Assembly: GCF_001021385.1 (NCBI RefSeq)
Contig: NZ_CP011773.1
Coordinates: 2,418,001-2,482,000, forward strand
Direction: 5' to 3'
DNA length: 64,000 bases
Origin: Mycobacterium sp. EPa45
GTDB taxonomy: Bacteria > Actinomycetota > Actinomycetes > Mycobacteriales > Mycobacteriaceae
The number at the start of each line of letters is the position of its first letter. Position 1 is the stretch's first letter. The notes under the pieces are model-generated. The model worked only from the letters and a program-made list of their open reading frames with translations. It ran no database searches and was not told the origin of the DNA. Position numbers and translations under genes: made by a program. This document shows positions 1 to 64,000 of this stretch, piece by piece.

Positions 1-149
1 CCGCGACAGTCAAGCAGGCCGAGGCGCTGGGCGCGGAGATCTTGATGCCCGGGGAGGACACCCCCTACGGCACCCTCGCCGTGATCAGAGATCCGCTGGG
101 CGCGCTGATCTGCCTAGGGCATCCGCCGGAGGGTATGTCCCGGCCCTGA
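1..149 (+). CDS. VOC (glyoxalase-like) family protein, 3' end only
   Basis: This is the last 48 codons of a gene that begins before the window, ending in TGA at 147-149. The visible C-terminus contains DTPYGTLAVIRDPLGALICL, the pattern (G..a.i.DP.Ga.f.l) that ends the second beta-alpha-beta-beta-beta module of VOC/glyoxalase-bleomycin-resistance proteins. The catalytic or metal-binding part lies outside the window, so no substrate can be inferred. It converges on ald, with a strong stem-loop between the two genes. Confidence 0.6.
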   Translation, partial: ATVKQAEALGAEILMPGEDTPYGTLAVIRDPLGALICLGHPPEGMSRP

Positions 150-159
150 ACGTCAACGA

Positions 160-186
160 ACCGGGACGCTAAGAAGCTGTCCCGGT
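160..186. terminator. Stem-loop between convergent VOC gene and ald
   Basis: A perfect 8-bp inverted repeat (ACCGGGAC at 160-167, GTCCCGGT at 179-186) encloses an 11-nt loop. It sits between two converging stop codons. There is no T-run, as is usual for mycobacterial I-shaped terminators, so a bidirectional terminator role is inferred from position and stem strength. Confidence 0.5.
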
Positions 187-224
187 CCGCTGTGTGGCGG
201 TGAGCTATTGACTCACAAGAATTT

Positions 225-1352
225 TCAGGCCAGCAGGCCGGCCGGATCGGTGTAGGCCAGATCCAGGTCGTGGGCGACCTCGTGGTTGAGCAGTTGTCCG
301 TGGTGGGTCGACAAGCCCTTGGCCAAAGCCGGGTCGGACACGCACGCGTCCCGCCAACCCTTGTCGGCCAGCTTGATCACGTAGGGCATGGTGGCGTTGG
401 TCAGTGCGTAGGTCGACGTGCGCGGGACTGCGCCGGGCATGTTGGCCACGCAGTAGAACACCGCGTCGTGCACCATGAAGGTCGGGTTGTCGTGCGTGGT
501 GGGCTTGGAGTCCTCGAAGCAGCCGCCCTGGTCGATGGCGATGTCGACCAGAACCGCGCCCGGCTTCATCTGTGCCACAGTCGCATTGGTGACCAGTTTG
601 GGTGCCTTGGCGCCCGGTACCAGCACGGCACCGATGACGAGGTCGGCCTGCTTGACGGCGTCCTCGAGGTCGAGTCGCGAGGAGTACCGGGTCTCGATGG
701 CGCCACCGTATTCGGCGTCGATCTTTCGCAGGATGTTGATGTTGAGGTCGAACACGGTGACGTGTGCGCCCATACCCCAGGCGACGGCAGCGGCGTTGTC
801 GCCGGCCATTCCGCCGCCGATCACGACGACCTTCGCCGGGGCGACGCCGGGAACGCCGCCCATCAGTACACCGCGACCGCCCTGGGTACGCATCAAGTGG
901 TAGGCGCCGACCTGTGCGGAAAGCCGGCCGGCCACCTCGCTCATGGGAGCCAGGAGGGGAAGCGCCACCGACCCGTCTGATCCGGTGGTCTGCACCGTCT
1001 CGTAGGCGATCGACGTGGTGCCCGACGCGAGCAGGGCGTCGGTGCACGGCCGCGACGCCGCCAGGTGCAGGTAGGTGAAGAGGGTCTGGTCCTTGCGCAT
1101 GCGCGAGTACTCGGCCTCGATGGGTTCCTTGACCTTCAGCAGCAGGTCGGCCTCGGCCCACACCTGTTCGGCACCGTTGATGATCTGCGCACCGGCTGCC
1201 TTGAAGTCGGCGTCGTGGATGGCCGATCCTTCGCCGGCGCCGGCCTGGACGATGACGTCGTGGCCACGGCGGACCAGCTCGGAAACGCCGGCCGGGGTGA
1301 TCGCGACGCGGTATTCGTTGTTCTTGATCTCCGTCGGGATGCCGACGCGCAT
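225..1352 (-). CDS. ald: Alanine dehydrogenase
   Basis: NAD-dependent L-alanine dehydrogenase, interconverting alanine with pyruvate plus ammonia. It is 375 residues, close to the roughly 371 of the mycobacterial enzyme. The N-terminus [20 protein letters not shown] is the family signature. A Rossmann segment ([14 protein letters not shown]) lies in the middle, and the C-terminus carries the usual [14 protein letters not shown] block. The ATG at 1352 is chosen because AAGGAG lies about 5 nt upstream on the minus strand. The reading frame stays open far upstream, but that part is non-coding shadow over aldR. The gene is divergent from the Lrp-type regulator aldR with 93 bp between starts, the arrangement known for AldR control of ald in mycobacteria. 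Confidence 0.95.
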
Positions 1353-1433
1353 GATCGCTCCTTGACTTGGATTTGCCCCCACCAATTGTGAAGAACATTC
1401 GATGTGATCGCAATCATGATGACGAAGATTCGA

Positions 1434-1439
1434 TAGAAT
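1434..1439 (+). promoter_or_regulatory. Candidate -10 element for aldR
   Basis: TAGAAT fits the mycobacterial TANNNT -10 consensus and ends 6 nt before the aldR ATG. Transcription would then begin at or next to the start codon, giving a leaderless mRNA. No -35 is evident. The surrounding 1353-1445 interval also has to carry the ald promoter and any AldR binding sites. Confidence 0.4.
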
Positions 1440-1445
1440 GCCGCC

Positions 1446-1958
1446 ATGACCGAAGGATCGACGACATCCGCTGTCCGCGCGACGCCTGTTCCGAAGGATG
1501 TTCGGGCCGACCTCGACGATGTCGATCGGCGGATCCTCGCGGCGCTGCATGCCGACGCGCGAATCTCCAACAGTGCGCTGGCCGACGCGGTCGGAATCGC
1601 GCCGTCGACCTGTCACGGCCGGGTACGTCGGCTGCAGGACATCGGGGTGATCCGCGGCTTCTACACCGATATCGATCCAGCCGCGATCGGGTTGTCGCTG
1701 CAAGCCATGATCTCGGTGACCCTGCAAGCCAACGCCCGCGGCAAGATTCTCAGCTTCATCCAGCAGATTCGGCGCAAGCCGCAGGTGATGGATGTCTACT
1801 TCCTGGCCGGCGCCGACGATTTCATCATTCACGTGGCCGCCCGTGACACCGATGACTTGCGGTCGTTCGTCGTCGAAAACCTCAACGCCGACGCCGATGT
1901 ATCCGGCACGCAGACGTCGTTGATCTTCGAGCACCTGCGCGGCGCCGCACCGCTGTAG
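1446..1958 (+). CDS. aldR: Lrp/AsnC-family transcriptional regulator AldR
   Basis: 170-residue Lrp/AsnC regulator. An N-terminal winged helix-turn-helix (about residues 23-75, starting DLDDVDRRILAALHADARIS) is followed by a RAM/ligand-binding ferredoxin-like domain (about 85-165, with DVYFLAGADDFIIHV). Divergent pairing with ald identifies it as AldR, known in mycobacteria to bind the ald promoter and respond to amino acids including alanine. Only 7 bp separate its stop from the stop of the converging HNH gene. Confidence 0.9.
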   Translation: MTEGSTTSAVRATPVPKDVRADLDDVDRRILAALHADARISNSALADAVGIAPSTCHGRVRRLQDIGVIRGFYTDIDPAAIGLSLQAMISVTLQANARGKILSFIQQIRRKPQVMDVYFLAGADDFIIHVAARDTDDLRSFVVENLNADADVSGTQTSLIFEHLRGAAPL

Positions 1959-1965
1959 GTCGGCG

Positions 1966-3303
1966 TCAGGCCGCGTCGTCATCCCCGGCCAGCCGTTCGG
2001 GGTGGTGGTAATCGTTGGTGCCGCCATGCAGCATCGGCAGCCCCGGTGGCGGGATCCATTCGGTGGTGCCGTCGGGGCGTTTTCGGGTGGTCCAGCCGCC
2101 GGTTTCGACGAGTTGGTTGTCGGGTGGGCAGGCCAGCGTGAGGTCGTCGACGTCGGTTGCGCCACCGCTTTTCCAGTCCTTGGTGGCGTGGTGCACCGCG
2201 CTGTGGTACCCGGGTGCGTCACACCCGGGTCTGGTGCAGCCGCGGTCTTTGGCGTGCAACATGATTCGTTGGTCGGCGGACGCGATGCGTTTGGTGCGGC
2301 CCAACCACAGTGCGCGCCCATCCTGCCCGTCGAACAGCGCGAGGTAATGGTAGGCATGTGCGCTCATGCGGATCAGGTCCCGCATCGGCAGCAGTGTGCC
2401 CCCGGCGGTCACCGCCTGGCCGGTCTTGGCTTGAATGTCCTGCAGAGTTGCCGAGACGATGACTGTCACGGGTAACCCGTTGTGCTGACCGAACTTCGGA
2501 TTCCCGAGCTGTCCGCGCACCAGGGCTTTGAGAGCGTCATGCCGGCGTTGGCCATGGCTGCGTAGATCCCGTTGGACCAGCTCCTCGGACGGGTCTACCG
2601 TCGGGTTGTCGTCGGCGGGGTTGCATACACCGGGGGCAGCGAACTTCGAGAACCAAGCGTCGAGTTCCGAGCGCAACTCCGGGTCGGCGACCAGGCGGCC
2701 AACGCTCATGCCATCAACGCCTTGGCCGCCACACCACACGAATCCGCGTCTGCGGGCCCGGTCTTCATCCGAGAACGTGCCATCAGGGTTCAGGTGCAGG
2801 GCCAGTCGGTGGGCGACTTTCTCCAGCTGGTCCGGGCGCAGAACCGCCGCCTTGTGCGCCAATGAACGTTCGGCCTTCTCCACCTCGGCGGGCGGCACGT
2901 GATCGGGCAGGTCGCGGAAGAACTTCTGGATGACCCGCAGGTGCTCGTTGTCGAGCTGCCCTGCTGCCCACGCCGTCGAGGTCGCGGGCAACTGCGGTGC
3001 CAACGGTTCCCCGGTCAACGCCCGCCGCGGAGCCAGCTGCTCACTATCGCGGATGCGCCGCTTGGCCTCCCGGGGACTGATCCGCAGTACATCGGCCAGC
3101 GTGATGCCCACCGGGGGGCAGCCCTCGAATCGCTCCAGTCGGCCCACCCAGGCCAGGGACACCGCCGTCAGCACGCGCCGCAGCGTCTCCAACTGCTCCA
3201 CAACCGCGAACCGCTCGGGCGGAGACAACGCCTCGATATCAAGCGTGGCCAGGGCCTCGACGTCACCGCCGAGCGTCGCCAGCACCCCATCTATCGAACG
3301 CAT
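1966..3303 (-). CDS. DUF222 / HNH endonuclease-domain protein (13E12-repeat family type)
   Basis: 445 residues. The N-terminal two thirds is a helical DUF222 region, and the C-terminus has an HNH-nuclease-like block (DRGCTRPGCDAPGYHSAVHH, then the L.C..DN spacing), as in mycobacterial 13E12 repeat proteins. These occur in many copies in actinobacteria and are often linked to mobile DNA, but their function is not established. The ATG at 3303 (MRSIDGVL) is preferred over an in-frame start 30 nt upstream because DUF222 homology appears to begin there. It lies downstream of the PE-PPE gene on the same strand with a 45-bp gap. Confidence 0.8.
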   Translation of the reverse strand: MRSIDGVLATLGGDVEALATLDIEALSPPERFAVVEQLETLRRVLTAVSLAWVGRLERFEGCPPVGITLADVLRISPREAKRRIRDSEQLAPRRALTGEPLAPQLPATSTAWAAGQLDNEHLRVIQKFFRDLPDHVPPAEVEKAERSLAHKAAVLRPDQLEKVAHRLALHLNPDGTFSDEDRARRRGFVWCGGQGVDGMSVGRLVADPELRSELDAWFSKFAAPGVCNPADDNPTVDPSEELVQRDLRSHGQRRHDALKALVRGQLGNPKFGQHNGLPVTVIVSATLQDIQAKTGQAVTAGGTLLPMRDLIRMSAHAYHYLALFDGQDGRALWLGRTKRIASADQRIMLHAKDRGCTRPGCDAPGYHSAVHHATKDWKSGGATDVDDLTLACPPDNQLVETGGWTTRKRPDGTTEWIPPPGLPMLHGGTNDYHHPERLAGDDDAA

Positions 3304-3348
3304 GTTCGAAAGACTACGCCGGGCCACCGACAAGGACGGCCGGGCTGG

Positions 3349-4305
3349 TCAGTGGCGACGAGCGGACGACGCGGTGGAGGATTTCGCCTTGGTCCGGCTC
3401 GTTGGTGCGGTGGTGGCAGCCTTGGCGGCGGAGCGCTTGCTCGACGCCGCCGACCTCGTCGGTGCCGCGGCGGACCGAGCCGGTTGAATCGCGGCTGACG
3501 ACGGAGCATTCGGATCGACAATGTCAACCGGCCGGTGATAGGCCTTCTCGATGATCGGCCGAAGTTGTTTGTCCAACGCTGGGGCGAACGGGCCCGCCCA
3601 CGCGATCAAGGGCAGCGTTTTGGTCGGCACCCAGACATACGTGACGTTGCCGGGCTGCCCCGCCACATCAGGTGTGAAACGCGAGTAACTGGGGTCGTCG
3701 AGATTGACGTTGCGATAGTCGGTGTGGATGGAGAACATCCCGGCGAACGCATTGGCCACCGCAAGCAGATTGGACGTGTCGTCCGGCCAGTCGGCCCAGC
3801 CGTCGTATTGCCGGATGACCTCGGTGCCCGTGTAGGCGGTGTCCGGTGGCAGCCACGGTTGCGTCGAGCTCTCGGTCTTGGGTCGCCGGCCGCCGTACGG
3901 ATTCTCCGGGTTGCCGATGGACACCCAGGTCAGGCGGCTCGGGTCCGGCGCGTTGGCCGGGTCGGCGGCAAACCGTCGTAGATCGGAGTAGACAACCTGT
4001 CCACCCTGGCTGTGGCCGAACAGCACGATTTGCTCGTCGGCGGGCAGCGCCGCGATGGCCTGCTGGACGTTTGTTGCTCCCTGATCGGTGAACGTGCCGA
4101 CAGGAAACGCGAAATAGTCGACCGGCTGGCAGTGATTGGGCGACTTACACAGGTCACCCTGCAGCTGTGTCGGCACAAAATGCCAAATATGCTGCATGCC
4201 GACGAAGCCGCCCTCGAGGGTGAGAACTGTTGCCGCGTTGCTCACCGGAGCTGCCGCGATCAACGCGGCACTCATTGCTGCGGCCAATCCAACGTGTTTG
4301 AACAT
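3349..4305 (-). CDS. Secreted PE-PPE-domain alpha/beta hydrolase without a PE or PPE module
   Basis: 318 residues. A Sec-type signal peptide (residues 1-25, MFKHVGLAAAMSAALIAAAP, cleavage near SNAA-TV) leads into a PE-PPE/cutinase-like serine hydrolase domain with the nucleophile elbow GHSQGG (Ser99). The tail from about residue 255 is low-complexity Ala/Ser/Lys/Arg. Most PE-PPE domains are fused behind a PE or PPE targeting module; here a signal peptide replaces it. The ATG at 4305 has GGGGAGG just upstream; a start 36 nt further out would spoil the signal peptide. An exported esterase or lipase acting on acyl lipids is the family expectation, with substrate unknown. Confidence 0.8.
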   Translation of the reverse strand: MFKHVGLAAAMSAALIAAAPVSNAATVLTLEGGFVGMQHIWHFVPTQLQGDLCKSPNHCQPVDYFAFPVGTFTDQGATNVQQAIAALPADEQIVLFGHSQGGQVVYSDLRRFAADPANAPDPSRLTWVSIGNPENPYGGRRPKTESSTQPWLPPDTAYTGTEVIRQYDGWADWPDDTSNLLAVANAFAGMFSIHTDYRNVNLDDPSYSRFTPDVAGQPGNVTYVWVPTKTLPLIAWAGPFAPALDKQLRPIIEKAYHRPVDIVDPNAPSSAAIQPARSAAAPTRSAASSKRSAAKAATTAPTSRTKAKSSTASSARRH

Positions 4306-4391
4306 CCCGACCTCCCCAAGGGGAATGGTAGGACCTGGCAACCCCCGGTGGGTGATGAATGGCGCATTGAGCCGGCGTAAAGGCGCCTCGA

Positions 4392-5592
<1,201 letters not shown>

Positions 5593-5596
<4 letters not shown>

Positions 5597-6045
5597 AGCG
5601 TCTACTGATGGTGCACCACACGCCGTCGCCGCACTGCCAGGAAATGTTCGAGGCGGTGTTATCCGGTGCGACCGATCCCGACATCGAGGGTGTCGAGGTG
5701 GTGCGTCGGGCGGCACTGACGTGCTCGGCCACCGACATGCTCGAAGCCGACGGCTATCTGTTGGGTACGCCGGCCAACCTCGGCTACATCAGCGGTGCGC
5801 TGAAGCATGCGTTCGACCAGTCGTACTACCAGATTCTGGACTCCACCCGCGGGCGCCCGTTCGGGGTCTACCTGCACGGCAACGAGGGCACCGAGGGAGC
5901 CGAACGGGCCATCGACGGCATCACCGCGGGACTGGGCTGGGTGCGGGCCGCGGAGACGGTCATCGTGTCGGGCAAGCCGACCAAGGGTGACGTCGAGGCG
6001 TGCTGGAATCTCGGCGCGACGGTTGCTGCTGAACTGATGGAGTGA
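5593..6045 (+). CDS. Flavodoxin/NADPH-dependent FMN reductase-like protein (Rv2771c-like)
   Basis: 150 residues with a flavodoxin-type layout: a phosphate-binding loop HHTPSPHCQEM at residues 8-18, then LEADGYLLGTPANLGYISGALKHAFDQ (about 50-76, quoted in part as the LLGTPANLGY flavin loop), as in FMN-binding WrbA/NAD(P)H-FMN reductase families. It probably binds FMN and moves electrons, with partner unknown. It is coupled to the preceding gene by an ATGA overlap and is the last gene of the dapB run. The next gene converges from the minus strand after 7 bp. Confidence 0.75.
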
Positions 6046-6052
6046 ATTGGGC

Positions 6053-6802
6053 TTAGCCCGAGGGTCTGTCAAACCCCTGCGAAAAGAGTGTTTGCGCCCT
6101 GATCGGTTGCACAGAGGCGGGTCCAAGGCGATTTATCGCACTTTGGAAAGCCGTACCTCGTTGCGGGATAGCTGTGTCTGATCGCTGTCGCGCGGCCGCT
6201 GCCCGTACCGGCGATGCGACCGAGTCCACGCCGGGGATCTCCTGGCCGAGGCGGTCGACCTGGTTTCCGATATCCATGAAGGGCGGAATTAGTATCTGCG
6301 GCTGTTCCGAACCAGGTGCTTGCGATGAATTTCGCAAGGCGGGTCCGACCGCCACGACCTCCGGCGGCGGCGTCGGACCCGAACTCTGGTCTTTCAACAT
6401 GTTGCTCTTGCTACCGGCGTTGTCGTCGGGCTTCGTTGGGATGTCTGATCCGCCACCGTGATGAGGCAAGTGAGCCGTCTGCCCTCCGCCGCCGAAAAAC
6501 GGTGCCGCGGCGGACGTCTGGGCAGACCCCGGTGAGGTGCCCGCTAGCTGCTCGAGATGCTGCCGCCACGCCTGAAGGTAGCTGAACAGCTGTTGTGCAT
6601 AGTCCGGAGCGGACGGCGCGGGCTGTGCTGGGAAGGGCGTGGTTGACACGGGCTGTCCAACCGCCGACGCGGCTGGCGGCATGAACGAGTTGGCGGCAGG
6701 CGGAGAGCCACCCGCCAAACTCGCCCATTGCTGCAGAAGCTGTTGCCCTGCTTGAAGATAGGCGAGCAGTTGCTGCAGGTAATCCGGTGAAGGTGTGAAC
6801 AT
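6053..6802 (-). CDS. Pro/Gln-rich disordered protein with a duplicated helical motif
   Basis: 249 residues with no recognised domain. The N-terminus has two copies of a roughly 22-residue amphipathic motif, residues 6-27 and 66-87, exactly 60 residues apart and sharing PDY.QQL..YLQA...L.Q-type positions (about 13 of 22 identical). Between and after them the chain is Pro/Gly/Ser-rich and probably disordered, ending in a second conserved-looking segment (QILIPPFMDIGNQVDRLGQE, 169-188). The ATG at 6802 is set by AGGAGGTTAAA; this Shine-Dalgarno is encoded by the last codons of the FAD enzyme gene, whose TAA ends 1 nt before. It is the last gene of the encapsulin/terpenoid operon. A cargo-adaptor or scaffold role is inference only. 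Confidence 0.75.
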   Translation of the reverse strand: MFTPSPDYLQQLLAYLQAGQQLLQQWASLAGGSPPAANSFMPPAASAVGQPVSTTPFPAQPAPSAPDYAQQLFSYLQAWRQHLEQLAGTSPGSAQTSAAAPFFGGGGQTAHLPHHGGGSDIPTKPDDNAGSKSNMLKDQSSGPTPPPEVVAVGPALRNSSQAPGSEQPQILIPPFMDIGNQVDRLGQEIPGVDSVASPVRAAAARQRSDTAIPQRGTAFQSAINRLGPASVQPIRAQTLFSQGFDRPSG

Positions 6803-6803
6803 T

Positions 6804-9074
6804 TTAACCTCCTGCTGGTGCGGTCGGGAAAGGTGTGGAGATACCGAGCGGGTAGGGAGCCACCATGTCCAGTGGATGCGGCAGTGACCGCTGGCAAAAT
6901 TCTGAATCGAGGTTGCGGAGAGGGCGTGTGTCGGCCGGCTCACGGTTCTCGATGTCGAACACATAGCAGTAATCACCGGCCGGTGTCGGCATCCGGATTG
7001 GACTCGACAGGCTCTGATCGAGGAAACCGTACGGGAATACCCACTCCAGCGGCGGGCTCTTCTCCCGGCGGTCGATGCCACCTGATTCGACCCAGATGTA
7101 GTGGTCGAGAATGGCATTGACCGCATGGCGGCCCGACTCGCACGCGGCCTCCATCGACGTCAATCGAGTAAACGTCTTGTTCCACGTGCCGGCGAAGACC
7201 ACCGAATTGTTGTGCACTTGATAGCCGCCATGGCGCGCTTGCCAGACGTTGGCGTGCTGAAGGTTATTGAGCCACACCTCCTCAGGAGGTATGAAACTCC
7301 ATGACGTTCCGTGCGGATTCCACGGCTCAGCGCTGGGTCGGTTGCCCCAATCTCCCACGATAGGGACCAGGTACGGAGTTTTGTTGCGGACCACCCGGCC
7401 TTGGCCCTGACCCGGTCCGCCCGCCATGACGAGACCGCGATCGAGCGCGTACCACATCGGGCTCGGCACGACCCCTTGTCCACCCGATCCCGAATCGCCG
7501 GCCAGCGCGGTGGTGATCTGACGCCACACCTCCGAGGCAATCTCGTCGGGCGTGCAGTCGCGTGCCGCCTTTGCTTGACCGGACTCGTCGACCACGTACG
7601 GAGACGGGGTATTGAAATCCCCGATGTCGACCGACAGCACCGAGACATGGCCGTCGCGGTCCAGAATTGGTCGCTTCTCCCACAATCCAGTCTGATTGAC
7701 CGACGACAGTCCCCACGGGCTACCTACGTACAGCATGTGCCCTCGGACCAGTTGAAACTCCGTATCGAAGTAATACTGGATCCCACACAGTGTTTGGAAC
7801 CGATCCCATGGCACTCGCCCCAGCTCGTCCATCGAGTAGGGATCCCGCCATTGTTGTGGTCGGGTGGCGCGCGGCTGCAACGGGCCATCAGGTGGCGGAG
7901 CTGTGGTGGTGAAACCCTCCAGCTTGGCCGCGGTACCGCCCGTGCCTCCGGCGTGCAATGCGGCTGCGAGGTATTCGGCCGCGGGTGCATCGACGGCGAC
8001 GACCGTGTAATCCGCAGTCACCCGGGTGCCGTTGGCGAACGTGATCTGCGCACGTGGCCGCAGATGGGGTGGGTACTTCGGGTCGAGCGCCGGTGGGTCA
8101 AGTCGGATCGCCGCCGTATGGACGAAGCGGACGCCGAGTGCGAGGAGATGGTGGTACCAATGGTCGAACCACGACTCGGTGGTGGGACCATTGAGCACGC
8201 CGTCGGCTTTATTGTCGCGGCGGTCCATGCTCAGGTACAGCTGCAGGTTAGTGCTGAGATTTGTACGCGCGTCACCCCAGCGTGAGTCGAGGGCGACCAA
8301 AACCCTTGGCATCTGCCGCAATAGCTTGTCGCATCGCGGTGTGTAGGAGTATCTGTCCGTCCCGGTTTGGGGGTCGTGTCCGACGAAGAAGTCGTAAGCC
8401 GAGACGTTCTGCAATTCAAACGCGCGCCGTATCGGGCTCGTAACTAGGTAGCGAAGCAGCCTGCTCTCGTAGGTTGCGACGTCTGTCGGGGCGAACCCGA
8501 ACGTTGTGAGTTGCGTTAGAATACTGAGGAATTCGGCGGGGCTGCGCGGAAGTTCGCGGGGAAAGATGAGTGAGGGCTCGCCGTCGGCAGTGGCGCCCTG
8601 GGTGACAACCCGCCGCACGTTGTCATAGACGGTCCGTGAGGTCGGTGTCCAATGGGACGTGCCGTCGGCCCGATGTGTGTTCTGGTACACCGGGATGCGC
8701 TGGAACATGTCCCAGATGTGTAGGTAATACGCGGGGAAGAAGCGGAAGCCGTGCTCGCCCGCCACCGCACGCCCGGGCGCAGGTGGGTGGCCCAGCCGCC
8801 CAGGAAAGGGCCGCAACTCAGCTTGGCTTCCGTCTCGTGTACCGACGGTCGAATATTGAGACGCGGCAAGGCCGCCGAGCTTGACGGGCGGGTATGCGCC
8901 GTCAGACTTGGGGCCCAACCCGTTACGTTCGTCGCGTTCCGCCTCGTACACCGTGACGATGAAGCCCCGCTCGGCAAGTTCCTGAGCGGCGGTCAACCCC
9001 GCGATGCCGGCGCCGATCACCGCTACGGTCGGACGTCGTTTGCAGGACGCCGGTGTCGTGATGCCGTCGGTCAT
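6804..9074 (-). CDS. FAD-dependent oxidoreductase, phytoene desaturase / HpnE-like
   Basis: 756 residues. The N-terminal dinucleotide-binding fold (VAVIGAGIAGLTAAQELAER at 17-36, then an acidic end at VYEAE) is followed near residue 106 by GEHGFRFFPAYYLHIWDMF, the block typical of carotene desaturase and hydroxysqualene-dehydroxylase (HpnE) relatives. It is longer than these (about 450-550), with extra sequence in the middle and C-terminal half. It probably oxidises an isoprenoid. The start at 9074 forms an ATGA overlap with the SCP2-like gene. No membrane segment or signal peptide is evident. The exact reaction (desaturation, dehydration or isomerisation) cannot be read from sequence. Confidence 0.8.
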   Translation of the reverse strand: MTDGITTPASCKRRPTVAVIGAGIAGLTAAQELAERGFIVTVYEAERDERNGLGPKSDGAYPPVKLGGLAASQYSTVGTRDGSQAELRPFPGRLGHPPAPGRAVAGEHGFRFFPAYYLHIWDMFQRIPVYQNTHRADGTSHWTPTSRTVYDNVRRVVTQGATADGEPSLIFPRELPRSPAEFLSILTQLTTFGFAPTDVATYESRLLRYLVTSPIRRAFELQNVSAYDFFVGHDPQTGTDRYSYTPRCDKLLRQMPRVLVALDSRWGDARTNLSTNLQLYLSMDRRDNKADGVLNGPTTESWFDHWYHHLLALGVRFVHTAAIRLDPPALDPKYPPHLRPRAQITFANGTRVTADYTVVAVDAPAAEYLAAALHAGGTGGTAAKLEGFTTTAPPPDGPLQPRATRPQQWRDPYSMDELGRVPWDRFQTLCGIQYYFDTEFQLVRGHMLYVGSPWGLSSVNQTGLWEKRPILDRDGHVSVLSVDIGDFNTPSPYVVDESGQAKAARDCTPDEIASEVWRQITTALAGDSGSGGQGVVPSPMWYALDRGLVMAGGPGQGQGRVVRNKTPYLVPIVGDWGNRPSAEPWNPHGTSWSFIPPEEVWLNNLQHANVWQARHGGYQVHNNSVVFAGTWNKTFTRLTSMEAACESGRHAVNAILDHYIWVESGGIDRREKSPPLEWVFPYGFLDQSLSSPIRMPTPAGDYCYVFDIENREPADTRPLRNLDSEFCQRSLPHPLDMVAPYPLGISTPFPTAPAGG

Positions 9075-9475
9075 GGCGTCCCTGCCCTCAGGTCCGACAG
9101 CAGCGCGGGCACGCTTGCCGCTCTGACCGCGGCATGTACGTACGCCTGCAACGAGGCATGAGCGCGTTGGACGTCATCGAGCGAGCCGTGAACCGCAACC
9201 GTGCCTGCCTCCACGGCCTCGTGGAGCTCGGTCCTGGCGTCGATCAGATCGAGGATGGCGGCTCGGGAGGTGGCAATTCGGACGTTGACCGCCTGCATCG
9301 AACCGTCCGACACCTCAATATGTTCACCACCGCGGATCGAGAACACCTCATCACCGATGACGAGTTCGACGACGAGTGGACCGAGGTTGGCCACCAGCAG
9401 TCGGTAGCTGCCGGGGACATCTTCCTTGAGATGCTCGACTGAGCGGCGAAGAATCGACGAAACCGGTTCAGCCAT
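9071..9475 (-). CDS. SCP2 (sterol carrier)-like lipid-binding protein
   Basis: 134 residues. The order of strands and the late G.V.V.GSLDDV segment (about 100-110) with an alternating hydrophobic core (VNVRIATSRAAILDLIDART) resemble the SCP2 sterol-carrier fold, which binds hydrophobic ligands in a tunnel. Inside a terpenoid operon it may present or shuttle an isoprenoid between enzymes. The ATG at 9475 lies inside the 3' end of the CrtC-like gene (8-bp overlap), and its own stop overlaps the FAD gene start. The fold assignment is by pattern only. Confidence 0.6.
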   Translation of the reverse strand: MAEPVSSILRRSVEHLKEDVPGSYRLLVANLGPLVVELVIGDEVFSIRGGEHIEVSDGSMQAVNVRIATSRAAILDLIDARTELHEAVEAGTVAVHGSLDDVQRAHASLQAYVHAAVRAASVPALLSDLRAGTP

Positions 9476-10490
9476 AGAGGAACTCGAATACACCGGTGCC
9501 GACAAAATCGAAGGCCTCGCCCCTGATCGTGCCGCTCGCCCGGACGGTGCCGTCGGTTTCACAGAGTACGATCGACCGGTCAAGACGCACTTCGCTTGGT
9601 TGCGCCAGTCGGGCGTAGGAACGTGAGTGGAACTCAGCGCGCACCGTATCGCCCGCGCGGTTCGCCGTGATGTCGATTCGCTCGGGGACACCGGGTACCT
9701 CGCCGTCGAGCAGTAGCCGCATCGGTGGCGGTAGAGTGCAATCGGCCGGGCGGCTGAATCTGCCGCACGAAAGTGTCTGTACCGCCGCGTGCCGGAATAT
9801 CGCGGCCGGCTCGTCATGATGCCACACATAGAGTGAGCGAGAAATAGACCGCAGCCAGTTCCGGTCCGTGATCTCCACGAACACCATCGACCACGGGTCC
9901 GTGGAGCCGGTGGGCAAGATCGTTCCCCAGGTCCAACCGAAATCATCGCCCCACCGGAATCGACCCCAGTTGTGGTCGTGGTAGGCGAGGTCGTCCTCGA
10001 AGCGGTGCTGTCGGCCGCCGATTTGGAGCCAGCCCTGCGCGCGCAATCTTGGTACGAACAGCCAGCTGATTCGGCCATCACCCGCCGGCTCGTTGCGGAC
10101 GACGAACGGCTGGCTTGTCGGGGTGAAGTGCACTTCGCCCCGGATCTGCTTGTCCGGCAAACTGATTGACACACGGTAGCCGTCCGATTGCACGGCCATC
10201 CGGTTGCCGCCGATCGTCAGCTCGCCCAGATCGGCCGAGAGGTCGACTGCGTGCGCATCGAATCGCTCGATGGCGCCGGTCCAGTTCTGGTCGTACGCGA
10301 TCACGATGACGCGTGGCGCGAGCCGGACTTCGTCGGCGTCGAACACCTCGTTATTGAGGCTGAAGTTGATGAGCACCCGGACGCCGTGCCCGTGGATCAC
10401 GAAGTGGTGCCATTCCTTGAACCAGGCGGGCCGGGCGGTTGCCAGTACCGGCGTCCGTAAAAAATCGCTGCGGGCGAGCATCAAGGTCAT
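9468..10490 (-). CDS. CrtC/AttH-like lipocalin-fold protein (carotenoid 1,2-hydratase family)
   Basis: 340 residues. The key block YHDHNWGRFRWGDDFGWTWG (170-189) is the hallmark of the CrtC/AttH superfamily (hydroxyneurosporene synthase and relatives), in which the His/Asp residues of HDHNWG are implicated in hydration of a terminal double bond. The rest is beta-rich, consistent with two lipocalin-like barrels, and there is no signal peptide. In this operon a hydratase or isomerase acting on an acyclic prenyl or carotenoid chain is likely. It starts in a 4-bp overlap with the 89-residue gene upstream. Confidence 0.7.
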   Translation of the reverse strand: MTLMLARSDFLRTPVLATARPAWFKEWHHFVIHGHGVRVLINFSLNNEVFDADEVRLAPRVIVIAYDQNWTGAIERFDAHAVDLSADLGELTIGGNRMAVQSDGYRVSISLPDKQIRGEVHFTPTSQPFVVRNEPAGDGRISWLFVPRLRAQGWLQIGGRQHRFEDDLAYHDHNWGRFRWGDDFGWTWGTILPTGSTDPWSMVFVEITDRNWLRSISRSLYVWHHDEPAAIFRHAAVQTLSCGRFSRPADCTLPPPMRLLLDGEVPGVPERIDITANRAGDTVRAEFHSRSYARLAQPSEVRLDRSIVLCETDGTVRASGTIRGEAFDFVGTGVFEFLYG

Positions 10491-10756
10491 CGCAGAAACC
10501 TCGCTGTCGCGGCGACCTCGAGGGTCGGTTTATGCGATGTGCTCGGGGAGTTGGCCATTCGCTGGATCGCTGCCCCCGTGCTCGCGAGCCCGAGTAATGC
10601 GTACACGAAGTCGTCGCAGTCGCGGGCGGGGCGAGCGTGACGGTCGCCTTCAGCGGCGAGCGAGCGGACCATGTCGGCCAAACCTGCGAGACCGACTAGG
10701 TACCCGATGAAATCGCTCCTGTCTGCGAGTGCTTCGTGAGGATCGTTGAGCGTCAT
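10487..10756 (-). CDS. Small helical protein of unknown function
   Basis: 89 residues, no recognised family. The middle (FIGYLVGLAGLADMVRSLAA and DFVYALLGLASTGAAIQRMA) is hydrophobic/helical but too polar overall to be called a membrane protein with confidence. ATGA overlaps at both ends place it firmly in the terpenoid operon between the 152-residue protein and the CrtC-like gene. It could be a small accessory subunit. Confidence 0.6.
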   Translation of the reverse strand: MTLNDPHEALADRSDFIGYLVGLAGLADMVRSLAAEGDRHARPARDCDDFVYALLGLASTGAAIQRMANSPSTSHKPTLEVAATARFLR

Positions 10757-11211
10757 GCGAACCCCTCGGGCCGCAACCGGGCCAGGATCGAATCGTCGAG
10801 GCCTTGGCCTACGACGACATCGACCAGCAGATCGGCCCAGGCGTCCGGGGTTCCGCTCGGTGCTGCGGGACCGCCGAGAACGTTGAGACTTACCATCTCC
10901 CAGACGCGGCGCAAGTTCTCCACCGACTCAGAAGCAACCAGCCCGTCGCGCAACCGAGCCCCGCGGGGGGTTTGCGCGTAGCGATGCCCCTCGGCGACAA
11001 GGACGTCATGCAGCCGCCGCGCCGCCGCGGGGTTGCCGAGCACCGCGCGTCGTGCGCCCAGTAACAGGTCGAACACCGCCCGCTGCGGCCCATCGGCATC
11101 CTCAGGTCGCGGCGGATGCAACTGCGGTGTCGCGTGTTCGATGAGATCGAGGGTGAGTTCGCGGACCCTCTCGAGCTCGGCGAGCATGCCGGCCATCTCT
11201 TCGGGGCTCAT
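10753..11211 (-). CDS. Helical protein of unknown function in terpenoid operon
   Basis: 152 residues. The ATG at 11211 (MSPEEMAGML) overlaps the polyprenyl synthase stop as ATGA; the same frame stays open further upstream, but that reads antisense-like Arg-rich sequence and is rejected. The protein is alpha-helical with a coiled-coil-like start (MLAELERVRELTLDLIEHAT) and a Leu-rich C-terminal half. No domain recognised. The strict coupling to the synthase suggests a stoichiometric partner. Confidence 0.65.
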   Translation of the reverse strand: MSPEEMAGMLAELERVRELTLDLIEHATPQLHPPRPEDADGPQRAVFDLLLGARRAVLGNPAAARRLHDVLVAEGHRYAQTPRGARLRDGLVASESVENLRRVWEMVSLNVLGGPAAPSGTPDAWADLLVDVVVGQGLDDSILARLRPEGFA

Positions 11212-12416
11212 CGCGTCCGCCCATGTACGTAATCCACGAGATCGGCCAGCACGTCCCGGTGGCGGCTGTGGGGAAACCAGTCCAGACTCGCCAGCACGGC
11301 GGCCGCCTTCTCGGCATGGTCGGCGGCGACGTCCCGGGCGTGCCGCAGCGAGCCGACGTCGTGCATCAGTTCGTAGAGCCAGCGAATCTCGTCTATGCCT
11401 TTGCACTCCGTCGGCTGGTGCCCCTGCAGTCGCGCTTCCAGTTCGGCCCGCCCCGACTCCGACAAGTGCCCTCGCGTCGTCAGTGCGTCGAGGAGTTCGG
11501 TCAACCCGAGTTCACCGTCCGCGCTGGGGCGTCGCTTGGCCAGGATCGCGACGACCTGAGCCTGGTCTTGCGGTTCGGCATGCCGCAATGCGTGCAAGAG
11601 CATCAGGGTTCGCTTGCCCTCCCAAAGATCTCCGCCGATCTCCTTGCCGTACTCCTGCGGGTCGCCACGCAGGTTGAGCAAGTCATCCGTTATCTGGAAG
11701 GCCGCGCCGAGATACCGGCCGAAAGACTCCAACGGCTCCATGCGCTCCGGCCCCGCCCCGGCGGCGATCGCGCCGGCTTGCAGGGGAGTGATGAACGTGT
11801 ACCAACTGGTTTTCAGTTCCACCATCTTCAAGTAGTCGGCGTCGTTGAGCCGCCAACTGTTGGACCGCACCCACTCGAGCTCCAATGCCTGTCCGTCGAC
11901 GGTCAGCCGAGTCATCTTGGCGACCGCCCGCAGAATGCGCAGCGCAGGTCCGAGTCCCACTCGTTCAACATTGTCGAGCAGCGGTTGCAGTGACAGCGAA
12001 AGCATGGCGTCGCCGACGTTGATGGCGATCGGGACGCCGTGGTCGATGTGAAGCGTGGGTTTCCCACGCCGCCACCACGATTCGTCCTCGATGTCATCGT
12101 GGATCAGAAACGCGTTGTGGTAGAGCTCCAATGTGGCCGCCGTCGGCAGCACTGCTTCGAGGTGGCCACCAAGTCCGAGACATGCCGCGATGCTCAGCGC
12201 CGGCCGCAGCGCCTTCCCACCCCGTAACGGGTAATCGAGGATCAGGTCGTAGAGGCCGCCTTTTTCGCGCTCGCCCGGACCGTAGAGCCGCGCGATTTCA
12301 CCGTCGCACGCGTCCTTGCACAACGCCAGATAGTCGTCGAGGGGGCGGGCCGCCATCGGATTCGGTCCGCCGGCGAATGGCTTAGGGCTCGCGAATTCTG
12401 ACGAGACCGCGGTCAT
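11208..12416 (-). CDS. Polyprenyl diphosphate synthase, GGPP-synthase type
   Basis: 402-residue all-trans isoprenyl diphosphate synthase condensing IPP with allylic diphosphates. The first Asp-rich motif is HDDIEDE (D107-D111) followed by SWWRRG and PTLH. The second is FQITDDLLN (244-248), the DDxxN form seen in type III GGPP synthases. GGKALRP (67-73) supplies the IPP-binding Lys/Arg. The start at 12416 has GAGGAT upstream and overlaps the encapsulin-like gene by 35 bp; an internal ATG at 12356 (MAARPLDDY) is the alternative. If 12416 is right there is a flexible Pro/Gly N-terminal extension of about 20 residues, the kind of segment that can carry a targeting peptide. Confidence 0.9.
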   Translation of the reverse strand: MTAVSSEFASPKPFAGGPNPMAARPLDDYLALCKDACDGEIARLYGPGEREKGGLYDLILDYPLRGGKALRPALSIAACLGLGGHLEAVLPTAATLELYHNAFLIHDDIEDESWWRRGKPTLHIDHGVPIAINVGDAMLSLSLQPLLDNVERVGLGPALRILRAVAKMTRLTVDGQALELEWVRSNSWRLNDADYLKMVELKTSWYTFITPLQAGAIAAGAGPERMEPLESFGRYLGAAFQITDDLLNLRGDPQEYGKEIGGDLWEGKRTLMLLHALRHAEPQDQAQVVAILAKRRPSADGELGLTELLDALTTRGHLSESGRAELEARLQGHQPTECKGIDEIRWLYELMHDVGSLRHARDVAADHAEKAAAVLASLDWFPHSRHRDVLADLVDYVHGRTR

Positions 12417-13149
12417 CCGTGATCCTCAGCGCGTACCGGATCCGCGCAGTGAGCTGTATCTTGCCCAAGTAGGTTTCGCCGTCGATTTCAAGACTCGGTG
12501 CAACGCTGATTGCGACATCGACCGGCTCTTCACCGGGCGATGCCTCCGGTGCTGCGCCCTGCGGGATCCGTCGCCGACGGCCCAGCACGACGATTCGCGT
12601 GTGCTTGCCATTTCCGGCGAGCTTGGAGGTTCGGTGCAGTGCGTTGATATGCCCCGCAGTGAGCAGCGAATCCAGTATTGAGTCGCCGCCGTAAAACTGG
12701 CTGAGGTGTGTGAGCCCTTCGGTATTGGTGATCAGGCAGGACGGCGCTCGATACCCGCCATTCTCGACATGCGCACGGGCCTTGATGAGCTGGTTCAGCA
12801 GATTGGGTGCGGTGTCGTCAGTCTTCAAGAGCCAGTGAGCGTTGTAGTAGAGCTGGGGCAAGATGGCGTTGTCGAATTTCCTTGCGAGCACCTTGGCCAC
12901 AGCCATTACTTCGGTGAGCAACGCGTCAGGAGTAGGCCCATTCGCCTGGGCAAGACTTACGAGGAACTTCTTTTGCTTCATAGTCAGGGCTATGAACCCT
13001 GGGAAGTTGTATTTTCCGTCTGGCACCCTGATCTGACCGGGGTCACCGGTATCCCAGTGCGGGATGGATTGCCAGACAATGCTGCACTGCGCGAATGTCT
13101 CACTGACGGCCTGGTTGGCTAGGGCGAACCGCTCAGGACTGAGATACAT
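12382..13149 (-). CDS. Encapsulin-like (HK97-fold-like) shell protein, putative
   Basis: 255 residues, near the 265 of classical T=1 encapsulins. By eye it follows their order: a helix with an AK.LA..-DN.I pattern (about 76-97; encapsulins have a similar KLA..ED..I helix), an A-domain segment NLLNQLIKARAHVENGGYRA (116-135) leading to a CLITN strand, then a C-terminal P-domain-like beta stretch EEPVDVAISVAPSLEIDGET (207-226) and IQLTARIRYALRITDDRGLV (231-250), like the DVAIG...VRL..ETLTF...A.V.L end of encapsulins. The ATG at 13149 is the first Met at the point where coherent sequence begins; upstream codons are shadow. It overlaps the polyprenyl synthase start by 35 bp, so shell and enzyme would be co-translated. 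A different capsid-like or unrelated beta-rich fold remains possible. Confidence 0.55.
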   Translation of the reverse strand: MYLSPERFALANQAVSETFAQCSIVWQSIPHWDTGDPGQIRVPDGKYNFPGFIALTMKQKKFLVSLAQANGPTPDALLTEVMAVAKVLARKFDNAILPQLYYNAHWLLKTDDTAPNLLNQLIKARAHVENGGYRAPSCLITNTEGLTHLSQFYGGDSILDSLLTAGHINALHRTSKLAGNGKHTRIVVLGRRRRIPQGAAPEASPGEEPVDVAISVAPSLEIDGETYLGKIQLTARIRYALRITDDRGLVRIREP

Positions 13150-13221
13150 GGCTACGAACCCCCGACAAGTCGTAGTTATTTCGCTTCGATCATGGCAGAG
13201 GAAATCGGCGCGCGCGCAATT

Positions 13222-13234
13222 AATTCGTCGAATT
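13222..13234. promoter_or_regulatory. Palindrome upstream of encapsulin-like gene
   Basis: AATTCGTCGAATT is a perfect odd-centred palindrome in an AT-rich 104-bp gap between the cyclase stop and the encapsulin-like ATG. It lies about 73 bp before the ATG, where an operator could act on a promoter internal to the block. A second perfect palindrome, AGTAGTGAACTACT at 13245-13258, covers the cyclase stop codon and could be a short stem-loop. Roles are inferred from position only. Confidence 0.35.
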
Positions 13235-13253
13235 TTCAAAATGGAGTAGTGAA

Positions 13254-16200
13254 CTACTTGCTGAGCAGAACGATCTCTTGGCCGGGGTCCAATTCGCCAC
13301 GCGCCATCGCGTCGCAGTGCGCTAAATGCAATGGAGCAACGGGATCGTCGGGCAGCAACTTCTGGCACCGCTCGAAGGCGGCCCGCGCCCCGTCGACATC
13401 GCCCGCGTCGAACAATGCGAACGCCTCGTCGAAAGCGGGCTGCGCGGCATGCTTCGCGGCACGGAGTTCAGCCGAATCCGCGTCATAGACTTCATAAATC
13501 GTCACAGGTCGGCGTCGATTGACTACAGAGACACGCTCCATGCGCCGAGTGTCGAACTCCGCAAGACGCGCAATGCGCTCATGTGTGCGGTCGGAGAGTA
13601 GCAACGCGGAGCCATATCGCTTGTTGGTGCTCTCGATGCGCGCGGCGAGGTTAACTGCGTCGCCGATGATGGTGAGGACCATGCGGTTGACTCCGCCGAC
13701 CAGACCGACCCCGACCGTGCCGGTATTGATCCCGATGCCGGCCCGCAGCTCTTCGGAACCGAGCGCCTGGCGTTCCTGGTTGTGCTCGTGCAGGGAGCGG
13801 AGCATCGCCAATCCCGCTCGGACGGCGTCGGCCTCGGACTCGAAGACGGCGACGATCTCGTCACCCCGTACGTCTTGGATCATGCCGTTATAGCTGATGA
13901 TCGGTAGTTCGACCGCCCGCAGAAAGCCCATCGCCAAGTTACCCGCCTCGGCAACGTTCATGTCCTCGATCATGGTTGTGTAACCACGGATGTCGCTGAT
14001 CAGCACCGTCATCTCGCGTTCGACGCGGTAACCGCTGCGGACGCGGCGAAGGTCGTCGATATCGAGGATTCGCAGCAATTCATTGGGCACGAATCTGGAC
14101 TGCACATCAATGAGCGATTGCCGGTACTCGTCGGCTGCTCGAAGCCGCGCCTCGAGTTGGAAGTTCCACAGGGGAGCGGCGGCCTGGGCGCAGAGGAAGA
14201 CGACCGCCTGCTCGTGTTCGGCGCTGAAAACTCCTGCGGATTCGCCCTTCTCGGCGTATAGGACACCGATTATATTGTCGTGCAGCCGAATTGGAACGGC
14301 CAGGATCGAAAGTGTGGTTGCTACGCGATCGGGGGCAACGAGGACCGGAGAGCCATCGTCGATCACTCGGCGCACTACATCCGGGTCGTACGACACCTCG
14401 TTCCATGGTCCGTCGATGATCGAGATCGTGCCGCGGTCATTGATGGCCCGAACCGTCAGGTGCTCTGCGTCACCGGTGAGGAACAGGACGCGATCAGCAC
14501 CAGTCGTGTCTGCCACCGACCCCAGAATGACGTTGGCCAAGGTGTCCGCGGTCCGAGCAGCGGACATCGAGTGAAGCAGCTGATGTGCCCCGACGGGATC
14601 GATCCCGGCCGAACCCGTCAGGTCACGACGAAGTAGCCACGGGTGCTCCTGCGCGAGCTTGTCGGTGCGCACCACGAAGCCCAGGTTCAGCCATCGCTGG
14701 TAGGCAGAACGCAGCATGTGTTCGCCGAGCGTCGCCCGCCGGGTGTCTGTGTAGAGGGCGGCGACCTCCTCGTGGCTATACGCACCGACTATCGGAAGCT
14801 GATTCTCCTCGGCGAGGGCGATGGCCTGGTGGAGGTAGCGATCGGCCTTGCCGCTCTGTCCGCGCGCTCTGGCCCAGGCTCCCTGAATCAGGGCGTAGGC
14901 CGCCCCGTAGTTCTCCGGTGCACCTTCCGCCCACTTACGGTGCAACGCCAGAGCCTGGCGCACGAATCGGACGGTCCCGGAATCCTTTGGTGCGCAGTGG
15001 ATCATGCTCAGAGCGCCCAGCATGTAGATGAACTGTGAGGCAGGGACCCCGGCCAGGCCGTCGATGTGCTCGATTGCCTCATGGGTGGCGGCGACCGCAC
15101 CTGCGTAGTCGCCGTTCCAGAAGTGCAGCCCCTGTCGCATGGCCGCCGCCGCGGCGAGCGCCACTGCGTCACCCTCGCGTCGCGCCGCAGGCAGCACTTC
15201 CCGCTCGTCGTAACCGCTTTCACCGGCGAGCAGGAGCGGATCGTCGCTGCGTCCCATCAAATTCAGGCAGAGTTGCTGCACGCTTTGGCACAGCGCGCTG
15301 GGTACTGGTTGGGAACGGATGTGCGGGATCAGGGATCTGGCAAGGGCGTCGATCTCAGCGAGTGGACGGCCGAGCCAGAACGATTGGGAGAGCAGAACCG
15401 CGACCAGAAATCCGGCGTTCTCCTGGTCACCCTGGTCGAGTGCCTCATCGACGGCCTCTCGAAGTTCGCCCAATCCGTCGCGGATCGGGTGACGCCAGTG
15501 GTTGATGTAGTCCAAGTGCATGAACACCGTCTGCGGGCGGGCCTCGCGGAATTCCGGCCGCGATGCCAGTGACCTGCCGACCTCGCCGAAGCGCTGGGCG
15601 CCCGCGTGGTCACCGAGCAACACGAGGACGATGCCGTACCCGGCGATGACCACCGGTGACGACGGCGTGTGGCCATGAGCCAATGTGAGGTCGAGTTGCT
15701 TTCGCACGAGCAGCGGCAAGATGTTCGGGCGGATGAGGACCGCCATGTTGCACAGCTCGGCGAGAATCGGATGCAGTGCAATGACTCGCTCGTCGTCGCA
15801 GTGCGGCAGCTCCAGCAGCCGTTCGTTGCTCCACCGCCGCATCGTCATCCTCATCCGGACGACCGCGTTCCCCATACGTGGTTTGCCGGCTTCGGTTGCA
15901 ACCCGCTCACCGAGTTCATCGAGCGCGCGAAGGCCGATCTCCAGCGCATCCTGGAGACGGTTCTGCACGACACACCCTTTGAGCCGCAGATAGGCGATTC
16001 GCGCCCGGTCCGGTGGCTGCGGCAGAAACTCCGCGGCCTCGTCGAGCAACGTATTGAGTGTCGCCACGTCGCCGACGAGCAGCGCGGCGTCCGCGGCATC
16101 GAGTTGCAGCTCTCGTGTGAGCGCGAAGTGGGTAGCCCAGCGTTGTTCGCCGAGCAAGTCCAGCGCACTGCGACAGTAGTCCAGGGCCAACGGAAATGAA

Positions 16201-17666
16201 GCCTGCGCCCGAGCCTTTCGCGCAGCCCGCCGTGCCACCTCGACGAAGCTGGTGCGTTCGATGTCGTCGACGAGCTCGACGCCGGCGATACCCACATGGC
16301 GTGCGGCTTCGAAGACACGATCGTCCCCGAGGGTGATCAGCCGCCGACCGACGCGCAGGTGGATGGCCCGCGCGTCGGAGGCAGACAGCCCCGCCCGGGC
16401 CGCCTCGGCGATCCGGTCATGGCTGAACCGGTAGCGGGCGTCACGACTTATCGCGTTGGTGATCCGCTGCCCACCGGCGTCGAGGGCCTCGATCAGCCGG
16501 AGCTCCAGGCATGCCCACAGCGCCCGAGCCACGATGTCGGGCGACTCGGCTGCGGCTGCGGTGGCGTCGTCGAGGTCGAACTCGCCACCGATGCACGCCA
16601 GCGAACTCAACACCGCCCGGTCCGCGGGGCGGAGCTGATCGAGATACCGGCCCAGGAACTCGGCGGTGGTGGCAGAGACCTCGATCGAGGTGAGCACGCG
16701 CAAGTCCCAGCTCGGGTGGCCGGCCGGGCCCGCCGTGATGAGCGCGCCTTCGCGTTGGGCGCGGTAGAACAACTGCCGGACCGCCAACGGGTTGCCCCCC
16801 GTCCGATGGTGGAACTCGGCGGCCACATCGCCCATCTCAACGCTGCTACCGCATACGTCGGCCAGCAACTCCTCGACGTCTTCGAGTGCCAGTGGTTCGA
16901 GCTGAATGGCTTGCAGGCCTTCCGATTTGAGGGCCGCTGCGGCGGGATCGAACTCACCCGCCCGGTGCGCACCAAGGACAAGTACGTTGCGAAGCGACAC
17001 TGTCAACAGTTCAGCGAGAAGCAGTAGCGTATCTCGGTCGGCCCACTGAAGATCATCGACCGCGAGGACGACCGGCCGGTAGGACGCGGTGGCAGAGAGC
17101 AAACGAATGATGGCCCGGTGAAGCTGGCGACGTGAGTCCGCCGCATCTGGCTCGATGGCGCTTTCGAATTCGCCAAGTACTGGTCCCAACTCGGGCACCA
17201 GTTGGGTGAGAATGCCTGCCAAACCCGACATCTCGCTGACCAACTCGGCCTGCCACCGCGCGTGTTCGGCAGGTCCGGTCGCCAGCATGGTGCGCACGAT
17301 CGAGCCGAGAGCGATGGACAGCGCCGAGTATGGAGCCGGTGCATCGGCTCGGCATCGTCCGTACGCGAAGACGCAACCGCTCTTGGACACCTCGACGCCG
17401 AAGGCCTGGATCAACGTCGACTTTCCCACGCCCGCAGCCCCGCTGAGCAATAAGCAGCCGCCGCCGGCGCGTCCCGCCGCGTCTACCGCGGCTCGCAGTT
17501 CGGTGAACTCGTGTCGGCGGTCGACGACACGGCCGCCCAGGTCCAGAACCGGCGTCGTCACGTCGGCGGACGCACTTTGACCAGCGCCGTCGCTCGAATG
17601 GCGCCGTGAGAAAGTCGCAGGTTGACGCAGTTGTGCATTCGCAAACCCCCCGAGGGCAATGTGCAT
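13254..17666 (-). CDS. AAA ATPase / TPR / GAF / class III adenylate-guanylate cyclase
   Basis: 1470 residues. Order: AAA16/ORC-like ATPase with P-loop GAAGVGKST (76-84) and Walker B VVLAVDDLQWAD (about 196-207); a long TPR-like helical middle (about 400-1030); a GAF-like domain (about 1050-1190); then a class III nucleotide cyclase catalytic domain. This has metal-binding Asp1225 (SDIRGYT) and Asp1269 (RGDEIVAVF) and transition-state Asn1339/Arg1343 (NLAARIE), so it looks active. A short TPR-like tail follows. The architecture matches large mycobacterial cyclase-ATPase regulators. It lies 104 bp upstream of the encapsulin-like gene on the same strand, so it may head the block or regulate it; divergent P450 on the other side. 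Confidence 0.9.
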   Translation of the reverse strand: MHIALGGFANAQLRQPATFSRRHSSDGAGQSASADVTTPVLDLGGRVVDRRHEFTELRAAVDAAGRAGGGCLLLSGAAGVGKSTLIQAFGVEVSKSGCVFAYGRCRADAPAPYSALSIALGSIVRTMLATGPAEHARWQAELVSEMSGLAGILTQLVPELGPVLGEFESAIEPDAADSRRQLHRAIIRLLSATASYRPVVLAVDDLQWADRDTLLLLAELLTVSLRNVLVLGAHRAGEFDPAAAALKSEGLQAIQLEPLALEDVEELLADVCGSSVEMGDVAAEFHHRTGGNPLAVRQLFYRAQREGALITAGPAGHPSWDLRVLTSIEVSATTAEFLGRYLDQLRPADRAVLSSLACIGGEFDLDDATAAAAESPDIVARALWACLELRLIEALDAGGQRITNAISRDARYRFSHDRIAEAARAGLSASDARAIHLRVGRRLITLGDDRVFEAARHVGIAGVELVDDIERTSFVEVARRAARKARAQASFPLALDYCRSALDLLGEQRWATHFALTRELQLDAADAALLVGDVATLNTLLDEAAEFLPQPPDRARIAYLRLKGCVVQNRLQDALEIGLRALDELGERVATEAGKPRMGNAVVRMRMTMRRWSNERLLELPHCDDERVIALHPILAELCNMAVLIRPNILPLLVRKQLDLTLAHGHTPSSPVVIAGYGIVLVLLGDHAGAQRFGEVGRSLASRPEFREARPQTVFMHLDYINHWRHPIRDGLGELREAVDEALDQGDQENAGFLVAVLLSQSFWLGRPLAEIDALARSLIPHIRSQPVPSALCQSVQQLCLNLMGRSDDPLLLAGESGYDEREVLPAARREGDAVALAAAAAMRQGLHFWNGDYAGAVAATHEAIEHIDGLAGVPASQFIYMLGALSMIHCAPKDSGTVRFVRQALALHRKWAEGAPENYGAAYALIQGAWARARGQSGKADRYLHQAIALAEENQLPIVGAYSHEEVAALYTDTRRATLGEHMLRSAYQRWLNLGFVVRTDKLAQEHPWLLRRDLTGSAGIDPVGAHQLLHSMSAARTADTLANVILGSVADTTGADRVLFLTGDAEHLTVRAINDRGTISIIDGPWNEVSYDPDVVRRVIDDGSPVLVAPDRVATTLSILAVPIRLHDNIIGVLYAEKGESAGVFSAEHEQAVVFLCAQAAAPLWNFQLEARLRAADEYRQSLIDVQSRFVPNELLRILDIDDLRRVRSGYRVEREMTVLISDIRGYTTMIEDMNVAEAGNLAMGFLRAVELPIISYNGMIQDVRGDEIVAVFESEADAVRAGLAMLRSLHEHNQERQALGSEELRAGIGINTGTVGVGLVGGVNRMVLTIIGDAVNLAARIESTNKRYGSALLLSDRTHERIARLAEFDTRRMERVSVVNRRRPVTIYEVYDADSAELRAAKHAAQPAFDEAFALFDAGDVDGARAAFERCQKLLPDDPVAPLHLAHCDAMARGELDPGQEIVLLSK

Positions 17667-17749
17667 ACATCTTAATGACGATCGTCCGATACACGCAGTA
17701 TCTGTGACCTGTTGACTGCCGAGTTCGGCTTCCCTACGCTCGGCTAAGC

Positions 17750-17763
17750 GACAGTCAACTGTC
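17750..17763. promoter_or_regulatory. Putative operator palindrome, P450/cyclase divergent gap
   Basis: GACAGTcaACTGTC has perfect 6-bp arms around a 2-bp centre. It lies 28 bp before the P450 start and 84 bp from the divergent cyclase start. A related half-site (GTTGACTG) occurs near 17711-17718. The TetR encoded immediately after the P450 is the obvious candidate ligand; this is inference. Confidence 0.4.
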
Positions 17764-17791
17764 AGATATCAACTCTGCCGGAAGAGGGACT

Positions 17792-19006
17792 GTGACCGAT
17801 CACGTCGATGTCGATTTGCCCACCATGCCGGCCCCGCGAGCACCCCGTTGCCCGCTCGATCCGCCCGCGGAGTTTGCTGCGTGGCGCGACAACCCAGGAC
17901 TGCGACAGGCGATCAATCTGTTCACCGGGCAGCCGGCCTGGGTGGCCAGCCGGTACGAGGACATCCGGGCCGCCGTCACCGATCCGCGGATGAGCGCCAA
18001 CACCCTTCCCGAGTCGGTCAAACCACCCGGTGAAGAAGACGACATGCCGGTGTTCTTCGCGCGCACCGACGATCCTGAACACAATCGGCTGCGGCGGATG
18101 CTTACGATGGACTTCACCGTCCGGCGCGCGAAGGAAATGGCGCCCGATATCCAACAACTCGTCGACGGCTTCCTGGACAAGATGATTGCCGCCGGGCCAC
18201 CCCGCGACCTGGTCCGCGATTTCGCACTGCCTGTGCCGTCGTTGGTGATCTGCCTGCTGCTTGGTGTGCCCTACGAGGACCATGAGTACTTCGAGGAGCA
18301 CAGTGTCGCTGGTCTCGACGTCAAGACCAGCGATGAGCAACGGACCGCGTCGATCATGACGATGATCGGTTACATCACCGAGTTGCTGCAGCGCAAGAAG
18401 GATGAGCCTGGTGATGATCTGTTGTCGCGCTTGATGACTCACAACGTCGCAGACGGTGAGATCAGCGTGATGACGGCCGCGATGACCGGATGGGTGATGC
18501 TGCAGGCCGGTCACGAGACCACGGCGAGCATGATCGCGCTCGGCACGCTGGTCCTGCTGAAGAACCCGGATGCCTTCGCCCGACTGCGGGACAGCGACGA
18601 CCCGACTGTGCGACTCCAGATCATTGATGAGCTGTTGCGGTACCTGACGATCGTGCACAGCGGGCTGGTCGACCGGATCGCGACCGAGGACTTCGAGCTG
18701 GGTGGACAACTGGTTCGCAAGGGCGAACACGTGATGATGAACCTGACCGCAGGCAACTACGATCCGGCGTTCGTCGAGAACCCCGAACGATTTGACATCG
18801 ACCGAAATCCGCGCGGTCACTTAGCCTTCGGCTACGGTGTCCACCAATGCGTCGGCCAGAACCTGGCGCGAACGGAATTGGACATCGCACTGACCACGCT
18901 GGCTCGCCGGCTCCCGACGTTGCGGTTGGCTGTGCCGGAGGACGAGCTGGATTTCATGAACGACCAAGCCATCTGGCGCCTCAAGGAACTCCCGGTCACG
19001 TGGTGA
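17792..19006 (+). CDS. Cytochrome P450
   Basis: 404-residue bacterial class I P450, soluble. The I-helix oxygen-activation motif AGHETT is at 239-244, ExxR (ELLR) at 280-283 and the haem-binding loop FGYGVHQCVG at 346-355 with Cys353 as axial ligand. The GTG at 17792 is preceded by AGAGGGA. The stop overlaps the GTG of a TetR gene, giving a two-gene unit. No ferredoxin or reductase is adjacent, so electrons must come from elsewhere. It is divergent from the terpenoid-block cyclase, so an isoprenoid substrate is possible but unproven. Confidence 0.93.
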   Translation: MTDHVDVDLPTMPAPRAPRCPLDPPAEFAAWRDNPGLRQAINLFTGQPAWVASRYEDIRAAVTDPRMSANTLPESVKPPGEEDDMPVFFARTDDPEHNRLRRMLTMDFTVRRAKEMAPDIQQLVDGFLDKMIAAGPPRDLVRDFALPVPSLVICLLLGVPYEDHEYFEEHSVAGLDVKTSDEQRTASIMTMIGYITELLQRKKDEPGDDLLSRLMTHNVADGEISVMTAAMTGWVMLQAGHETTASMIALGTLVLLKNPDAFARLRDSDDPTVRLQIIDELLRYLTIVHSGLVDRIATEDFELGGQLVRKGEHVMMNLTAGNYDPAFVENPERFDIDRNPRGHLAFGYGVHQCVGQNLARTELDIALTTLARRLPTLRLAVPEDELDFMNDQAIWRLKELPVTW

Positions 19007-19620
19007 CGACAACGCGAGTTCGCGCTGACGCCGCGCGCAACGCCGACCGGATACTGCGGGCGGCCCGCGAGGTCTACGCCGAAGTGGGACCCGACGCACA
19101 CATGGAACTGGTCGCCCGCCGCGCAGGGGTGGGGGAGCGAACGCTTTACCGTAGATTTCCCACCAAGGGTGATCTGGTCCGAGCCGCACTCGACCAGAGC
19201 ATCGCCGAAAACCTCATGCCCGCAATCGAAAAAGCGCGACGGAATAGCGACCCGCTCCTCGGTCTCACCGACCTCATCGAGGCCGCGATCTCATTGGGCG
19301 CCCGCGATCACGCCATCCTGGCCGCAGCGCGAAAAGCCGACGCACTCGATAACGTGTCGGCACGACTGGATGAGGCGCTCTATGAGTTGATGTGCCGCGC
19401 CCAGACGGCCGGGACCGTCCGGGCCGACCTGGTCGCCGATGACCTTCCGCGCGTGATCGCGATGCTCAACAGCGTGTTGTGGACCATGGATCCCGCCGGC
19501 GATGGCTGGCGGCGTTACGTAGGGCTGATGCTCGATGCCATCACGACAACGACACCGCGCCGGCTGTTACCGGCTGTCCCGCTTCGCCTTCCATCGCACA
19601 CCGGGAGTTGGCCGCTGTGA
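19003..19620 (+). CDS. TetR-family regulator
   Basis: 205 residues. A TetR DNA-binding domain covers about residues 5-55 (RNADRILRAAREVYAEVGPD, then VARRAGVGERTLYRRFPTK), with a divergent helical ligand domain. The GTG at 19003 overlaps the P450 stop as GTGA, which decides the start against a much longer open frame inside the P450 gene. It likely controls the P450, with the 17750-17763 palindrome as candidate site. Ligand unknown. Confidence 0.85.
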   Translation: MTTTRVRADAARNADRILRAAREVYAEVGPDAHMELVARRAGVGERTLYRRFPTKGDLVRAALDQSIAENLMPAIEKARRNSDPLLGLTDLIEAAISLGARDHAILAAARKADALDNVSARLDEALYELMCRAQTAGTVRADLVADDLPRVIAMLNSVLWTMDPAGDGWRRYVGLMLDAITTTTPRRLLPAVPLRLPSHTGSWPL

Positions 19621-19657
19621 GCGTATTGCTGCATTCGGCGCGCCTGCGCCGTTCGTC

Positions 19658-20299
19658 TCAGTTCCCACCGGAGGTCGCCGCGCCGATATCCAGGACGCCG
19701 CCGCACTCGGTGTCTTCCACCTCGACCACCGGGTCGTCACGATCATCGAACTCCAGCCGCAGTGCCCGCGACATGATCGCATGCATGACGTACATGGTGG
19801 TGGTGTAGGTGAACTCGAGAATATCCTTGTCGCTGAACACTTCCCGCAGCTGGGCCATCAACTGTTCAGGGACCCGTCCCTGCTGGCCCGCCAGACAGTC
19901 GGCGTAGGCCAACAGCAGTCGCTCGGATTGGTCGAAACAGTCAGCGGTCTGCCACGATGGGATCGCCGCGATCTTCTCCTCCGACAGACCCGCCGAGCGG
20001 CATGCTTTGCAGTGCTGGGAGAACACGAACTGGCTGCCCACCACCCAGCCTGCGCGGATCTGGCCGAGCTCGCGGTGATCGGCCCGGATGCCGACTTCCT
20101 CGCGATACAACCGGAATCCGCGAACGGCATGCCGAAGTGCGGCCGGAGACTGCGCCATCACCGTCCACCAGTCACCGGTTGTGCCGCCGACCGCGCCGGG
20201 CTCGGCGACAGGGTCGCGATCGCCGAACATGAAGTCGTACATCCCGCGGGTGAAGTCGTCGGTGACCTCTGCGCGGGAAACCTGATCGAGTGATGGCAT
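19658..20299 (-). CDS. AhpD-like / carboxymuconolactone decarboxylase-family protein
   Basis: 213 residues, helical. The central block VVGSQFVFSQHCKACRSAGL (about 86-105) has the CxxC-plus-His arrangement (HCKAC) of AhpD-like peroxidase/CMD proteins, where it acts as a redox-active disulphide. The ATG at 20299 (MPSLDQV) is chosen from AGAGGAA upstream. It lies 63 bp downstream of a TetR gene on the same strand, so the two may be co-transcribed. Confidence 0.75.
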   Translation of the reverse strand: MPSLDQVSRAEVTDDFTRGMYDFMFGDRDPVAEPGAVGGTTGDWWTVMAQSPAALRHAVRGFRLYREEVGIRADHRELGQIRAGWVVGSQFVFSQHCKACRSAGLSEEKIAAIPSWQTADCFDQSERLLLAYADCLAGQQGRVPEQLMAQLREVFSDKDILEFTYTTTMYVMHAIMSRALRLEFDDRDDPVVEVEDTECGGVLDIGAATSGGN

Positions 20300-20362
20300 G
20301 TCAGTTCCTCTCTGCGGTGTAGGAAACGCGGACACCGACGCGATTTCGAACAGGCGGTGAAC

Positions 20363-20908
20363 TCAGGGGGCCAGCCCGGAAAAGATCATCTCTGCGAACA
20401 CCTCACCGATCTCGTTCAGCGACCGGCGTCCGCCCGGCACGTACCACTTGTGGATCCAGTTGAACATGCCAAGTATCCCGTGCAGCACGAGCCGCGGATC
20501 CAGGTCGGAGCGGAAGATCTCCTCGCGGATACCTTCCTCGATGATCATGAGCAGCGTGTCTGCGTAGTCCTCGGCGTTGCTGGTGATGCCAGCGGCGTCG
20601 GGGATCCCGGCGATGTGTTGGCTCTCGCTGAACAGCAAGAACATCTCCGGGTACTTTTCCAGGTCTTCGACGTAACAGCGCAATGCGGCGCGCAACTTGG
20701 CGTCAGCCGGTTGTGCGGATTGCAACGCCTCACGGCAGTGACGGGTCATTTCGCGCGCCGGCTCCTCGATGAGCGCGATCAGCAACTCTTCCTTGGTTCC
20801 GACGTAGTAATAGAGCGAGGCACGGTTGATGCCGACTTCGGCGGCCACGTCTTCGAGCCGGGCCCGGGCAAATCCCTCGCGTCGGAAGACGTCGGTGGCG
20901 CCGGCCAA
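20363..20908 (-). CDS. TetR-family regulator, start uncertain
   Basis: TetR repressor. The DNA-binding helix-turn-helix reads LEDVAAEVGINRASLYYYVG, and the C-terminal ligand domain is complete. The given start is TTG at 20908, but this falls inside helix 1. In-frame TetR-like sequence continues upstream (SDNARRRAERRAADRRASNE) to about 20983, with no ATG, GTG or TTG before the TGA at 21038-21040. A GTG reading in another frame at 21024-21026 gives VHDKKGETDPRYTSE before its own stop at the point where the TetR-like reading resumes. Either a rare start codon or a frameshift near 20980-20990 must be invoked. Confidence 0.65.
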   Translation of the reverse strand: MAGATDVFRREGFARARLEDVAAEVGINRASLYYYVGTKEELLIALIEEPAREMTRHCREALQSAQPADAKLRAALRCYVEDLEKYPEMFLLFSESQHIAGIPDAAGITSNAEDYADTLLMIIEEGIREEIFRSDLDPRLVLHGILGMFNWIHKWYVPGGRRSLNEIGEVFAEMIFSGLAP

Positions 20909-21168
20909 GATGCTGCGCCAGCGTTCGTTGGACGCCCGGCGATCTGCTGCGCGACGTTCGGCGCGGCGCCTGGCGTTGTCACTCTGACGTGTAGCGGGGA
21001 TCGGTCTCGCCCTTCTTGTCGTGCACTGCTCGCCGTATCAAAATACGTCATCAGACCTGCGACCTCGCTTATCGGAATTTATCCTGACCCCCTTTCTTGC
21101 CTAAGCCCAGCGACACGATCTGACGTCTTTTCTGGACCGGCGGCCCGGTCGGCCCTACCGTCTTTCCC

Positions 21169-21633
21169 ATGCCGGGAATAGCCGAGATCGCACTGGGAGC
21201 CGCACCGATCGCCGGCGGGGCGCTGTTGGGTGTCGCCGCGGGCAACCTCCGAGGGCCGGATGTCCGCGGCGCGATCAAGGCCGACCTCGAGCTGCTCGAA
21301 AAGCTGCCCGAGGAAAACGTCGAACTGCGTGCCCGGCTGCGTCAAAGCATCAACGAGCGCATCGTCGACCTCATCGATGCCACCGAGAAGAGCCGCGAAC
21401 TGCGCGAGATCGCCGCGTCCTACAAGGGAAACTGGCGCGACATCGTGGTATTCGTCTGCGCCGTGCTGTTCACCATCGTGTGGTGGAACGTCCCGCACAG
21501 CCGGACCAACTGGCTGGTGACGTTCGTCTTCCTGATCGTGTTGTCAGGGCTCGTCGCGGTCTACGCGTCGCGCGGCGTCATCCGTGCGCTGGCCAGCCTG
21601 CGCCGCGCTCGGGACAAGCACTCATCTGGGTAA
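21169..21633 (+). CDS. Hypothetical membrane protein
   Basis: 154 residues. A Gly/Ala-rich hydrophobic N-terminal segment (EIALGAAPIAGGALLGVAAG) precedes a charged helical stretch (about 30-85, coiled-coil-like, rich in Glu/Arg/Leu). Two transmembrane helices follow at about 93-108 (VVFVCAVLFTIVWW) and 115-135 (WLVTFVFLIVLSGLVAVYA). The C-terminus is basic. No family recognised. It converges on the dienelactone hydrolase gene with a 12-bp overlap. Confidence 0.7.
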   Translation: MPGIAEIALGAAPIAGGALLGVAAGNLRGPDVRGAIKADLELLEKLPEENVELRARLRQSINERIVDLIDATEKSRELREIAASYKGNWRDIVVFVCAVLFTIVWWNVPHSRTNWLVTFVFLIVLSGLVAVYASRGVIRALASLRRARDKHSSG

Positions 21634-22362
21634 GTGAGTGGCGAAGAAGTCCTTCATCGCGTCCCAATGGCGTTTCGCGGCGGCCTCGTCGTAGGGAGCG
21701 TTGTCGGGGACGGCGAAGCCGTGGGCGGCTGAGTACCACTCGATGGTGTGCTCGACGCCGGCCGCCGTCAACGCGTCGTCGAGGGTCTTGGCCTGGGCGT
21801 TGGTGAACGAGGCGTCGTCCTGCGCCCCGCCGACGTAGACCGCGGCCTCGATCTGATCGGCGAGCAGATGCGGGCTCCCCGGATCGTCGGAAGCCAACCC
21901 GCCGCCATGAAAGGACATTGCCGCCGCCACTCGTTCGGGCACCCGCCCCGCGACCGTCAGCGAGGTGCGGCCGCCCATGCAGTAGCCGGTGGTGCCGAAC
22001 GTGTCGCCGGTGACCTCTGGCCGGCCGGCCAGGTAGTCGAAAAGCGCTCGTGCGTCCGACGCCATCGCGTCGGGGGTGACACTGCCGATCATCGAGAACA
22101 GCCGCTGGCGCTCGGCCTTGTCGCTGAACACGGTCTCCATGTCGAACGGCGCCCAATCGCCGCTGCGGTAGTACACGTCGGGGACCAGCACCGCGTACCC
22201 CAGGTCGGCCAGCTGGGCGGCCATGTCGACGAACGTCGGGCGGGTACCGCCGGCATCGGGATACATGATCACCCCCGGCCACGGTCCTCGTCCGGCGGGA
22301 ATGGCGAGGGTGACCGGACAGGTCCCATCGGCGGTGGTGACGGTGTCAGAGATGGTCGGCAT
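21622..22362 (-). CDS. Dienelactone hydrolase-family protein (Rv2765-like)
   Basis: 246-residue alpha/beta hydrolase. The nucleophile elbow GYCMGG carries a Cys, the dienelactone-hydrolase form, and the late AHGF block supplies the catalytic His. Members hydrolyse dienelactones or small esters; substrate here unknown. The ATG at 22362 (MPTISDTV) is chosen because homology starts there and it leaves a 43-bp divergent gap to thyA, which must hold both promoters. Confidence 0.88.
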
Positions 22363-22392
22363 GGCTTCGTTTGTACTCTCTGCCCGCAGACG

Positions 22393-22398
22393 TAAGCT
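22393..22398 (+). promoter_or_regulatory. Candidate -10 element for thyA
   Basis: TAAGCT ends 7 nt before the thyA GTG at 22406, predicting a leaderless or near-leaderless thyA mRNA. No Shine-Dalgarno is visible in the gap. Confidence 0.4.
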
Positions 22399-22405
22399 GA
22401 GCGGC

Positions 22406-23206
22406 GTGCCGATCGCCACGCCGTACGAGGATCTGCTGCGACATGTGCTCGCCCACGGCACGCCGAAATCCGACCGAACCGGCACCGGCACCCGCAGTGT
22501 GTTCGGCCACCAGCTGCGCTACGACCTGTCGGCGGGCTTCCCGTTGATCACCACCAAGAAGGTGCATCTGAAGTCGATCGTCTACGAGCTGCTGTGGTTC
22601 CTGCGCGGCGACTCCAACGTTGCCTGGCTGCAGGAGCACGGTGTCAGTATCTGGGATGAATGGGCCTCTCCCACAGGTGATCTCGGTCCGGTGTACGGCG
22701 TCCAGTGGCGGTCCTGGCCAACCCCGTCGGGTGACCACGTCGACCAGATCAGCGCCGCGCTGAACCTGTTGCGCACCGACCCCGATAGCCGCCGCATCAT
22801 CGTCTCGGCGTGGAACGTCGGCGAGATCCCGCAGATGGCGCTGGCGCCGTGCCACGCGCTGTTCCAGTTCTACGTCGCCGACGGGCGGCTGAGCTGCCAG
22901 CTCTACCAGCGCAGTGCCGACCTGTTCCTCGGGGTGCCGTTCAACATCGCCAGCTACGCGCTGCTGACCCACATGATGGCCGATCAGGCCGGGCTGGACG
23001 TGGGGGAGTTCGTCTGGACCGGCGGGGACTGTCACATCTACGACAACCACGTCGAGCAGGTCACCGAGCAGCTGAGCCGTGATCCGCGTCCGTATCCGGA
23101 ACTCGTTCTGGCACAGCGCGATTCGATCTTTGACTACACCTTCGAAGATGTCGAGATCCGCAACTACGACCCGCACCCGGCGATCAAAGCGCCGGTCGCC
23201 GTATGA
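22406..23206 (+). CDS. thyA: Thymidylate synthase ThyA
   Basis: 266-residue folate-dependent thymidylate synthase making dTMP from dUMP with methylene-THF. The catalytic Cys149 lies in [12 protein letters not shown], and the dUMP-contacting [12 protein letters not shown] and HIYDNH blocks are intact. The GTG at 22406 gives the canonical bacterial length; upstream in-frame codons belong to the divergent hydrolase region. dfrA follows after 55 bp, pairing dTMP synthesis with recycling of the dihydrofolate it produces. A second, flavin-dependent enzyme (thyX) lies 5 kb downstream. Confidence 0.97.
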
Positions 23207-23261
23207 CGGCCGCGAGTCGAGGCTGCGCTGCGAGGGACGAGCAGGGCGGAGGAGCGAGCGC

Positions 23262-23741
23262 ATGGGCTGGGGCCTGATCTGGGCGCAGTCGACCTCGGGT
23301 GTCATCGGCCGTGACGGCCGCATTCCGTGGCGCCTTCCCGAGGACTTGGCCCGATTCAAGGACTTGACGATGGGACACACCGTCGTGATGGGCCGGCGTA
23401 CGTGGGAGTCGCTGCCGGGCTCGGTGCGGCCGCTGCCGGGCCGCAAAAATGTCGTACTCACCCGGCAAGCTGATTACATGGCTGACGGAGCGACGGTGGT
23501 GCGCGGGCTGGACGAGGTGCTCGATCCCGATTTGTGGGTGATCGGCGGGTCGGAGGTGTATCACCTGGCCCTGCCTGCGGCGTCGCACTGCGAGGTAACC
23601 GAGGTCGAGATCGACCTGCGCCTCGAGGACGACGACGCGCTGGCCCCGGTACTCGACGAATCGTGGGTGGGCACGTCGGGGGAGTGGCAGACCAGCAGCT
23701 CGGGACTGCGCTACCGGTTCCACCGCTACCTGCGGGCATGA
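23262..23741 (+). CDS. dfrA: Dihydrofolate reductase
   Basis: 159 residues, the length of mycobacterial DHFR. Conserved features are [20 protein letters not shown] (13-32; the trimethoprim-site Asp/Glu region), the NADPH loop [11 protein letters not shown] and the VIGGSEVY strand. It regenerates tetrahydrofolate from the dihydrofolate released by ThyA. GGAGGAGCGAG precedes the ATG at 23262. Its stop overlaps the start of the AlkZ-like gene (ATGA). Confidence 0.96.
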
Positions 23742-24946
23742 CGCGGCTGTCGGCCGATCAGGCCCGCCGAGTAGCCATCTCGGCTCAGGGCCTCGCCGAG
23801 CCCAAACCCCGCGGTGCCGTCACCCGCGCGCATCTGCGCCGCCTGATCAATCGAATCCAGGTGCTGCAGCTCGACTCGGTGTCGGTAGCGGTGCGGGCGC
23901 ACTACGCGCCGGTGTTCAGCAGGCTCGGTCCGTATGACCGCGATGTGCTCGACACCGCGGCCTGGAGTCACAGCGCACGGGCGCCGCGGCTGCTCGTCGA
24001 GTACTGGGCGCACGAGGCCGCGCTCATGGCGGTCGAGGACTGGCCGTTGATGCGGTGGCGGATGCGCGAGTACAGCCAGGGCCGCTGGCGCACGGAGGTC
24101 GTCAAGAAGAACCCACGGCTTGCCGAGAAGATCCTCGCCGCCGTCGACGAACTCGGGCCCAGCACCGCGGGCCAGATCGAGGCGCACCTGGAGGGTGAAC
24201 GTGCCCGGCGCAAGGGGCCGTGGTGGGATCGCAGCGAGACGAAGTGGGTGGCCGAGGCGCTCTGGTCGTCGGGAGCGCTCACCACGGCCACCCGGGTCGG
24301 GTTCGCCCGGCACTACGACCTCACCGAGAGGGTGCTGCCGCCCGAGGTGTTCGAGCGTCAGGTCGACGATGCAGAGGCGGTGCGGGAGCTGGTGCTGCGG
24401 GCCGCCGGTGCTCTCGGAGTGGCCACCGAACCCGATCTGCGCGATTACTTCCGGCTGAGTCCCAAGCAGAGCAAGCCCGCGGTCGCTGCGTTGGTGACCT
24501 CCGGTGAGCTCGAGGAGGTCGAGGTCGACGGCTGGTCGGCGCCGGCGTATCTCGCGTCGGGCTTGACGGTCCCCCGGGTAGATCGCGGCACTGCGCTGCT
24601 CTGCCCGTTCGACCCGCTGATCTTCTTTCGCCCGCGGGTCGAGCGGCTGTTCGAATTCCATTACCGCATAGAGATTTACGTCCCTGAGCCCAAGCGCCAG
24701 TTCGGATACTACGTGTGGCCGTTCCTGCTCGACGGGCGGCTCGTCGGCCGCGTCGACCTCAAGGCTGAACGTGCCAATGACGCGCTGAATGTCGTCGGCG
24801 CGTTCACCGAGCCGGGGCAGGACCCGACCGTGGTCGCATCGCGGCTGGCCACCGAACTGCAGGTGATGGCTAAGTGGCTCGGCCTGGGCGCGGTCACCGT
24901 GGGTGACCGCGGTGACCTCGTCGGCGCGTTGCGCAAGGCACTCTAA
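23738..24946 (+). CDS. AlkZ/YcaQ-family winged-helix DNA glycosylase (HTH_42)
   Basis: 402 residues. The fold family (tandem winged helices, PF06224-type) is recognised by the N-terminal [20 protein letters not shown] block. Q44-L45-D46 matches the QxD catalytic motif of E. coli YcaQ-type enzymes that unhook interstrand crosslinks and excise bulky N-alkyl adducts (QxQ is typical of toxin-producer AZL enzymes). C-terminal conserved blocks include [21 protein letters not shown]. It starts in an ATGA overlap with dfrA, forming a thyA-dfrA-glycosylase unit. A DNA-repair role is a family inference. Confidence 0.8.
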
Positions 24947-26505
24947 GCGTCGTCAAAGCGTTCGGCCAGGCTCTTCTTGTCGACCTTCTCGCCGGGCAGT
25001 GTCGGGAGGGCGGTGGTGCTGATGTGCCATCGGGTCGGAATTGCGAAGTGCGCCAGCGTATCCGACACATGTGAGCGAAGTTCGTCCACGGTCGGTGCAG
25101 GGTCACCCTGCCGATGGACGATCACCGCCGCGAGTTCCTCGCCGAGGTCGGGGTGCGGCAGCCCGACGGCGGCCACCTCGACCACCGCCGGATGGCTCGA
25201 CAACGCCGCTTCCACCTGGCCACAGCCGATGTTCTCGCCGCCCCGAATGACGATGTCCTTCGCCCGACCGTCGATGAACAGATAGCCGTCCACCAGATGG
25301 CCCAGATCCCCGGTGTGCAGCCATCCCTCGTCGTCGACGGTTCCGTCGTCGATGCCCACGTAACCGTTCATCACTGATGGTGCGCGCGCGAGGATTTCAC
25401 CGACACCGTCGGCGTCGGGGCGGTCGATCGACAGCTCGACGACCGGGTAGGGCCGTCCCACGGTGCCCGGATACTTTTCCAGGTCGCGGCCCGTCGCGGC
25501 GGTCAGGAATCCGCCGGCTTCCGTCATGCCCCAGGTGTTTGCGAGTCCGCGACTGGCGAGATGAGGCAGCCGGACACGCAGCCGGTCCAGCAGTGCGGTC
25601 GGCACGGCCGCCCCGCCGAGCGGAAATGATCGCAGGCTCGACAGGTCGAACGAGTCGAAATCCGGGTGCTCGAGTACCCGGATCGCCATGGTCGGCACGC
25701 CGCCCCAGTTGTGCACGCCTTCGCGTTCGATCAACCCGAGGATCTGGCCGGCGTCGAACCGGCCTTCCGGGATTACCACCCGGCCACCGGTGAGGTAGTT
25801 GGTCAACAGATTCGATAGCCCGCCGACGTGGAACATCGGTGTGCTTGCCAGCGAAACTGTCTGCGGCGCTGCGAGATCGAGTTGATGCGGCAGGCGTCTG
25901 GTCACCGCCAGAATGTTGTGCTGGTTGGCGATGACGGCACGCCGGGACAGCTCGACCGCCTTCGGCAGACCGGAGCTACCCGAGGTGAAGAGGATCGCCG
26001 ACGTCGCATCCGGATCGTCGCTTTCGTAAAAACCGGCGGGAGACACCGGGCCATCGGCAGCGAGTGAGCCGATATCCCTTGCCTTCCTGGGATCAACGCC
26101 GTCGAGCGCGGTGTCGGTCAGGATGAGGCGCGGCTCGAGCAGAGTGATGGCGTGGTCGACTTCGGTGTGCTTCCACCAGCGATTGGCGAGCACCGGCACA
26201 GCGCCGCTGCGCCACGCCGACCAGAGGGCAATCACCCACTGCGGGCTGTTGTACGTGTACAGCATGACCCGGTCGCCGGGCTGAACACCCGCATCTCGCA
26301 ATGCGGCGACTCCAGTGTTCACCGCGGTACTGAAGGCGGCGAACGTCATGCGTCGTTCGCCGTGCACCAAAAAAGTGCGGTCGGCCCAGCGTTTGGATTC
26401 GGCGAACAGGTCCGCGAATGTGCTTGGGCGAGGGGAGTACTGCAAACCCCGGTGACCGGCGTACCCCGAGGCGTCGATATCGCTTCCCCAGCGCACGTCT
26501 GCCAT
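24943..26505 (-). CDS. Acyl-CoA synthetase (AMP-forming, FadD-like)
   Basis: 520-residue ANL-superfamily enzyme activating a carboxylic acid to acyl-AMP and acyl-CoA. Core motifs: ATP loop ILFTSGSSGLPKAVELS, A5 ANTWGMTEAGG, A7 GWLHTGDLG, A8 hinge GRAKDIVIRGGENI, and A10 Lys in LPGEKVDKKSL. The ATG at 26505 is fixed by GAAGGAG. It converges on the glycosylase gene with a 4-bp overlap and is divergent from the diguanylate cyclase. Chain-length specificity not inferable. Confidence 0.9.
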   Translation of the reverse strand: MADVRWGSDIDASGYAGHRGLQYSPRPSTFADLFAESKRWADRTFLVHGERRMTFAAFSTAVNTGVAALRDAGVQPGDRVMLYTYNSPQWVIALWSAWRSGAVPVLANRWWKHTEVDHAITLLEPRLILTDTALDGVDPRKARDIGSLAADGPVSPAGFYESDDPDATSAILFTSGSSGLPKAVELSRRAVIANQHNILAVTRRLPHQLDLAAPQTVSLASTPMFHVGGLSNLLTNYLTGGRVVIPEGRFDAGQILGLIEREGVHNWGGVPTMAIRVLEHPDFDSFDLSSLRSFPLGGAAVPTALLDRLRVRLPHLASRGLANTWGMTEAGGFLTAATGRDLEKYPGTVGRPYPVVELSIDRPDADGVGEILARAPSVMNGYVGIDDGTVDDEGWLHTGDLGHLVDGYLFIDGRAKDIVIRGGENIGCGQVEAALSSHPAVVEVAAVGLPHPDLGEELAAVIVHRQGDPAPTVDELRSHVSDTLAHFAIPTRWHISTTALPTLPGEKVDKKSLAERFDDA

Positions 26506-26613
26506 GTGACTCCTTCTCGGGTTCGACCGGACTGTGTGAAGTTGCCATGACAGCCTGCTGACATCACTACCATCGGTGGCAACCACGATCACAGCACGGG
26601 GGCCCGGGGACAA

Positions 26614-27693
26614 GTGCACAGCATTGGCCTGTGGTGGCGACAGCCCGACCATTACGACTGGCTGACGTCCTATCTGAGGGGCCGCGGTCTCCTGCGGTTC
26701 ATGCGCTGGCTGATGTTCCTGGTCTTGCTGACGATCGCCGCCGCGATCGCGCTGGCACTGGCCAGCCCGGCGGGGCCGCAGACTCCTGCGCAGCGCATCG
26801 TCACCTATGTGGCCAGCGCAGCGCTGGCCGCAATAGCCGTGTCGTACCTGTACCGCTGGCCGACTCGCGTTCGGTCACAGGTGTTTTCGATTGCCGGCAA
26901 CGCCTGCATCGCGGCCGGCGTCCTGGCTGAAACCGACCCGCGCACCGCGATGATCGGCGCGGTGGCGTTTGTGGGTCTGGCCGGTTACGTCGCCTTCTTC
27001 CACACCGCCCCGTTCCTGGTTCTGACGCTCGGGACGGGCGTGGCAGTGGCGGCTGTGAGCGCCGCACGGATTGCGATTGCGGGCGATACGGCGATGGCGG
27101 TGGCCAAGCTGCTCATCCTGTGCGGCGGGATCTTGGCCGTCCCGTTCTGCGGACAGGTCATCGTCCACTGGTTGTCGGTCGATTCGCTCAAATCGTCGAC
27201 CGATACGCTCACCGGCTTGCCGAACCGCCGTGGTTTCTTCCGCTCGGCGCAGGCCCTGTTACGGCATGCCGACTACCGATCTCGGCCGTACTTCACCATC
27301 GCGATGATCGATCTCGACGGCTTCAAGAGGCTCAACGACACCCTGGGTCACCCGACCGGCGACAGAGTTCTCGTCGCCGTCGCCGACAGCATTCGGCTCG
27401 TCAGTGCGGGCAATACCGCGATCGCCCGGGTGGGCGGCGAGGAGTTCCTCTTCGCGCAGCTGTCCACGCTGGACGAAGCCCGGGCGAGCATTGAAGAGTT
27501 GCGCAAGGCCATCGCCGCTGTCCCGTGGGACGTGACGGCCAGCTTGGGCATGGCGTCGACAGTGGTCCGTGCACCCGCGCTGAAATCACTCGAGCTCATC
27601 GAATGGCTGATAGCGCGAGCCGATACCGCCATGTATGCGGCCAAACGCAGCGGCGGAAATCAGATTCGCTACGCCGAAGACGTGCCGCAGTGA
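26614..27693 (+). CDS. Membrane diguanylate cyclase (GGDEF domain)
   Basis: 359 residues. The N-terminal half (about 30-190) holds roughly six hydrophobic helices. The GGDEF domain begins near residue 195 (SSTDTLTGLPNRRGF). The active-site loop is GGEEF (274-278), an active variant, so synthesis of c-di-GMP is expected. The RxxD inhibitory I-site that normally lies five residues before GGEEF is absent (residues AGNT there), so product inhibition at that site is unlikely. The GTG at 26614 follows GGGGAC. It stands alone between acyl-CoA ligase and thyX. Confidence 0.88.
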   Translation: MHSIGLWWRQPDHYDWLTSYLRGRGLLRFMRWLMFLVLLTIAAAIALALASPAGPQTPAQRIVTYVASAALAAIAVSYLYRWPTRVRSQVFSIAGNACIAAGVLAETDPRTAMIGAVAFVGLAGYVAFFHTAPFLVLTLGTGVAVAAVSAARIAIAGDTAMAVAKLLILCGGILAVPFCGQVIVHWLSVDSLKSSTDTLTGLPNRRGFFRSAQALLRHADYRSRPYFTIAMIDLDGFKRLNDTLGHPTGDRVLVAVADSIRLVSAGNTAIARVGGEEFLFAQLSTLDEARASIEELRKAIAAVPWDVTASLGMASTVVRAPALKSLELIEWLIARADTAMYAAKRSGGNQIRYAEDVPQ

Positions 27694-27713
27694 CCTCAGA
27701 TTAAGGTGAGCCG

Positions 27714-28466
27714 GTGGCCGAGACCGCGCCGCTGCGTGTGCAGCTGATCGCCAAGACCGAGTTCCTGGCGCCCGCCGACGTGCCGTGGAGCACCGACGCC
27801 GACGGCGGCCAGGCGCTGGTCGAATTCGCCGGCCGCGCCTGCTACCAGAGCTGGTCCAAGCCGAACCCCCGGACCGCCACCAACACGTCGTACCTCAAGC
27901 ACATCATCGACGTCGGCCACTTCTCGGTGCTCGAGCACGCCTCGGTGTCGTTCTACATCACGGGCATCTCGCGATCCTGCACCCACGAGCTGATTCGGCA
28001 CCGGCATTTCTCCTACTCGCAGCTCTCGCAGCGGTACGTGCCCGAGAATGACGCCCAGGTCGTCGTGCCGCCCGGGCTGGACGACGATCCGGAGCTGCAG
28101 CAGATCCTGCTCGAGGCCGCCGACGCCAGTCGAGTTGCCTACCTCGAGCTGCTGAACCGGCTCGAAGCCAAGTTCGCCGACCAACCAAACGCCGTCCTGC
28201 GCCGCAAGCAGGCCAGGCAGGCGGCCCGCGCCGTGCTGCCGAACGACACCGAGACCCGCATCGTGGTCAGCGGCAACTATCGCGCCTGGCGGCATTTCAT
28301 CGCGATGCGGGCCAGTGAACACGCGGACGTCGAGATTCGCCGCCTGGCTATTGCCTGCCTGCGGCAGCTGGCCGACACCGCGCCCGCCGTCTTCGCCGAT
28401 TTCGAGATCACCGAACTGGCCGACGGTACGGAGGTCGCGACGTCCCCGCTCGCGACAGAGGCCTGA
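27714..28466 (+). CDS. thyX: Flavin-dependent thymidylate synthase ThyX
   Basis: 250-residue FAD/NADPH-dependent dTMP synthase. The ThyX motif is [14 protein letters not shown] (95-108), with conserved SRSCTHEL before it and the late GNYRAWRHF block. It makes dTMP and tetrahydrofolate without generating dihydrofolate, so cells with ThyX depend less on DHFR. The GTG at 27714 is used. thyA lies nearby, so both routes coexist as in M. tuberculosis. It is followed by dapA after 24 bp. Confidence 0.96.
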
Positions 28467-28476
28467 GCGGAGCGGG

Positions 28477-28482
28477 TAATCT
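28477..28482 (+). promoter_or_regulatory. Candidate -10 element for dapA
   Basis: TAATCT lies 8 nt before the GTG at 28491 and only 2 nt before an alternative GTG at 28485. If it is the -10, transcription starts at about 28489-28491, which supports 28491 as the true translation start. Confidence 0.45.
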
Positions 28483-28484
28483 AG

Positions 28485-31065
<2,581 letters not shown>

Positions 31066-31069
<4 letters not shown>

Positions 31070-31968
31070 TTCTGGCGGATGGTGTTCTGATTGTTGGCCT
31101 GCGTGATGACCGGGGATCCGGAGTGATAGGTCACCACATTCTGCAGTCCGTCGACATCGATCGCGTCGGCAGAGTCAACATCGATGTGGTTGATCACGCC
31201 GTCGATCGATAGGCGCGCACAGTGGCCGGTGACCGTGACGGTCATCTCGCGGCCGGTGACAGTCAATTGTCCATCATTGCAGGCGATTGCCTTCGTCTGG
31301 CCATTGCCGTCAACCGTGAGCGTGCCTCCCGGAGGCAGTTGCGTGGGCGTTGAGTCGCCGTTGAGTCCCATCCACAGGACGAACGTCAATGTGGCGACGG
31401 CCAGGACGCCGAGAACGCCGACGGCGATTCGGTGGCGGCCGGACAGATATTGGCCTCGACGCCACCGGCGCGCAGCCAGCACGAAGGCGACGGCACCCGC
31501 GAAGACCAGCGCCACCAATACCGATTGCAGGGCGGTGATGGTCAACCAACTCGCGTCGTGCGCTCCGTCGGCACGAAGGCACTGGAAATCGACTGTGGTC
31601 CCGGATTGCGTCGGGCTGTAGCTGTAATTCGCGGTGTTCACCATCAGCTGATTCGGCGCACCACACACGACGGCGCTCGTCCACAAGGCGCTCGACGGCA
31701 GCGCCGCAGTCAACGCGGACGCGCCGCCGCCGCACAGCCCGATGAATCCGGCCACCGCCCCGATCAGGTTGGCGCCGCCCCAAGTGTCCGTAGGCCGCCT
31801 GGTAGCCGCGCCGGAATATGACATGCGCGAAATCCATTGAGCAGGCGTGGGATCGGTGGAGTCATACCGGTGCTGCTGTGATCGCTGGGCAGCCTTGGCA
31901 TCGGCAAGTTGACGTTCCAGATCGGCGATTCGGGCCTGCGGGTCCTGGCCGGATCCCATGTCAGTCAT
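31066..31968 (-). CDS. DUF3060-type membrane protein
   Basis: 300 residues. The order is a charged coiled-coil-like N-terminus (QDPQARIADLERQLADAKAA), a small Gly-rich helix (LIGAVAGFIGLCGGG), then two transmembrane helices (about 143-165 and 181-202). A C-terminal exported beta-repeat region (PPGGTLTVDGNGQTKAIACN and following) has repeated G...ID.D...N.V turns, as in mycobacterial DUF3060 proteins. Function unknown. The start ATG follows GGGAGGAGTTGACAC. Confidence 0.75.
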
Positions 31969-32160
31969 GTGTCAACTCCTCCCAATTCCTCGGGATTGAA
32001 CCACGTGTCCGCAGAACTGGTGTGCAGTTTCGTCGCCGTACGTTCGGAGGCTCGGCCGGGTTTGCCGTAGGTACCCGCGTCGGTGTCATGTCGATGAGTA
32101 CAGAGCCGTTATCCGGCTACCGATCCCAACACGTCGGCCCCGGCGCAGTGAGCCGTGAAG

Positions 32161-33144
32161 TCAATGCGAGCTCAGCCAGGAGACCGCGCGGTCGCGGTAA
32201 CCAGCCAGCCCCTTGTATTCGACCATGTCGTCGGGCAATTCGGCCAGTACCGCCGCGGTACGGGTGCGCCACTCCTCGACGGTGGCGATGTCGGCCAGCG
32301 GCAGCATGTAGCTGCGGATCAGAAAGCAGATCGCACCGGATTCGGGCAGCCGGATCACGTGCTGAACTTCGACCCGAAGGTGGATGAGCCGGCCGAACGC
32401 GTCGTCGTCGACAGCATCGAGCTCGCGGGGGTCGGGCAGCCACTCGGGCAAGCTCTCGGTGGAGACATCAAGGCGGCGCCCCACCGTCATCGACCAGTTG
32501 GTGCGCCGGTAGATGTCGCCTGCCTGCAGACGCATCAGGAATTCTCGCGCCCTGGTGATCACCCCGGTCTCGCGCAGCCGGGGCACGGGGCCATGGATCT
32601 CCAGGAACGTCATCCCGACGTCGAACCCGAACGACCAGCCCGCGGCGAAAGTGACCACACCCGCGTCGGCGAACAGATCGCCGTCGCGCTGGTTGAGCAG
32701 GACGATGTCTTCTTGTACCTGGCTCGAGATGTAGGCAAGCGGGTCGCACGGCAGGCTGGATTCCTCACCGATGACGAAATCCTGTGAGATATCGAGCAAT
32801 TGGTTCCGCCAGTGCCAGGTGTCGCCGTCGCGGGTCAGTGACATGGTCTCGGGATACGAGGCGGCAAGCTCGGTCATCAACAGCAACAAGGTGTCCCAGC
32901 AGGCGACGCGCATATGTGGCAGCACCGCATGGCGGGAGGGATCTGCTTCCAGGATGCGGCGACGCTCGGCGAGCTCACGGCCGTACTCGCTGTCGATGTC
33001 CACCACCCGCTGACCCCACTGCCCGGTGGCGGTGGTCACGATACCTCGCGCGGGAGCGATGTTGGTGCTGTAGCGGTAGGAGTCCGCCGTATACGGATAG
33101 GGGAACGACGCCAACAGATCCGGTGCCGACACCAGCCGGCTCAC
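32161..33144 (-). CDS. Haem-dependent oxidative N-demethylase-like protein (DUF3445)
   Basis: 327 residues. The DUF3445/HODM family is recognised from the FPYPYTADSYRYSTNIAPAR opening and the RRTNWSMTVGRRLD and FLIRSYMLPL blocks. Characterised relatives are the catalytic part of dimethylamine monooxygenase and HODM, which oxidatively demethylate secondary amines. The GTG at 33144 overlaps the reductase stop (GTGA), giving a three-gene operon with the 2Fe-2S reductase and a DmmA-like protein. Amine substrate not determined. Confidence 0.75.
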   Translation of the reverse strand: MSRLVSAPDLLASFPYPYTADSYRYSTNIAPARGIVTTATGQWGQRVVDIDSEYGRELAERRRILEADPSRHAVLPHMRVACWDTLLLLMTELAASYPETMSLTRDGDTWHWRNQLLDISQDFVIGEESSLPCDPLAYISSQVQEDIVLLNQRDGDLFADAGVVTFAAGWSFGFDVGMTFLEIHGPVPRLRETGVITRAREFLMRLQAGDIYRRTNWSMTVGRRLDVSTESLPEWLPDPRELDAVDDDAFGRLIHLRVEVQHVIRLPESGAICFLIRSYMLPLADIATVEEWRTRTAAVLAELPDDMVEYKGLAGYRDRAVSWLSSH

Positions 33145-34064
33145 AGTTCCAGCTCCACCCGGCCGGACGCGCGCGAGACGCAGGCCATCATCGAGTCCCG
33201 GCGCTCGGCGTCGCTCAGATAGAGGTCGCGGTGCAGCACCGCACCGGAGCGCACCGGTACCCGGCATTCGCCGCATACGCCCTGGTGGCAGAGGTTGGGG
33301 ATGGCATGCCCGTGTGCGGTCAACGACTCCAGCAGTGATACGCCCGACTCGACGGTGAAAATTTCACCACTGCAAGCCAATTCGACTTCGAAGGGGTCAC
33401 CGGGGGCCAGGTCGCCGCCGAAGTGTTCGACGTGGGTGCGGCTGGACGGCCAGCCCAATCCGCTGGCGGTGGCGACAACGTCGTCGATGAATTGGCTAGG
33501 GCCGCAGATGTAGACGTGGGTGCCGAACGGTTGACTTGCCAGCGTCGATGCCAGCTCGGCGAGGAAGGCCGCGCGGTCGGTGAAGAACGAGGCGTGCTCG
33601 GTGAGCGCATCGATCTCGTCGAGGTAAACGCCGCGGCCTTCACGAAAGACGTAGAGCAACCGCACGTCTCGGTCCCACTGCCGGGCGCTGCGCAGATGCG
33701 AGATGATCGGGGTGATCCCGATGCCCGCAGCGATCAACAGGTGCCGCCGGGCGCGCAGTACCGGAGCGAAGGCGCTGCGCGGCGGATGCGCCACCACGGT
33801 GTCGCCGACAGCCAGTTCCCGGTGGATCCAGCGTGATCCACCGCGACCCTGCGGGCATTCCAGCACCGACACCACATATTCGCGGGGAGCGTTGCTCGGC
33901 CCGGTCAGCGAGTACGCGTTGGCCCGCTCGGCGCATTCGATCACCAGGTGGCTGCCGGGCGTGAACGACGGCAACACCGCACCATCGCGATCGGCCAGGG
34001 TCAGCGTCCTGATCCCGGGCACGGTGTCGTCAAGCCCGACGACCGTCAATGTCAGCGTGGTCAT
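33141..34064 (-). CDS. PDR/VanB-type flavin / 2Fe-2S reductase
   Basis: 307 residues. An FMN-binding reductase module (AYSLTGPSNAPREYVVSV) is followed by an NAD(P)H-binding part (LIAAGIGITPIISHL) and a C-terminal plant-type ferredoxin domain with CHQGVCGEC and a final Cys in MMAC (C-x4-C-x2-C-x29-C). It should feed electrons to the adjacent N-demethylase-like protein. The ATG at 34064 overlaps the preceding stop (ATGA); open frame upstream is the shadow of the DmmA-like gene. Confidence 0.85.
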   Translation of the reverse strand: MTTLTLTVVGLDDTVPGIRTLTLADRDGAVLPSFTPGSHLVIECAERANAYSLTGPSNAPREYVVSVLECPQGRGGSRWIHRELAVGDTVVAHPPRSAFAPVLRARRHLLIAAGIGITPIISHLRSARQWDRDVRLLYVFREGRGVYLDEIDALTEHASFFTDRAAFLAELASTLASQPFGTHVYICGPSQFIDDVVATASGLGWPSSRTHVEHFGGDLAPGDPFEVELACSGEIFTVESGVSLLESLTAHGHAIPNLCHQGVCGECRVPVRSGAVLHRDLYLSDAERRDSMMACVSRASGRVELEL

Positions 34065-34585
34065 GTGTCGGCGGTGGTCGTGAATCCGAGGTGGGCGCCG
34101 ATCCGCCGGGAGACGTGGTAGTAGACGAACAACCGGCGCCGGCAGCCGCAACAGACGATTTCGTCGGTCAACTGCGCCGATGCGGTGGTGGTGCGGCGGC
34201 AGTGCGCGCAATAGACCTCGCGGGTGGCCACTTCGGTGCTGGCGATGGTGATTTCGTCGTCGGCGGCGCCGAGTTCGAGGGCGCGGGCGCGGACCCGGAG
34301 GCAGGCGTGTGCGGGACCGGCGAGCAGCAGCCGCCACCCGACTTTCGCATCGGCGAGGTCGGTGTCCAAAGCGGTGCAGGCCGAGGTCGCGTCGGCGACG
34401 TGGTGTACCCGCGGCTCGGTAGCGGGACAGGAATCACCGATCTCGGCGACCCATCGTTCGGCGATGCCTGCGGCGTCGGCGCCGATGGCGAGCACCGTCC
34501 ACTGGCGGCCGGTGAGATCGGCCGTCGGACAAGTCGGTTCGACGGCCCAGGGCGGGACGCTGGTGAGGTCCAGATCGGGTGTCAT
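34061..34585 (-). CDS. DmmA-like protein with C-terminal zinc ribbon
   Basis: 174 residues. The N-terminal part resembles an oxidoreductase-like alpha/beta domain (TVLAIGADAAGIAERWVAEI). The C-terminus has a CxxC...CxxC zinc ribbon (YCAHCRR and VCCGCRRRL). This layout and its neighbours match the DmmA subunit of dimethylamine monooxygenase. The ATG at 34585 is used; a GTG at 34591 adds two residues and cannot be excluded. First gene of the three-gene unit. Confidence 0.65.
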   Translation of the reverse strand: MTPDLDLTSVPPWAVEPTCPTADLTGRQWTVLAIGADAAGIAERWVAEIGDSCPATEPRVHHVADATSACTALDTDLADAKVGWRLLLAGPAHACLRVRARALELGAADDEITIASTEVATREVYCAHCRRTTTASAQLTDEIVCCGCRRRLFVYYHVSRRIGAHLGFTTTADT

Positions 34586-34602
34586 CGTCACCCGAGCTTA
34601 AG

Positions 34603-35418
34603 TCAGCGCTTGTTGGTGTACCCGGCGTCGACGGGCAACGCGACGCCGGTGACGTAGCGGCCCGCGTCGGACACCAGGTAGTACACCGCGTTGGCGATGT
34701 CCTCGGGCTCCAGGGTCTCCACCGGCAGCGCGTTTCTCATGTCGGGGCCACCGAGCGACTGCTGGGCGAATCCCTCGAGCCAGGAGCGGGTGAATTCGTT
34801 GTCGATCATCGGGGTGTTCACCCCGGCCGGATGCACCGAATTGACCCGAATATTGAATGTGGCAAGGAAATTGGCGTACGCCCGCATCAGGCCCACCACG
34901 CCGTGCTTGGCGACCGTGTAACCCAGTGACCCCGCGACCGGTGCGCCGATGCCGACCAGGCCCGCCACCGAACTGGTCAGGACGATCGCCCCGCCGTCAC
35001 CCTGCTTGATCAACGGCTTCATCGCGATGTCCACGGTGTGATACACGCCGGTGAGGTTGACGTCGATGACGTCCTGCCAGGCGCCCTCGTCGGCCATCGG
35101 GGCGATCCCGGCGTTGGCGATCACGATGTCGAGCCGTCCCAGTTCCTCGATGCCCTGGTAGATGGCGGACTTCAGCGCCGATCGGTCGCGAACGTCGGCC
35201 TCACGGGCGACGATGCGCACGCCGGTGTCCTCGACGAGCTTGACCGTGGCGGCCAGGTCTTCCGGCGTGGCCAGGGGATAGGGGACGCTGGCGATCTGGC
35301 GGCAGAAGTCGACCGCGATGATGCCGGCGCCCTCCGATGCCAGCTTGAGCGCGTGCGCCCGGCCCTGGCCGCGGGCCGCGCCGGTGATCAGCGCGACCTT
35401 GCCGTCGAGTTCACCCAT
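34603..35418 (-). CDS. Mycofactocin-coupled SDR oxidoreductase (Rv2750-like)
   Basis: 271-residue short-chain dehydrogenase/reductase. It has the NAD motif GAARGQG (about 14-20), NAG, the Ser of LTSSVAG and YTVAK (Tyr-Lys). After the first strand there is an insertion ([20 protein letters not shown], about 37-56), the signature of the mycofactocin-coupled SDR subfamily, whose NAD is held tightly and re-oxidised by mycofactocin. The alcohol substrate is unknown. A small ABM-type gene lies just upstream with a 3-bp gap. Confidence 0.85.
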
Positions 35419-35421
35419 GGA

Positions 35422-35736
35422 TTACGGCCGGACCTGGCCCTTGGCCGGGTCGCCGGCCGGGATGGGCTGCAGCATCTTGATGTCCGGGGCGCCGTCGAGG
35501 TGCTCGCCGATCTCGCCGAAGAGTGCGGTCACGCCCGGTGCGGTGCTGTGGGTCTTGAGCGCGTCCTCGTCGGCCCACTGCTCGACGAACACGAACGTCT
35601 TGTCGCCCTCGTGCACGGCATAGAGGTCACAACCGGGCTCTTCGTGGACCGCGGCAACGGCCTTCTTGCAGGCCTCGCGCACGGCGTCGACGGACTCGGG
35701 CTTGACGGTGAAGCTGGCAACGACGACGACGGGCAT
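35422..35736 (-). CDS. Antibiotic biosynthesis monooxygenase-fold protein (putative quinol monooxygenase, Rv2749-like)
   Basis: 104 residues, dimeric ferredoxin-like ABM fold: VVVASFTVKPESVDAVREAC opens it, and the E.GC..Y.....D...F...E.W.....L..H spacing is the family pattern. Relatives include YgiN-type quinol monooxygenases and haem-degrading enzymes. Coupled to the SDR gene downstream. The ATG at 35736 follows GAGGAGCTCGCTC. Confidence 0.75.
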   Translation of the reverse strand: MPVVVVASFTVKPESVDAVREACKKAVAAVHEEPGCDLYAVHEGDKTFVFVEQWADEDALKTHSTAPGVTALFGEIGEHLDGAPDIKMLQPIPAGDPAKGQVRP

Positions 35737-35916
35737 GAGCGAGCTCCTCAGCGCTTCGGGTTGGGTGTGACGGCGCTTACGTTAGACCTGCTTCGTATTG
35801 CTGCGAGAAGGGGTCCCGGTCACCGGCGCAGCGACAATTTTCGGGGTTGGTCGCAGGTTGGCAACGACGCGCCGTGGAACGGGTGTTGCGGATGGTGCAG
35901 ATGGGGCACATGCGAC

Positions 35917-35922
35917 TAGGCT
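35917..35922 (+). promoter_or_regulatory. Candidate -10 element for ftsK
   Basis: TAGGCT ends 7 nt before the ATG at 35930. This favours the 838-residue ftsK reading with a leaderless mRNA over the longer in-frame reading from 35798. Confidence 0.45.
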
Positions 35923-35929
35923 TGCCCGC

Positions 35930-38446
35930 ATGGCGAACAAGACGGCCGCTCGCTCAAGCGCGCGAACGACCAGGTCAAAGGGTGCGTCACGGCCGGCTAA
36001 GCCGGCGCCGCGACGCAAGCCCGCCAAGAAGCGCACCTCCTCACCCGTCGCCACCGCGGCGGCGGCGAGCGGACGGGCTGCGCGGGTGACCTGGCTGATG
36101 TTGGCCAAGGGGGCGGGCTCGACCGCCCGATCGGTCGGTCGAGCCCGCGACATCGAGCCGGGTCACCGCCGCGACGGCATCGCCCTGGGGCTGCTGGCCG
36201 TCGCGGTCGTGATCGCCGCCAGCTCCTGGTTCGACGCCGCCCGCCCGGTCGGCGCGTGGATCGATTCGGTGCTGCGGACACTGGTCGGTGGCGCGGTCGT
36301 ACTGCTGCCCGTCATCATCGGCGCCATCGCCGTCCTTCTCATGCGCACCGAACCCAACCCGGAAGCCCGGCCCCGCCTGATCCTGGGCTGCGCGATGATC
36401 GCGCTGCCGGTGCTGGGCCTGTGGCATCTCTGGTCGGGCGCGCCGCTGGATCCCGCCGCCCGGCAACGTGCCGCCGGCTTCGTCGGCTTCGCCATCGGCG
36501 GTCCGCTGTCCGACGGGCTGACCCCGTGGATCGCGACCCCGCTACTCATTCTCGCCGCGCTGTTCGGGGTGCTGCTGCTGACCGGCACCACGATTCGCGA
36601 GGTGCCCGACACGCTCTACTCGATGTTCAGCACCCGCGGTCACTACGACGAGGACGACGAGTACTACGACGACGAGCCCGAGGATGCCGCCCCGGCCGAG
36701 CCGGAGGACTTCTCGGACGGCTACTACGACGACCCGCGGTCCTACACCGACGAGGCGCCGGCGTGGCCGGGGGCCCAGGGCCCGGTCGGCACACCGCTGG
36801 ACAACTACCCGCTCGACGAGGACACACCCACGGTGCCCGAGCCGGTGAAGACGCGGCGCAAGAAGACAGCGCCGAGGCCGGAGACCACTGAGGACGTCGC
36901 CAAACAGGACACCAAGGTTCTGGATCGCGTCGTCGAGGGCCCGTACACGCTGCCGTCGTTGGACCTGTTGGTCGCCGGCGATCCGCCGAAACGGCGCAGT
37001 GCAGCCAATGAGCAGATGGTGGAGCAGATTTCGTCCGTCCTGCAGCAGTTCAAGGTCAACGCGTCGGTGACCGGCTGCACCAGAGGTCCGACCGTCACCC
37101 GCTACGAGGTCGAACTCGGTCCGGGCGTCAAGGTCGAGAAGATCACTGCGCTGCAACGCAATATCGCCTACGCGGTGGCCACCGAGAGCGTCCGGATCCT
37201 CGCGCCGATCCCCGGCAAGTCCGCCGTCGGAATCGAGGTGCCCAACACCGACCGCGAAATGGTCCGTCTCGCAGACGTTCTCACCGCGCCGTCCACCCGC
37301 GGTGACCATCGCCCGCTGGTGATCGGGCTCGGCAAGGACATCGAAGGTCACTTCGTGTCCGCGAACCTGGCCGATATGCCGCACCTGTTGGTGGCCGGCT
37401 CCACCGGCTCGGGCAAGTCCAGCTTCGTCAACTCGATGCTGGTCTCGCTGCTGGCCCGGGCCACCCCGGAAGAGGTGCGGATGATCCTCATCGATCCGAA
37501 GATGGTGGAACTCACGCCCTACGAAGGCATTCCGCATCTGATCACGCCGATCATCACCCAGCCCAAGAAGGCGGCCGCGGCGCTGGCCTGGCTGGTCGAG
37601 GAGATGGAGCAGCGCTACCAGGACATGCAGGCCTCCCGCGTGCGTCACATCAAGGACTTCAACGCCAAGGTGCGCTCCGGGGAGATCACCGCACCGCTGG
37701 GCAGCCAACGGGTGTACAAGCCGTACCCGCTGATTCTGGCGGTCGTCGACGAGCTCGCCGACCTGATGATGACCGCGCCGCGGGACGTCGAAGAGGCCAT
37801 CGTGCGGATCACCCAGAAGGCCCGCGCGGCCGGCATCCACCTGGTGCTGGCCACCCAGCGGCCGTCGGTCGACGTCGTCACCGGCCTGATCAAGACCAAC
37901 GTGCCCTCGCGCCTGTCGTTCGCGACGTCATCATTGACCGACAGCCGGGTCATCCTCGACCAGCCCGGCGCCGAGAAGCTGATCGGCATGGGCGACGGCT
38001 TGTTCCTGCCGATGGGCGCCAGCAAGCCGGAGCGGTTGCAGGGCGCCTACGTCAGCGACGAGGAGATCCACGCCGTCGTGCAGGCCTGCAAGGACCAGGC
38101 CGAGCCGGAGTACACCGAAGGCGTAACCACCGCGAAGCCAACCGGCGAGCGCACCGACGTCGACCCCGACATCGGCGACGACATGGACGTCTTCCTGCAG
38201 GCCGTCGAACTCGTGGTGTCGTCGCAATTCGGCTCGACGTCGATGCTGCAGCGCAAGCTGCGGGTGGGCTTCGCCAAGGCGGGCCGGCTGATGGACCTGA
38301 TGGAAACGCGCAGCATCGTCGGGCCGTCGGAGGGATCCAAGGCGCGCGAGGTCTTGGTCAAGCCCGACGAACTCGCCGCGACGCTGATGGCGATCCGCGG
38401 CGGTGGCGCCGAGGACGACGACGACTACGAGGACGAGGACTTCTAG
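35930..38446 (+). CDS. ftsK: DNA translocase FtsK
   Basis: 838 residues. Very basic N-terminus (Lys/Arg/Ala-rich, 1-55), about four membrane helices between residues 75 and 220, and an acidic Asp/Glu/Tyr-rich linker (about 235-300). The hexameric ATPase motor has Walker A VAGSTGSGKSSF and Walker B LILAVVDELADLMM, and a C-terminal gamma winged helix (SSQFGSTSMLQRKLRVGFAK) reads KOPS sites. It pumps DNA and activates XerCD at the division septum. The start at 35930 is supported by a -10 hexamer; the frame also opens 44 codons upstream. The IS30 insertion begins about 45 bp after the stop. Confidence 0.94.
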   Translation: MANKTAARSSARTTRSKGASRPAKPAPRRKPAKKRTSSPVATAAAASGRAARVTWLMLAKGAGSTARSVGRARDIEPGHRRDGIALGLLAVAVVIAASSWFDAARPVGAWIDSVLRTLVGGAVVLLPVIIGAIAVLLMRTEPNPEARPRLILGCAMIALPVLGLWHLWSGAPLDPAARQRAAGFVGFAIGGPLSDGLTPWIATPLLILAALFGVLLLTGTTIREVPDTLYSMFSTRGHYDEDDEYYDDEPEDAAPAEPEDFSDGYYDDPRSYTDEAPAWPGAQGPVGTPLDNYPLDEDTPTVPEPVKTRRKKTAPRPETTEDVAKQDTKVLDRVVEGPYTLPSLDLLVAGDPPKRRSAANEQMVEQISSVLQQFKVNASVTGCTRGPTVTRYEVELGPGVKVEKITALQRNIAYAVATESVRILAPIPGKSAVGIEVPNTDREMVRLADVLTAPSTRGDHRPLVIGLGKDIEGHFVSANLADMPHLLVAGSTGSGKSSFVNSMLVSLLARATPEEVRMILIDPKMVELTPYEGIPHLITPIITQPKKAAAALAWLVEEMEQRYQDMQASRVRHIKDFNAKVRSGEITAPLGSQRVYKPYPLILAVVDELADLMMTAPRDVEEAIVRITQKARAAGIHLVLATQRPSVDVVTGLIKTNVPSRLSFATSSLTDSRVILDQPGAEKLIGMGDGLFLPMGASKPERLQGAYVSDEEIHAVVQACKDQAEPEYTEGVTTAKPTGERTDVDPDIGDDMDVFLQAVELVVSSQFGSTSMLQRKLRVGFAKAGRLMDLMETRSIVGPSEGSKAREVLVKPDELAATLMAIRGGGAEDDDDYEDEDF

Positions 38447-38492
38447 CGCCGAGATCGACGTTGTGCTGCGATCAACTCGGGCGATGTCAAGC

Positions 38493-39738
38493 GGTGATGG
38501 AAACATTTAGGCGGCTTGGCTAATGAGGGCGGCGAGTCGTTGGGCTGGAGTCTGTAGCCCTAGGGTGGGCCGTGGTCGGGTGTTGAGTTTGTCCTGGATG
38601 CGTTTGAGATCGGCTTTGGTATAGCCGGCCAGGTCGGTGCCTTTTTCGAACCAGAACCGCAGCAGCCGGTTGGTGTTCTCGTTGGTGCCGCGTTGCCAGG
38701 GCGAATGTGGGTTACAGAAAAACACCGGCGCTGTGAGCTGTAGCTGGATCCTCTTCCAGTCGGCCATCTCGCTGCCCCGGTCCCAGGTGATCGACCGACG
38801 CAGATGCGCGGGCAGCTCGCCCATGGCCTCGATCATCGCTGCGGCCACCGACTCCGCGGTGTGGTCGATAGGGAGATGCAACAAGATGGTGAACCGGGTG
38901 CTGCGTTCGACCAGAGTGCCGATCGCGCTGGTATTTCCGGCCCCCATGATCAAATCGCCCTCCCAATGACCTGGCACGGCCCGATCAGCGGCTTCGGCTG
39001 GGCGGTCACTGATGGTGAATATTTCGGCGCCATACACCCCGGTGCGGCCGGGGTGACCATGAGGTTTGCGGGCCGACCGCTTCGTGGACAGACACTGGTG
39101 CAAATCGGCGCGCAGACTGCCACGAGTCTGCACATACAGCGCCTTGTAGACGGTTTCGTGGCTCACCTGCATCAGCTTGTCATCGGGGTGATCGTGAGCC
39201 AACATCTGTGCAATCAGCCGCGGACTCCACCCCTCATCCATCCACGTTTCGATCGCCGCGCACAACCGGGGATCTTTAAGCTTGAAATCCTTGGGACGCT
39301 TGGCTTTATCGCCGGCACGGGCATGAGCCATTAACGCGTGATAGTCCCCGTCATCACCGCGATTACGGGCGACCTCCTTGAACACCACCGACCGGTGGCG
39401 ACCGATCCGACGCCCGATCTCGGCGTAGCCCAGCCCGTCATCCATGCCTCGCATGATTTCGACCCGCTCGGCCAAGTTGACCCGATGCCCCCGACCTCCC
39501 GGCCCGTCACGATCCATCGCATCGGCCACGCCCCCGCGCTGCCCTGTCGCCAGTTTCATCCCGCCAGCCTTATGCCACCACTGATGACCCAGCCCGTGCG
39601 CCACGCCTAACGCCGCCCCAGCCGCCGTCACCGACTGCCCTAAGCAGACCCGGTCGAACAACTCCCGTTTCACCGACCGCGCAGCTGGAACTCCTCTGGG
39701 CACAGCAAACCTCCACGATCAGACACGTTTCCCTGACC
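38493..39738 (-). mobile_element. IS30-family insertion sequence
   Basis: A roughly 1.25-kb element with one transposase. Candidate terminal inverted repeats are GGTGATGGAAACATTT (38493-38508) and, on the minus strand, GGTCAGGGAAACGTGT (39723-39738), matching at 12 of 16 positions. No convincing target duplication is seen. It sits between the 3' ends of ftsK and the argA-like gene, so no coding sequence is broken. Confidence 0.6.
38507..39703 (-). CDS. IS30-family transposase
   Basis: 398 residues, apparently intact. N-terminal helix-turn-helix regions (LAERVEIMRGMDDGLGYAEI, about 77-96, then RHRSVVFKEVARN) precede a DDE integrase core: Asp in GHWEGDLIMG, Asp in ITWDRGSEM, Glu in the RGTNENTNRLLRFWFEKGTD block. 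The last is the IS30 signature N.N.LLR.WFPKGTD with minor changes. The GTG at 39703 follows TGGAGGTTTGCT. Intact motifs suggest a recent insertion. Confidence 0.92.
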   Translation of the reverse strand: MPRGVPAARSVKRELFDRVCLGQSVTAAGAALGVAHGLGHQWWHKAGGMKLATGQRGGVADAMDRDGPGGRGHRVNLAERVEIMRGMDDGLGYAEIGRRIGRHRSVVFKEVARNRGDDGDYHALMAHARAGDKAKRPKDFKLKDPRLCAAIETWMDEGWSPRLIAQMLAHDHPDDKLMQVSHETVYKALYVQTRGSLRADLHQCLSTKRSARKPHGHPGRTGVYGAEIFTISDRPAEAADRAVPGHWEGDLIMGAGNTSAIGTLVERSTRFTILLHLPIDHTAESVAAAMIEAMGELPAHLRRSITWDRGSEMADWKRIQLQLTAPVFFCNPHSPWQRGTNENTNRLLRFWFEKGTDLAGYTKADLKRIQDKLNTRPRPTLGLQTPAQRLAALISQAA

Positions 39739-39792
39739 GTACGAATCCGCCTCGCACTTTCGCTGCGAAACGTAGATTTGGGCGCTGAAGGG

Positions 39793-40293
39793 TCAGAGCT
39801 TCAGCAGCATGCGGGTGTTGCCCAGGATGTTCGGCTTGACGTACGACAGGTCCAGGAATTCGGCGACACCGATGTCATAGGACCGGCACATCTCGTCGTA
39901 CACCTCGGAGGTCACCGGGGTGCCCTCGATCTCGGTGAAACCGTGCCGGCCGAAGAACTCGGTTTCGAACGTGAGCACGAACAGCCGCTGTAATTGGAGT
40001 TCACGGGCGACCCTGAGCAGCTGGTCGACGATCGCGTGGCCGATACCGCGACCTTTGACCTTCGGGTCGACGGCGACGGTGCGAACCTCGCCGAGGTCCG
40101 CCCACAGCACGTGCAGCGCCCCGCAGCCCACGACCTCGCCCTCGTACTCCGCGACCCAGAATTCTTGGACCGCTTCGTACAGCGTGACCAGGTTCTTCTC
40201 CAGCAGGATGCGACCCGAGTAGATGTCGACCAGACGCTTGATGTCGGCGACATCCGACGTGCGGGCGCGGCGGACGACGACCTCAGGGCTCAC
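39793..40293 (-). CDS. argA: GNAT amino-acid N-acetyltransferase (ArgA-like, Rv2747 type)
   Basis: 166-residue GNAT acetyltransferase. Acetyl-CoA binding motif A is VDPKVKGRGIGHAIVDQLL, and the later FFGRHGFTEI block is typical of short ArgA-type enzymes. The M. tuberculosis homologue acetylates glutamate/glutamine as the first step of arginine synthesis. The GTG at 40293 (VSPEVVVRRA) is chosen; upstream in-frame sequence is the antisense of pgsA3. Divergent from pgsA3 with 55 bp between. Confidence 0.82.
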   Translation of the reverse strand: MSPEVVVRRARTSDVADIKRLVDIYSGRILLEKNLVTLYEAVQEFWVAEYEGEVVGCGALHVLWADLGEVRTVAVDPKVKGRGIGHAIVDQLLRVARELQLQRLFVLTFETEFFGRHGFTEIEGTPVTSEVYDEMCRSYDIGVAEFLDLSYVKPNILGNTRMLLKL

Positions 40294-40335
40294 GGGTGCA
40301 GAGTATCGGGCGTGAGGGGTGCGACTGCCAACCGA

Positions 40336-40341
40336 TATTCT
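40336..40341 (+). promoter_or_regulatory. Candidate -10 element for pgsA3
   Basis: TATTCT ends 7 nt before the GTG at 40349, supporting that start rather than the in-frame codon at 40319. Confidence 0.4.
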
Positions 40342-40348
40342 GTTTGCC

Positions 40349-40954
40349 GTGTCGGGACAACCCCAAACCGGTCCGGCGGTCCCGCGCGTGCGGGTGGCCA
40401 ACGTCGCCAATTTGCTGACCGGAATTCGTCTGGTTCTGGTCCCAATCTTCCTACTGTTCCTCTTCGCCGGCGACGGGCATGAAACAGCCAGTCGGATAAC
40501 GGCTTTCATCATTTTCGCGGTCGCGGTGATCACCGACCATTTCGACGGTTCGCTGGCGCGCAGCTACGGGATGGTCACCGAATTCGGCAAGCTCGCCGAC
40601 CCGATTGCCGACAAGATGCTGATCGGCGCGGCGCTGATCGGACTGTCGATGCTCGGCGACCTGCCGTGGTGGGTGACGGTCGTGATCCTCATTCGCGAGC
40701 TGGGCATCACCGTGCTGCGGTTCGCGGTGCTGCGGCGCGGGGTGATCCCCGCCAGCCGCGGGGGCAAGCTCAAGACCCTGGTGCAGTCCGTCGCGATCGG
40801 ACTGTTCGTGTTGCCGCTGCACAACTGGCCCCCCGCCTGGCACATCGTGGCCTGGGTCATCATGTGGGTCGCGGTCATCCTGACGGTGATCACCGGCCTC
40901 GACTACGTGGTGTCGGCGATCAAGGACTCCCGTGAGCGATCCGCTGGTCGATGA
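40349..40954 (+). CDS. pgsA3: CDP-alcohol phosphatidyltransferase (PgsA3-like)
   Basis: 201-residue integral membrane enzyme, about five to six helices. The complete CDP-alcohol phosphotransferase motif D-x2-DG-x2-AR-x8-G-x3-D-x3-D is present (DHFDGSLARSYGMVTEFGKL then ADPIADK). It is annotated in mycobacteria as a CDP-diacylglycerol-glycerol-3-phosphate transferase; the true acceptor cannot be read from sequence. The cinA-like gene starts inside its 3' end (23-bp overlap). Confidence 0.85.
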   Translation: MSGQPQTGPAVPRVRVANVANLLTGIRLVLVPIFLLFLFAGDGHETASRITAFIIFAVAVITDHFDGSLARSYGMVTEFGKLADPIADKMLIGAALIGLSMLGDLPWWVTVVILIRELGITVLRFAVLRRGVIPASRGGKLKTLVQSVAIGLFVLPLHNWPPAWHIVAWVIMWVAVILTVITGLDYVVSAIKDSRERSAGR

Positions 40955-41420
40955 CGGCGCCCGCGCGCTGGTCGCCCTGCTGACCGCCCGTGATGAGACC
41001 GTGGCGACCGCGGAGTCCCTGACCGCAGGTCTGCTGGCGGCGACGCTGGCGGGGGTCCCCGGCGCCAGTGCCGTGCTGAGCGGCGGGCTGGTCACTTACA
41101 CCGTAGACACCAAGATTGCGCTGGCAGGCGTGCCGCGCGAGCTGCTCGACGACGTTGGACCGGTCGCGGCGCCGACCGCGGCCGCGCTGGCCCAAGGGGC
41201 ACGGGATCGCTGCGCGGCAACCTGGGGTGCGGGGCTGACCGGGGTGGCCGGTCCGGAGCCGCACGGCGGGCATCCGGTCGGCACGGTCTTTCTGGGACTA
41301 GCAGGTCCGGGCCCGACCGAGGTCGTCGAACTGCGGCTTGGCGGCTCACGCTGGGACATCCGGCTGGCGGCCGTCCATCAGGCGATCGGGCGCCTGCACG
41401 ACCTGGTCCAGCGATCCTGA
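40932..41420 (+). CDS. CinA C-terminal-domain protein (nicotinamide-nucleotide amidohydrolase family)
   Basis: 162 residues, a stand-alone CinA C-terminal domain. [20 protein letters not shown] carries the catalytic Ser/Thr region, followed by [14 protein letters not shown] and [20 protein letters not shown]. The family deamidates NMN to NaMN in pyridine nucleotide recycling. The N-terminal competence/molybdopterin-like module of full-length CinA is absent. It overlaps pgsA3 and precedes clgR by 71 bp, with a separate stress promoter between. Confidence 0.85.
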
Positions 41421-41426
41421 GTTGCT

Positions 41427-41454
41427 GGGAACCAATCGGGCGGCTCGGAGCGTT
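41427..41454 (+). promoter_or_regulatory. SigE-type ECF promoter for clgR
   Basis: GGGAACC at 41427-41433 and CGTT at 41451-41454 are spaced as in mycobacterial SigE promoters (GGAAC with a GTT -10, about 16-18 nt between). They lie 37 nt before the clgR ATG. SigE control of clgR is established in M. tuberculosis, so the match is expected. Prediction by eye. Confidence 0.65.
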
Positions 41455-41471
41455 GCACAGTTTGTTGCAAC
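41452..41471. promoter_or_regulatory. Inverted repeat overlapping clgR promoter, possible ClgR auto-site
   Basis: GTTGCA and TGCAAC are perfect inverted 6-mers separated by 8 bp, starting at the -10 GTT of the SigE-type promoter. A site here could let ClgR or another regulator act on clgR-pspA-pspM transcription. Assignment to ClgR is inference. Confidence 0.4.
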
Positions 41472-41491
41472 TTTTCGAGGAGGACACTTCC

Positions 41492-41827
41492 ATGGCGGTA
41501 CTGCTGCGTGAGGTGATCGGCGACGTGCTGCGTGACGCCCGCACATCGCAGGGGCGCACCCTTCGCGAGGTGTCCGATTCGGCCCGGGTGAGCCTGGGAT
41601 ACCTGTCCGAGGTGGAGCGCGGCCGCAAGGAAGCCTCCAGTGAATTGCTCAGCGCGATCTGCACGGCTCTGGACGTTCCGCTGTCGCGGGTGCTCACCGA
41701 TGCCGGCGAGAAGATGGCCGACCGCGAGCGAATCGCCCGGTTGACCGCGGTGCCGGCGCAGGACAGCTCGATCGACGTCGCCACCAAGGTCGTCATCCCG
41801 CATCCTGTTGCGATGGCGGTGGCCTGA
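41492..41827 (+). CDS. clgR: Transcriptional activator ClgR
   Basis: 111-residue XRE-type HTH regulator. The helix-turn-helix is in [20 protein letters not shown] and [15 protein letters not shown]. In mycobacteria ClgR activates clp protease and psp genes under envelope stress. The ATG at 41492 follows GAGGAGGA, and the next genes are pspA and pspM, the known stress operon order. The C-terminal end (HPVAMAVA) is a hydrophobic tail of the kind that can be a Clp degradation signal, which is inference. Confidence 0.92.
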
Positions 41828-41944
41828 GGTTTCGACCAGTCAGACCAGGGTCACATGCCTACAAGGGTGTGGCCGGGCATGGTTAACCGATAAATTGGGC
41901 ACGACCACCGAACTGCGGCACTCGATACATAGACGGAGCAACTG

Positions 41945-42754
41945 ATGGCCAATCCGTTCGTCAAGGCGTGGAAGTACTTCACAGCTCTCTTCAACTCGAA
42001 GATCGACGAATATGCCGACCCGAAGGTGCAGATCCAGCAGGCGATCGAGGACGCCCAGCGTCAGCACCAGGCGCTGACCCAGCAGGCGGCCCAGGTCATC
42101 GGCAACCAGCGCCAGCTCGAGATGCGGCTGAACCGTCAGCTCGCCGATATCGAGAAGCTGCAAGTCAACGTCCGTCAGGCGCTGACCCTGGCCGATCAGG
42201 CGGTTGCCTCCGGGGATGCCGCCAAGGCCACCGAATACAACAACGCCGCCGAGGCGTTCGCGGCGCAGCTGGTCACCGCCGAGCAGAGCGTGGAAGACCT
42301 CAAGGGTCTGCACGACCAGGCACTGCAGGCCGCCGGGCAGGCCAAGAAGGCTGTCGAGCAGAACGCCATGATGCTGCAGCAGAAGATCGCCGAGCGCACC
42401 AAGCTGCTGTCGCAGCTCGAGCAGGCCAAGATGCAGGAGCAGGTCAGCGCGTCGCTGCGGTCGATGAGCGAGCTCGCCGCGCCCGGCAACACCCCAAGCC
42501 TCGACGAGGTCCGCGACAAGATCGAGCGACGCTACGCCAACGCGCTCGGTTCGGCCGAGCTGGCGCAGAACTCGGTGCAGGGTCGCATGATGGAGGTCCA
42601 GCAGGCCAGCGTTCAGATGGCCGGTCATTCCCGGCTCGAGCAGATCCGCGCCTCGATGCGCGGGGATGCGCTGCCGGCCGGTGGCGCCACCGCGCCCGCG
42701 GCCCCGGCCACGCCGGCCAGCACACCCGAGCCCGAGAAACCTCTGGGCCAGTAG
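41945..42754 (+). CDS. pspA: Phage-shock protein A homologue (35-kDa antigen)
   Basis: 269-residue PspA/IM30/ESCRT-III-like membrane-stabilising protein. An amphipathic N-terminal helix ([19 protein letters not shown]) is followed by a long coiled coil (about 25-225, rich in Gln/Ala/Glu) and a Pro/Ala tail. It polymerises on damaged inner membrane, and ClgR activity is regulated through it in M. tuberculosis. It is 117 bp downstream of clgR in the same operon. The ATG at 41945 follows GGAGCAACTG. Confidence 0.92.
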
Positions 42755-42768
42755 GAGGTGAACACTCG

Positions 42769-43599
42769 ATGGCGGTGACACCGGACAAGCCGGGTTTCGT
42801 ATCGCGCCAATGGCGTTCGGCCATGCAACGCGGTATCGACACCGTCAGCGAGTACGCCGACGTGGCGGCCCAGAAGCTCAGCGCTGTCTCCGATCCCCGG
42901 GCCCGGCTGCTGCGTAAGCGGCGGTGGGCGTTGCGCTTGGGCGCGTTCTTCTCATTTGCGACGGTGTTCTGGGTAGCGGTCACCGGGCTGCTCGCCACGT
43001 GGAGTGTTCCGGTGTGGGGACTGATCATCACCGGCGTGATCGCCGCCGGTGCGGCGGTGCCCGCGACCCTGTTCCTGTTGCGCTACCGCTGGCTGCGGGG
43101 TGAGCCGTTGCCGCCGCAGCGTCAAGTCAGCGGCCGGCGCCTGCCGCCGCACGGATCGGTGGCCCGGCCGGCGATGTCGGCACTCGGTGCCTCCGAGCGG
43201 GGTTTCCACTCCCTGCTGGGCGTGATGCAGCGCGGAAACATGTTGCCGCCGGAGGAGATTCGCGAGCTCGTCGCTGCGGCGGACCGGACCGCGGCGACCA
43301 TGGCGGCCACCGCCGACGAGGTGGTCTCGATGGAGCGTGCCGCGATCGAGACGCCGCATTCGCAGTCGTATCTGGCGCCGACGATCAACGCGTTCACCGC
43401 GCAGCTGAACACCGGGGTGCGGCAGTACAACGAGATGGTCACCGCCGCAGCGCAACTGGTGTCGGCGGCCAACGCCGGCTCGATGTCCAGCTCGCCGATG
43501 TCCCAACAGCGCTACCGCAACGAGTTGTCGAGCGCGACAGATCGGCTGATGGGCTGGGCGCAGGCCTTCGACGAGCTGGGCCAGCTCCGCCGGGCCTAA
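42769..43599 (+). CDS. pspM: Phage-shock envelope stress protein PspM-like (Rv2743c type)
   Basis: 276 residues. Two transmembrane helices (about 55-75 and 80-102) follow a basic N-terminus, with a helical cytoplasmic C-terminal region. The place after pspA and the two-helix layout match Rv2743c, the membrane partner of the mycobacterial Psp response. AGGAGG lies just before the ATG at 42769. A following Rv2742c-like gene, recalled in M. tuberculosis, is not seen: the next gene converges and overlaps by 4 bp. Confidence 0.82.
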   Translation: MAVTPDKPGFVSRQWRSAMQRGIDTVSEYADVAAQKLSAVSDPRARLLRKRRWALRLGAFFSFATVFWVAVTGLLATWSVPVWGLIITGVIAAGAAVPATLFLLRYRWLRGEPLPPQRQVSGRRLPPHGSVARPAMSALGASERGFHSLLGVMQRGNMLPPEEIRELVAAADRTAATMAATADEVVSMERAAIETPHSQSYLAPTINAFTAQLNTGVRQYNEMVTAAAQLVSAANAGSMSSSPMSQQRYRNELSSATDRLMGWAQAFDELGQLRRA

Positions 43600-44039
43600 A
43601 GCGTCGGACGCAGACCCGGGACCACGGCACCGATGAGGCCGCGGACGGTGGCCTTCGTCATGTCGAACATGTCGAAATAGTCCCGCCACAAGGTGATTCG
43701 GCCGTCCTTCACCTCGAAGACGCCGCATACCCAGAACTGCAGCCGCACCGTGCCCACCCGCAGCACGTCGGTGCGTTCGGTCAGCACCACCGGGCCGTTG
43801 ACCGCGATGCGGTGGATCTTCACCTCGAAGCCGAAGCTAGGCCGCTGCAGTCCTTTGAACAGCTTCATGGTCCGCTTGCGCCCGCGGACGGTGGGGAAGC
43901 CGACGTTCTGGTAGACGAGATTGTCGTCCAGCCGGGCGTCCGCGGTGGCCAAGTCCTGATCCTGCAGCGCGTTCAGGAAGACCTCGACCGTATGGGCGTT
44001 GTCGATATCGGAGCTCACGTTGGTGATCTGCTCGGTCAT
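43596..44039 (-). CDS. Limonene-1,2-epoxide hydrolase-family protein (EphG-like)
   Basis: 147 residues, SnoaL/NTF2-like LEH fold. Typical LEH pattern: NAHTVEVFLNALQDQDLATA opens it; YQNVGFPTVRGR, the catalytic-region Asp/Arg in LTERTDVLRVG and the WRDYFD end are visible. LEH enzymes hydrate epoxides in one step; in M. tuberculosis EphG acts on bulky lipid or sterol epoxides. The ATG at 44039 (MTEQIT) is chosen over one 21 nt upstream by length match. Divergent from the glycosyltransferase with 42 bp between. Confidence 0.82.
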   Translation of the reverse strand: MTEQITNVSSDIDNAHTVEVFLNALQDQDLATADARLDDNLVYQNVGFPTVRGRKRTMKLFKGLQRPSFGFEVKIHRIAVNGPVVLTERTDVLRVGTVRLQFWVCGVFEVKDGRITLWRDYFDMFDMTKATVRGLIGAVVPGLRPTL

Positions 44040-44081
44040 GCTCGCCAGCCTAGGCTTCATCCGCTATGGCAGGGTAGGCCC

Positions 44082-45248
44082 GTGCGCGTCGCGGTGGTGG
44101 CAGGTCCGGATCCCGGTCACGCATTTCCCGCGATCGCCCTCTGCCTGCGCCTGGCCGCGGCGGGGGATGACCCAGTCCTGCTGACCGGCGCCGAGTGGCT
44201 CGAGACGGCGCGCGCCGCCGGAATCGAGGCCGTCGAACTCGCCGGTCTGGACCCGGTCGACGAGGACGATGACACCGATGCCGGCGCCAAGATCCACCAG
44301 CGGGCAGCCCGGATGGCCGTGCTCAACGTCGCGATACTGCGGGACCTGAGGCCCGATCTGGTCATCTCCGATGTCATCACCGCCTGCGGGGGGATGGCCG
44401 CCGAACTGCTGAACATCCCGTGGGTCGAGCTGTGCCCGCACCCGCTGTACCTGCCGTCACGCGGGCTGCCTCCGCTGGGGAGTGGGCTGGCACCCGGCAC
44501 CGGGATCCGCGGTCGGCTGCGGGATTCGATCATGCGCGCGCTGACTGCGCGATCGGTGAAGGAAGGGGAGCGCCAGCGCTCGGCGGCCCGCACGGGGATC
44601 GGGCTGTCGGCCCGCGACCCGGGACCGGTCCGCAGGCTGATCGCCACCCTGCCCGCACTCGAGGTACCGCGACCGGACTGGCCGGCCGAGGCCGTCGTCG
44701 TCGGTCCGTTGCACTTCGAGCCCACCGACGCCGTCCTGCCGGTGCCGCCGGGGGAGGGCCCGCTGATCGTGGTGGCGCCGTCGACCGCCACCACCGGCGC
44801 CGGAGGGGTAGCCGAGCTGGTGCTGGAGCATCTGGTGCCCGGCCGCACCCTGCCGGCCGGTTCACGGGTGGTGATCTCCCGGCTTGGCGGCCGGGAGTTG
44901 GAGCTGCCGCCGTGGGCCGGTGTGGGGCTGGGCCGCCAGGACGAGCTGCTGACCCGAGCCGACCTGGTGATCTGCGGCGGCGGGCACGGGATGCTGTCCA
45001 AGACACTGCTCGCCGGCGTGCCGATGGTGGTGCTCCCTGGCGGGGGTGACCAGTGGGAACTGGCCAATCGTGTTGTGCGACAAGGTAGTGCGCGCCTGAT
45101 CCGGCCATTGGGCGCCGAGGCTTTGGTGGCCGAGGTGGGTCAGGTGCTGTCCTCGCCGAGGTACCGGGAGGCGGCCCGGCGCGCCGGGGAGAGCATCGCG
45201 CACGTCACCGATCCGGTACGGGTGTGCCATGAATCGGTGGCTGGGTAA
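44082..45248 (+). CDS. UGT-like (GT1) glycosyltransferase (Rv2739c-like)
   Basis: 388 residues of the MGT/UGT GT-B fold. The N-terminal acceptor domain begins VRVAVVAGPDPGHAFPAIAL with the conserved His. The C-terminal nucleotide-sugar domain has DLVICGGGHGMLSKTLLAGVPMV and then GGGDQWELANRV, the PSPG-like donor site. The acceptor is probably a lipid or secondary metabolite. The GTG at 44082 gives the recalled M. tuberculosis length. Open frame upstream is the shadow of ephG. Confidence 0.88.
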   Translation: MRVAVVAGPDPGHAFPAIALCLRLAAAGDDPVLLTGAEWLETARAAGIEAVELAGLDPVDEDDDTDAGAKIHQRAARMAVLNVAILRDLRPDLVISDVITACGGMAAELLNIPWVELCPHPLYLPSRGLPPLGSGLAPGTGIRGRLRDSIMRALTARSVKEGERQRSAARTGIGLSARDPGPVRRLIATLPALEVPRPDWPAEAVVVGPLHFEPTDAVLPVPPGEGPLIVVAPSTATTGAGGVAELVLEHLVPGRTLPAGSRVVISRLGGRELELPPWAGVGLGRQDELLTRADLVICGGGHGMLSKTLLAGVPMVVLPGGGDQWELANRVVRQGSARLIRPLGAEALVAEVGQVLSSPRYREAARRAGESIAHVTDPVRVCHESVAG

Positions 45249-45251
45249 ATT
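45246..45251 (+). promoter_or_regulatory. Candidate -10 element for the DUF3046 gene
   Basis: TAAATT overlaps the glycosyltransferase stop codon and ends 6 nt before the GTG at 45258. It would give a leaderless transcript. Confidence 0.35.
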
Positions 45252-45257
45252 GGTGCC

Positions 45258-45452
45258 GTGCGGCTGACGGAATTCCACGAACTGGTCGACGGGCAATTCG
45301 GCCGGGTTCGTGGCGGCTCGCTGCTGGTGGATCATGTGCTCACCCAGCTGGGCGGACGCACCGCCGCGCAGGCCATCGAGGACGGTGTGGAGCCCCGCGA
45401 CGTGTGGCGGGCGCTGTGCGCGGACTTCGACGTGCCGCGCGATCGGTGGTAG
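45258..45452 (+). CDS. DUF3046 protein (Rv2738c-like)
   Basis: 64 residues, conserved in actinobacteria next to recA. The pattern RLTEFHELVDGQFG...S...DHVL..LGGRTA..AIEDG is the DUF3046 signature; W at the end of DVPRDRW is typical. Function unknown. The GTG at 45258 is the only sensible start. recA begins 136 bp later with its own promoters. Confidence 0.85.
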   Translation: MRLTEFHELVDGQFGRVRGGSLLVDHVLTQLGGRTAAQAIEDGVEPRDVWRALCADFDVPRDRW

Positions 45453-45481
45453 CCGACACGCGACGGCGCGCCTCCTTGCTT

Positions 45482-45497
45482 TCGAACACCTGTTCGC
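45482..45497. promoter_or_regulatory. LexA (SOS) box upstream of recA
   Basis: TCGAACACCTGTTCGC matches the mycobacterial SOS box TCGAAC-N4-GTTCGA at 11 of 12 arm positions. It lies 92 bp before the recA ATG. LexA control of a recA promoter is established in mycobacteria. Confidence 0.85.
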
Positions 45498-45511
45498 TAA
45501 TCTGGTGAAGC

Positions 45512-45534
45512 TTGTCGGTGGCGTGATCTAGCGT
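45512..45534 (+). promoter_or_regulatory. RecA-NDp (PafBC-type) promoter of recA
   Basis: TTGTCGGTG (45512-45520), an 8-nt spacer, then TAGCGT (45529-45534) matches exactly the LexA-independent DNA-damage promoter consensus TTGTCRGTG-N8-TANNNT of mycobacterial recA, which is under PafBC control. The SOS box lies 14 bp upstream, so both damage pathways converge here. Confidence 0.88.
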
Positions 45535-45588
45535 CACGACCAACCGACCGAGAACCGGTCACCAACGACTACCGGAAGAGGTATCACC

Positions 45589-46641
<1,053 letters not shown>

Positions 46642-47142
46642 GACCCGCGAAGAGCAGGCGCACGCGTTGTGCCTGCGCCTGCTTACCGCGCGACCGCGGA
46701 CTCGATCTGAGCTCGCCGCCCAGATGGCCAAGCGGGGATATCCCGACGATGTCACCGCGAACGAACTCAATCGGCTGGCCGCCGTCGGCCTGATCGACGA
46801 CGCGGACTTCGCCGAACAGTGGGTTCGGTCGCGACGTGCGCGAGCCGGAAAAGGCAAGCGCGCCTTGGCTGCTGAGCTGCGGACCAAAGGTGTTGATGAC
46901 GACGTGATCGCCGTGGCGCTCGACGGCATCGACGCCGGCGCCGAGCGGCAACGCGCCGAGGAGCTGGTGGAGCAGAAGCTGCGCCGGGAGAAGCTCGACG
47001 GCGACGACGATGCCAAGGTGATGCGCAGACTGGTCGGCATGCTGGCCCGCCGCGGCTACAACCAAAGCATGGCCGTGGCCGTGGTCAGTGAAGGGTTGGC
47101 GGCAGAACGGGAACGCCGAAAGGTCTAGTTCGCTGGGGCCGC

Positions 47143-47148
47143 TAGGCT
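47143..47148 (+). promoter_or_regulatory. Candidate -10 element for the LLM oxidoreductase gene
   Basis: TAGGCT ends 7 nt before the ATG at 47156 in the 27-bp gap after recX. Predicted leaderless transcript. Confidence 0.4.
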
Positions 47149-47155
47149 TCACCGC

Positions 47156-47983
47156 ATGCGGATTTCGGCCAAGCTCGCGCCCACGTTCGACTATCCGGAG
47201 CTTGAGCAGTTCTGGCGGGCAGCCGATGAGCTGGGCTTCGAAGCGATCTGGAATTACGACCATTTCTACGGGTTGGTCGAGAACACGATGCCGACGCACG
47301 AGGGGTGGACGAGTCTGGCCGCGATGGCCGTGGTGATCCGCCAGGCCCGGGTCGGCTGCATGGTAACCGGGGTGACGTACCGCAATCCGGCCATCCTGGC
47401 CAAGATGGCGGTCACCGTCGACCACATCAGCGGTGGCCGCCTGGACTTCGGCATCGGGGCCGGCTGGCACAAGGCCGAGCATCGTGGCTATGGGATCGAG
47501 TTCCCCAGCCCGGGAACGCGAGTGGCGATGCTGGACGAGGCCCTGACCGTCATCCGGCGGCTGTGGACCGAGGAGACGGTCACGTTTGAGGGCCGGTTCT
47601 ACACGCTGCGCGACGCCATCTGCGAGCCCAAGCCGGTACAACGGCCACATCCGCCGATCGTCGTGGGCGGATCACAGCCCAAGATGCTGCGGGTCATCGC
47701 CCGGCACGCCGACGAGTGGAACATGCCTAGCCACGACGATGCGCAGAAGTGGGGTGAGGTCAACGCGCGGCTGAACGAGGCCTGTGCCGAGGTCGGCCGC
47801 AACCCCGCCGAGATCCGTCGCTCAGTGCAGATCTTTCTGTACCCCACAGACCCCGAACAGGTTGCCGCACAACTGGAACAGCTGCCGCAGTTCGGCGAGT
47901 TGGGCTGCGAGCATGCGGTGCTGTCGTTCTACCAGCCGCCGTCGACCGAGCTGCTGCAGCGCTGCGCGGGGCTGGGGGATTAG
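47156..47983 (+). CDS. LLM-class F420-dependent oxidoreductase
   Basis: 275-residue luciferase-like TIM-barrel enzyme. Pattern: FWRAADELGFEAIWNYDHFY, then RVGCMVTGVTYRNPAILAKM (an F420-binding strand region) and GRLDFGIGAGWHKAEHRGYG. Such mycobacterial proteins use F420H2 for hydride transfer to diverse substrates; this one is not assignable. Upstream recX, downstream a convergent P450 across 122 bp. Confidence 0.85.
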   Translation: MRISAKLAPTFDYPELEQFWRAADELGFEAIWNYDHFYGLVENTMPTHEGWTSLAAMAVVIRQARVGCMVTGVTYRNPAILAKMAVTVDHISGGRLDFGIGAGWHKAEHRGYGIEFPSPGTRVAMLDEALTVIRRLWTEETVTFEGRFYTLRDAICEPKPVQRPHPPIVVGGSQPKMLRVIARHADEWNMPSHDDAQKWGEVNARLNEACAEVGRNPAEIRRSVQIFLYPTDPEQVAAQLEQLPQFGELGCEHAVLSFYQPPSTELLQRCAGLGD

Positions 47984-48105
47984 TTGTCGGCGGTTTGAAA
48001 ATTGGTCGAGACGCGTGAAGCACGCGCATCGCGATGACTCAAATTGCCGCAGCGGTCCGGCAAGTGGGAGACGAGTCTCCTGGAATCCGCAACGAAGCGT
48101 CTGAG
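47984..48105. other. Gap between convergent LLM and P450 genes with a hairpin
   Basis: The only structure seen is GGAGACgaGTCTCC at 48067-48080, a perfect 6-bp inverted repeat with a 2-nt centre. Its place between two stop codons suggests a weak terminator, though the loop is too tight for a stable RNA hairpin without opening a base pair. Confidence 0.3.
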
Positions 48106-49305
48106 CTAGATGAACGTGGGCATCGATTCCCAGCCTCGGACGGCCGACGCTGACGACAAGTGCGCGTTGTTGTTGTCGATGTTCCATTCGGGGAAGCGCT
48201 TGAAGATTTCCTCCAGGGCGATTCGTGCCTCCAGCCTGGCGAGTGCCGCTCCGAGGCAGAAGTGGGCGCCCACGCTGAATGCCAGGTGTTGACGCGGCTG
48301 CCGATGGATGTTGAATTGGTCTCCGTCGGGCGGGAATTGGCGATGATCGCGGCAAGCTGAGGCGATCAGCGGCATCATGACACTGCCTTCGGGCACCGTG
48401 CGGCCATACCACTCGGTATCACGGGTGACGTAGCGAGCGAGGTGCGGCACAGGGGGTTCGTAGCGCAGTAGTTCCTCGATCGTCTGCGGAATCAAGCCAT
48501 GATTGGCTGCGATGTCGCGCCTCTGGTCGGGGTGCTCGGCAAGAACTTTTCCGGCCCAGCCGAGAAGTCGGGTGGTGGTCTCATTACCTGCGGAGGCGAC
48601 GAGGCTGATGTACAGCAGGATTTCGTCGCGGGTCAGTCTTCGGCGGACTCCTGTCTCGTCGTCGAATTCGACGTTGAGGAGTTCAGTCGTAATGTCGTCG
48701 GACGGGTGTTCGGCGCGCCAGTCGAGATAAGCGGCGAACACCTCGTCGTGATGGACACCCTCCGAGGCCAGGGTCATGGGCTGGCCGGCCTCGGTCAGCA
48801 ACACGGCATTGGAGCGCTCCCGGACCTGTTCTTGGTCTTCCTCCGGGATACCAACCAGCATTCCGATAACTCTCATCGGCATCTGAGCGCCGAGATCGGC
48901 GATGAAATCGAAGCGTCCAGTGCCGACCAGAGGGTCGAGACACTGTGCGCAGAACGCGCGGATCTTGTCTTCGAGTTCGGCGATCTTGCGGGGGGTGAAC
49001 ATCCGCGCAAGCAATTTGCGATGGATGTCATGAACCGGTGGATCTTCGAAAACGATGATGCCGGGCGGTATCTCGATATTGGCCTTGATCACCTCGAGGA
49101 TCATCCCGCGAGCTGAACTGAACGTGGTGGTGTCGACAAGCGCACGACTCACATCCTGAAAACGACTGACCGCATAGAAGTCGTATTGCTCGTTGAAGTA
49201 GAGCGGCGACTCCTCGCGGAGTCGCCGGAACACCGGGTAGGGGTCGGCCAGCAGTTCCACATCGTAGGGGTCGTACCGAATGTCGTTGACCTCACTTACG
49301 GTCAT
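48106..49305 (-). CDS. Cytochrome P450
   Basis: 399-residue soluble P450. I-helix AGNETT is at 239-244 (Asn in place of the usual acidic/His residue), ExxR (ELLR) at 278-281, and haem loop FSVGAHFCLG at 343-352 with Cys350. The ATG at 49305 is used. Divergent from a TetR gene across about 300 bp. Electron partners are not adjacent. Substrate unknown. Confidence 0.92.
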   Translation of the reverse strand: MTVSEVNDIRYDPYDVELLADPYPVFRRLREESPLYFNEQYDFYAVSRFQDVSRALVDTTTFSSARGMILEVIKANIEIPPGIIVFEDPPVHDIHRKLLARMFTPRKIAELEDKIRAFCAQCLDPLVGTGRFDFIADLGAQMPMRVIGMLVGIPEEDQEQVRERSNAVLLTEAGQPMTLASEGVHHDEVFAAYLDWRAEHPSDDITTELLNVEFDDETGVRRRLTRDEILLYISLVASAGNETTTRLLGWAGKVLAEHPDQRRDIAANHGLIPQTIEELLRYEPPVPHLARYVTRDTEWYGRTVPEGSVMMPLIASACRDHRQFPPDGDQFNIHRQPRQHLAFSVGAHFCLGAALARLEARIALEEIFKRFPEWNIDNNNAHLSSASAVRGWESMPTFI

Positions 49306-49602
49306 AGGCCGTCCTCCCGGTGCAGGGAACCTACCGCGATTCCTTGAGGTATCACAGCAGATCTAGCGACGGCTGACAAGACAAATTCAAGCAGGATGTT
49401 GCGCCACTGGCGACTATTGCGGATTCGTGAGGTGCGGTGAAGAGCCAGCGCTGCTCGGTAGTGGCAGGTACTTCCTTCGTAATTCGCCCATATGCGCAGG
49501 CGCGAAGCGTAAAGATACCGATTGACCTCAGCCGCGCCTGGCAATACTTTTAGCCTAAGATTGTCACGTCATAGAACTGGAGCGAGATGATGGGCCTCAC
49601 CC
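49306..49602. other. Divergent regulatory gap, P450 / TetR
   Basis: 297 bp with lower GC than its neighbours (for example AATACTTTTAGCCTAAGATT near 49543-49562). It must contain the promoters of the P450 and TetR genes. I see no convincing long palindrome and no gene; short open frames here lack coding character. Confidence 0.4.
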
Positions 49603-50286
49603 GTGCGTAGCCATGGCTGGTCGGGGCATACGCCGGCCTCCGACGAGGAAGCCGTCAACAGGATTCTGGACGCGGTTGACTCCTTGATCGCCGAAGGCGG
49701 GTCCGCCATCCGCGTCAGCGATTTGGCGCGCGTTCTGGGAGTGAGCCGCCAGACCATCTACCGATATTTCCCTGGCGCTGAAGCGTTAGTAGTCGGCAGT
49801 CAGATGCGGGCGGCCAACGGCTTCCTCGATCGTTTAGCCGATCACCTGCATGGGTGGACGAATCCGGCCGCTGCCGTCGTCGAGGCCGTGGCCTTCGCCG
49901 CCGAGGAGTTCACCGATGACCCGCTGATGGCGCGCGTCCTGGAGGCACGGCTACCGGGTGGCACGTCGGCCCCGTTCACCGCAGGCGCGGCATTTGGCCT
50001 CGGGCGGGAAATGTTCCGACGATATGACGTCGACTGGGCCGCCCATGGTTTCGACCAGACAGCGATCGACGATCTGATCGAACTCGCGGTGCGCACACTC
50101 CAGTCGATCCTGCTCGACCCTCCCGAGCGGCCACTCAACCCAATGGCGCTCCGGAGGCTCTTGAGCAGATGGCTAGGACCGGCCGTGCTCTACCACCAGC
50201 TGACCCGAGACATCGATGCACTCACCGCTCTCGCGCAGCCCAACCAACCGGCCGCCAGCGCTCACGGATTATTCCAAATGGCGTGA
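49603..50286 (+). CDS. TetR-family regulator
   Basis: 227 residues. N-terminal HTH: EEAVNRILDAVDSLIAEGGS, then VSDLARVLGVSRQTIYRYFP (about 39-58). The C-terminal ligand domain is unlike the other two TetR proteins in the window. The GTG at 49603 is used. Divergent orientation suggests it controls the P450 gene at 48106-49305. Confidence 0.85.
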   Translation: MRSHGWSGHTPASDEEAVNRILDAVDSLIAEGGSAIRVSDLARVLGVSRQTIYRYFPGAEALVVGSQMRAANGFLDRLADHLHGWTNPAAAVVEAVAFAAEEFTDDPLMARVLEARLPGGTSAPFTAGAAFGLGREMFRRYDVDWAAHGFDQTAIDDLIELAVRTLQSILLDPPERPLNPMALRRLLSRWLGPAVLYHQLTRDIDALTALAQPNQPAASAHGLFQMA

Positions 50287-50633
50287 CCAGAGCTCGTGTG
50301 CCGCGGACCAGTACAAGGGGCGTCGTGAGGAAGGTGGACTTTTGAATCTTCCCCGACGGAGTTAGATGTGCTGGGAACCGATTCCACGCCGGAACCGCGG
50401 AGAGGGCTGATCTGGCCGGCTGCCGTTGCCGTCCGCGACGGCCTCCATCGTCTGGAGGAGGACTTCATTGAGTTCGGCGGCCGATCAGAGGCGAAATACC
50501 CTGTAAAGCAGACGATTTCGCACGTACGTGACAGACAATATATTTCCAGTGCTTATGGTCGTGGTGACGAGACCAACCGCCATCGAGATGGCTGATAATG
50601 AACGTGAAGTCGCGGCAAAACCGCGGCTCGACG
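50287..50633. other. Intergenic region without a convincing gene
   Basis: 347 bp between the TetR stop and the stop of the DUF1254 gene. A 75-codon open frame (50368-50595, starting MLGTDSTPEPRRGLIWPAAV) has no Shine-Dalgarno and no family I know; it could be a remnant. The segment 50500-50600 is relatively AT-rich. No terminator-like stem is obvious. Confidence 0.4.
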
Positions 50634-51935
50634 TCACACCTTGCGGACTGCGGGCGGACGCCACCTTCCGGCGATGGCCTCGCGGCGTGGGGCATAGAGC
50701 CGCATCGTGATACCCAACGTTTCGAGCGGCGCGGGCAGCCAGTTGGTTTCCTTGTCGGCGCCGGGATTGGCATGTTGTAGATAAAGGTCCAGTGAGCCGT
50801 CGGCGTTGTACTGCAACGCATCGCGATCCCCAATCGCGAAGCGATCGATCTCGTTGGCGACCTGGTAGCCCTCGCCGTCATACATCGTCACCGACCAGAA
50901 CCCATCCACCGGGGGCAACGCACCGGCATCGAAATGGATCACGTAGTCGTTCTCCCCGGACAGCGGGTTACCGTCGGCGTCAGTCACCAGCATGGGATAC
51001 ACCGCATCCTCGGGAGGATTGGCGCCCAACCCTACTAGAGTGACGACGGCGCGTCGTAGATACGAGTTGCCGTAGACGCCCATGCCCTCGCTCAGGGTCA
51101 TCCACCCGTCAACGATATTGCCCAATGTCGGTGCGGCCGACGTGATGGCTGCCAGCGCGTCTTGCGCGCCCGCCTCGATCTCGGCCCGCTGCTCGGCGGA
51201 GAACCGCTGGGCATCAAACGGCTTTCCGACCTCGATGCCGAGCCCCGACAGCCTGGCCAGAATCGAAAAATCAGTTGTATGAGGCGGATTCACGCTCAGC
51301 AGGTCCGCGGCATAGGTCAGATAATCCAGCGCCGTCATACCGTTGACTTTGCGCAGCGGCTCGGTGCTGACGTCGTACGTCTCGTCTCGGACGAACGGTG
51401 TCGAAGGCGGCGCCAGTGACGTCAGGGTGTAGCCGTCCTGGACAGCATGCACCGCGGAGTAGTCGGCAGGCCCATTGGTCTGGGTGCGGCCGATGATCCA
51501 CACATGCGGTGTGGGCGCGTGGATGACCGGGATGTCTTGCGGCAGTTGACCGGTATGTCCTGGTCCGACAATCACGTAACGCTGCGCACCGGTGCCGGAC
51601 GTTCGCTTGCCTGGATTGGCGAAGACATCGGTCCACATATCAAGCAGTGGGAGCATGAAGTACCGGTCGTCGGTGTCGGAAACGTTGAGGATCACCGGCC
51701 CGTGGGTGAGGTCCAACCAGGCCGACGAGTACAGGGTGTCGAAGTTGGGCCGCACCACCGCGCGGAAGTCGGCATCCGGGTATTCACGGATGTGGTGAAA
51801 CTCGTTGGGCGGGCCGGCGCCGATCCCCGAACGGTTCAACGTCTGCAGCCGCGAGATATCCATCGTCACCAACGGATAGAAGTAGAGATAAGCCTCATAG
51901 CTGAGGGTTCGCAAATCAGATGACAACGTGCTCAT
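50634..51935 (-). CDS. DUF1254/DUF1214 protein
   Basis: 433 residues, soluble. The N-terminal DUF1254 region includes YFYPLVTMDISRLQTLN and VVRPNFDTLYSSAWLDL. The C-terminal DUF1214 region has FWSVTMYDGEGYQVANEIDR and the closing NWLPAP motif. Function of the family is unknown, though it is common in mycobacteria and proteobacteria. The ATG at 51935 follows in-frame upstream codons that are antisense to gluD. Stop to stop with the TetR gene across the gap. Confidence 0.82.
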   Translation of the reverse strand: MSTLSSDLRTLSYEAYLYFYPLVTMDISRLQTLNRSGIGAGPPNEFHHIREYPDADFRAVVRPNFDTLYSSAWLDLTHGPVILNVSDTDDRYFMLPLLDMWTDVFANPGKRTSGTGAQRYVIVGPGHTGQLPQDIPVIHAPTPHVWIIGRTQTNGPADYSAVHAVQDGYTLTSLAPPSTPFVRDETYDVSTEPLRKVNGMTALDYLTYAADLLSVNPPHTTDFSILARLSGLGIEVGKPFDAQRFSAEQRAEIEAGAQDALAAITSAAPTLGNIVDGWMTLSEGMGVYGNSYLRRAVVTLVGLGANPPEDAVYPMLVTDADGNPLSGENDYVIHFDAGALPPVDGFWSVTMYDGEGYQVANEIDRFAIGDRDALQYNADGSLDLYLQHANPGADKETNWLPAPLETLGITMRLYAPRREAIAGRWRPPAVRKV

Positions 51936-51939
51936 CTGT

Positions 51940-52803
51940 CTAGTCGCCCGGCTCCAGTGCCGCCTGCGCCTGCAGGGGGACGCTCGCACGCTTGGAGCGC
52001 CGCAGCCGCCGTTCGAGTCGCGTGGCCGCCACGGACAACGCGAAGTTCGCACTGATCATCAACACCGCGATCACGATCAACGCCGGAATGTAATTGCCAT
52101 AACTCGACCCCACGACCGTGCCCTGACGAACCATCTCCACGAACGTGATCTGGTAACCGATCGCGGTGTCCTTCAGCACGACCACCAACTGCGACACCAG
52201 CACCGGCAGCATCGACGTGACGGCCTGCGGCAACAGGATCGACCGCATCGTCTGGCCCCACCGCAGGCCGAGCGCGGCCGCGGCCTCGCCCTGTCCGCGG
52301 GGCAGCGATTTGACCCCGGCGCGGACGATCTCGGCGATCACCGCACCGTTGTAGAGCGTCAGGCCCGTCACGACGCCGGCCAGCGCCAGATGCGTGGACA
52401 TAAAGACGTCGTAGAGCGCAAAGAGGAAGTACGCGAAGATCATCATGATCAGCACCGGCACCGCGCGGAAGAACTCCACGATCACCGCCGAGGGCCAGCG
52501 GATGATGCCGACATGCGACAGCCGGCCCATGCCCAGCAGAAAACCGAGGACCAACGCCAGTACGATCGACAGCCCCGCGGCCGTCAGTGTGCCTTCGATA
52601 CCCGGCAGCACATAGGTCTTCCACAGATTGCCGGTCAAGAACGGCTGCCACTTGGCCGCGGTCAGCTGGCCCCGGCTGGCGAGCTTGGCGACCACCGCCC
52701 AGATCACCAGTGCGGCAACGGCAATCGTCACCACCGTGACGATCCTGTTGCGGACCCGCGCCCGCGGGCCGGGCGCATCGAAGAGAACCGAAGCCGTACT
52801 CAT
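51940..52803 (-). CDS. gluD: Amino-acid ABC transporter permease (GluD-like)
   Basis: 287 residues, polar amino-acid (HisM/GlnP-type) permease. It has five to six transmembrane helices and the EAA loop ...LPRGQGEAAAALGLRWGQTM that docks on the ATPase. An N-terminal cytoplasmic extension (about 20 residues) is usual for GluD. Last gene of the gluABCD operon. Confidence 0.88.
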   Translation of the reverse strand: MSTASVLFDAPGPRARVRNRIVTVVTIAVAALVIWAVVAKLASRGQLTAAKWQPFLTGNLWKTYVLPGIEGTLTAAGLSIVLALVLGFLLGMGRLSHVGIIRWPSAVIVEFFRAVPVLIMMIFAYFLFALYDVFMSTHLALAGVVTGLTLYNGAVIAEIVRAGVKSLPRGQGEAAAALGLRWGQTMRSILLPQAVTSMLPVLVSQLVVVLKDTAIGYQITFVEMVRQGTVVGSSYGNYIPALIVIAVLMISANFALSVAATRLERRLRRSKRASVPLQAQAALEPGD

Positions 52804-52831
52804 GATCGACCGTTCTTCGCGCGAGCGCTCA

Positions 52832-53512
52832 TCACCGGGCCACCGCCATTCGCTTACCCAGCCACCCGAACAGCAGACCCAGTGGCAGCGTCAGAATCAC
52901 GAATCCCAGCGCGAAGATCGTGCCCACCGTCACCAACGCCGCAGTGTTCTCGATCATCCCCTTCATCAGCAACGCCGCTTCGGCCACCCCGATGGCCGAG
53001 GCGATCGTCGTGTTCTTGGTCAACGCGATCAGCACCGAGCCGAGCGGAATGAGCACCGAACGAAAAGCCTGCGGCAGCAGAATCAGTCGCAGGTTCTGGC
53101 CGAACGTGAACCCCAGCGATCGGGCCGCTTCGGCCTGACCCAGCGGCACGGTGTTCACCCCGGAGCGCACGGTCTCGCACACGAACGACGCGGTGTAGAC
53201 CGTCAACCCCAGCACCGCGAGTCGAAAGTTACTGTCCTCGATCGACGTCGCGGACGTCGAATCGACCAGCGTGATGCCCAGCGTCTGGGCCAACCCGAAC
53301 GAACAGAACAAAATGATCAGCGTCAGCGGCGTATTGCGCACCACGTTGACGTACGTGGTGCCAAGCCAATTGAGCATCGGCACCGGCGCCAGCCGCATCG
53401 CGGCCAGCGCCGTACCGAGGATCAGCGCCCCGATCGCGGAGAACACTGTGAGCTGAATCGTGGTCCAGAACGCCTCGAAGATCTGGCCGCGATATTCGCT
53501 GAAGACCTCCAC
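52832..53512 (-). CDS. gluC: Amino-acid ABC transporter permease (GluC-like)
   Basis: 226-residue membrane permease with the EAA loop VPLGQAEAARSLGFTFGQNL near the middle and about five hydrophobic helices. It pairs with GluD as a heterodimer. Spaced 12 bp from gluB and 28 bp from gluD. Confidence 0.88.
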   Translation of the reverse strand: MEVFSEYRGQIFEAFWTTIQLTVFSAIGALILGTALAAMRLAPVPMLNWLGTTYVNVVRNTPLTLIILFCSFGLAQTLGITLVDSTSATSIEDSNFRLAVLGLTVYTASFVCETVRSGVNTVPLGQAEAARSLGFTFGQNLRLILLPQAFRSVLIPLGSVLIALTKNTTIASAIGVAEAALLMKGMIENTAALVTVGTIFALGFVILTLPLGLLFGWLGKRMAVAR

Positions 53513-53524
53513 GCCTACGCGACC

Positions 53525-54346
53525 TCAGCAGCCGTCGAGCGCGGGTGGCGCGGGGGCAGCGATGCCGGCCTTACCGAGGTTCTTGTCGAATGCGGCCTTC
53601 CAGGAGCCGTCGGCCTCCATCTTCTTCACCGCGTCGGTGATCTTGGTGCACAACTCCTTGTCACCCTTCTTCAGCCCGATGCCGTAGCGCTCCTCGGAGA
53701 AGGGCTGGCCGACGATCTTGAACGCCCCCGGAGTCTGCGCGGCATAACCGGCCAGGATCACCTCGTCGGTGGTCACTGCATCGATCGCGCCGTTCTTGAG
53801 CGCCTCGACGCACGCCGAATAGGTGTCGTACTGCTGCAGCTGCACGCCGGGGTACTTGTCCTTGATCCGCTGCGCCGGAGTGGACCCGCTGACCGAGCAC
53901 AGCTTCTTGTTGTTCTGCAGCGACTCCGCGCCGGTGATGTCGGAGTTGTCGGCACGCACCAGGAGCGATTGCCCGGTCACCAGATACGGCCCGGCGAAGT
54001 CGACCTTCTGCTTGCGCGAATCGGTGATCGAGTAGGTCGCGACGATGTATTTAACCTGACCGTTCTGGATCAGATTCTCGCGCTGACCGGAGGGCGACTC
54101 CTTCCACTCGATCTTGTCCTCGGGATAACCGAGCTCCTTGGCGACGTACTTGGCGACGTCAACGTCGAAGCCGCTCATCGTTCCGTCCGGGTTCTTCAAC
54201 CCCAGACCCGGCTGGTCGAACTTCGTGCCGATCACCAGCTTGTCGCCGCTGCCGCCACCGCCGCATGCGGTCGCGGTGAACGGCACTGCAAGTGCGAGTA
54301 CGGCAGCGCCGACGAGGCGCCAGGAAAGACGGGGAAGTGTTGGCAT
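53525..54346 (-). CDS. gluB: Glutamate-type substrate-binding lipoprotein (GluB-like)
   Basis: 273 residues. A lipoprotein signal peptide ends at the lipobox TATAC (about residue 28), followed by a Gly/Ser linker and an SBP_bac_3 domain. The ligand-binding features include the FAGPYLVTGQSLLVR and DAVTTDEVILAGYA segments. It delivers acidic amino acids (glutamate/glutamine) to GluCD by family inference. The ATG at 54346 follows AAAGGAACACC. Confidence 0.9.
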   Translation of the reverse strand: MPTLPRLSWRLVGAAVLALAVPFTATACGGGGSGDKLVIGTKFDQPGLGLKNPDGTMSGFDVDVAKYVAKELGYPEDKIEWKESPSGQRENLIQNGQVKYIVATYSITDSRKQKVDFAGPYLVTGQSLLVRADNSDITGAESLQNNKKLCSVSGSTPAQRIKDKYPGVQLQQYDTYSACVEALKNGAIDAVTTDEVILAGYAAQTPGAFKIVGQPFSEERYGIGLKKGDKELCTKITDAVKKMEADGSWKAAFDKNLGKAGIAAPAPPALDGC

Positions 54347-54366
54347 AGCAGGTGTTCCTTTCGCCC

Positions 54367-55119
54367 TTAGTGGTTGAGGATCTTGCCGAGGAAGTCTTTG
54401 GCGCGCTCCGAGCGCGGGTTGTCGAAGAATTCAGCGGGCGGGGCGTCCTCGACGATCGCTCCGTCGGCCATGAACACCACCCGGTTGGCGGCGCGGCGGG
54501 CGAAGCCCATCTCATGGGTGACCACCACCATCGTCATGCCCTCGGAGGCCAGCGACGTCATGACCTCCAGCACCTCGTTGATCATCTCGGGGTCCAGGGC
54601 ACTGGTCGGCTCGTCGAACAACATCACCTTCGGCTTCATCGCCAGCGAACGCGCGATGGCAACCCGCTGCTGCTGACCGCCCGACAGCTGGGCCGGGTAT
54701 TTGTCGGCCTGGTTGGCCACCCCCACCCGCTCCAGCAACGTCATCGCGTTTTCGCGGGCCTTGTCCTTGGCGACCTTGCGCACCTTCACCGGCGCCAGCG
54801 CGACGTTGTCCAGGATGGTCTTGTGTGCGAACAGGTTGAACGACTGGAAGACCATGCCCACATCGGCGCGCAACTGCGCCAGTTTGCGTCCCTCCGAAGG
54901 CAATTGCTCACCGTCGATGGCGATCGTGCCGGAGTCGACGGTCTCCAGGCGATTGATCGTGCGGCACAGCGTCGACTTGCCTGAACCCGACGGACCGAGC
55001 ACCACGACCACCTGGCCGCGGTCGACCTCGAGATCGATGTCTTTCAAAACGTGCAGGTCGCCGAAATGCTTGTTGACTCCCTGGATCGAGATCATCGGCT
55101 GTTCGCCGTCGCGCCCCAT
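54367..55119 (-). CDS. gluA: Glutamate ABC transporter ATPase (GluA-like)
   Basis: 250 residues. Walker A is GPSGSGKST, the signature motif is [13 protein letters not shown], Walker B is [12 protein letters not shown] and the switch His is in [10 protein letters not shown]. It powers the GluBCD uptake system. The start at 55119 is supported by a TAGGGT hexamer 8 nt upstream; an internal ATG at 55095 ([11 protein letters not shown]) is the alternative. First gene of the operon, divergent from miaB. Confidence 0.92.
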
Positions 55120-55127
55120 GCAATCAG

Positions 55128-55133
55128 ACCCTA
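55128..55133 (-). promoter_or_regulatory. Candidate -10 element for gluABCD
   Basis: On the minus strand TAGGGT ends 8 nt before the gluA ATG at 55119. This is consistent with a leaderless or short-leader operon mRNA. Confidence 0.35.
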
Positions 55134-55201
55134 CCCAGGTAATACTCAGTTTGCGACAGCGTTGACCAATCCGCGATTTCTCCCCGCATCCAGGTGCTCC
55201 G

Positions 55202-55207
55202 TACGAT
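55202..55207 (+). promoter_or_regulatory. Candidate -10 element for miaB
   Basis: TACGAT ends 6 nt before the miaB GTG at 55214 in the 94-bp gap divergent from gluA. Confidence 0.38.
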
Positions 55208-55213
55208 GAGCAT

Positions 55214-56740
55214 GTGACATCGGTGCTGACCAACAACAATCCGACGGGGGAACTGCCCGGTTCGGGTGAGGGTCGCACCTACCAGGTCCGTACCTACGGC
55301 TGTCAGATGAACGTCCACGATTCCGAGCGGCTCGCCGGGCTGCTCGAGGCCGCCGGATACCACCGCGCGCCCGAGGGCACCGACGCCGACGTGGTGGTGT
55401 TCAACACCTGCGCGGTACGGGAAAACGCTGACAACAAGCTGTACGGCAACATCAGCCACCTGGCGCCGCGTAAGCAAGCCGACCCGGACATGCAGATCGC
55501 GGTGGGCGGGTGCCTGGCCCAAAAAGATCGAGAGGGCCTGCTGCAGAAAGCGCCCTGGGTCGACGTCGTCTTCGGCACCCACAACATCGGATCGCTGCCC
55601 GCGTTGCTCGAGCGGGCCCGGCACAACCGGCAGGCTCAGGTCGAGATTGCCGAGTCGCTGCGCGAGTTCCCCTCAACATTGCCCGCCTCGCGCGAATCAG
55701 CTTATGCGGCATGGGTTTCCATCTCAGTGGGCTGCAACAACACCTGCACGTTCTGCATCGTGCCGTCCCTGCGCGGCAAGGAAGTGGACCGCAGGCCCGA
55801 CGAGATCCTCGCCGAGGTGCAATCGCTGGTGGATCAGGGCGTGCTGGAGATAACGCTGCTGGGGCAGAACGTCAACGCCTACGGTGTCTCGTTCGCCGAC
55901 CGTGGCACCCCGCGCGATCGCGGAGCATTCGCCGCGTTGCTGCGCGACTGCGGCCGCATCGACGGACTGGAGCGGATCCGGTTCACCTCGCCGCACCCGG
56001 CCGAATTCACCGACGACGTCATCGAAGCGATGGCCCAGACCCCGAATGTCTGCCCGGCCCTTCACATGCCGCTGCAATCCGGGTCCGATCGCATGCTGAA
56101 GGCGATGCGCCGGTCCTACCGCGCCGACAAGTACCTCGGCATCATCGACCGAGTGCGCGCGGTGATGCCGCATGCGGCGATCACCACCGACATCATCGTC
56201 GGTTTCCCCGGCGAGACCGAAGACGACTTCGCCGCCACCCTCGACGTGGTACGCCAAGCCCGGTTCAGCGCCGCGTTCACCTTCCAGTACTCCAAGCGGC
56301 CCGGCACCCCGGCCGCCGAGCTCGACGGCCAGTTGCCCAAAGCCGTTGTCCAAGAACGCTATGAGCGGCTCATCGAACTTCAGGAGCGGATCTCCTTCGA
56401 GGAGAACACCGCCCAGATCGGCACCCAGGTCGAGCTGTTGGTGGCCACCGGCGAGGGTCGCAAGGACGCCAGCACCGCGCGGATGAGCGGACGTGCCCGC
56501 GACGGCCGGCTGGTGCACTTCACGCCCGGCGATGCCGCGCCGCGCCCCGGCGACATCGTGACCACCACCGTCACCGGCGCCGCCCCGCATCACCTGATCG
56601 CCGATGCGCCGCTGCTCAGTCACCGCCGCACGCGGGCAGGCGACGCCCACGCCGCCGGCCAGCGGCCCCGGACGGTCGGGCTCGGTTTGCCGCCGGTCGG
56701 CAGACCGCAGATCGAGGAGACGACGGGATGCCCGCGATGA
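55214..56740 (+). CDS. miaB: tRNA-2-methylthio-N6-dimethylallyladenosine synthase MiaB
   Basis: 508-residue radical-SAM methylthiotransferase adding the 2-methylthio group to i6A37 of tRNA, following MiaA (encoded 5 kb downstream). N-terminal cluster Cys are C30, C66 and C100 (TYGCQMN, NTCAVRE, GGCLAQ). The radical-SAM triad C174-x3-C178-x2-C181 is in [13 protein letters not shown] domain lies near 400-465. An extra C-terminal tail of about 40 residues beyond TRAM carries no known motif. Confidence 0.95.
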
Positions 56741-57333
56741 GTCGCCAAGAAAAAGACCCGAGTGAGGCCTATCGCGCTGATATGGAAAAGGCTGAGCGCA
56801 AAGTGGCCGGCGAAATCCAGCCCGGTGCACGCGCGATGGTGGTGGCGATCCTCGTGTTCGTCCTGCTGGTGTCGTTGATCCTGCCGCACACCGGCGGCGC
56901 CCGCGGTGTGGACGTGTTGATGGGTGACAACAAGGCGCTCAGCGTGGGTATCGCACTGCCGTCGCGGCTGTTCACCTGGTTCGCGTTGGTGTTCGGTGTC
57001 GGCTTCTCGATGCTCGCGCTGACCACCCGGCGCTGGTTCCTGGCCTGGATCGCCCTGGCGGGCTCGGCACTGTCCAGCGCGCTCGGACTCCTGGCCGTCT
57101 GGTCGCGTCAAACCGCCGTGCACGGACATCCCGGCCCGGGCATCGGCCTGCTGGTGGGCTGGCTGGCGGTGATCCTGCTGACATTCCATTGGGCGCGGGT
57201 GGTCTGGACGCGCACCGCGGTGCAAGTGGCGGCCGAAGAGCAGCGGCGTGCTGCCGCGACCGAACGTCAGTCACGGACCCTGCTGGACGACGTCGACGAC
57301 CGCGAGGGCAAGCAGCCGCCGGCTGCGAGCTAG
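56728..57333 (+). CDS. Conserved four-TM membrane protein (Rv2732c-like)
   Basis: 201 residues. Charged N-terminus, four transmembrane helices (about 33-53, 72-92, 100-120, 132-152), then a charged coiled-coil-like C-terminus ([19 protein letters not shown]). The ATG at 56728 is preferred to 56737 because GAGGAG lies 8 nt before it. It overlaps miaB by 13 bp, so it is co-translated. Function unknown. It converges on the DUF349 gene with a 4-bp overlap. Confidence 0.82.
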
Positions 57334-58655
57334 CGCTTCTTACCCAGCGATTCGACCGCCGCGTCGGCCCACTGCCGCCACTGCTCGGCATTGGCCCTGG
57401 CCTCGGCGGCATCCTTGGTGCGGCCCGCGGCTTCGGCCTTCTCCGCCTGCCGCTCGTACTGCTCGACTCGGGCCTGGAACTGTTCGGCGCGAGCCTGGGC
57501 CTGCGGGTCGGTCCGCCCGGAGTCGGCGGCGTCACGCACCTTCTTCTCCACCGCGCGCAGCCTGCGTTCCAGGTCTGCCGACCGCTCCCGCGGCACCTTG
57601 CCGATCGCATCCCACTTGTCGGTGATGGTCCGCAACGCCGAGCGTGCCGCGTCCGGGTTCGACGTATCGAGCTTCTCCGCCTCGGCCAGTAATGCCTCCT
57701 TGGCGGCGGCGTTGGCCTGGAATTCGGTGTCGCGTTCGGCGTTGACCGCATTGCGTGCGGCGAAGAAGGTGTCCTGAGCGGCCTTGAACCGGTGCCACAG
57801 GGCGTCGTCGACGTCCTTGGCCGCCCGGCCTGCGGCCTTCCACTGAGCGAGCAGATCGCGGAACGCCGAGGCCGTCGCTGACCAGTCGGTGGATCCGGAC
57901 AGCTCCTCGGCGCGCACGCACAGCTGTTCCTTGGTCTGCTTGGCGCCGGCACGTTCGCGGTCCAGATCGGCGAAATGCGAGCCCCGGCGTCGGTTGAAGG
58001 TTTCGCGGGCGGCGGAGTACCGCTTCCACAACGCGTCGTCGGTCTTGCGGTCCAGGCCGGTGATGGTCCGCCACTCGTCGAGGATCGCGCGCAACCGGTC
58101 TCCGGCAACTTTCCACTGCGTCGAGTTAGCCGCCAGTTCCTCAGCTTCGACGGCCAGCGCCTCCTTGCGCGCGGTCTGCGCGGCCCGGTGTTCGTCGCGA
58201 CGGGCACGATCGGCCGCCGCGGTCTCCTCGGCATGGTCGCGAATCGCGCCCAGTCGCGCGGCCAGGGCGTCGATATCACCGAGAACGCTTGCGGTGGGCA
58301 GGGTTTCGGCCAACGAGGCGGCGGCAGCCTTGATCTTTCGGGCGTCACCGGTGCCGGAGGCCAGGCGGGTCTCCATGAGCGTGACTTCGGTGGCGAGGTC
58401 TTCGAAGCGCCGGCCGAAGTGGGCGTAGGCGGCTTCGGTGTCGCCGGCCTGCCACGAGCCGATAGTGCGTTCACCGGCCGACGTGATCAGCCACACGGTG
58501 CCGTCGTCGTCGACGCGGCCGAATCGGTGCGGGTCGCTGGACGGCGGCGCCGCCAGTGCGGAAGTGGGCGCGTGCGGCTTGGGGACGGGTCGCGGCGGGC
58601 CCGGTCGGGGAGCCGGTTTCGGGGGTCCGCCAGTGCTGGGTTCGTCGATGGTCAT
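57330..58655 (-). CDS. DUF349 coiled-coil protein (Rv2731-like)
   Basis: 441 residues. A Pro-rich N-terminus ([20 protein letters not shown]) is followed by three or more DUF349 helical repeats of about 70 residues, each with a conserved W or F near an LWK/RF..A.D.F pattern ([39 protein letters not shown]). It then ends in a long charged coiled coil. Function unknown, possibly structural or RNA/ribosome-associated. Divergent from the DMT transporter. Confidence 0.85.
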
Positions 58656-58873
58656 GGACTCGCCTCACCTACCCTCCGCGCGGTGTTCCCGCGCATCTGC
58701 CGCGCGACGCGGCGCCACTACCTCTGAGGTCGGCGACCGTGGTCTCGGCTGCCGTCCTCGTTGGTATTGAACCAGGTCGATGCCACCTGTGCGCCCGGGT
58801 TCGCCGGTCTGAGGTTGCGGACTCTCGTGATCGGCGGGCACGCTGGCGGCTTCGAGAGCGGAGGAGATCAGAC

Positions 58874-59761
58874 ATGGCAAAGACGGATATCGCTGTCCTC
58901 CTTGCGCTGTGTGCCGCGTTCTTCATCGCGATCGGTGACGTGATCCAGCAGCGGTCCGCGCACGAGGTCACCGACGAGCAGGTGAGCCCGATCGAATTGT
59001 TCAAGCGGCTACTCCGCGACAAGACGTGGTGGCTGGGCAGCGTGTCCGGCGGCGCGGGCTTCGGATTCCAGGCCGCGGCCCTCGGATTCGGGTCGGTGCT
59101 GCTGGTGCAGGCGCTGCTGGTCACCTCGTTGTTGTTCGCCTTGCCGATGAGCGCCTACTTCGCGCACCGACGTGTCACTCGCACGCAGTGGCTGTGGGCG
59201 GTCCTGCTCGCTGCGTCGGTGGCGGTGATCGTCACCGTCGGCAACCCGACCGAAGGGCATTCCCGCGCCGGTCTCGGGCTGTGGATATGGGTGGCCGCGA
59301 TCATGGGGCCTGCGCTGGTCGCGTGCGTCGTCGGGGCCAAGATCTTGACGGGACGGCCCGCTGCCGCCGTGCTACTGGCGCTGGTGTCCGGTTCACTGTG
59401 GGGTTTGTTCGCGGTGCTGACCAAGGGCGTCGTCGGTCGCATCGACCACGGGATCGTGGCGGTGCTGATGAGCCCGGAGCTCTACGCGTGGGCACTGGTC
59501 GCTGTCTCTGCGACCGCCTGGCAGCAATCGTCGTTCCGGGCCGGGTCGATGGCGGCGTCGTTGCCGACGATGACAGTCGCCGAACCGATCGTCGGCTCGG
59601 TCCTGGGCATCTTCGTCCTCGGCGAGACGCTGCGGCCGGGTGAAACGGGCTGGTTCATGCTGATCCTGGCCGTCGCGGTGATGGTGTGTGCCACCGCGGC
59701 GCTGGCGCACGGCGAGGCCACCTCGCAGGCCGAGCCTGCCGCCGAACCGGTGGCGGGCTGA
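58874..59761 (+). CDS. DMT-superfamily (EamA-like) transporter (Rv2729c-like)
   Basis: 295 residues, nine to ten hydrophobic helices starting with IAVLLALCAAFFIAIGDVIQ and ending with GWFMLILAVAVMVCATAALA. AEPIVGSVLGIFVLGETLRP is the hallmark end of the EamA/DMT fold. Substrate unknown. The ATG at 58874 is fixed by GGAGGAGATCA. Open frame upstream is antisense to the DUF349 gene. Confidence 0.85.
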   Translation: MAKTDIAVLLALCAAFFIAIGDVIQQRSAHEVTDEQVSPIELFKRLLRDKTWWLGSVSGGAGFGFQAAALGFGSVLLVQALLVTSLLFALPMSAYFAHRRVTRTQWLWAVLLAASVAVIVTVGNPTEGHSRAGLGLWIWVAAIMGPALVACVVGAKILTGRPAAAVLLALVSGSLWGLFAVLTKGVVGRIDHGIVAVLMSPELYAWALVAVSATAWQQSSFRAGSMAASLPTMTVAEPIVGSVLGIFVLGETLRPGETGWFMLILAVAVMVCATAALAHGEATSQAEPAAEPVAG

Positions 59762-59768
59762 CGGCCAC

Positions 59769-59774
59769 TACCGT
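59769..59774 (+). promoter_or_regulatory. Candidate -10 element for the Rv2728c-like gene
   Basis: TACCGT ends 7 nt before the GTG at 59782. It sits 8 bp after the DMT transporter stop, so the downstream gene may have its own leaderless start or simply be read through. Confidence 0.3.
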
Positions 59775-59781
59775 GTTGGGC

Positions 59782-60474
59782 GTGCTGTCCGCCGTTGTCC
59801 TGACACCGTCGGCTCCCGTCCTGGTACCCGAGCTGGCCGGCGCGGCCGCGGCCGAGGTCGCCGACATCCGCGCCGCGGCGGTGGCTGCCGCTGCCGAGCT
59901 GCCCGATCGCTGGATTGCCATCGGCGTCGGTCCGGGCGATCAGCTGATCGAGCCGGACGCCCGCGGGACGTTCGCCGGCTACGGCGTGGACGTGCCCGTC
60001 GCGCTGTCCCCGGATCCGGGTGGGCAGGCCAGCGCGCTGCCGCTGTGCGCGCTGTACACCGGCTGGCTGCGCGGGCGGGCCAATCCTTGCGCTCGGGCGC
60101 AGGTCCGGGTGTACGACGCCGAGCACGACGCCGCCACCGCCATCGGCTACGGCCGGGCGCTGCGCGCCGAAATCGACGCCACCGACGCTCCGGTCGGCGT
60201 GCTGGTGGTCGCCGACGGCGCCAACACGCTGACCCCGCCTGCCCCCGGCGGGTACGACCCCGACTCGGTGTCGGTCCAGGCCGCCTTGGACGAGGCGCTG
60301 GCCGTCGGCGACGTCGATGCGTTGACTCGGCTGCCCGGCGGCATCGTGGGCCGGGTCGCCTATCAGGTGCTGGCCGGGCTGGCTGAACCCGGCCCGGCTG
60401 CGGCCAAGGAGCTGGTGCGAGGCGCACCCTACGGCGTGGGGTACTTCGTCGGTGTCTGGACCATGACCGAGTGA
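59782..60474 (+). CDS. Extradiol-dioxygenase-fold (class III LigB-like) protein (Rv2728c-like)
   Basis: 230 residues. Alpha/beta arrangement with [15 protein letters not shown] at the start, a central [20 protein letters not shown] strand-turn, and a C-terminal [11 protein letters not shown]. This resembles LigB/MEMO-type class III dioxygenase folds, but the metal-binding His residues are not obvious, so it may be inactive. The GTG at 59782 gives the recalled M. tuberculosis length. Its stop overlaps the miaA GTG. Confidence 0.65.
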
Positions 60475-61391
60475 GCACCCGACCGATCGCGGTCATCGGG
60501 CCGACCGGCACCGGCAAATCGGCGCTGGCCCTCGACATCGCCGAACGTCTCGGCGGTGAGGTGGTCAACGCCGACGCCATGCAGCAGTACCGCGGAATGG
60601 ACATCGGCACTGCCAAGCTCACCGTCGACGAACGGCGCGGCATTCAGCACCACCAGCTCGACGTGCTCGACGTGACGCAAACCGCGACGGTCGCGCGCTA
60701 TCAGGAGGCCGCCACCGCCGATGTCGAGGCCGTCGCGACCCGCGGAAGGCCGGCGGTGATCGTCGGCGGTTCGATGCTCTACATCCAGTCGCTGCTCGAC
60801 GAATGGGCGTTTCCGGCCACCGATCCCGTGGTCCGGGCCCGGTGGGAACAGCGGCTCGCCGAGGTCGGGGTGGCCGCACTGCATGTGGAGCTGGGCCGCC
60901 GCGACCCGGCCGCCGCGGCTTCGATCCTGGCCAGCGACGGTCGCCGGATCGTTCGTGCGCTGGAGGTGGTCGAGCTGACCGGCCAGCCGTTCGCGGCGTC
61001 GGCACCCCGGATCGGGGCGCCCCGATGGGACACGGTGATAATCGGATTGGACTGGGAGACAGGCGTTCTCGATGACCGACTGGCGCGGCGCACCGACCTC
61101 ATGTTCGAGGCCGGCCTGGTCGACGAGGTGCGTATGCTGCTCGACGGCGGGCTCCGTCAGGGCGTGACCGCCGCGCGCGCCCTCGGCTACGCCCAAGTGC
61201 TCCAAGCCCTGGACGCCGGGGGAGGCGACGAGGAGATGGCGCACGCTCGCGAGCTCACCTTCATCGGCACCCGGCGCTACGTGCGCAGGCAACGGTCGTG
61301 GTTCCGTCGCGACCATCGCATCCACTGGCTCGATGGCGCGGGCGCCGACCTCGCCGATCAGGTGATCGCCCGATGGCGGGACGTATCCTGA
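60471..61391 (+). CDS. miaA: tRNA dimethylallyltransferase MiaA
   Basis: 306 residues. P-loop [15 protein letters not shown] is at 10-24, the substrate-tRNA motif [20 protein letters not shown] follows, and [20 protein letters not shown] and the zinc-less C-terminal helical region with [11 protein letters not shown] are present. It transfers a dimethylallyl group from DMAPP to A37, making i6A that MiaB then methylthiolates. The GTG overlaps the preceding stop (GTGA). Confidence 0.96.
61384..61389 (+). promoter_or_regulatory. Candidate -10 element for dapF
   Basis: TATCCT lies in the last codons of miaA and ends 6 nt before the dapF GTG at 61396. It allows a leaderless dapF transcript in addition to read-through from miaA. 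Confidence 0.38.
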
Positions 61392-61395
61392 ACTC

Positions 61396-62265
61396 GTGAT
61401 TTTCGCCAAGGGGCACGGCACCGAGAACGACTTCGTGCTGCTGCCCGACCTGCCCGCGCAGCTGGACCTGGCGCCTGCCGCCGTGGCCGCGCTGTGCGAC
61501 CGCCGCCGGGGACTGGGTGCCGACGGCGTGCTGCGGGTCACCACCGCCGGAGCGGTAGTCGACGCCGGCGTCCTGGACCGACTTCCCGAAGGTGTCGCTG
61601 CCGCCGATTGGTACATGGACTACCGCAACGCGGACGGCTCGATCGCGCAGATGTGCGGCAACGGGGTGCGGGTGTTCGCGCACTACCTGAGGGCCAGCGG
61701 CCTGGAGAAGCGCGACGAGTTCGTCGTCGGCACGCTGGCCGGGCCGCGGCCGGTTGTCGTGCACCACGCCGACGGCGTGGCGGCCGAGGTCACCGTCGAC
61801 ATGGGCAAGGTGAACCTGCTCGGGAGCGGCGCCGCCACCGTCGGCGGCCGGCACTTCACCGGTATCGGCGTCGACGTGGGCAACCCGCACCTGGCCTGCC
61901 TGGATCCCGGACTCACCGAGCAGGCGCTGGCCGCGCTCGACGTCGCCGCGCCGGTCTTGTTCGACCGTGGCCAGTTCCCGGACGGCGTCAACGTCGAGGT
62001 GCTGACAATCGCTGGCGATGGGGCGGTCAGCATGCGGGTACACGAACGGGGTGTCGGCGAAACGCGCTCCTGCGGTACCGGGACGGTGGCCGCCGCGGTC
62101 GCCGCGCTCAACCACCTCAACCTCTCGACCGGAACGCTGCGGGTCCGCATCCCCGGCGGCGAGGTCACCGTCGAGGTCAGCCACACCTCCAGCTCGCTTC
62201 GCGGGCCGTCGGTGCTCGTTGCGCACGGCGAACTCGCCGACACTTGGTGGGCGGCCCAACACTGA
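61396..62265 (+). CDS. dapF: Diaminopimelate epimerase
   Basis: 289 residues, PLP-independent racemase converting LL-DAP to meso-DAP. The two catalytic Cys lie in [15 protein letters not shown] and [13 protein letters not shown]. The two pseudo-symmetric domains are intact. meso-DAP goes to lysine and to peptidoglycan. GTG at 61396, 4 bp after miaA stop. Completes the DAP set with dapA and dapB in this window. Confidence 0.96.
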
Positions 62266-62322
62266 CGGCACGTTATTCGGATGCACGACGTTGGACAGGC
62301 GTGACACCATCGATTACCGCTT

Positions 62323-63738
62323 ATGACACAGACGCCTATGACCAAAGCTAATTCTCCCGACCCCAGTGTCGGCGAACTCGCGCTCGAGGACCGCGCCGCC
62401 CTGCGGCGCGTCGCCGGGCTGTCCACCGAACTCACCGACGTCTCCGAGGTCGAATACCGTCAGCTGCGGCTGGAACGGGTGGTCCTGGTGGGGGTGTGGA
62501 CCGAAGGCAGCGCCGCCGACTCCGAGGCGAGCCTGGCCGAGCTGGCCGCACTGGCCGAAACCGCGGGCTCCGAGGTGCTGGAAGGTCTGATCCAGCGCCG
62601 GGACAAGCCCGACCCGTCCACCTACATCGGCTCCGGCAAAGCCCAGGAGCTGCGCCAGATCGTGATCGCGACCGGTGCGGACACCGTGATCTGCGACGGC
62701 GAGCTCAGCCCTGCCCAGCTCAACGCGCTGGAAAAGGTGGTCAAGGTCAAGGTGATCGACCGGACTGCCCTGATCCTCGACATCTTCGCCCAGCACGCCA
62801 CCAGCCGGGAAGGCAAGGCGCAGGTGGCGTACGCGCAGATGGAGTACATGCTGCCGCGGCTGCGCGGCTGGGGTGAGTCGATGTCCCGGCAGGGCGGTGG
62901 CGCCGGCGGCAGCGGTGGCGGCGTGGGCACGCGCGGTCCGGGTGAGACGAAGATCGAGACCGATCGTCGCCGCATTCGCGAGCGAATGTCCAAGCTGCGC
63001 CGCGAGATCAAGGACATGAAGCAGATCCGCGACACGCAACGCAGCCGCCGGCTGCACAGCGACACCGCGTCGATCGCGATCGTCGGCTACACCAATGCCG
63101 GCAAGTCCAGCCTTCTCAACGCGCTGACGGGCGCCGGTGTGCTGGTGCAGAACGCGTTGTTCGCCACCCTCGAACCGACCACTCGCCGAGGCGAATTGGA
63201 CGACGGACGGCCGTTCGTGCTGACCGACACCGTCGGGTTCGTCCGGCACCTGCCCACCCAGCTGGTCGAGGCGTTCCGCTCCACCCTCGAAGAGGTGGTG
63301 GACGCCGACCTGCTGGTGCACGTGGTGGACGGCTCCGACAGCAACCCGCTGGCCCAGATCGAGGCGGTGCGTCAGGTCATCCGCGAGGTGCAGAACGACC
63401 ACCACGCGCCGCCCGCGCCGGAGCTGTTGGTGGTCAACAAGATCGATGCCGCCGACGACCTGACGCTGGCTCAGTTACGCCGCGCGCTGCCCGGTGCGGT
63501 CTTCGTCTCGGCGCACACGGGGGAGGGACTGCCGCGGCTGCGCAGCCGGCTGGGCGAGCTCATCGAGCCGCGTGAGGTCACCGTCGACGTGACGATCCCG
63601 TACGACCGGGGTGATCTGGTCGCGCGGTTGCACAGCGACGGACATGTCGATGCCGTCGAGCACACCGACGCGGGCACCCGCCTGAAAGCTCGGGTGCCCG
63701 CTGCGCTGGCCGCCGGCCTGCGCGACTTCAGCAGCTAG
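62323..63738 (+). CDS. hflX: GTPase HflX
   Basis: 471-residue ribosome-associated GTPase. An N-terminal HflX domain contains DPSTYIGSGKAQEL and the Gly-rich linker GGGAGGSGGGVGTRGPGETK. The G domain has G1 GYTNAGKSSLLN, G3 DTVGF, and G4 NKID. It splits stalled or stressed ribosomes; in mycobacteria HflX is linked to macrolide response and hypoxia. The ATG at 62323 gives the usual length; a second ATG lies five codons on. The next gene converges from the minus strand and overlaps the stop by 4 bp. Confidence 0.94.
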   Translation: MTQTPMTKANSPDPSVGELALEDRAALRRVAGLSTELTDVSEVEYRQLRLERVVLVGVWTEGSAADSEASLAELAALAETAGSEVLEGLIQRRDKPDPSTYIGSGKAQELRQIVIATGADTVICDGELSPAQLNALEKVVKVKVIDRTALILDIFAQHATSREGKAQVAYAQMEYMLPRLRGWGESMSRQGGGAGGSGGGVGTRGPGETKIETDRRRIRERMSKLRREIKDMKQIRDTQRSRRLHSDTASIAIVGYTNAGKSSLLNALTGAGVLVQNALFATLEPTTRRGELDDGRPFVLTDTVGFVRHLPTQLVEAFRSTLEEVVDADLLVHVVDGSDSNPLAQIEAVRQVIREVQNDHHAPPAPELLVVNKIDAADDLTLAQLRRALPGAVFVSAHTGEGLPRLRSRLGELIEPREVTVDVTIPYDRGDLVARLHSDGHVDAVEHTDAGTRLKARVPAALAAGLRDFSS

Positions 63739-64000
63739 GCAGCGTCTTTCGCCGACGCGCCCTGTCCGGAAGCGCTCGGCTTGCCGCTCCTGCCCGTACC
63801 CGACTTGGCTGGCTTGTCGGCACTCTTCGCATCGCCACCGGTCTTGGGATTCTCGGATTTGGCCACCAGGCTGGGCTTCGGAGAGGCCTTGCGCTGCACC
63901 GGCTTCGATGCAGTCTCGGTGACCGTCTTCTTCTCGACGGCCGGCGCGCCGGTGGTCGCCGCGGCCAGCGTGCTCGCCGGGGCCGGCGCGGACGGCGCTG
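63735..64000 (-). CDS. C-terminus of an Ala/Lys/Pro/Ser-rich protein, partial
   Basis: 88 codons of an open frame entering from the right edge, ending in TAG at 63735-63737 (minus strand). The visible sequence is low complexity, Ala-, Lys-, Ser- and Pro-rich (KSADKPAKSGTGRSGKPSAS), the kind of basic disordered tail seen on mycobacterial exported or DNA-associated proteins. The catalytic part is outside the window. It overlaps the hflX stop codon. Confidence 0.55.
   Translation of the reverse strand, partial: APSAPAPASTLAAATTGAPAVEKKTVTETASKPVQRKASPKPSLVAKSENPKTGGDAKSADKPAKSGTGRSGKPSASGQGASAKDAA

Follow-up and report, generated by a model that had tools for sequence, protein, structure and literature searches.

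An encapsulin-like shell protein predicted within a conserved isoprenoid operon of mycobacteria

Encapsulins are bacterial protein nanocages of viral descent, and the locus described here raises the question of whether a short gene lying against a prenyl diphosphate synthase gene encodes the shell of such a cage and, if it does, what the cage would hold. The gene lies in a stretch of 64,000 nucleotides from Mycobacterium sp. EPa45 (the window; contig NZ_CP011773.1, positions 2,418,001 to 2,482,000), for which an initial annotation had proposed an encapsulin-like shell at 12382..13149. The frame is indeed open: it runs from an ATG at 13149 to 12382 on the minus strand (the strand had been left unstated) and encodes 255 residues without an internal stop. 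The gene is present in a single copy in the genome (one contig of 6,177,406 bases), and a scan of 12900-13500 for sigma-70 promoters and terminators found none. The genes of the block, all on the minus strand, are as follows:

6053..6802, minus: proline-rich tail protein, 249 aa, candidate cargo tag; two DY.QQL..YLQA..Q.L segments, a low-complexity linker, and AQTLFS near the C-terminus
6804..9074, minus: probable FAD-dependent oxidoreductase (flavoprotein), 756 aa, candidate cargo; PF13450 E 4.6e-8 and PF01593 E 5.3e-7, above cut-off
9071..9472, minus: SCP2-like protein, about 133 aa, start uncertain; SCP2 E 0.086 and DUF3022 E 0.0024, both below cut-off
9468..10490, minus: protein E, 340 aa, weakly tocopherol cyclase- and DUF2804-like; Tocopherol_cycl E 0.014 and DUF2804 E 0.018, both below cut-off
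10753..11211, minus: protein D, small, 152 aa, of no known family; present in 42 of 43 loci
11208..12416, minus: prenyl (polyprenyl) diphosphate synthase, 402 aa; PF00348 E 1.2e-60, PDB GGPP synthase 1wmw E 2.9e-53
12382..13149, minus: shell protein, 255 aa, predicted encapsulin-like HK97 fold
13254..17666, minus: large regulator-like protein, 1470 aa; AAA_16 PF13191 E 9e-29, PF00211 E 2.6e-8, GAF PF01590 E 1.8e-7

The shell frame is not a chance ORF, because it has 398 homologues at E<=1e-3 and at least 700 in a profile search (8000 candidates with the most shared words were scored, with a profile built from 75 of the 120 homologues listed). Most of the listed homologues lack a functional name, and those named by organism come mainly from Mycobacterium and Mycolicibacterium; a Solirubrobacteraceae MAG (P0052) is also among them. 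The automatic names that do exist were rejected as a guide to identity, as they conflict with one another ("Phage major capsid protein" for P0044, "DUF2993 domain-containing" for P0009, "General secretion pa..." for P0080). The protein itself has no Pfam or NCBIfam match at E<=1, and a PDB profile search gave no match. Its sole PDB sequence match, to a dioxygenase, is not significant (E 0.26) and was discarded as an identity.

The AlphaFold model of the shell protein has a mean pLDDT of 92.8 and a pTM of 0.89, with no residue under 50. Foldseek returned 305 matches at E<=1e-3, and the best 50 listed are all encapsulins or encapsulin-based cages. In the VIA structure comparison, whose list derives from the Foldseek ranking, the first 36 of the best 50 listed are likewise encapsulins or encapsulin-based cages, with 11-16% identity to the shell. 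The VIA alignments to family 1 encapsulins start at model residue 1 (residue 5 for 2e0z), so that the N-terminal helix falls within the match; the two family 2 entries among the matches listed (9bje and 6x8m) start at residue 21. In the model this helix spans residues 5-22 and corresponds to the elongated N-terminal helix of family 1, and the alignment to a complete encapsulin chain takes in 234 of the 255 residues. The segments that the initial annotation had singled out by eye as encapsulin-like sit in fitting elements, namely AKVLARKFDNAI in the long helix 75-102, NLLNQLIKARAHVENGGYRA in helix 114-130 followed by strand 135-141, and the quoted C-terminal stretches in strands 210-225 and 231-243. 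Among the structures listed there is no confident non-HK97 match; encapsulins come first and family 1 scores best. We regard the HK97 fold and encapsulin likeness predicted for the shell as highly probable, and a working cage as likely.

Which encapsulin the shell most resembles can be judged against the families of a large census (PMC8346489), in which families 1 and 4 were recognised by Pfam models, with PF04454 as the family 1 criterion, and families 2 and 3 by sequence seeds. Judged by its model, the shell comes nearest to the classical encapsulins of family 1 (for example M. xanthus EncA 8vjo, M. tuberculosis 7phm, and T. maritima 3dkt), with which it shares the elongated N-terminal helix, but at only 11-16% identity. 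Unlike family 1, it has no PF04454 match at E<=1, and no DyP, ferritin-like, or hemerythrin gene was recognised among the operon genes. Known terpenoid-linked encapsulins belong to family 2B and carry a cNMP domain, as had been stated initially and as the census supports (PMC8346489). The locus shares with family 2B, whose putative cargo is a polyprenyl transferase or terpene cyclase, the HK97 fold, the isoprenoid setting, and a prenyl transferase in the operon (PF00348, E 1.2e-60; 42/43 loci) (PMC8346489), but the cNMP domain of the family 2B E-loop is missing from both the 255-residue model and the Pfam results. PF19307 (family 2) has no match to the window shell at E<=1 and none genome-wide. 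Family 3 encapsulins also lie within biosynthetic clusters, but those described centre on peptide/polyketide and sulfotransferase genes (PMC8346489). Family 4 consists of an A-domain only, of about 100 aa, whereas the shell aligns to a full-length chain. HK97-type phage capsids differ in setting, as the shell sits in an enzyme operon and has no convincing match in phage records.

Because the family 1 sequence match and the family 2B cNMP domain are both missing, we file the shell in no named family, and rate it as a family 1-like shell in an isoprenoid setting, outside the described sequence families. The short length, the missing cNMP insert, and the closeness to family 1 that had been proposed at the outset are all borne out. 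The pairing of such a shell with isoprenoid chemistry, which had been called new, is new as far as literature searches reach, because those already linked to terpenoids are of family 2B and have a cNMP domain; among 5.39 million open papers, searches judged by title and opening of the abstract listed nothing on a family 1-like shell in an isoprenoid operon. The same genome also has a separate PF04454 (family 1) encapsulin at 5370895-5371647, beside which the mycobacterium would gain a second, distinct predicted cage.

The operon around the shell gene is well conserved. By means of two conserved peptide patterns, 43 loci were found in genome contigs, and 40 of these share one gene order on a single strand: regulator, shell, prenyl synthase, D, E, SCP2-like, flavoprotein. 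The exceptions are two loci that reach a contig end (L036, L044) and a Pseudonocardia locus (L039) with the regulator on the opposite side and reversed. Gene by gene, the regulator is present in 43 of the 43 loci, the synthase and D in 42 each, and E, the SCP2-like protein, and the flavoprotein in 41 each. In one of the loci (L043, M. lepraemurium) several genes of the block, including shell and flavoprotein, match only partially, as if the operon were decaying. Divergent to the operon in the window lies a plus-strand gene (17792-19006), cytochrome P450-like by eye, to which none of the 43 related loci has a match at E<=1e-6.

Both Asp-rich motifs of the prenyl synthase are conserved in the alignment. 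For protein D, neither Pfam nor NCBIfam gave a match when the longer ORF that begins at 11406 was searched. The two weak Pfam matches of protein E both span about residues 148-191, and its YHDHNWG motif is invariant or nearly so in 27 sequences; the protein may resemble lipocalin-type CrtC. The Pfam matches of the flavoprotein are confined to about residues 19-47, an N-terminal dinucleotide-binding stretch, and its best PDB match is an L-amino acid oxidase (E 0.0019). Since the assignments of the flavoprotein, protein E, and the SCP2-like protein are weak, the operon chemistry can only be inferred. The large protein upstream of the shell has AAA_16 ATPase, GAF, and class III nucleotidyl cyclase domains, the last of which matches CyaB (3r5g, E 1.9e-17), and it probably controls the operon. 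In the alignment it has an Asp at the position of a CyaB lysine, presumably the substrate binder. The contrast between this cyclase domain and the putative cNMP-binding domain of family 2B shells is only suggestive.

The flavoprotein is accompanied by the proline-rich tail. By tblastn, 40 of 41 loci show tail similarity next to the flavoprotein, and in the remaining one (L030) a contig end cuts the sequence. According to a helix pattern, 17 of the 41 loci have the tail fused to the flavoprotein as its C-terminal part; in 15, as in the window, it forms a gene of its own, whose candidate start is no more than 14 nt from the flavoprotein stop. No call was obtained for the other nine: L030 is cut, L006 contains stretches of N, the frames of L028, L039, and L043 are long and lack the pattern, and those of L015, L038, L040, and L042 are short. 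The tails are low in complexity, with a median P/A/G/S/Q/T content of 61% (35 tails) versus 45% for the shells. The pattern [PAVT][KRQ][ST]L[FY] falls within the last 80 residues of 25 of the 35 tails and elsewhere in one, compared with a mean of 0.07 and a maximum of 2 in 2000 shuffles, although the end motif, (K/R/Q)(S/T)L(F/Y), was defined after seeing the sequences. It is absent from 10 of the 35 tail proteins and is found in 10 of 19 tail-bearing groups (grouped by shell identity at 65%). A scan for the TVGSL-type pattern [LIV][TGSN][VIL]GS[LI], which covers that tag type only, found none in the synthase, D, E, SCP2-like, and flavoprotein sets and 34 tails (the regulator and the window's own tail were left out). 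Fusion or fission of a tail, together with a short motif ending a low-complexity linker, is the anatomy that would be expected of encapsulin cargo, and we give even chances to the tail being a loading device.

From what was computed, that is, the predicted fold, its closeness to family 1, the conserved operon, and the fusion of flavoprotein and tail, we infer assembly, cargo, chemistry, and regulation as follows. Copies of the 255-residue HK97-fold protein would assemble as a closed cage. The operon synthase, judging from its family, would supply a linear prenyl diphosphate, which protein E, the SCP2-like lipid carrier, and the flavin oxidoreductase may then process (some of the underlying matches being weak). 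The flavoprotein would most likely be the main cargo, with the prenyl synthase as second candidate. The low-complexity tail, as a fused or separate partner, would bear the two helix-like segments and the end motif, which may dock on the shell interior in the manner of cargo-loading peptides. The cage could thereby retain a hydrophobic or oxidation-prone isoprenoid intermediate, away from other enzymes, and the ATPase/GAF/cyclase protein would regulate the operon.

The conserved isoprenoid operon and the predicted shell together suggest an unrecognised nanocage that makes or modifies an isoprenoid. For the model as a whole (an encapsulin-like nanocompartment shell with the flavoprotein as main cargo, engaged in isoprenoid processing) we hold a modest preference. 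More tentatively, and with slightly less than even confidence, we propose that the shell belongs to an additional encapsulin family or subfamily that evolved separately from the four known ones. It would house an isoprenoid-modifying flavoenzyme and load it by a new (K/R/Q)(S/T)L(F/Y) tag on a detachable proline-rich tail, in some loci part of the enzyme and in others a separate adaptor. If true, isoprenoid chemistry has acquired nanocages on at least two occasions, one starting from a family 1-like shell and one from a family 2B shell. Because the best Pfam HK97-type match of 75 members of the shell group has an E of only 0.086, the group would probably be missed by the census route, and further cages may hide among "hypothetical proteins." The system is a testable candidate for caged isoprenoid redox chemistry with a modular cargo tail.

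The strongest competing explanation accepts the cage but places the prenyl diphosphate synthase inside it, as proposed for family 2B, and leaves the flavoprotein outside. The synthase has the tightest linkage to the shell: as had been noted at the outset, the two ORFs overlap by 35 nt (12382-12416), which is real if the first ATG of the synthase is used. In 15 of the 42 other loci an ATG lies at -32 or -35 from the shell end, with SD-like sequence upstream, and each of the other 27 has a candidate start no further than 30 nt from the shell stop, so translation of the synthase is probably coupled to that of the shell. Polyprenyl transferases are, moreover, putative family 2B cargo (PMC8346489). 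However, family 2B cargo is described with a disordered N-terminal domain of 50-100 residues (PMC8346489), and none is seen in the operon synthase, whose first about 24 residues are unconserved. In addition, five distant actinobacterial clusters retain a related synthase (with a distant protein E) and have no shell match (best E 0.35). On balance we consider this explanation unlikely, although it deserves to be kept in view. The best NCBIfam match of the synthase, to a family 2 encapsulin cargo model, was rejected as support: matches to that model occur in 61 of 61 genomes (two pass the cut-off), and the genome's other synthases outscore the operon synthase.

A second explanation is that the shell is a domesticated phage capsid protein that has the HK97 fold and forms no closed cage, serving instead as a scaffold or sheet for enzymes. 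In its favour, members of the shell group score better against phage major-head profiles than against the encapsulin model of Pfam. For phrog_10, 18 of 75 members match at E<=10 (best 0.0012), and for phrog_283, 15 of 75 (best 5.9e-5); when 10 members and relatives were tested singly, two matched phrog_283 (E 0.0098 and 0.14). For Linocin_M18 (PF04454) a single member of the 75 matches, at E 0.086, the best to any Pfam HK97-type family. Of six operon proteins compared with their counterparts in the window, the shell is also the least identical one in 37 of 41 loci; in the four loci nearest to the window (L002, L003, L004, L031) the SCP2-like protein scores lower. Against this explanation stand a nearly complete HK97 chain, with its N-terminal helix, and the fact that cage-forming encapsulins provide the nearest folds; we therefore hold it to be improbable. 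Comparison by hhalign with the shell family (a query of 180 sequences; sets of mycobacterial family 1, 25/26, family 2, 6/10, and actinobacterial phage-head matches, 9/11) gave probabilities of 39.6% for phage capsids, 9.2% for family 2, and 1.6% for family 1. We do not rely on these scores because they are low and are beaten by one unrelated control, a prenyl synthase alignment at 86.8% on 56 columns (the other four of five controls were at <=0.7%). As hhalign gave no decision, the case for the fold rests on the predicted structure and the weak phage-head profile matches.

It is much less probable that the AlphaFold model is wrong and that the shell protein has some other fold: identity to the matched structures is only about 15% and there is no significant sequence match to a solved structure, but the model is confident throughout, the two aligners concur (even though the VIA list was taken from the Foldseek ranking), and the phage-head profile matches agree with it. 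That the gene is a prophage or phage-remnant capsid gene lying beside the operon by chance is scarcely credible despite the HK97 fold and the phrog matches, as synteny argues strongly against it (in 40 of 43 loci the gene holds the same position in an operon of enzyme rather than phage genes), a tblastn search of 50,697 phage records gave four weak matches (E 8-9), under baseplate/tail-lysozyme genes, and plasmids gave none at E<=1.

To return to the proposed nanocompartment with flavoprotein cargo, shell and flavoprotein go together in the genomes surveyed. The shell was found in 7 of 298 genomes of the order, and across the phylum in 7 of 396, of which six lie within this genus and one (G537, E 2.2e-4) was rejected as a chance match, antisense to an ORF that is cysteine synthase-like by eye. 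Protein E is present in 12 of 298 genomes of the order at E<=1e-3 (six of them at E<1e-140) and in 25 of 396 of the phylum, where those beyond the strong ones are distant. The flavoprotein was found at E<=1e-20 in 6 of 278 genomes (three candidates scored per genome). The same six genomes carry the shell, a strong protein E, and the flavoprotein; in the seventh shell genome of the order (G128), the 6.3-kb contig ends inside gene D. The five distant clusters with synthase and protein E have no convincing flavoprotein match (best E 0.013). In two of them, L123 and L124, there are SCP2-like genes (E 4e-9 and 1e-7) together with a doubtful relative of D (E about 0.02), and these shell-less clusters perhaps belong to a wider uncharacterised actinobacterial isoprenoid system. 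By eye, proteins of these two clusters (genomes G545 and G311) have a short helical N-terminus and a beta-rich part. In L126 (10198-12129) and L127 (10387-12123), a weakly SCP2-like N-terminal region and a prenyl synthase share one ORF.
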